Made by a program: the position numbers and the translations under genes. 20,617 bases of DNA, taken from contig VBLA01000093.1 in NCBI GenBank assembly GCA_005879245.1, positions 1-20,617 of the forward strand. The letters are read 5' to 3'. Each line of letters opens with the position of its first letter. The stretch's first letter is position 1. A model generated the notes under the pieces. It saw only the letters and a list, made by a program, of their open reading frames with translations. It was not told the origin of the DNA and searched no databases. Below are positions 1 to 20,617 of this stretch, piece after piece. The stretch is from Deltaproteobacteria bacterium (GTDB lineage: Bacteria > Desulfobacterota > Binatia > DP-6).

Positions 1-761
1 ACCGTCATCCAGAAGCTCTCCTGGAGCTGGGTCTTCGGATCGAGGCCGAGCGCCCTGGCGATCCCCTGGGGCGCGCGTGGGCTGGGCGCCGGGAAGATGA
101 CCGTGGCGAGCTGCTGCGGCACGACCTTGGCCTTGCCGAGCACGCCGCGCACCACCTCGGCGAGGACGCGTCCGTAGCCGAATTTCGCCTCGAACACCCC
201 CGGGAAGGCGTGTGGGAAGGCCTGCTCGGTGGTGCGCCAGGCCCCGAGGAACTCGTCCGCGATCGTGTGCGTGGCGACGACCTCCCCCCCTGCCCCTCCT
301 CCGTCGAGGACGACGGCTGCACCCGCGTCGCCGTAGTTCTGCTCGCTCATCGAGTCCGGTTCCCCCAGCCGACACTCGCCGGCGGCGACCAGCACCCGGC
401 GCGCGCTGCCCCCCGCGAGCGCGTCCAGGCCGGCCAGCATCGCGGAGGTCCCGGCGCGGAGCGTATCCCCGAAGTCGAGCGTGCGCGTCGCGGCAGGGAG
501 GTCGAGCACGGCGGCGATCGTCGCCGCGCCCTGCTTCTCCCGGTACGGCGACGAGGTGGTCGCGAAGAAGACCGCATCGACGGGGGGGCCCTCGCCGGCG
601 AGCCCGAGGGCGGCCCCCAGCGCGAGCGTGAGGCTGTCCTCGTCGTGGTTGGCGACCGCCTTCTCGCCTCCCGCCGAGGCGCCACCCCACTCCTTGGCGA
701 TCAGCTCCCGCGGAAGGCGATAGCGCGGGATGTACGCGGCGGCGGCCCCGATGCCCGGCAC
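1..761 (-). CDS. HMG-CoA synthase-like thiolase-fold protein (partial, 3' end outside window)
   Basis: The minus frame opens with GTG, three bases after the racemase stop, and stays open to the window edge, giving about 253 residues. It starts VPGIGAAAAYIPRYRL and continues with ANHDEDSLTLA, LDFGDTLRAGTSAM, GDAGAAVVLDG and ATHTIADEFLGAWR. This order matches the archaeal/actinobacterial type of hydroxymethylglutaryl-CoA synthase family proteins, which have a thiolase fold and act on acyl-CoAs. The usual active-site Cys in the (F)ACKAGT motif is Leu here (TLRAGT). The Glu expected before the PY pair (SESxPY type) is Ser (TTSSPY). True synthase activity is therefore doubtful. The C terminus, which in relatives may carry a Zn-ribbon/OB-fold, is not visible. 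A seven-C run at 284-290 keeps the frame open and is not a frameshift. The tight spacing suggests translational coupling to the racemase gene. Confidence 0.8.
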   Translation of the reverse strand, partial: MPGIGAAAAYIPRYRLPRELIAKEWGGASAGGEKAVANHDEDSLTLALGAALGLAGEGPPVDAVFFATTSSPYREKQGAATIAAVLDLPAATRTLDFGDTLRAGTSAMLAGLDALAGGSARRVLVAAGECRLGEPDSMSEQNYGDAGAAVVLDGGGAGGEVVATHTIADEFLGAWRTTEQAFPHAFPGVFEAKFGYGRVLAEVVRGVLGKAKVVPQQLATVIFPAPSPRAPQGIARALGLDPKTQLQESFWMT

Positions 762-764
762 GAC

Positions 765-1824
765 TCACACCACGCCGCGGGCACGGAGCCCCGCGATGTC
801 ACCCGCCGAGTAGCCGAGGCTCGAGAGCACGCTCTCGGTGTGCTGCCCCAGCTCGGGCGCCGGAGTCTGGATCGCGGGGGGCGTGTTCGAGAGCTTGATC
901 GGGTTTCCGAGCGTTCGCTTCCCGTCGGGCAGCTCGACGATCATGCGCCGGTGCCGCACGTGCGGATCCGCGACCATCTCGCCCCCGGAACTTGGCGCGG
1001 ATTGCCCGGAACATCTCCTCGCGCGCGTCGCCCTCGGCGAATTGCTGATCGACGAAGGCGGGCATCCCGAGGCGTTCGCAGAGGGTCCTCCAGAAGTGCG
1101 GCTCGAGCGCCCCCACGGTGACGTGACGGCCGTCCCGGGTCTCGTAGACCGCGTAGCAGGGATAGCGGCCGGTGAGCAGCGTGTCGCCGCGCGCCGGTTC
1201 GTCCCGCTCGAGGAGATACCGGAAGACGTGCACGACCTGCCAGGCGACCGATCCGTCCATCATGGCGATGTCGACCAGCTGCCCGCGCCCGGTCTCCTCG
1301 CGGGCCCAGAGGGCAGCGAGGATACCGACCGCGGCCATGAGGGCGCCGCCCCCGATGTCGGCGATCTGCACTCCCGGGATGGCTGGCGGCCCGCCCGCCG
1401 TCCCGGTGAGACCGATGACGCCCGCGAAGCCGAGGTAGTTGATGTCGTGGCCCACCCGATCGCGATACGGCCCATCCTGGCCGTAGCCCGAGATCGAGCA
1501 GTAGACGAGGCGGGGATTCACCTCACTCAGCCTGGGATAGTCGATGCCGAGGCGAGCGGCGGCGCCGGGCCGCGAGCCCTCGAGGACGACGTCCGCCTCG
1601 CGAGCGAGGCGGGTGAAGATCTCGCGGCCCTCGGGTGTCTTCAGGTTGAGGGTGAGGCTCCGCTTGTTCCGCCCGAGCAGCGGGATGCCCATGCCCATCG
1701 GGTCGGTCGGCGCGTAGACCGCGAGCACATCCATCCCGAGGTCGGCCAGCAGCATCGAGCAGAACGGCCCCGGCAGCTGCCGCGACAGATCCAGCATGCG
1801 GAAGCGCGAGAGCGCGGCGGCCAT
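765..1824 (-). pseudogene. Alpha-methylacyl-CoA racemase (CaiB/BaiF family), internally deleted and frameshifted
   Basis: The first 281 codons, from ATG at 1824, encode a CoA-transferase family III protein (MLDLSRQLPGPFCSMLLADL). Residues His126 (GHDINYLGFAG), Asp156 (QIADIGGG) and Glu242 (GALEPHFW) sit at or next to the catalytic positions known for alpha-methylacyl-CoA racemases (His126, Asp156, Glu241 in the mycobacterial enzyme). That enzyme inverts 2-methylacyl-CoA stereochemistry ahead of beta-oxidation of branched or sterol side chains. After AIRAKFR, near 978-988, the frame runs into unrelated sequence. The true C terminus (VADPHVRHRRMIVELPDG to LRARGVV) continues in another frame and stops at 765. 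About 20-30 residues normally found between these parts (the TRDEW...CVxPV stretch) are absent, so this is a deletion that also shifts the frame. It may be a real pseudogene or an assembly error. The next gene starts three bases after its stop. Confidence 0.85.
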
Positions 1825-2267
1825 GATCCGGTTCGAGTACTAAATCGCGCTTGCCGTGACAACCAACGCCGGTGCGCGGGCCGGGGGGTGCCGTCTCCTC
1901 GGCGGGGCCTTAAGCCCGGCGCCGCACCCGGCGTGGTCCTTCCCAAACGGGCGCTCGCCGGGCTCCCACCTCGTCGACGGCACCCCCCGGCCCGCGACGA
2001 GCGCACGGTTGCCGGCCGGAACCGGCCTTTTGCTCTCACTCTCCGTCTGCCGCCGCGTCCGCTTGCGGCGACCGGGTCCGGACCAGAGCGGCTCCCCTCC
2101 CGTCGCCGGGGCAGCAGATCTTGCCGGGTACGAGCGTCGGGAAGGCGAGGGGCGATGCCGCTGGCAACAAGATGCGCCGGCCGCGCCTGCAAGTGATACG
2201 GGGCGGACGCAGCCGAGGAACGCGAGCATTCTGGTGGACGGTCCCGAGACTCAGGTATCATTCAGGC
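1825..2267. other. Gene-poor intergenic stretch (443 bp) with inverted repeats
   Basis: No convincing gene is seen; open frames here are Arg/Pro/Gly-rich and lack ribosome sites. The stretch separates the minus-strand racemase from the plus-strand secreted protein. It holds the perfect 21-bp inverted repeat listed separately. At 2011-2031 there is a hairpin, GCCGG-CCGGAA-CCGGC, followed by CTTTT, which looks like a weak plus-strand terminator although no plus-strand gene lies upstream. The rest (2032-2267) shows nothing recognisable. Confidence 0.6.
1875..1996. repeat. Perfect 21-bp inverted repeat enclosing about 80 bp
   Basis: The arm at 1875-1895 (starting CGCGGGCCGG) is the exact reverse complement of 1976-1996 (ending CCCCGGCCCGCG). 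Between them lie smaller self-complementary stretches such as GGGC-CTTAA-GCCC. The pair could form a long cruciform or RNA stem. The arrangement resembles a miniature element with terminal inverted repeats, but no target-site duplication is obvious and no second copy was seen in the window. Confidence 0.75.
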
Positions 2268-2591
2268 ATGCGGAGACACGGGCTGCTGGCGCTCGGCCTG
2301 GTGACCACGCTCGTGAGCGGTGCCGATGCTCGGCGCCGGCGCATCACCTGCATCGACGGGAGATTCCCGACGCTCGAGCGAGTACGCAGGCTCCGCGTGG
2401 CCTGCGATACCGACGGGGTTGCGGACGGCACCTGCACCTTCAGCTTCCCGACGGGCCTTCGCTGCGTCGATTGCCCTATCGCTGTTACGGTGGAGGTCCC
2501 GCTGGATGGACAGCGGGTCGTCTCGCAGCAAGTCACGGCCGGACTCTTTCGCGGCCGCGTAGTCTGTCGCCGCGCGCCGCGCCAGAGTTGA
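2268..2591 (+). CDS. Small secreted six-cysteine protein, unknown function
   Basis: This is a 107-residue protein. The start at MRRHGLLALGLVTTLVSG is chosen because it yields a clean signal peptide (charged start, hydrophobic core, likely cleavage near SGADA); an upstream in-frame start at 2121 would bury it. The mature part has six Cys at 28, 46, 56, 66, 69 and 100, including a CVDC pair, and a segment ACDTDGVADGTCTF rich in Asp and Gly that could bind calcium or form a disulfide-bonded beta domain. No family is recognised with confidence. The ribosome site is weak (CAGG close to the ATG). It is the only plus-strand gene in the first 12 kb and stands alone between minus-strand operons. Confidence 0.6.
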   Translation: MRRHGLLALGLVTTLVSGADARRRRITCIDGRFPTLERVRRLRVACDTDGVADGTCTFSFPTGLRCVDCPIAVTVEVPLDGQRVVSQQVTAGLFRGRVVCRRAPRQS

Positions 2592-2701
2592 GTATCCTAG
2601 TTTCCTACCCCGCCGCGGCACTGCCCCGCCCTGCCCTCCTTCCTTCCGTCTGCCGTCCGCGGCTTTGCCGCGGGCGGCACGTCCCGAGCGCCCGGAGGGC
2701 G

Positions 2702-2809
2702 CGAGCAATCACGCGGAGCCGCACGCGTCAGCGTGCGGCGACGGGGGTCCGGGGGGCATCGGAAGCGCGCAGCCCGCGAAGCGGGCGAGCACTGGACGGG
2801 CCCCCCGGA
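2702..2809 (+). repeat. Structured interspersed repeat, copy A
   Basis: This element of about 108 bp recurs in inverted orientation at 7545-7653. It begins CGAGCAATCACGC, contains the hairpin CCGCACGC-GTCA-GCGTGCGG (2719-2738), then an outer stem TCCGGGGGG (2748-2756) pairing with CCCCCCGGA (2801-2809). That stem encloses an inner hairpin GCCCGC-GAA-GCGGGC (2772-2786). It ends three bases before the 3' end of the downstream minus-strand DUF1329 gene, so it may be its 3' UTR or act as a transcription-stopping structure. No transposase is nearby. Confidence 0.8.
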
Positions 2810-2812
2810 ATC

Positions 2813-4090
2813 CTAATGTCCGGCGTTCACCAGCGCTGCCACCGTGAACCAGTCGTCGGTGATGCCCGCCTTCTCCCCCTGGTTGAAGTACCACCCCTGC
2901 TCGCCGGGGAAGCGCTGGCTCGGGAGCGACGCCTTGGTCGCGTGCTCGAGCTGCATGTCGACCATCACGATCGCCGGGACGAAGCCCATCTCGTCCTCGT
3001 ACTCGATCACGTTGGCGCCCTCGAAGGCCTTCTTCTTGAACGCCATGTCGTTGATCCAGATCTTCCAGAGCTCGCCCGAGCGATCGTAGATGTCCGAGTA
3101 CGGAATGACCCACGTCTCCTTGTCGATCAGGAGAACCCGCTTGGAGTAGGCGTACTGCGGGAGCTTCGAGATGCCCTCGATGACGTACACGTGGCGCTTC
3201 TCCCAGCCCTCGTCGAAGGCCCAGTCGACCTTCTCGTTCCACTTCACCGGGTAGCTCTGGCCGTGGACGACCCCGATGATGTCCTTCTCACCGAGGTACT
3301 TGAAGTCCATCCAGGCGATGTGGCCGCTGTAGCCGTAGTAGCTGTCGACGTCGGTGTCCTGCCCGAAGAGCGCGTCCGAGCGCTGCGCGGTGGAGAGCCG
3401 GCGCACCCGGCGGAGTGACGGCAGGTAGAGCCAGGAGTCGTCCTGCTTGGCCGCGTCGACGTAGCGGTTGCCGAGCGCGCCCACCCCCTTCAGGTCGAAG
3501 GGCTCGAGGATGGGGTAGAGGCCCTGCTGCGCGCGATAGCCGTTGGGGTTCGGCTTCTCGGGCTTCGGGTCGACGTACAGGCGGCCGTTCCAGAACAGGC
3601 GGCGGAAGTGGTCGAGCAGGAAGTGGCGCTCGACGGTCAAGGGACCATGGTCGGCGATGGCACCGGTGTCGGCGTCGAAGTTGCGCAGATCGACGTCATC
3701 CGTGGTGAGGAAGTGGTAGTCGTAGTTCCACATCACCTTGTGGGCGAACTGCGGGTCCTTCGGATCCGGATTCGGGAAGGGGAGCCCGGCGACGTAGTTC
3801 TGGAGCGACAGCCCGTCGGCCGCCAGCTTCACCTGGCCAGCGTACTTCTCCGTCGCCTCCTTGTAGGCCTTCGGCGTGTCGACCCGCTTGCTCTCGACGA
3901 TGGTGATCGGCCAGCCGTGTTTGACGCACCATTCCATCCCGGGGGAGAGCAGGTCCTTCGCTTTGTCGAGGTTCTGGTCGGTGATCTTGTCGCCGGGAAC
4001 AACGTCGGCGCGGGCGAGGCCGCCGACGAGCGCCCACGCGAGCGCGAGCATGCCGACACCGGCCGCCCGCCAGCCCAGCTTCTTCGCCAT
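2813..4090 (-). CDS. DUF1329 family exported protein (first of two)
   Basis: This is a 425-residue protein with a signal peptide (MAKKLGWRAAGVGMLALAWA, likely cleavage after LARA). It carries DUF1329 hallmarks: PGDKITDQNLDKAKDLLSPG at the mature start, then RLYVDPKP, DSWLYLPSLRRVRRLSTAQR, DALFGQDTDVDSYYGYSG and a C-terminal MVDMQLEHATKA. The family is predicted to be periplasmic or outer-membrane associated, with a LolA/LppX-like fold, and often co-occurs with RND permeases and YCF48 proteins in bacteria that degrade hydrophobic compounds. Its biochemical role is unproven. Start choice: ATG at 4090 has GAGGAGAGGAGA upstream at good distance; in-frame extension to 4210 lacks this. A promoter-like pair at 4137-4164 suggests it is transcribed separately from the ABC genes. 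A paralogue lies at 17990. Confidence 0.9.
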   Translation of the reverse strand: MAKKLGWRAAGVGMLALAWALVGGLARADVVPGDKITDQNLDKAKDLLSPGMEWCVKHGWPITIVESKRVDTPKAYKEATEKYAGQVKLAADGLSLQNYVAGLPFPNPDPKDPQFAHKVMWNYDYHFLTTDDVDLRNFDADTGAIADHGPLTVERHFLLDHFRRLFWNGRLYVDPKPEKPNPNGYRAQQGLYPILEPFDLKGVGALGNRYVDAAKQDDSWLYLPSLRRVRRLSTAQRSDALFGQDTDVDSYYGYSGHIAWMDFKYLGEKDIIGVVHGQSYPVKWNEKVDWAFDEGWEKRHVYVIEGISKLPQYAYSKRVLLIDKETWVIPYSDIYDRSGELWKIWINDMAFKKKAFEGANVIEYEDEMGFVPAIVMVDMQLEHATKASLPSQRFPGEQGWYFNQGEKAGITDDWFTVAALVNAGH

Positions 4091-4136
4091 GGTGGGGTCT
4101 CCTCTCCTCGTTGGGGAACCGTTGCTCCCGACGGCA

Positions 4137-4164
4137 GCTACACTCGTTCGCCTGCGGGCGTCAA
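4137..4164 (-). promoter_or_regulatory. Possible sigma-70 promoter for the DUF1329 gene
   Basis: On the minus strand TTGACG and TGTAGC are separated by 16 bases. The -35 box is close to consensus; the -10 matches only in part. It would start RNA about 40 bases before the ATG at 4090. This is pattern matching only. Confidence 0.35.
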
Positions 4165-4184
4165 CCCTGGCTCCCCCCCGCGGG

Positions 4185-4748
4185 TCACCCGCCGATGGGT
4201 GCGTGCCCATCGACGGCCGGGGCCGGGCCGGCGGCGAGCGCCTGGAAGATGAGCTCCTCGTAGTAGCGGACGTCCCGCCCGATGAGCACGACTCCGGAAG
4301 CCCCCGCGAGCCGCGCGTACACGGCGGTCCCGGTGGGGTTCGTCCCGCCCAGCGTCACGACGAAGGGATCGCCGCTGGCGCCGAGCACCTCGACGCGGGC
4401 CGCGCGCTCGTCCAGGCCGTAGGTGCGTGGATCGGCGTCGTTCTCCATCACCCGCTCGATCTGCTCCGCTCCGGCCAGGGCGCGCGCGAAGGCGGCGATC
4501 AGGTCCGGAGGGATCGACGCGTCGGGCGGGTCGATCACGAGCCAGTGGTCCCCCGACCGACGCGAGACGACGGTGCGACCGCCCTGGTCGAGGCGCAGCT
4601 GGCGCAGCTCGTCGGCTTGCAGGGGGAGGAAGCGCTGCCGGGCGGGCAGGCCGTGGGGCGCGGGTGGGCGAGGTCGCTCGATCAGCACGTACTCGGCCGC
4701 GAGACCGCCGAGGACGAGATAGAGCACGAGCACCTGCCGCCAGCCCAC
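4185..4748 (-). CDS. DUF4340-type protein of a Gld-like ABC transporter
   Basis: This 187-residue protein has one N-terminal membrane anchor (VLVLYLVLGGLAAEYVLI) and an exported domain. Features are LPLQADELRQLRLDQGG, then GDHWLVIDPPDASIPPDLIAAFARAL, then DADPRTYGLDERAARVEVLGASGD and VVTLGGTNPTGTAVYARLAG. The YGLD and GGTNPTGTAVYAR segments are typical of DUF4340 proteins, which usually follow GldG-like proteins in ABC-2 transporter operons. The GTG start lies one base after the GldG-like stop, so translation is probably coupled. The substrate is unknown. Last gene of the ABC set. Confidence 0.8.
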   Translation of the reverse strand: MGWRQVLVLYLVLGGLAAEYVLIERPRPPAPHGLPARQRFLPLQADELRQLRLDQGGRTVVSRRSGDHWLVIDPPDASIPPDLIAAFARALAGAEQIERVMENDADPRTYGLDERAARVEVLGASGDPFVVTLGGTNPTGTAVYARLAGASGVVLIGRDVRYYEELIFQALAAGPAPAVDGHAPIGG

Positions 4749-4749
4749 G

Positions 4750-5963
4750 CTACCTCCAGCGCCGGCGCACGCTCAGCACGAGCCCGATGACGGCGAAGAT
4801 CGCGGGCTCGACGACGGCCGCCGCCCAGAAGGTCGCGTCGCCCTCCTCGGCCGAGACGTAGAACTGCTGCAGGCCGAGCTCCTGACGGTGCGGCCGGTGT
4901 GCGATTGCCTGCGGCTCGCGCGCCAGCCAGTTGACCGTGTTGACGAAGAGGTCGGTGTTGCCGAGGAACTCGATGAAGAAGTTGTTGGCGAACCCGGCGT
5001 TCCCGTAGACGATCAACCGGCCCTGCTGGGGCTCGGCGCCCGGCGGCGTGAGCGTGCGAAACGCGACCTCCAGACCGACCGTCGGCCCGCGGCGGTCGCG
5101 TCCGCTCACGAAGTGCGCGGCTCCGGTGCGCAGCACGCCCGTGTCCGTGGTCGCCCAGCTCTCCTCGCCCGCACGCAGGAACGGCACGCCGACTGCCACG
5201 TCGTGCTCGACGGGCAGCATCGCGACCGAGCGGGCGCGGGAGAAGAGAGGCGAAGCGTCGAGCGGGGTGAGGATGGGGTGCTCGCTCCGTGCGATCGGGA
5301 TCTGCATGGTGAGGAACTCGCCCCCGTAGAGCCGGGCGGCGGGGTCGACGACCACGTCGGCGGGCAGGTCGCCTCGTCGCCGATCAGCGTCACCGGCCGG
5401 ACCTCGTAGTACTCCTGCTCGAGGAGCGCCCGCGCCGTCGAGAAGCCCCGGTGCCGGTCGGTGTCGACGAGATCGCCCTCGCCGTGCCCCACCACCCAGC
5501 CGACGACCTTCCGCTCCTGCCGCGTCACCTGGAGAAGCGCGGCGAGCAGCACCTCCTCTCGTGGGTTCGAGAACATCCGGCGTCGTCCATCGCTCTCGAC
5601 GACGAGCGCGCCGTACGAGTCGACGCCGTACTGGCGTGCCAGGGCGGGGCTGCGGTTCACATCGAGGATGTCGACGTGCACGCGGGGGCTCCGCAGCGCC
5701 ACCTGGCGAAGCAGGTCCCGGATGAGGAGGTTGCGCGGGTCCTGCGCCCGCAGGAAGGCGATCACCCGCACGTCGGCGGGAAGGCCGTCGAGGATCTTCC
5801 GCGCGTGGTCGGAGAGCGTGTACCGCCGTTCCGGGGTCAGATCGAGCCGGACCGCACGCGCGTCGAGGATGGCCTGCCCGAGGAAGAAGATCCCGACCAG
5901 CGCCGGGATGGCGAGCACCAGACGCAGGCGCTGCGTCCAGGCGTTCAGTGCCGCCCCCGCCAC
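4750..5963 (-). pseudogene. GldG-like ABC transporter auxiliary protein, internally deleted and frameshifted
   Basis: The N-terminal frame starts at GTG 5963, overlapping the permease stop by 19 bases. It shows a membrane helix (LVLAIPALVGIFFLGQAIL), RLDLTPERRYTLSDHARKIL, VHVDILDVNRSPALARQYGV, a conserved GHGEGD and EYYEVRPVTLIGDE. Near 5366-5376 the frame is lost. The C-terminal part, in a different frame, runs DLPADVVVDPAARLYGGEFL to a terminal helix (AAAVVEPAIFAVIGLVLSVRRR) and stops at 4750. In intact relatives the stretch after IGDE carries about 50-60 residues (an 'RGGRLLVLLDP'-like segment) before the VVDP motif. These are missing, so this is a deletion rather than a one-base slip. GldG-like proteins are periplasmic partners of ABC-2 transporters. 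CTG at 5948 is a rarer alternative start. Confidence 0.8.
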
Positions 5964-6691
5964 TGCCGAGTCTCGAGCACCCGGAGCGTCCCCCACACGA
6001 AGCAGCCCGCGGTGAACAGGAAGTAGAACACGTCGCGCGCCTCGATCAGGCCGACCGAGAACGGCTGGAAGTGGTTGAAGAGCGAGAGCGCCCGCATCAG
6101 CGGCAGCGTCGCCCCCGCGGTGGCCGCTTCGTTCCACGAAAGGAGCCAGAGGAGGAGCAGCGGGAGCGCGGTGAGGAAGCCGGCGAGCACCTGGCTGTCG
6201 GTCAGCGCGGAGATGAAGAGCCCGTAGGACGCACACGTCCCCGCGAAGAGCAGGAGCCCCACGTAGCCGGCAATCAGCGGCGTCACGGCAAACGGCTGGA
6301 TGCGGTAGACCCACACCGGATAGAGGAGCGTCCCGCCGAGGAGGAGCGCGATGACCACGAGGCAGGCCCCGAGCTTGGCGGCCACGATCGCCCCGTCACG
6401 CAAGGGATAGGTGAGCAGCAGCTCGAGGGTGCCCAGGCGACGCTCCTCCGCCAGGAGCCGCATGGTGAGCAGCGGGATGGCGAGAATGAACACCAGCCGG
6501 ATGTCGATGAAGAGCAGCTGCCAGAAGTTCTCCATGATGTTCACGCCGAACCCGAAGGTGACGAAGTAGAGGAGGTCGGTTTGAAAGTAGTAGCCGGTAT
6601 AGGCGAGGAAGGCCGCCGCCACGAGGTAGACGAGGGGTGACCCGAAATACGAGCGGAGCTCCTTCCGGAAGAGCGCGACGAAGCTCCGCAT
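5945..6691 (-). CDS. ABC-2 type permease (Gld-like transporter)
   Basis: This 248-residue integral membrane protein begins MRSFVALFRKELRSYFGSP, the usual cytoplasmic start of ABC-2 permeases. About six hydrophobic segments follow, e.g. LVYLVAAAFLAYTGYYF, LVFILAIPLLTMRLLAEE, LGACLVVIALLLGGTLLY, LIAGYVGLLLFAGTCASYG and LTALPLLLLWLLSW. The motif PLLTMRLLAEERRLGTLELL is characteristic of the family. It would form the channel energised by the ATPase encoded just upstream (5-base gap). Its end overlaps the start of the GldG-like gene. It appears intact, unlike both neighbours. Confidence 0.9.
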   Translation of the reverse strand: MRSFVALFRKELRSYFGSPLVYLVAAAFLAYTGYYFQTDLLYFVTFGFGVNIMENFWQLLFIDIRLVFILAIPLLTMRLLAEERRLGTLELLLTYPLRDGAIVAAKLGACLVVIALLLGGTLLYPVWVYRIQPFAVTPLIAGYVGLLLFAGTCASYGLFISALTDSQVLAGFLTALPLLLLWLLSWNEAATAGATLPLMRALSLFNHFQPFSVGLIEARDVFYFLFTAGCFVWGTLRVLETRQWRGRH

Positions 6692-6696
6692 CGCGG

Positions 6697-7545
6697 CTAG
6701 CGTCCCCCGTCGTGACCCGAGGGCCGCACCAGGCGCACGAAGAGGTCTTCCAGCGTGGGGGTCTCGGCGCGTACCTCGAGCAGGGTCCAGCCCCGCCCGA
6801 CGACCGCTGGGCCGATCTGGCGCTGCACCGGCCCGAGTGCGGGGCCGAGGAGGACGAAACGGGCACCCGGCAAGGCATCCGGGGGCATCGCCTCGACGCG
6901 CAGCACTCCGGGGAGAGCAGCGAGCGCGGACGTCACCTCCCCGGCCGGGCCCTCGACCCGCACCACCAGCCGCCCGAGGGCTTCCAGCCGTCGCCCGAGG
7001 CCTTCCGGCGTGTCTTCGGCCAGCAAGCGGCCGCGGTCGAGGATGACGATGCGGGAGCAGAGCGCGCTTGCCTCGGCCAGGATGTGCGTCGAAAGGAGCA
7101 CCGTCCGTCCCGTGAGCCCGCGCAGCAGACCGCGCAAGCCCTTCGACAGCGTCCCGACGCGGCGGTCCGCGACCTCCGCGAGCCCGCAGCCCACGATCAC
7201 CTCGTCGACCGCCCCACGTCGTGTCCCTCTCCGAACTCCCCTCACCTCGGCGACGAAGGCCAGCGTCCGCCGCACCGTGAGCTCCGGATAGAGGCTCACC
7301 TGCTCGGGGAGATATCCGACCCGTCGCCGCGCCGCGAGCGGCGCGGCGCCCATGTCGACGCCACCGATCACCACGCGCCCGCCGGTCGGGGAGAAGTAGC
7401 CGGTGACCATGCGGAGGAGCGTGCTCTTTCCCGAACCGTTCGGTCCGAGCAGGGCCGCGCGCTCTCCCCGCGCGATTTCGAAGGAGACGTCGTCCACCGC
7501 CCGGGTGGCCCCGTAGTACTTCGTGAGATGCTCGACAGAGATCAT
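6697..7545 (-). CDS. ABC transporter ATP-binding protein lacking signature and Walker B regions
   Basis: The start MISVEHLTKYYGATRAVDDVS is typical of ABC-2 ATPases. Walker A is GPNGSGKST (residues 34-42), the Q-loop is in YLPEQ (Gln82) and the H-loop is LLSTHIL (His154). After TLSKG (132-136), where LSKGxRQR and then a Walker B/D-loop (LDEPTxGLD) should follow, the protein jumps straight to LRGLLRGLTGRTVLLSTH. About 40-45 residues are missing in frame, with the junction near 7134-7140. Without the signature and Walker B residues, ATP hydrolysis should fail. The C-terminal extension (LGRLVVRVEGPAGE to TPTLEDLFVRLV) is normal for the GldA-like subgroup. No Shine-Dalgarno is seen: repeat copy B abuts the ATG. 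The reading frame is also open upstream into that repeat. Confidence 0.85.
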   Translation of the reverse strand: MISVEHLTKYYGATRAVDDVSFEIARGERAALLGPNGSGKSTLLRMVTGYFSPTGGRVVIGGVDMGAAPLAARRRVGYLPEQVSLYPELTVRRTLAFVAEVRGVRRGTRRGAVDEVIVGCGLAEVADRRVGTLSKGLRGLLRGLTGRTVLLSTHILAEASALCSRIVILDRGRLLAEDTPEGLGRRLEALGRLVVRVEGPAGEVTSALAALPGVLRVEAMPPDALPGARFVLLGPALGPVQRQIGPAVVGRGWTLLEVRAETPTLEDLFVRLVRPSGHDGGR

Positions 7546-7653
7546 CCGGGGGGCCGTGCGGTGCTCGCGCGGCTTCGCCGCGCTCCGCTCCTCCGCTCCC
7601 CCCGGACCCCGGTCGTCGCACGCTGACGCGTGCGGCTCCCGCGTGATTGCTCG
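7545..7653 (-). repeat. Structured interspersed repeat, copy B, abutting the ABC ATPase start
   Basis: On the minus strand it reads CGAGCAATCACGCGGGAG, then hairpin CGCACGC-GTCA-GCGTGCG, outer stem TCCGGGGGG / CCCCCCGGA (7598-7606 with 7545-7553) and inner hairpin GCGCGGC-GAA-GCCGCGC (7567-7583). The first half is nearly identical to copy A (2702-2809), while the inner hairpin differs on both arms yet still pairs. The last base is the A of the ATPase ATG, so the element occupies the whole ribosome-binding region. Confidence 0.8.
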
Positions 7654-7760
7654 GATGCCGTCGCCCAGCTCTGCGACGCCCCGCTCATGCTTCCGCGATC
7701 CTGGTCCGAAGGGGCGAGCGTCGCCACCCGGAGGCTCAGGCATGCTCGTCGGTTCATGCC

Positions 7761-7790
7761 GGGGACGGAGCGCCGCGGCGCCCCGTCCCC
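7761..7790 (-). terminator. Strong GC hairpin at the end of the RND operon
   Basis: GGGGACGG (7761-7768) pairs with CCGTCCCC (7783-7790), and the inner GCGCC pairs with GGCGC, giving about 13 pairs with one mismatch and a tiny loop. It begins 28 bases after the stop of the small membrane protein gene. There is no T-run, so it may block or protect RNA rather than act as a classical intrinsic terminator. Confidence 0.5.
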
Positions 7791-7818
7791 CGCTCCCCGA
7801 GGCTGCTTGCTCCGCGTC

Positions 7819-7947
7819 CTAGTGGCCGACGCGCGCCGCGCCCTCACGCTCGCGACGCTTGCGGCGGCGCGCGTGGATGAACTCGTCGATGACGATGACG
7901 CCGATGCTGAAGACCGTGACGATGATCACCGATTCCCAGAGTCCCAT
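7819..7947 (-). CDS. 42-residue single-pass membrane protein after the RND permease
   Basis: The protein begins MGLWESVIIVTVFSIGVIVI, continues DEFIHARRRKRRERE and ends VGH. The first 20 residues form one hydrophobic helix, followed by a strongly basic tail, which predicts an inner-membrane protein with a cytoplasmic C terminus. The gene begins 10 bases after the RND stop, has a GGGGGCG ribosome site, and ends 28 bases before a strong hairpin, all consistent with a last gene in the operon. It is short enough to be missed by automated calling. It could be a small RND accessory subunit; no family is recognised and the function is inferred from position only. Confidence 0.6.
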   Translation of the reverse strand: MGLWESVIIVTVFSIGVIVIDEFIHARRRKRREREGAARVGH

Positions 7948-7957
7948 GGGCCGCCCC

Positions 7958-10633
7958 CTAGCTCACCGCGGCTGCGGTCGCCGCCACCGGTTGCCGCGCT
8001 CGGGCGCGGGCCGCCTCCCGCAGGATGAAGGCGGGGCGGAAGTACGAGATCATGACCGGCAGCAGGGTCTCGGACGCGACGAAGCTCACGAACATCCAGA
8101 CCGCGAGCAGACCCCCCATGACCGCGTTGAAGCGGATGTTGGAGAACGTCCAGAGGGCGGTGCTCATCACCATGCAGACGGCGGTGAAGCTCACGGCCTT
8201 GCCCGAGGTGACGAGGGCCTCGCGGATCGACAGCTCGAGGTCCCCGTTCACCCGGATCTCCTCGATGATCCGGCTCATGATGTAGAGGCCGTAGTCGATG
8301 CCGAAGCCGACCCCGACCGTGACCAGTGGCAGCGTGTTGACGTTGACGCCGATCGCGAGGACCGCCATCGCGGCGTTGATGATGATGTTGGAGATGAAGA
8401 GGGGCGCGAGCAGGTACACGCCCGCCGCCCAGGACCGGTAGGTGAAGAGGACGATGATGTAGATCGTGCCGAAGCCGAGGAAGTTCATCAGGAGATCGTT
8501 CCGCACGAGCTCGTCGTTCGCCGCGGCGAGCACGCCGATCAACCCGCCCGCCAGCTTGAACTCCGCCTTGTCCATCGGGTTCGCCGCCATGAATTCCTGG
8601 CAGCGTTTGATGATGCGGGCGATGTTGTCGCCCTTGTGATTGCGGGCGAAGAAGGTCACGTGGGCGGTGGTGTAGCTCGGGTCGACGTACTTCGCCGTCT
8701 CGGTCGGCGGTGAGCCGGAGAAGAAGATGAAGAACGTCTGGGCGACGTCCCGCGACGTGTTCGGGATGACGCCCCACTTCGGCTCGAGCTCGTGGAAGAC
8801 CATGTTCACGGCGCGCAGGATGTCGGTCAGCGAGAAGCTGTAGCCCACGTCTCGGTCGCGCTCGAGGAAGCGCTGGAACTTCTCCATCGTGCGGAGCACC
8901 TGCGGGTCTTTCATGGCGTCGCGGTCGTGGCCCTCGGCGACGACGATGAGCGGCTCCACGCCGCCGAACTTGTCCTGGATGTGCGCGTGCGACACGTTGT
9001 AGGGCGAATCCGACCAGACGAGCGGCGAGGCCGAGGTCGGGTCGCCCACGATCAGGCCGCGCATCAGGTAGGCGCCGATGATGGCGAGCACACCCCAGAA
9101 GACGAGGACCGTGATCTTGCCGGTGCCCGAGAGGTTCCAATCAGTGACCCGGTTGATGAGCGCCTTGTACCAGCCCCGATCGCGCGCCAGCACGACCTCC
9201 GGGTCGGGCGCGCGGAGGTAGTAGTAGACGATGGGGTTGAGCAGCAGCTCGGCGACGGTGATCGCGAGAATCCACCAAGAGGCAACCAGCGCCAGGTTGA
9301 AGAGCATCCGGATCGGCACGAGGATGATGACGAGCACTCCCAGCGCGTCCGTGGCGATGCCCGAGAAGGTCGGCACGAAGAGCTCCGCGAACGACGCGAC
9401 GATCGCCTCACGCTGGTTCCATTTGTGCCGCTCGAACTCCTCGTAGTAGCGATCGTGCATCTGGATGGCGTGGCTCACGGCCCGTGCCGTGATGAGGAAC
9501 GGCATGACGAGGATGAGCGGGTCGAGCGCGAAGCCGATGATGTGGACGAAGCCGAGCCCCCAGAAGGCCGCGATCAGGCCGGTGAGCGTCGGCCGGAGGG
9601 CGCCGCGCCAGTCGTGGAAGTACATCCAGCGGAGGAGCCACTCGAGGCAGTAGGTGACGGTGAGGATCCAGAACACGTCGCTGGCGTAGCTGTAGACCCA
9701 GCCGTAGAGCCGGGGCTCGCCCGCGACGAAGATGTCCATGTCGCGCTCGGGCACCATGAGCTTCGCCGTCTCGACCGCTTCACCGCGCTGCACACCGAGA
9801 CTGAGCTCGGTACCAGGCTTGAACGGTTTGATGGCCGCGGCGAGCTCGGCACGGTTACCGACGGGTTTGCCGTTGACCGAGACGATCGTGTCGCCCACCT
9901 TGATGCCGGCATCGGCGGCGGCCGTGCCCCGGTAGACGGTGTCCACCACTGCGGGCGCGTTCTGATCGGGCTTGAGCGGGTCGCGGCCCTTGATCATGGC
10001 ACCGATCCAGCCCTCCTGGAAGGGCGCGATCACGTTCTCGTTGATCTCGCTGAAGGTGCGACGGTGGTCGAGACGGGATTCGATGAAGTTCGCGCGCACG
10101 AGCGCGGCTCGATCGTCGAGGGAGACGAGGATGCCGTAGATGCTCTCCGTGTTGTGGACGATCCGCTTGATCTGGGCGGCGTCGTCCGCCGTTTTGGGGA
10201 CCGAGAGCATGACCGGCTCGGCTTTGAGGAACCCGCCCGACTGCGCCCGCAGGTAGCGCGTCGTCCGGTGGCCGATCGAGTCGATCTGGTTGTGGTTCAC
10301 GCCGTAGACGCGGTCCATCTCCTCGGTGATCCGGTAGATGCGCGCCAGCGTCGGCACGGTGAAGATGTCGCCGTCCCGGACCTCGACCATCAGCTGGATG
10401 TTGTTCGCACCGCCGAAGGTGGGGGCGTACTTGTTGTGGATCTGGACGAAGGGGTGGCTCTGCGGGAGGAGATCCCCGAAGCTCGTCTCGAGCTTCAGCT
10501 GGGAGCTCAGGTAGGCGAAGTAGCCGGTGATGATGAGGACGACGATCATGACCGGGTGGCGGTAGTCGATCAGCCGCTCCCCGAGCCAGTAGAGCGCGCG
10601 CTTGTCCTGCCCGCCCGTCGTTCCGCTGCTCAT
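7958..10633 (-). CDS. RND/MMPL family permease with internal PDZ domain
   Basis: This 891-residue protein has the two-half RND layout: a membrane helix near 27-45, a large periplasmic loop (46-315), helices 320-465, a further helix near 505-525, a second loop to about 710, and helices to 870. Within the first loop, residues 227-295 (VVDTVYRGTAAADAGIKVGD, then TIVSVNGKPVGNRAELAAAI) form a PDZ domain. The proton-relay-like Asp is present in the second half (GFGIDYGLYIMSR, Asp778). The equivalent first-half segment (ITARAVSHAIQMHDRYYEE) lacks it, as in the SH-type branch of this family. It likely moves hydrophobic molecules across the inner membrane. ATG has GAGAGGGGAA upstream. It is preceded by the YCF48 gene (15-base gap), a pairing common in such clusters; the substrate is not known. 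Confidence 0.92.
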   Translation of the reverse strand: MSSGTTGGQDKRALYWLGERLIDYRHPVMIVVLIITGYFAYLSSQLKLETSFGDLLPQSHPFVQIHNKYAPTFGGANNIQLMVEVRDGDIFTVPTLARIYRITEEMDRVYGVNHNQIDSIGHRTTRYLRAQSGGFLKAEPVMLSVPKTADDAAQIKRIVHNTESIYGILVSLDDRAALVRANFIESRLDHRRTFSEINENVIAPFQEGWIGAMIKGRDPLKPDQNAPAVVDTVYRGTAAADAGIKVGDTIVSVNGKPVGNRAELAAAIKPFKPGTELSLGVQRGEAVETAKLMVPERDMDIFVAGEPRLYGWVYSYASDVFWILTVTYCLEWLLRWMYFHDWRGALRPTLTGLIAAFWGLGFVHIIGFALDPLILVMPFLITARAVSHAIQMHDRYYEEFERHKWNQREAIVASFAELFVPTFSGIATDALGVLVIILVPIRMLFNLALVASWWILAITVAELLLNPIVYYYLRAPDPEVVLARDRGWYKALINRVTDWNLSGTGKITVLVFWGVLAIIGAYLMRGLIVGDPTSASPLVWSDSPYNVSHAHIQDKFGGVEPLIVVAEGHDRDAMKDPQVLRTMEKFQRFLERDRDVGYSFSLTDILRAVNMVFHELEPKWGVIPNTSRDVAQTFFIFFSGSPPTETAKYVDPSYTTAHVTFFARNHKGDNIARIIKRCQEFMAANPMDKAEFKLAGGLIGVLAAANDELVRNDLLMNFLGFGTIYIIVLFTYRSWAAGVYLLAPLFISNIIINAAMAVLAIGVNVNTLPLVTVGVGFGIDYGLYIMSRIIEEIRVNGDLELSIREALVTSGKAVSFTAVCMVMSTALWTFSNIRFNAVMGGLLAVWMFVSFVASETLLPVMISYFRPAFILREAARARARQPVAATAAAVS

Positions 10634-10648
10634 GAGGGTTCCCCTCTC

Positions 10649-11728
10649 TCACCCTTGCGACGGCAGCCAGGTCTGGCCGCCATCCGTGGTGCGATAGATC
10701 AGTCCGAATCCCCCCACCATCCAGCCGTGTTGCGGGTCGGAGAAGCTGACGCCGCGGAGCCAGGTAAGCACGTCCTGACCGAGGTGCGCGCGCTGCCAGA
10801 ACTGCTGCCCGGGCGCACGCCGCACGACCTCACCCGCCGCCCCGACCGCCCACCCGGAGTCGTCCGGAAGCTCGACAACGCGGAAGAGCGGGTCGACGAG
10901 CGGGTACTCGACCTCGATCTTGTCGAACGACCAGTGCTGGCCGTCCTGCGTGCGCGCGATGTGGCCCTCCAGGCCCGCGGCCGCACCGTGCTGCCGGCCC
11001 ATCATGTGCACGCCGTACAGGGTCGGCAGGTCGAGGACGTCGATGGTGCTCGTCCCCTCCATCAGGCTCCGCTCCTGCTCGTGCCAGGTCTCGCCCCCAT
11101 CGGTCGTGTGCATGATCTTGCCGAACTCGCCGACGATCCAGCCCTGCTCGAGGTCGGTGAACATGACGTCGTAGAAGATCGGATCCGCGGTGGCGAGACT
11201 CTGCCCACCCGAGAGATCGGTCTCCATCGGCACCGTGCGCGCCCGCCAGGTCCGTCCCCCGTCGCTCGTGGAGGTGAGGATCGAGCGGTCGCCGACGGCC
11301 CACGCGTGGTCGTTGTCGATGGCGTAGAGACCGAACAGGTAGAGATCCTGCGTGCTGCCATCACGATCTTTGAAGACGGCATGCGACTCTTGTTTCTGCC
11401 AGCTCTTGCCGCCGTCCCCGGTGTGCAGGATCACGCCATCCTGGCCAGTGATCCACGCGTGCTGCGCGTCGGTGAAGCGGATCGTGTAGAGGGCGGAATC
11501 GACCCCGCTCGGGAGGCGTTCCCTGGTCTGACCGCCGTTCGTGGTCTCCAGGATCTTGCCGGCGTATCCCACCATGACGGCGCGGTCGGTCGACAGGGCC
11601 TGGATGTCGTAGAAGCGGTCGGTCGTATAGATGGTGCGCTCGAGCAAGGGCAGCATCTCGACTTCTCGGTGGCAGCCGAGCGCAAACGTCAGGAGCAGGA
11701 GGCTCCTCGTGATGGACCAGCAACGCAT
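10649..11728 (-). CDS. YCF48-like beta-propeller lipoprotein
   Basis: This is a 359-residue protein. The N terminus (MRCWSITRSLLLLTFALGC) carries a lipobox with Cys19, so it is a predicted lipoprotein. BNR-type repeats recur at about 62-69 (TTNGGQTR), 103-110 (TGDGGKSW), 154-161 (TSDGGRTW), 208-214 (TTDGGETW) and 346-353 (TTDGGQTW), with WxxG-type strands between (HAWITGQDG, HAWAVGDRS, QGWIVGEFG, HGWMVGGFG). This is the YCF48/Hcf136-like propeller fold. In heterotrophs such proteins sit beside RND permeases and probably act as periplasmic scaffold or ligand-binding partners; the photosystem role of the namesake does not apply. Operon member between the NTF2-like gene and the RND gene. Confidence 0.9.
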   Translation of the reverse strand: MRCWSITRSLLLLTFALGCHREVEMLPLLERTIYTTDRFYDIQALSTDRAVMVGYAGKILETTNGGQTRERLPSGVDSALYTIRFTDAQHAWITGQDGVILHTGDGGKSWQKQESHAVFKDRDGSTQDLYLFGLYAIDNDHAWAVGDRSILTSTSDGGRTWRARTVPMETDLSGGQSLATADPIFYDVMFTDLEQGWIVGEFGKIMHTTDGGETWHEQERSLMEGTSTIDVLDLPTLYGVHMMGRQHGAAAGLEGHIARTQDGQHWSFDKIEVEYPLVDPLFRVVELPDDSGWAVGAAGEVVRRAPGQQFWQRAHLGQDVLTWLRGVSFSDPQHGWMVGGFGLIYRTTDGGQTWLPSQG

Positions 11729-11800
11729 GACGCCCCTCCTCCGGGGCCGCGAATTTGACGGGCCCGTCGAGGCGGGCGTAACAGACCTGCTCTCGCGCTG

Positions 11801-12295
11801 TCAATGGGATGCGGGCACGCCGGGGCTCGGTTTCCCCTCACCCTTCTTGCCGTCCGGGAACCACTTCGGGACGTCCGCCGGCTCGACGATCAGCTGCTGG
11901 TCGACTTTCCAGGCGCCGTCCTCCTTCACCAGGGTGTAGAGCTCGTGCTCGGTCAGCCCGAGCTGGTTCACGAAGCGGTCCTGCGAGGACAGGATGTTCG
12001 GAACAGAGGCCCGCTCACCCTCGATCTTCCCGGGGTACACCCGGAATTCGAAGATCTTGACGTCCGCCCACTGCATCTGGGCCGTCTGCTCCTTGATCCA
12101 GACCTCCCGATCCTTCCCGCCCTTCATCGCCTTCGAGACCAGCTCGTAGGTGACGTCGAACTTCCCGTCCTTCATCGACTGGAGGTACCGGCGGACGGTC
12201 TCCTCCGGGGTGGCCCGCTCTTCCGCGACCGCGACCGAGCCCACCAGCGCGAGACAGAGCGCCGCGACCGCCCGCGTCAACGTGGAAGGGGCCAC
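11801..12295 (-). CDS. Secreted NTF2-like protein of unknown function
   Basis: This 164-residue protein begins VAPSTLTRAVAALCLALVGS, a signal peptide likely cleaved after AVA. The mature part begins EERATPEETVRRYLQSMKDG, then KFDVTYELVSKAMKGGKDRE, EFRVYPGKIEGERASVPNIL and HELYTLVKEDGAWKVDQQL. This is the helix-strand pattern of DUF4878/NTF2-like exported proteins, with the usual 'DGxWKVD' strand near the end. The GTG start at 12295 is preferred because GGAGG lies four bases upstream; an ATG at 12313 would place that site inside the gene. First gene of the operon with YCF48 and RND (72-base gap). It may bind a hydrophobic ligand in the periplasm, but this is inference. Confidence 0.75.
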   Translation of the reverse strand: MAPSTLTRAVAALCLALVGSVAVAEERATPEETVRRYLQSMKDGKFDVTYELVSKAMKGGKDREVWIKEQTAQMQWADVKIFEFRVYPGKIEGERASVPNILSSQDRFVNQLGLTEHELYTLVKEDGAWKVDQQLIVEPADVPKWFPDGKKGEGKPSPGVPASH

Positions 12296-12377
12296 TTGGC
12301 CTCCGTAGCACATGCGGCGCGGGACCCGGAAGCGGGTGACGAATCTTCACCGCGGACACACTTTTTCGCCGCAGCTG

Positions 12378-12391
12378 GCACAGCCTAGTGC
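12378..12391 (+). promoter_or_regulatory. Dyad GCAC-N6-GTGC upstream of sigma-54 promoter
   Basis: GCAC and GTGC are inverted with a six-base gap, 33 bases before the sigma-54 promoter at 12424. A related dyad, GTGCC-N5-GGCAC, lies before the promoter at 13244. It may be an activator site; short and unproven. Confidence 0.3.
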
Positions 12392-12423
12392 GGGGAACCT
12401 CCGTCGTTCTTTGCGTACGCCCG

Positions 12424-12439
12424 TGGCACGTCACTTGCT
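12424..12439 (+). promoter_or_regulatory. Sigma-54 promoter (perfect -24/-12) for the XRE regulator
   Basis: TGGCACGTCACTTGCT matches the sigma-54 consensus TGGCACG-N4-TTGCW at every fixed base, with GG and GC ten bases apart. RNA would start near 12451, leaving about 45 bases to the ATG at 12497. The NtrC-type activator encoded at 13310 is the obvious candidate partner. Confidence 0.85.
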
Positions 12440-12496
12440 GCCGACCTCCCCACGCCACTCACGCACGGCAGGGATGCCGAAGCAAAGGACGCGACG

Positions 12497-12721
12497 ATGG
12501 AAGACAATGCTGGCAATCTGATTCGCAGCCTTCGCCAGAAGCTCGGCATGACGCAGGAGGAGTTCGCCCACGAGATCGCTGTCACGGTCTCGACGGTGAA
12601 TCGCTGGGAGAACGCTCACGCGGAGCCGAGTAAGCTCGCCTGGAAAGCAATCCAGGACCTGGCCCGCAAGCGCGGCCTGACCGACGACGTGCTGCGGCGC
12701 GCCGGTCTGCCCGCCGAGTGA
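12497..12721 (+). CDS. XRE-type helix-turn-helix regulator (74 aa)
   Basis: This 74-residue protein is almost entirely one HTH domain: GNLIRSLRQKLGMTQEEFAH, then EIAVTVSTVNRWENAHAEPS. The TQEEFA helix and the STVNRWE recognition helix are classical XRE/Cro features. There is no sensor domain. It starts with ATG after AAAGGA and sits directly downstream of a perfect sigma-54 promoter and 125 bases upstream of the Flp pilin gene, in the same direction. This suggests it controls the pilin module, perhaps as a repressor or fine-tuner. That role is inferred from position. Confidence 0.88.
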   Translation: MEDNAGNLIRSLRQKLGMTQEEFAHEIAVTVSTVNRWENAHAEPSKLAWKAIQDLARKRGLTDDVLRRAGLPAE

Positions 12722-12743
12722 GCCGACGGGCCCTGGCAGCGGC

Positions 12744-12759
12744 TGGCACACTTGGGGCC
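12744..12759 (+). promoter_or_regulatory. Weaker sigma-54-like promoter before the Flp pilin gene
   Basis: TGGCACACTTGGGGCC has a full -24 box (TGGCAC) and the invariant GC of the -12 box at correct spacing, but GG replaces TT. RNA would start near 12771, about 75 bases before the pilin ATG. Confidence 0.5.
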
Positions 12760-12846
12760 CGCCTGACACATCGCGGTCCGCGGCGACGCGTCGCGCCCCG
12801 GGTCGGGCGCCCGCGCGGTACCGGGCTTGCTTCCAGGAGGACCGCC

Positions 12847-13023
12847 ATGACCGTCGTGAAGTCACTCCTGCTCGATGAGAGCGGCCAAGGTATGACGGAA
12901 TACGCCATCCTGATCGGTACTCTCGCGCTCGGCGCGATCGTCGCGCTGCTGGCGATCGGCACGCAGGTGCGAAACGCCTTCAGCCACACCCCGAAGCAGC
13001 CGAACGGCGTACCGGCCAGCTAG
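12847..13023 (+). CDS. Flp family type IVb pilin
   Basis: This is a 58-residue prepilin. The leader MTVVKSLLLDESG is followed by QGMTEYAILIGTLALGAIVA. The Gly before Gln, with Glu at +5 and Tyr at +6, is the cleavage motif of Flp/Tad pilins, and a single hydrophobic helix follows. The tail (THVRNAF-like; here GTQVRNAFSHTPKQPNG) is short. The start ATG has CAGGAGGA upstream at ideal distance; an in-frame upstream start at 12718 is rejected. Processing would be by a CpaA-type prepilin peptidase, encoded at 14716. Tad secretion genes (ATPase, secretin, platform proteins) are not in the window. Confidence 0.9.
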   Translation: MTVVKSLLLDESGQGMTEYAILIGTLALGAIVALLAIGTQVRNAFSHTPKQPNGVPAS

Positions 13024-13089
13024 CCGTCCGTCCGCGATCGACTTCTCCTTCCCCCGACCGTCCCCAGCTTCGATAGAGGCGAGAATCTA

Positions 13090-13117
13090 GCGGAGCGGCA
13101 ATCATCTGACGCTCCGC
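13090..13117 (+). promoter_or_regulatory. Inverted repeat GCGGAGCG-N12-CGCTCCGC between pilin and activator genes
   Basis: Perfect 8-base arms at 13090-13097 and 13110-13117 lie 66 bases after the pilin stop and about 130 bases before the sigma-54 promoter at 13244. It may be a terminator stem for the pilin RNA (no T-run) or an upstream activator site. The position suits both. Confidence 0.45.
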
Positions 13118-13243
13118 GCCCGGCCGCGGCGAGCGCCGGGCATGCCTGACGATCACATCCGCGAGCCGCCGACGCCGCGGCCCGACAGCGCTTTCTTCGA
13201 GCCGTGCCAACCCGGCACAGCGCGCTCGGCCCCGAACGGCACA

Positions 13244-13259
13244 CGGCACGCCCCTTGCG
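13244..13259 (+). promoter_or_regulatory. Sigma-54 promoter for the NtrC-type activator gene
   Basis: CGGCACGCCCCTTGCG matches TGGCACG-N4-TTGC except for the first base. RNA would start near 13271, 39 bases before the ATG at 13310. It implies autoregulation of the activator. A dyad GTGCC-AACCC-GGCAC at 13204-13218 lies just upstream. Confidence 0.75.
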
Positions 13260-13309
13260 TCAGACGTGACACACTGAGCCGCCGCCGAGCCGGTGGCCTT
13301 CCTCGCCCA

Positions 13310-14716
13310 ATGACGGACCAACACGCGATGCTGGGAGCAGAGACGTCGGGAGCCGACGGGCACGATCGGCCGAAGGTCATGGTGGTCGAAGACGACCCCG
13401 ACATCCGCAAGATCCTGGAGCTGTTTCTCACCGAGAAGGCGTTCCGGGTGAAGTCGGCGGAGAGCGCTTCGCAGGCGCTCGAGATGCTCGCCGAGGAGCC
13501 CATCGATCTGATCCTCTCCGACGTGCGCATGCCGAACATGAGCGGGCTCGATCTCCTGCGCCATCTGAAGGAGCGAGATCCCGAGATCCAGCTCGTGCTC
13601 ATGAGCGCCTACTCGAGCGTGAAGGACGCGGTGGAGGCGATCCGCCTCGGCGCGGCCGACTACGTCGAGAAGCCGATCGACTTCCGCCGCCTCGAACGGG
13701 TGCTGCAGACAGTCCTCGAGAAGCGCCACCTCCAGCACCGCACGCGCATCCTGGAGCAGCGCCTGCAGGGGTGCGTCACCTTCGAGGGCATGGTGGCGCG
13801 TTCACAGCAGATGCTGAGCGTGTTTGCCTTCATCGAGCGGCTCGCTCGCTACCCGACCACCGCGCTCGTGACCGGCGAGAGCGGGACCGGCAAGGAGCTC
13901 GTGGCGCGCGCGCTGCACGAGCTCTCGCCGCTGCGCGACCGGCAGCTGGTCATCTGCAACTGCACGACGCTCGCACCGACGCTCCTCGAGAGCGAGCTCT
14001 TCGGTCACACGCGCGGCGCCTTCACGGGTGCCGACCGCGATCGCAAGGGCCTCTTCGAGGCCGCGCACGGCGGGACGATTTTCCTCGACGAGATCGGCGA
14101 GCTGCCCGTCGGAGTCCAGGTCAAGCTGCTGCGGGTGCTGGAGAACCGCGAGATCAAGCGGATCGGCTCCCCCGATCCGATCCGCATCGACCTGCGCGTG
14201 GTCGCGGCGACCAACCGCGACCTCGCCGCGATGGTACAAGCCGGCACCTTCCGGGATGACCTCTACTACCGGCTGAACGTGGGCGCGATCTTCCTCTCGC
14301 CGCTGCGGAGCCGCATCGACGACATCGAGCCGCTCACGCACCACTTCGTCCGCATCTTCCGCGAGAAGCTCGGGCGGAACGTGACCGGGCCGGCGCCCTC
14401 CGTGCTCGATATCTTCGCCCGCTACCCCTGGCCCGGTAACGTGCGCGAGCTCGCCAACGTCATCGAGCGGGCGATGGTCGTCTCGAAGGGGAGCACGATC
14501 CTGCCCGAGAACCTGCCCCCTCATCTGTTCGAGACGCGTCCGGTCACCGTCGGCGACGCGCCGTTGATGCCCGACCTGAGCCTGGAGGCCGCCGAGCGCG
14601 AGCAGATTCTCCGGGCACTCCAGGCCTCCGGCGGGAAGCGCGTCGAGGCCGCGCGGCGACTCGGTCTGTCGCGCCGGACGCTCTACCGGAAGCTCGACCG
14701 CTACGGGATCGCGTGA
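13310..14716 (+). CDS. NtrC-type sigma-54-dependent response regulator
   Basis: This 468-residue protein has three domains. The receiver (22-140) has Asp28/Asp29, phosphoacceptor Asp71 (LILSDVRMP) and Lys121 (EKP). The AAA+ domain (about 158-390) has Walker A GESGTGKE (189-196), the sigma-54 contact loop GAFTGA (236-241) and Walker [13 protein letters not shown] Fis-type HTH lies at the C terminus ([20 protein letters not shown]). All motifs needed for sigma-54 activation are intact. The start ATG at 13310 is chosen because the receiver follows directly and a sigma-54 promoter lies at 13244; an in-frame start at 13142 would place the promoter inside the gene. No histidine kinase is nearby. 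Its stop overlaps the start of the prepilin peptidase gene. Confidence 0.93.
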
Positions 14717-15258
14717 TGGCGCCCGGCCTGTGCGCCACGGGAGCCCTCCTCCTCTACGTCGGGCTGGCCGTGCTGTGGGATGTGCGCGAGAGGCGCATCC
14801 CGAATTGGCTCTCGGGGACGTGGCTGCTCGTCGCACTGCCGAGCGCCACCCTCGACGAAGGGATCGGCCTTCCGGCTGCGCTCGCCGGACTCGGCCTCGC
14901 TGGAGCCGCGCTGCTCGGACCGTATCTCGCCGGCGCGGTCGGCGCGGGGGACCTCAAGTTCGCCGCCGTCGCAGGCGCCTGGCTCGGCCCCCGTCTCGCG
15001 CTCAACGCCCTCCTGTTCGGGATGGCAATGGGGCTCCTCGTCGCCCTCGGTGCCGCGGCGACGGTGGGACGGGCAGGTGCCGCGGTGCGCGCCTCGGCGC
15101 GGCTCCTGTGGCTCCTCGGCGCGGCGGGGTCCGCCGCGCCCCTCACCCCCGGGGTGGCGAGCGCGGAGCCGCTGGCACCGATCCCCTACGCCGTGCCGCT
15201 CGGCGCCGGGGTCGTCGCGGCGGTGCTCCTCGCTCCGCACGGCTGGCTACTCGTCTAG
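14716..15258 (+). CDS. cpaA: CpaA-type A24 prepilin peptidase
   Basis: This 180-residue polytopic membrane protein carries both catalytic Asp motifs of A24 peptidases: WDVRERRIPNWL (Asp22) and GAGDLKF (Asp79, the GxGDxK motif). Hydrophobic segments surround these, e.g. ALLLYVGLAVL, LALNALLFGMAMGLLVAL and PLGAGVVAAVLLAP. It would cleave the Flp pilin leader. The length is typical of the short CpaA/TadV form, without the N-methyltransferase domain. The start ATG overlaps the upstream TGA by one base (TGATG); GTG at 14713 is an alternative. Same operon as the activator. Confidence 0.88.
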   Translation: MAPGLCATGALLLYVGLAVLWDVRERRIPNWLSGTWLLVALPSATLDEGIGLPAALAGLGLAGAALLGPYLAGAVGAGDLKFAAVAGAWLGPRLALNALLFGMAMGLLVALGAAATVGRAGAAVRASARLLWLLGAAGSAAPLTPGVASAEPLAPIPYAVPLGAGVVAAVLLAPHGWLLV

Positions 15259-15275
15259 AGAGGAGAGCGACGATC

Positions 15276-15692
15276 ATGTCGGATTCCGATCGCAAGCCGC
15301 GCATTTTGATCGTCGAAGACCATCCGCTGATCGCCGAGCTGGTCGAGACGCGACTGCGCATCGAGGGCATGCAGGCGATCAAGTGCACCAGCGGCCGGGA
15401 AGCGCTCGAGGTCGTCGACGGCGAGTTACTCGACGTGGTCATCCTCGACATCATGATGCCCGACGTCGACGGTTACGAGGTGCTCCGCCACATCCGATCG
15501 AGGTCCACCACGGCGACGCTCCCGGTAATCTTCTTGACCGCCAAGTCGACCCCGGCCGACATCGAGAAGGGGCTGGCGATGGGCGCCAACTACTACATCA
15601 CCAAGCCCTTCAGCGGCCTCGACCTGGTGCGCAAGGTCCGTCTCTGCCTGGGGGAGCACGCGGTGTCCTCGCAGCCACCGGTCGTCGGATGA
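15276..15692 (+). CDS. Single-domain CheY-like response regulator
   Basis: This 138-residue protein is a lone receiver: Glu14-Asp15 (LIVEDHP), phosphoacceptor Asp58 (VVILDIMMPDVDGYEVL), Thr88 (FLTAKS) and Lys110 (YYITKPFS). There is no output domain, so it acts by protein contact, like CheY, DivK or PilG. AGAGAGGAGAG upstream provides the ribosome site. It lies 17 bases after cpaA and its stop overlaps the ATG of the protease gene (ATGA). It may modulate the pilin apparatus or relay phosphate to the NtrC-type regulator. No cognate kinase is visible. Confidence 0.9.
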   Translation: MSDSDRKPRILIVEDHPLIAELVETRLRIEGMQAIKCTSGREALEVVDGELLDVVILDIMMPDVDGYEVLRHIRSRSTTATLPVIFLTAKSTPADIEKGLAMGANYYITKPFSGLDLVRKVRLCLGEHAVSSQPPVVG

Positions 15693-16138
15693 GGGGCCGG
15701 ATCGTCCTTCTCGCCCTGGTCGCGCTGCTGGTCGCGATGCCCCTCGCAGCCGACTGGGCGGGAGGGCTGCAACGCGAAGTCCCGCTCGACGGCAACGGCA
15801 ACACCTGGCTCGTGCATGCCACCGTGAACGGCAGCATGAACGGCCTTTTCCTCCTCGACACGGGCGCCAGCTACTGCGTGCTCGCCCCGACCGCCGCGCG
15901 ACGCCTCGGCGTGAAGGCCAGCGGCGAGAACGTCGAGATCCGCACGGCCAACGGCGTGGTCCGGGCCCCCGTCATCGAGCTCGCGACCGTCGACGTGGGC
16001 GGGAACCGTGCCCGGCAGGTCCGCGCCATCGTCCATCCCGCGGTCGCTCCTCCACTCGACGGCATCATCGGTCTCAGCTTCCTCAACCACTTCAGCTACG
16101 GGGTCGATCCACGCCGGCGGGTGTTGCGCCTCAACTAG
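15689..16138 (+). CDS. Retropepsin-like aspartic protease, exported
   Basis: This 149-residue protein begins with a signal peptide or membrane anchor (MRGRIVLLALVALLVAMPLA). The protease motif is FLLDTGASYCVL (Asp57-Thr-Gly-Ala-Ser), followed by VRAPVIELATVDVGGNRARQ and the closing motif LDGIIGLSFLNHFSY. This is the clan AA, single-domain retropepsin-like family of bacterial envelope proteases that work as dimers. The start ATG overlaps the receiver stop by ATGA, so it is translationally coupled. That makes it part of the pilin-regulator operon and suggests processing of an envelope or pilus protein; the target is unknown. Confidence 0.88.
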   Translation: MRGRIVLLALVALLVAMPLAADWAGGLQREVPLDGNGNTWLVHATVNGSMNGLFLLDTGASYCVLAPTAARRLGVKASGENVEIRTANGVVRAPVIELATVDVGGNRARQVRAIVHPAVAPPLDGIIGLSFLNHFSYGVDPRRRVLRLN

Positions 16139-16250
16139 AGCCGGCGGGAGCGGGGGGGCGACTGCGCAGCCCGGTGGGAGTGCGTGAGGACCAAGAGTCG
16201 GCCCCTGCCCTCCCTCGCCCGCGCACGACGGGCATCGACCTCGAAGCACT

Positions 16251-16315
16251 AGCAGGATTTTGAAAAACGGATCCGCGTCCTCGAACGCTACGGATTCCGT
16301 TATCGGCATCCTGCT
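16251..16315 (-). terminator. Terminator and nested inverted repeats after the thiolase gene
   Basis: On the minus strand ACGGAATCCG pairs with CGGATCCGT (one bulge) and is followed by TTTTTC, an intrinsic terminator pattern. It is enclosed by AGCAGGAT (16308-16315) and ATCCTGCT (16251-16258), an outer 8-bp stem that includes part of the thiolase stop codon. It separates the convergent protease and thiolase genes. Confidence 0.65.
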
Positions 16316-17447
16316 AAGTGCCGAGGACGTTGATCGTACAGGCCGATCCGAGGCCGATCACGTGGGCGAGGCCGACCTTCGCGCCTTCGACCTGTCGGTC
16401 ACCTGCCCGGCCGCGGAGGTGCTGGGTCACCTCGAAGATGTTGGCGACGCCGGTGGCACCGAGCGGATGGCCCTTGGAGAGGAGGCCGCCCGAGACGTTC
16501 ACCGGGATGCGGCCGCCGTGTGCCGTCTCGTCCTCATCGATCAGCCGGCCCGCTTCGCCCTCGCCGCAGAGGCCCAGGTTCTCGTAGTGGAGAAGCTCCG
16601 CGGTGGCGAAGCAGTCGTGCAGCTCGACCAGGTCGACGTCCTCGGGGCCCACCCCGGCCTTCGCGTACGCCTGCTTGGCGGCGTTGCGCGTCAAGGTGCT
16701 GACGTCAGGCAACGTGAGGTCACGCTCGGTCCACGGGTCCGAGGTGAGGACCGATGCGAGCACCTTGACCTTCGCGCCGAGCTGGCGGGCCTTCTCCGGC
16801 GACACCACCACCACGGCCGCCGACCCGTCCCCCGTCGGGCAGCACATGTAGAGCGTGTTGGGATACGCCACCATGCGGGACTTGAGAACGTCGCCGAGGC
16901 TGACCTCCACCTGGTACTGGGAGAGCGGGTTCTTCGTCGAGTGCCGGTGGTTCTTCACCGCGATCTTGGCGAACTGCTCCTGGGTCGTGCCGTACTTCCG
17001 CATGTGCTCCATGCCCGCCTGTCCGAAGACCGCCGGCATGAGGCCGCTGCCGATGACGCCCTCGGTGCGGATGCCGGAACCGCCTCCGCCACCCGTGAGG
17101 AGCCCCATCTTCCCCATCTGCTCGACCCCGACGGCCAGCGCGACGTCGTACTCCCCCGACGCGACGGCCATCCACGCCTCGCGGAAGGCGGTCGAGCCGG
17201 TGGCGCAGGCATTCGCGACGTTCACCACCGGGATGCCCGTCTGGCCGATCTCCTGCAGGACGCGCTGACCGACCATCGCGTTCGCCTGGAAGAGGCACCC
17301 CGCGGCCAGCAGCTCGACGTCGCGCATGGTGAGTCCAGCGTCGGCGAGGGCGAGGAGCGCCGCTTCCGCCCCCAGATCCGGCACGTCGCGGTCGGGATAG
17401 CGTCCGAACCTGATCATGCCGACTCCGGCGACGAAGACCTCTCGCAT
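16314..17447 (-). CDS. SCP-x-type thiolase / lipid-transfer protein
   Basis: This 377-residue protein starts MREVFVAGVGMIRFGRYPDR. Catalytic residues are Cys81 (NACATGSTAFREA), His277 (ELHDCFATAELL) and His327 (GGLLSKGHPLGATG). The HDCFA and GLLSKGHP motifs are typical of SCP-x/Ltp thiolases rather than FadA-type ones. Such proteins act on 3-ketoacyl-CoAs of branched or steroid side chains, either as thiolases or (with DUF35 partners) as aldolases. The partner gene lies 14 bases upstream. A start at 17756 in frame is rejected, since family homology begins at MREVF. Operon ends in the terminator at 16251. Confidence 0.92.
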   Translation of the reverse strand: MREVFVAGVGMIRFGRYPDRDVPDLGAEAALLALADAGLTMRDVELLAAGCLFQANAMVGQRVLQEIGQTGIPVVNVANACATGSTAFREAWMAVASGEYDVALAVGVEQMGKMGLLTGGGGGSGIRTEGVIGSGLMPAVFGQAGMEHMRKYGTTQEQFAKIAVKNHRHSTKNPLSQYQVEVSLGDVLKSRMVAYPNTLYMCCPTGDGSAAVVVVSPEKARQLGAKVKVLASVLTSDPWTERDLTLPDVSTLTRNAAKQAYAKAGVGPEDVDLVELHDCFATAELLHYENLGLCGEGEAGRLIDEDETAHGGRIPVNVSGGLLSKGHPLGATGVANIFEVTQHLRGRAGDRQVEGAKVGLAHVIGLGSACTINVLGT

Positions 17448-17461
17448 GACGGCGTCTCCCT

Positions 17462-17920
17462 CTAGCGCTCGACCGGACGGAAGTAGAACGCGACCACGTC
17501 GTTGCCCTCGCGATCCTGCTGGCTGACGCCGGTAGTCATCTCGACCGGCATGCCGAAGCGGAGCCGCGCGGGATCGGGCGCGACGTCGATGATGTTGCAA
17601 CGCACGGCGACGCCCTCGGGAAGGTCGACCACGCCGACCACGTACGGCACCGGCACGCCGGGCGAGGACTGGTGCACGATCGAGTAGACCCAGAGCGCAC
17701 CCCGCCGTGAGAGGGGGATCTCCTCGAACGGTCCCTGCGCGAAGCAACGGGAGCACGCCCGGCGGCTGCTCAGGTACACGGCGCCGCAGCCCTTGCAGCG
17801 CTGCCCCACCAGGTGGGGCTCCCCGCGCTCCGGAAGGCGCAGGAAGGGAACGATCGGGCGACGGGCTCGGGGCTCGAGCGAGCTTGACGAGGCGCTCACC
17901 CGGCCCGGCCTACCACCCAC
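17462..17920 (-). CDS. Zn-ribbon/OB-fold DUF35 protein, thiolase partner
   Basis: This 152-residue protein has a Zn-ribbon with Cys42, Cys45, Cys56 and Cys59 (CKGCGAVYLSSRRACSRCF). An OB-fold follows, with VYSIVHQSSPGVPVPYVVGV and RFGMPVEMTTGV. DUF35 proteins bind the acyl-CoA and form complexes with SCP-x-like thiolases, as seen in steroid side-chain aldolases. The first 20 residues are Ser/Arg-rich and may not belong to the domain, so a later start is possible. Its adjacency to the thiolase gene, in the same direction, supports a joint complex. Confidence 0.88.
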   Translation of the reverse strand: MGGRPGRVSASSSSLEPRARRPIVPFLRLPERGEPHLVGQRCKGCGAVYLSSRRACSRCFAQGPFEEIPLSRRGALWVYSIVHQSSPGVPVPYVVGVVDLPEGVAVRCNIIDVAPDPARLRFGMPVEMTTGVSQQDREGNDVVAFYFRPVER

Positions 17921-17989
17921 CCTACGCCCTGTCTAGCCGCGGGCCGTTTGCCTCGCGTCCTCGTCTTGCATATCTCGCAGGGAATGATG

Positions 17990-19270
17990 ATGGGAGCGCT
18001 CGTCCGTCGGGTCGCCCTCCTGGCACTCGTGCTGCTCGGCCCGGCGACCGCAGGGGGGGAGGATACCTGGATCCTCGATGCCACCAGCTGGGAGCGGGGG
18101 AAGAACCTCCTCCCCGAGCCGGTGCTGAAGCGCGTCCAGGCCGGCGAGTACCGTTTCCCCGTCGTTCCGGCCGATCCGGCGCGCGTCCACGACAACTACA
18201 GCGAGCCGTTCTGGGCAGCGAGCGCTGCCAACGAAGGCAAGTACGATCTCGACCCTGCGACCTGCGGGCTCCGTGAGAAAGCCACCGGCAAGGTGCCGGA
18301 CTTCTACTTCGGCTACCCCTTCCCGACGATCAGGCGCGACGACCCCCAGGCGGGCTGTCAGATCGCCTGGAACTTCACCGCGGCGAGCCTGATGGGTGGC
18401 GGGAGCGGCGCGAGCTTCTACCTGACGGGCCTCGACCAGAAGGGCGCCTACCGGACAATACGGACACGCATTCAGGCGACTGCCTACGTCGGCCGTCACG
18501 GCGGCCCCGTCGACAACCCGGAGCGTGTGGTCGCCAAGGCGACCTCGCTGGCGCTCGAGCCGCCCGACGTCGAGGGGGTGTCGACCCTCACCATCCGCCA
18601 CCTCGACTGGGACAAGCCGGACGACATGTGGGCCTTCGTGCCGCAGACGCGTCGCGCGCGGCACATCAGCGCGGCGTCGCGCTCCGAGCCCGTCGGCGGC
18701 ATGGACATCTTCGCCGATGACATCAATTGTTACGCTGGCAAGGTCGAGACCTACCGGTGGAGGCTCGTGGGCGAGACCCAGATCCTCGCGCCCGTGATCG
18801 CCCAGCCCTACGCGCTCCCGCAGCGTCAGGTCTCGCCGACGCGCTGGGCGATCGACACCCCCGCCCTTCCCGCGCGCTTCGAGGACAAGTCCGGCCCCGG
18901 CGTGCCCTGGCTCATCACCGCCGGCCTGGTGTTCGTGCCCCGCCCGGCCTGGATCGTCGAGGGCGTCTCCACCGACCCCTACTACAACTTCGGCAAGGTC
19001 ATCATGTACTTCGACCGCGAGATGTACCGCATCTACTGGAAGGTCGTGACCAACCGCGCCGGTGAGTACTTCTACAACGCGATGTGCGGCTACACCTTCG
19101 CCGAGACCGCCGACCGGACGCTCTCCGCGGTGCTGCCGAGCGTCGTCGTCGGTGTCAACGACAAAACGAACCGTGCCGCGATCGGCGGCCGCCCACGTGA
19201 CCAGTTCATCGAGCAGGCCTTCGACCCGGCGGAATTCACCCTGAAGGCGATCACGCGCATCGCGGACTGA
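17990..19270 (+). CDS. DUF1329 family exported protein (second of two)
   Basis: This 426-residue protein has a signal peptide (MGALVRRVALLALVLLGPAT). DUF1329 features include DATSWERGKNLLPEPVLKRV, DFYFGYPFPTI, DDMWAFVPQTRRARHISAAS, GGMDIFADDINCYAGKVETY and a C-terminal YYNFGKVIMYFDREMYRIYW. It is the same length as the paralogue at 2813-4090 but diverged, and it has the Trp- and Tyr-rich pattern of this family. Three ATGs in a row occur at 17984-17992; the third is chosen because AGGGA then lies at workable distance. It starts 69 bases from the divergent DUF35 gene and 11 bases before the SDR gene, forming a two-gene operon with it. Likely role: envelope handling of a hydrophobic substrate (inference). 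Confidence 0.9.
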   Translation: MGALVRRVALLALVLLGPATAGGEDTWILDATSWERGKNLLPEPVLKRVQAGEYRFPVVPADPARVHDNYSEPFWAASAANEGKYDLDPATCGLREKATGKVPDFYFGYPFPTIRRDDPQAGCQIAWNFTAASLMGGGSGASFYLTGLDQKGAYRTIRTRIQATAYVGRHGGPVDNPERVVAKATSLALEPPDVEGVSTLTIRHLDWDKPDDMWAFVPQTRRARHISAASRSEPVGGMDIFADDINCYAGKVETYRWRLVGETQILAPVIAQPYALPQRQVSPTRWAIDTPALPARFEDKSGPGVPWLITAGLVFVPRPAWIVEGVSTDPYYNFGKVIMYFDREMYRIYWKVVTNRAGEYFYNAMCGYTFAETADRTLSAVLPSVVVGVNDKTNRAAIGGRPRDQFIEQAFDPAEFTLKAITRIAD

Positions 19271-19281
19271 AGGGAGCCTCC

Positions 19282-20094
19282 ATGGACGAGTTCCGCGGAC
19301 GCGTGGCGGTGATCACCGGCGGCGGCGGCGGGATCGGCGCGGCGATGGCGGCGGCGTTCGCCGCGCGGGGCGCGCGCATCGTCCTGGCCGACGTCGACGC
19401 GGAGGCGATGGAACGCGTCGCCGCCACCCTCCCCCTCCGCCGGACCGAGGTCCTGACCATCCCGACCGACGTGACCCGCCTCGAGAGCGTGAGGGGGCTC
19501 GCCGCTGCGGCCGCCGAGCGTTTCGGCGGCGTGCACATCATCTGCAACAACGCAGGCGTTGCGACCTTCGGCGAGGTCGCCGACGCCACCCATGCCGACT
19601 GGCAGTACACCATGTCCGTCAACTTCTGGGGCGTGGTACATGGCGTGGAGGCGTTCCTCCCGCTTCTTCTGGCACAGGACGCGGGTGGACACATCGTCAA
19701 CACGGCGTCGATGGCCGGCCTGGTCGGCATGCGGTGGCTCGGCGTCTACTGCGCGTCCAAATTCGCCGTCGTGGGTCTCAGCGAGGCGCTTCACCGAGAG
19801 CTCGCGGACCGTGGCATCGGGGTGAGCGTCCTCTGCCCGATGATCGTGCAGACGGGCATCAACGAGAATTCGGTCCGCAACCGGCCGCCGTCGCTCCGCA
19901 ACCCGGGGCCCGACGTCGTGCCGGCCGCCGAAGCGATGGTTGGGGGGGTCATTGCACCCGACGAGGTCGCGCGTCGGGTCGTCCGTGCCATCGAGCGGAA
20001 AGACCTCTACGTCCTCACCCACCCGGAGCAGCGGGAGATCCTCCGCCGGCGAGCCACGCGCCAGGACCGGATGTTCGAGCCGGATCGCTGGTGA
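19282..20094 (+). CDS. Short-chain dehydrogenase/reductase (SDR)
   Basis: This is a 270-residue classical SDR. The cofactor motif TGGGGGIG is at 12-19, Asp37 (VLADVD) after beta-2 favours NAD(H), and NNAG is at 89-92. The catalytic set is Asn114, Ser143 (NTASMAGL), Tyr156 and Lys160 (YCASK). AAGGGAG provides the ribosome site. The C-terminal part (VGGVIAPDEVARRVVRAIER, VLTHPEQREILRRRATR) is typical of SDRs annotated with steroid or hydroxyacyl substrates. It is co-transcribed with the DUF1329 gene. The exact substrate is not readable; oxidation of a hydroxyl on a sterol-like or acyl-CoA compound is plausible. Confidence 0.92.
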   Translation: MDEFRGRVAVITGGGGGIGAAMAAAFAARGARIVLADVDAEAMERVAATLPLRRTEVLTIPTDVTRLESVRGLAAAAAERFGGVHIICNNAGVATFGEVADATHADWQYTMSVNFWGVVHGVEAFLPLLLAQDAGGHIVNTASMAGLVGMRWLGVYCASKFAVVGLSEALHRELADRGIGVSVLCPMIVQTGINENSVRNRPPSLRNPGPDVVPAAEAMVGGVIAPDEVARRVVRAIERKDLYVLTHPEQREILRRRATRQDRMFEPDRW

Positions 20095-20122
20095 GTGGTC
20101 GCGCGCCCTCCGACCGGTACGA

Positions 20123-20138
20123 CATTAAGGCGTTAATG
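20123..20138. promoter_or_regulatory. Palindrome CATTAA-GGCG-TTAATG in the SDR/YhhN gap
   Basis: Perfect six-base AT-rich arms flank four bases, in otherwise GC-rich DNA. It lies 28 bases after the SDR stop, between convergent genes (gap 20095-20246). It could be a dimeric regulator site or part of a 3' structure. No other signal is seen in this gap. Confidence 0.4.
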
Positions 20139-20246
20139 GCACCGCACATCACCTGGAATGATCTCCGGGCTCGAAACGGTCTGGTTTGGCAGCAAGCTCC
20201 TCCAACCCGACGCTACGGCAACGTCTAAGGAAGATGTCATCGTGCC

Positions 20247-20617
20247 CTAGCCCATCGTCGAGAGGGCGATCAACGCTTGCGCGGTGTAGTAGGTCGCCAT
20301 GACGGCGGCGTCTGCGACCCGGAAGGGCCGGATGAAGCGGTCGAAGGCGAGCAGGGCATCGGACGTCATGAAGAGGAGCGCCCCCGCCAGCGCGTGCGTG
20401 CCGCTCGGCTCGGGCGTGAGGGGCGCGACGGCGCGCGCGGCTGCCTGCCAGCCCATCGCGGTGATGACGGTCACGTAGGCGACGACCGGCAACCGCAGCT
20501 CCTTCACCCGTCGCCAGAGCGCGCCGATGAGAACAGCGGCGAGCGCGAGGAAGGGAGCGAGAAAGGTCACGCCTCGCGTTCCCCGGTGCCCCCCCGCCGC
20601 GAACGCCGCGATGTAAA
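20247..20617 (-). CDS. YhhN family membrane protein (partial, 5' end outside window)
   Basis: The frame is open from the window edge (YIAAFAAGGHRGTRGVTFLA) to a TAG at 20247, about 122 visible residues. Hydrophobic segments are FLAPFLALAAVLIGALW, LPVVAYVTVITAMGWQAA and ALAGALLFMTSDALLAF. The motifs GALLFMTSDALLAFDRF and the C-terminal ATYYTAQALIAL are typical of the YhhN/TMEM86 family, whose eukaryotic members hydrolyse lysoplasmalogens; bacterial members are thought to act on related lipids. An internal GTG at 20570 is not the real start, since family-like sequence continues upstream. Confidence 0.8.
   Translation of the reverse strand, partial: YIAAFAAGGHRGTRGVTFLAPFLALAAVLIGALWRRVKELRLPVVAYVTVITAMGWQAAARAVAPLTPEPSGTHALAGALLFMTSDALLAFDRFIRPFRVADAAVMATYYTAQALIALSTMG

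Follow-up and report, generated by a model that had tools for sequence, protein, structure and literature searches.

The window, by which we mean the whole stretch of DNA that was analysed (20,617 nucleotides, bases 1-20617 of contig C418), belongs to a metagenome-assembled genome (G000; 3.19 Mb, 590 contigs, 81% complete). It contains the following genes and predicted regulatory elements:

12335..12351, + strand: stretch ahead of P1 that reads GGTGA-N7-TCACC in the window, a candidate activator or repressor site, partly conserved among six aligned loci of family f1
12424..12439, + strand: predicted sigma-54 promoter P1, TGGCACGTCACTTGCT, predicted start at about 12450, conserved in orthologous loci
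12497..12721, + strand: small XRE (HTH_3) regulator, 74 aa, PF01381 at 45.9 bits (cut-off 23)
12744..12759, + strand: claimed promoter P2, a weak sigma-54-like site, TGGCACACTTGGGGCC, score 15.9, unsupported
12847..13023, + strand: Flp-like pilin, 58 aa, GQGMTEYAIL motif, PF04964 at 16.9 bits, short of the gathering score of 32.2
13244..13259, + strand: predicted sigma-54 promoter P3, CGGCACGCCCCTTGCG, predicted start at about 13270, preceding EBP orthologues
13259..13270, + strand: dyad GTCA-GACG-TGAC, a candidate operator, situated between -12 and the predicted P3 start
13313..14716, + strand: EBP with receiver, sigma-54 AAA+ (GAFTGA) and Fis-type HTH domains, 467 aa, PF00072, PF00158 and PF02954 over cut-off
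14716..15258, + strand: prepilin peptidase of the A24 family, 180 aa, its shortness being TadV-like, PF01478 at 46 bits (cut-off 26.5)
15276..15692, + strand: stand-alone receiver protein, 138 aa, PF00072, a conserved partner
15689..16138, + strand: retropepsin-like aspartic protease, 149 aa, TIGR02281 at 63.6 bits (cut-off 57.95), a conserved partner

The XRE protein combines a single HTH_3 domain and a TVNRWENxHxxPSK-like helix with a sigma-54 site at most 300 bases upstream of its gene, which places it in a family of such small regulators; PADLOC returned only weak HTH matches for it. The EBP translation contains GAFTGA and the domains of the NtrC family, in agreement with the GAFTGA-bearing activator described in the initial annotation, and it stays below the cut-offs of the NCBIfam equivalogs for AtoC, NtrC, ZraR and the PEP-CTERM PrsR type (best 443.7 bits against 714). 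We class the pilin as Flp-like on the basis of its shortness, its G-x4-EY motif, a hydrophobic stretch and relatives in Tad clusters; it matches G021:C51, where CpaB and TadA are also found, at E 2.9e-6, and a search for the Flp family in its own genome found none. Rfam and tRNA scans over the window gave no match. Within 12200-15300, no sigma-70-like promoters were found, and there is one terminator-like site where 0.9 are expected.

The genome encodes sigma-54 itself: rpoN is present (G000:C273, E 7.8e-62), which removes the objection, raised in the initial annotation, that the gene might be lacking. We used the consensus TGGCACG-N4-TTGCW, with GG and GC at -24/-12 spacing; PMC2725144 gives a similar one. 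In this genome we count 18 matches to the strict pattern TGGCAC-N5-TTGCW, compared to 2 for the reversed control, and across the seven f1 genomes 165 versus 15. By eye, sigma-54 sites in this genome lie upstream of type IVa pilin-, PilT-, PilM-, FliA- and GlnK-like genes, and these sites before genes for pili and flagella resemble the control of the cell exterior by sigma-54, which Francke et al. tie to flagella and pili (PMC3162934). The loose pattern (at most three mismatches) is no commoner in the window than expected (24 sites against 24.56), so that the weight is carried by two strong sites and their conservation. Sites were scored with hand-set weights on this consensus, not with a trained matrix, and the maximum is 19.1. 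The cut-offs, chosen after first looks, are unequal: 16.9 for XRE, 16.3 for Flp, and 16.3 and 16.7 for EBP genes. A reversed-weight control at the same cut-off accompanies the counts for XRE genes, their listed relatives in the named collection, other genes and windows, Flp genes and control EBPs. Genes in the relatives, which we handle as G genomes grouped into families (f1, f2, f6, f7 etc.), were called with a crude script of our own or by eye.

P1 matches the consensus without mismatch, and none of 30 Markov-shuffled copies of the window contains a site that scores as high. Orthologues of the XRE gene in f1 and f7 have a site of 18.5 or 19.1 upstream in all 10 loci. Thus, the perfect sigma-54 promoter that had been proposed at 12424 is borne out by conservation. 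P3 has two mismatches and scores 17.5; the window holds three sites of at least 17.5, compared to a mean of 0.17 in the 30 shuffles. We identified 13 EBP orthologues (E 2.2e-163 or less; six in f1, four in f7 and three in f6), whose upstream sites score 16.3 to 18.5, all 13 at 16.3 or more and 12 at 16.7 or more, 16.7 being the cut-off applied to the controls. As controls we hand-picked 20 further NtrC-type EBPs of the class from the homologue list (E 1.6e-123 to 2.7e-102, 19 genomes); a site at 16.7 precedes just one of them, and the reversed control likewise gives one. Since the site precedes 13 of 13 orthologues compared to one of 20 other EBPs, P3 is a property of this EBP lineage, and the near-perfect promoter claimed at 13244 before the NtrC-type regulator is likewise borne out by conservation.

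Three binding sites that had been suggested for this regulator did not hold up. GCAC-N6-GTGC at 12378-12391 keeps its left part alone in five f1 relatives, GTGCC-N5-GGCAC at 13204-13218 is unconserved in five f1 relatives, and 13090-13117 is a GC-rich hairpin behind the pilin gene, a gene that none of five f1 relatives has at this place. By eye, the f1 alignment shows no upstream site that P1 and P3 share, and it therefore provides no evidence of one EBP serving both. We also considered an XRE-specific operator derived from word enrichment and rejected it, since CGTCAC/GTGACG is insufficiently specific: it occurs before 24 of 52 XRE promoters (5.1 expected), before 11 of 40 other sigma-54 sites and in 12.7% of random windows.

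Upstream of P3 the sequence drifts within f1, while the alignment shows that the promoter and TTGCGTCA-N4-TGACA are kept. When 38 genomes were searched for the dyad pattern TTGCGTCANNNNTGACA, it was found once per genome in six of six island-bearing f1 genomes, always at P3, and elsewhere a single time, inside an open reading frame of G025; the reversed control gave 0. Near the EBP gene and P3 of f7 and f6 the exact dyad is absent, and f7 does have the XRE gene. Judged by this pattern of conservation, the dyad GTCA-N4-TGAC at P3 is likely an operator. The part between -12 and the start must melt, and a protein bound to the dyad should thus block P3. The XRE protein is the obvious candidate for the binder and the EBP is another. 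The conserved position of the dyad, across the stretch that melts, fits a brake.

XRE, EBP, the stand-alone receiver and the aspartic protease constitute a conserved island, whose gene order is shared among relatives. The receiver and the retropepsin-like protease (window 15276-16138; L032-L036, L048, L049, L281) are constant partners of the EBP in f1 and f7. Divergent from the island are SnoaL-like and YCF48-like genes, plus MMPL in f1. In f7 a histidine kinase gene (by Pfam for G018, by position and likeness for the others) lies on the opposite strand between XRE and EBP, and in f6 the EBP keeps P3 but is found without XRE, receiver or protease.

P1, P3, the P3 dyad and the gene order are established by comparison, as features of sequence. 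Our best explanation for them, which we give roughly an even chance, is an island under sigma-54 control that contains its own regulatory loop. The sigma-54 form of RNA polymerase would transcribe the XRE gene from P1, in this genome probably together with the Flp gene that follows, and the EBP gene from P3. We infer that phosphorylated EBP, most simply the one encoded by the island, activates P1 and P3 and thereby raises the EBP level, and that XRE protein made from P1 would occupy the dyad in the melting part of P3 and cap the loop. The island may once have formed part of a locus for a Tad (Flp) pilus, with each lineage retaining different pieces of it. Counting against the loop are the lack of a shared upstream site at P1 and P3, the missing exact dyad in f7 and f6, the non-specificity of CGTCAC/GTGACG and the occurrence of P3 without a neighbouring XRE gene in f6.

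These observations could also be explained by a cascade without feedback, in which a different activator drives P1 and P3, the island EBP acts only elsewhere, e.g. on pili, and the protein on the P3 dyad is a partner of the other activator, the EBP or a third one. We take this seriously but rate it clearly below an even chance. It would agree with the lack of a common upstream site at P1 and P3, with five further close EBP homologues in this genome (E 1e-100 or less) and with the many XRE genes of f1 and f7 that have no adjacent EBP gene. However, EBP and sigma-54 promoter occur together in all 13 orthologues, in f6 even without the other island genes, which a self-acting EBP explains simply.

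The interior of the island varies. In the window it consists of Flp and the A24 peptidase, whereas G002, G003 and G005 have a TadA/CpaF ATPase, G001 a peptidase-like piece (42% over 121 aa), G012 a ParA/TadZ-like ATPase, and G004, G018 and G037 Flp-like frames, none of which reached Pfam; the island of G024 has nothing at that place. The pilin, which the initial annotation had put at the centre of the module, does not have this role, since the islands of several relatives lack Flp and contain other Tad pieces or nothing in its place. Of the components TadA, CpaB/RcpC and TadE that define a Tad pilus system, none was found in this 81%-complete genome. Neither TadA (E 1e-20 or less) nor TadE turned up in any of G000, G001 and G004; CpaB had no match in G000 and, in G001 and G004, weak matches below the cut-off alone. 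In G018 (93% complete), which has a Flp-like frame, no TadA or TadE was found, and G003 and G005 have a second TadA with CpaB on another contig. The window Flp may thus be an orphan, though in a genome that is 81% complete.

A decaying Tad locus, of which the island with its real promoters would be a remnant containing an idle pilin and peptidase, would explain why TadA, CpaB and TadE were not found in this genome and in G004 and why the Tad pieces vary between relatives. We consider this quite unlikely, because the XRE, EBP, receiver and protease frames are intact in the relatives read, and because Tad parts could lie on contigs missing from the incomplete assembly.

The weaker promoter that had been claimed at 12744 before the pilin gene has GG and GC correctly spaced, but it is near chance: sites of at least 15.9 number 14 in the window, compared to a mean of 7.3 in the Markov shuffles. 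A rival weak site at 12816 (16.0) reaches the likely ribosome-binding region of the pilin, and the gene is missing at this place in the five f1 relatives. The pilin starts 125 bases past the XRE stop codon and could be transcribed from P1. Chance matching in GC-rich DNA is an adequate account of P2 and agrees with the unenriched loose pattern; as an account of the sigma-54 sites in general it is made highly improbable by the conservation of P1 and P3, with its controls.

For the class as a whole, the proposed link between sigma-54 and Flp genes was recovered. A site of at least 16.3 precedes 17 of 21 Flp-like matches (15 distinct sites, since two tandem pairs share one; the count includes G008:C8, which is situated in a 636-aa open frame), compared to 0 of 21 in the reversed control, and a site of at least 16.9 precedes eight. 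The window pilin is one of the four Flp-like matches without a clear site. For tandem Flp genes in G021, G028 and G035 (L142, L180, L181), a separate sigma-54 site precedes each match by 68 to 82 bases. If true, this link would mean that Flp pilins, like type IVa pilins, come under sigma-54, and that they commonly do so across a whole class.

The operons glnALG (NtrC) and zraSR are self-activating EBP operons, and the PilA pilin of Geobacter sulfurreducens is of type IVa. As in glnALG and zraSR, the activator gene of the island lies behind a sigma-54 promoter; unlike them, the island adds a small XRE gene, which a sigma-54 promoter of its own precedes, and a dyad that is conserved across the part of the EBP promoter that melts. 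With Tad (Flp) loci the islands of the relatives share Flp, a TadV-like peptidase and TadA/CpaF- and ParA/TadZ-like ATPases, but no island read has the complete set. In G. sulfurreducens the gene of the EBP PilR adjoins the pilin gene pilA, which has an RpoN-dependent promoter (PMC2725144). EBP and pilin genes adjoin here as well; however, the promoter there is named for pilA, whereas the conserved ones here precede XRE and EBP, and the Flp-like pilin is an optional passenger. Word searches of main texts found neither Flp nor Xre in PMC3162934, and none of pili, Tad, Flp and sigma in the Binatota genome paper (PMC8262859). The parts are of known kinds, and what we rate as new is that XRE and EBP each lie behind a conserved sigma-54 promoter, together with the dyad over the melting region. 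If true, uncultured bacteria would gain a sigma-54 circuit that can be predicted, that includes its own brake and that is testable in E. coli.

The XRE protein has 95 matches in the 38 genomes, 67 of them at E 1e-14 or less. These 67 closer genes, which are kin (14 clusters at 70% identity, one at 60%), have a sigma-54 site of at least 16.9 within 300 bases upstream in 52 cases, compared to 0 of 67 in the reversed control. At 70% identity, six clusters have the site in all members, two in some and six in none. Among the remaining 28 matches, the site is found in 7 of 11 with E up to 8.1e-9 and in 0 of 17 weaker ones. Other genes in the XRE loci have it in 12 of 252 cases (reversed control 9 of 252), and random windows in 2.9%. 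In the named collection, among the matches listed, a site precedes 32 genes out of 47 from closer relatives (reversed control 1 of 47), some of the 47 being from the same genomes as in the 38-genome set. Of the 33 more distant XRE proteins listed, many of them from Firmicutes, one has a site.

It is tempting, if doubtful, to regard this tiny XRE clade of Binatia-like bacteria and a few other phyla as a dedicated sigma-54 feedback arm, each member being made from a sigma-54 promoter, some from leaderless messages, and repressing via a GTCA-type dyad over the melting region, as would happen at P3. If true, regulators of about 60 to 85 residues would be recognisable by their promoter type.

In the paralogous XRE loci L037, L039, L043, L044 and L045, 12 or 13 bases separate the end of the element TGGCACGTCGGTTGCT from the ATG, so that their sigma-54 messages are predicted to be leaderless; the window XRE gene has an orthologue in G003 that is arranged likewise. 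Longer proteins with an N-terminal XRE domain are also encoded behind sigma-54 sites (L136:3844-4689, L286:1451-2461, L289:1326-2381, L293:1772-2653) and seem on inspection by eye to contain a membrane stretch and to end in a GspC/PilP-like part. One longer XRE-domain protein of G006 is encoded near two Flp genes. Another XRE group (L117, L120, L152) has the site TGGCACCTGGGTTGCT and lies beside a Mrp-like ATPase and a Smr-like gene (by eye), in stretches that gave no EBP match. Finally, XRE relatives in KSB1 and other bacteria outside the class (L218, L219, L224, L229) have the sigma-54-like site GGGCA(C/T)G-N4-TTGCA about 95 bases upstream.
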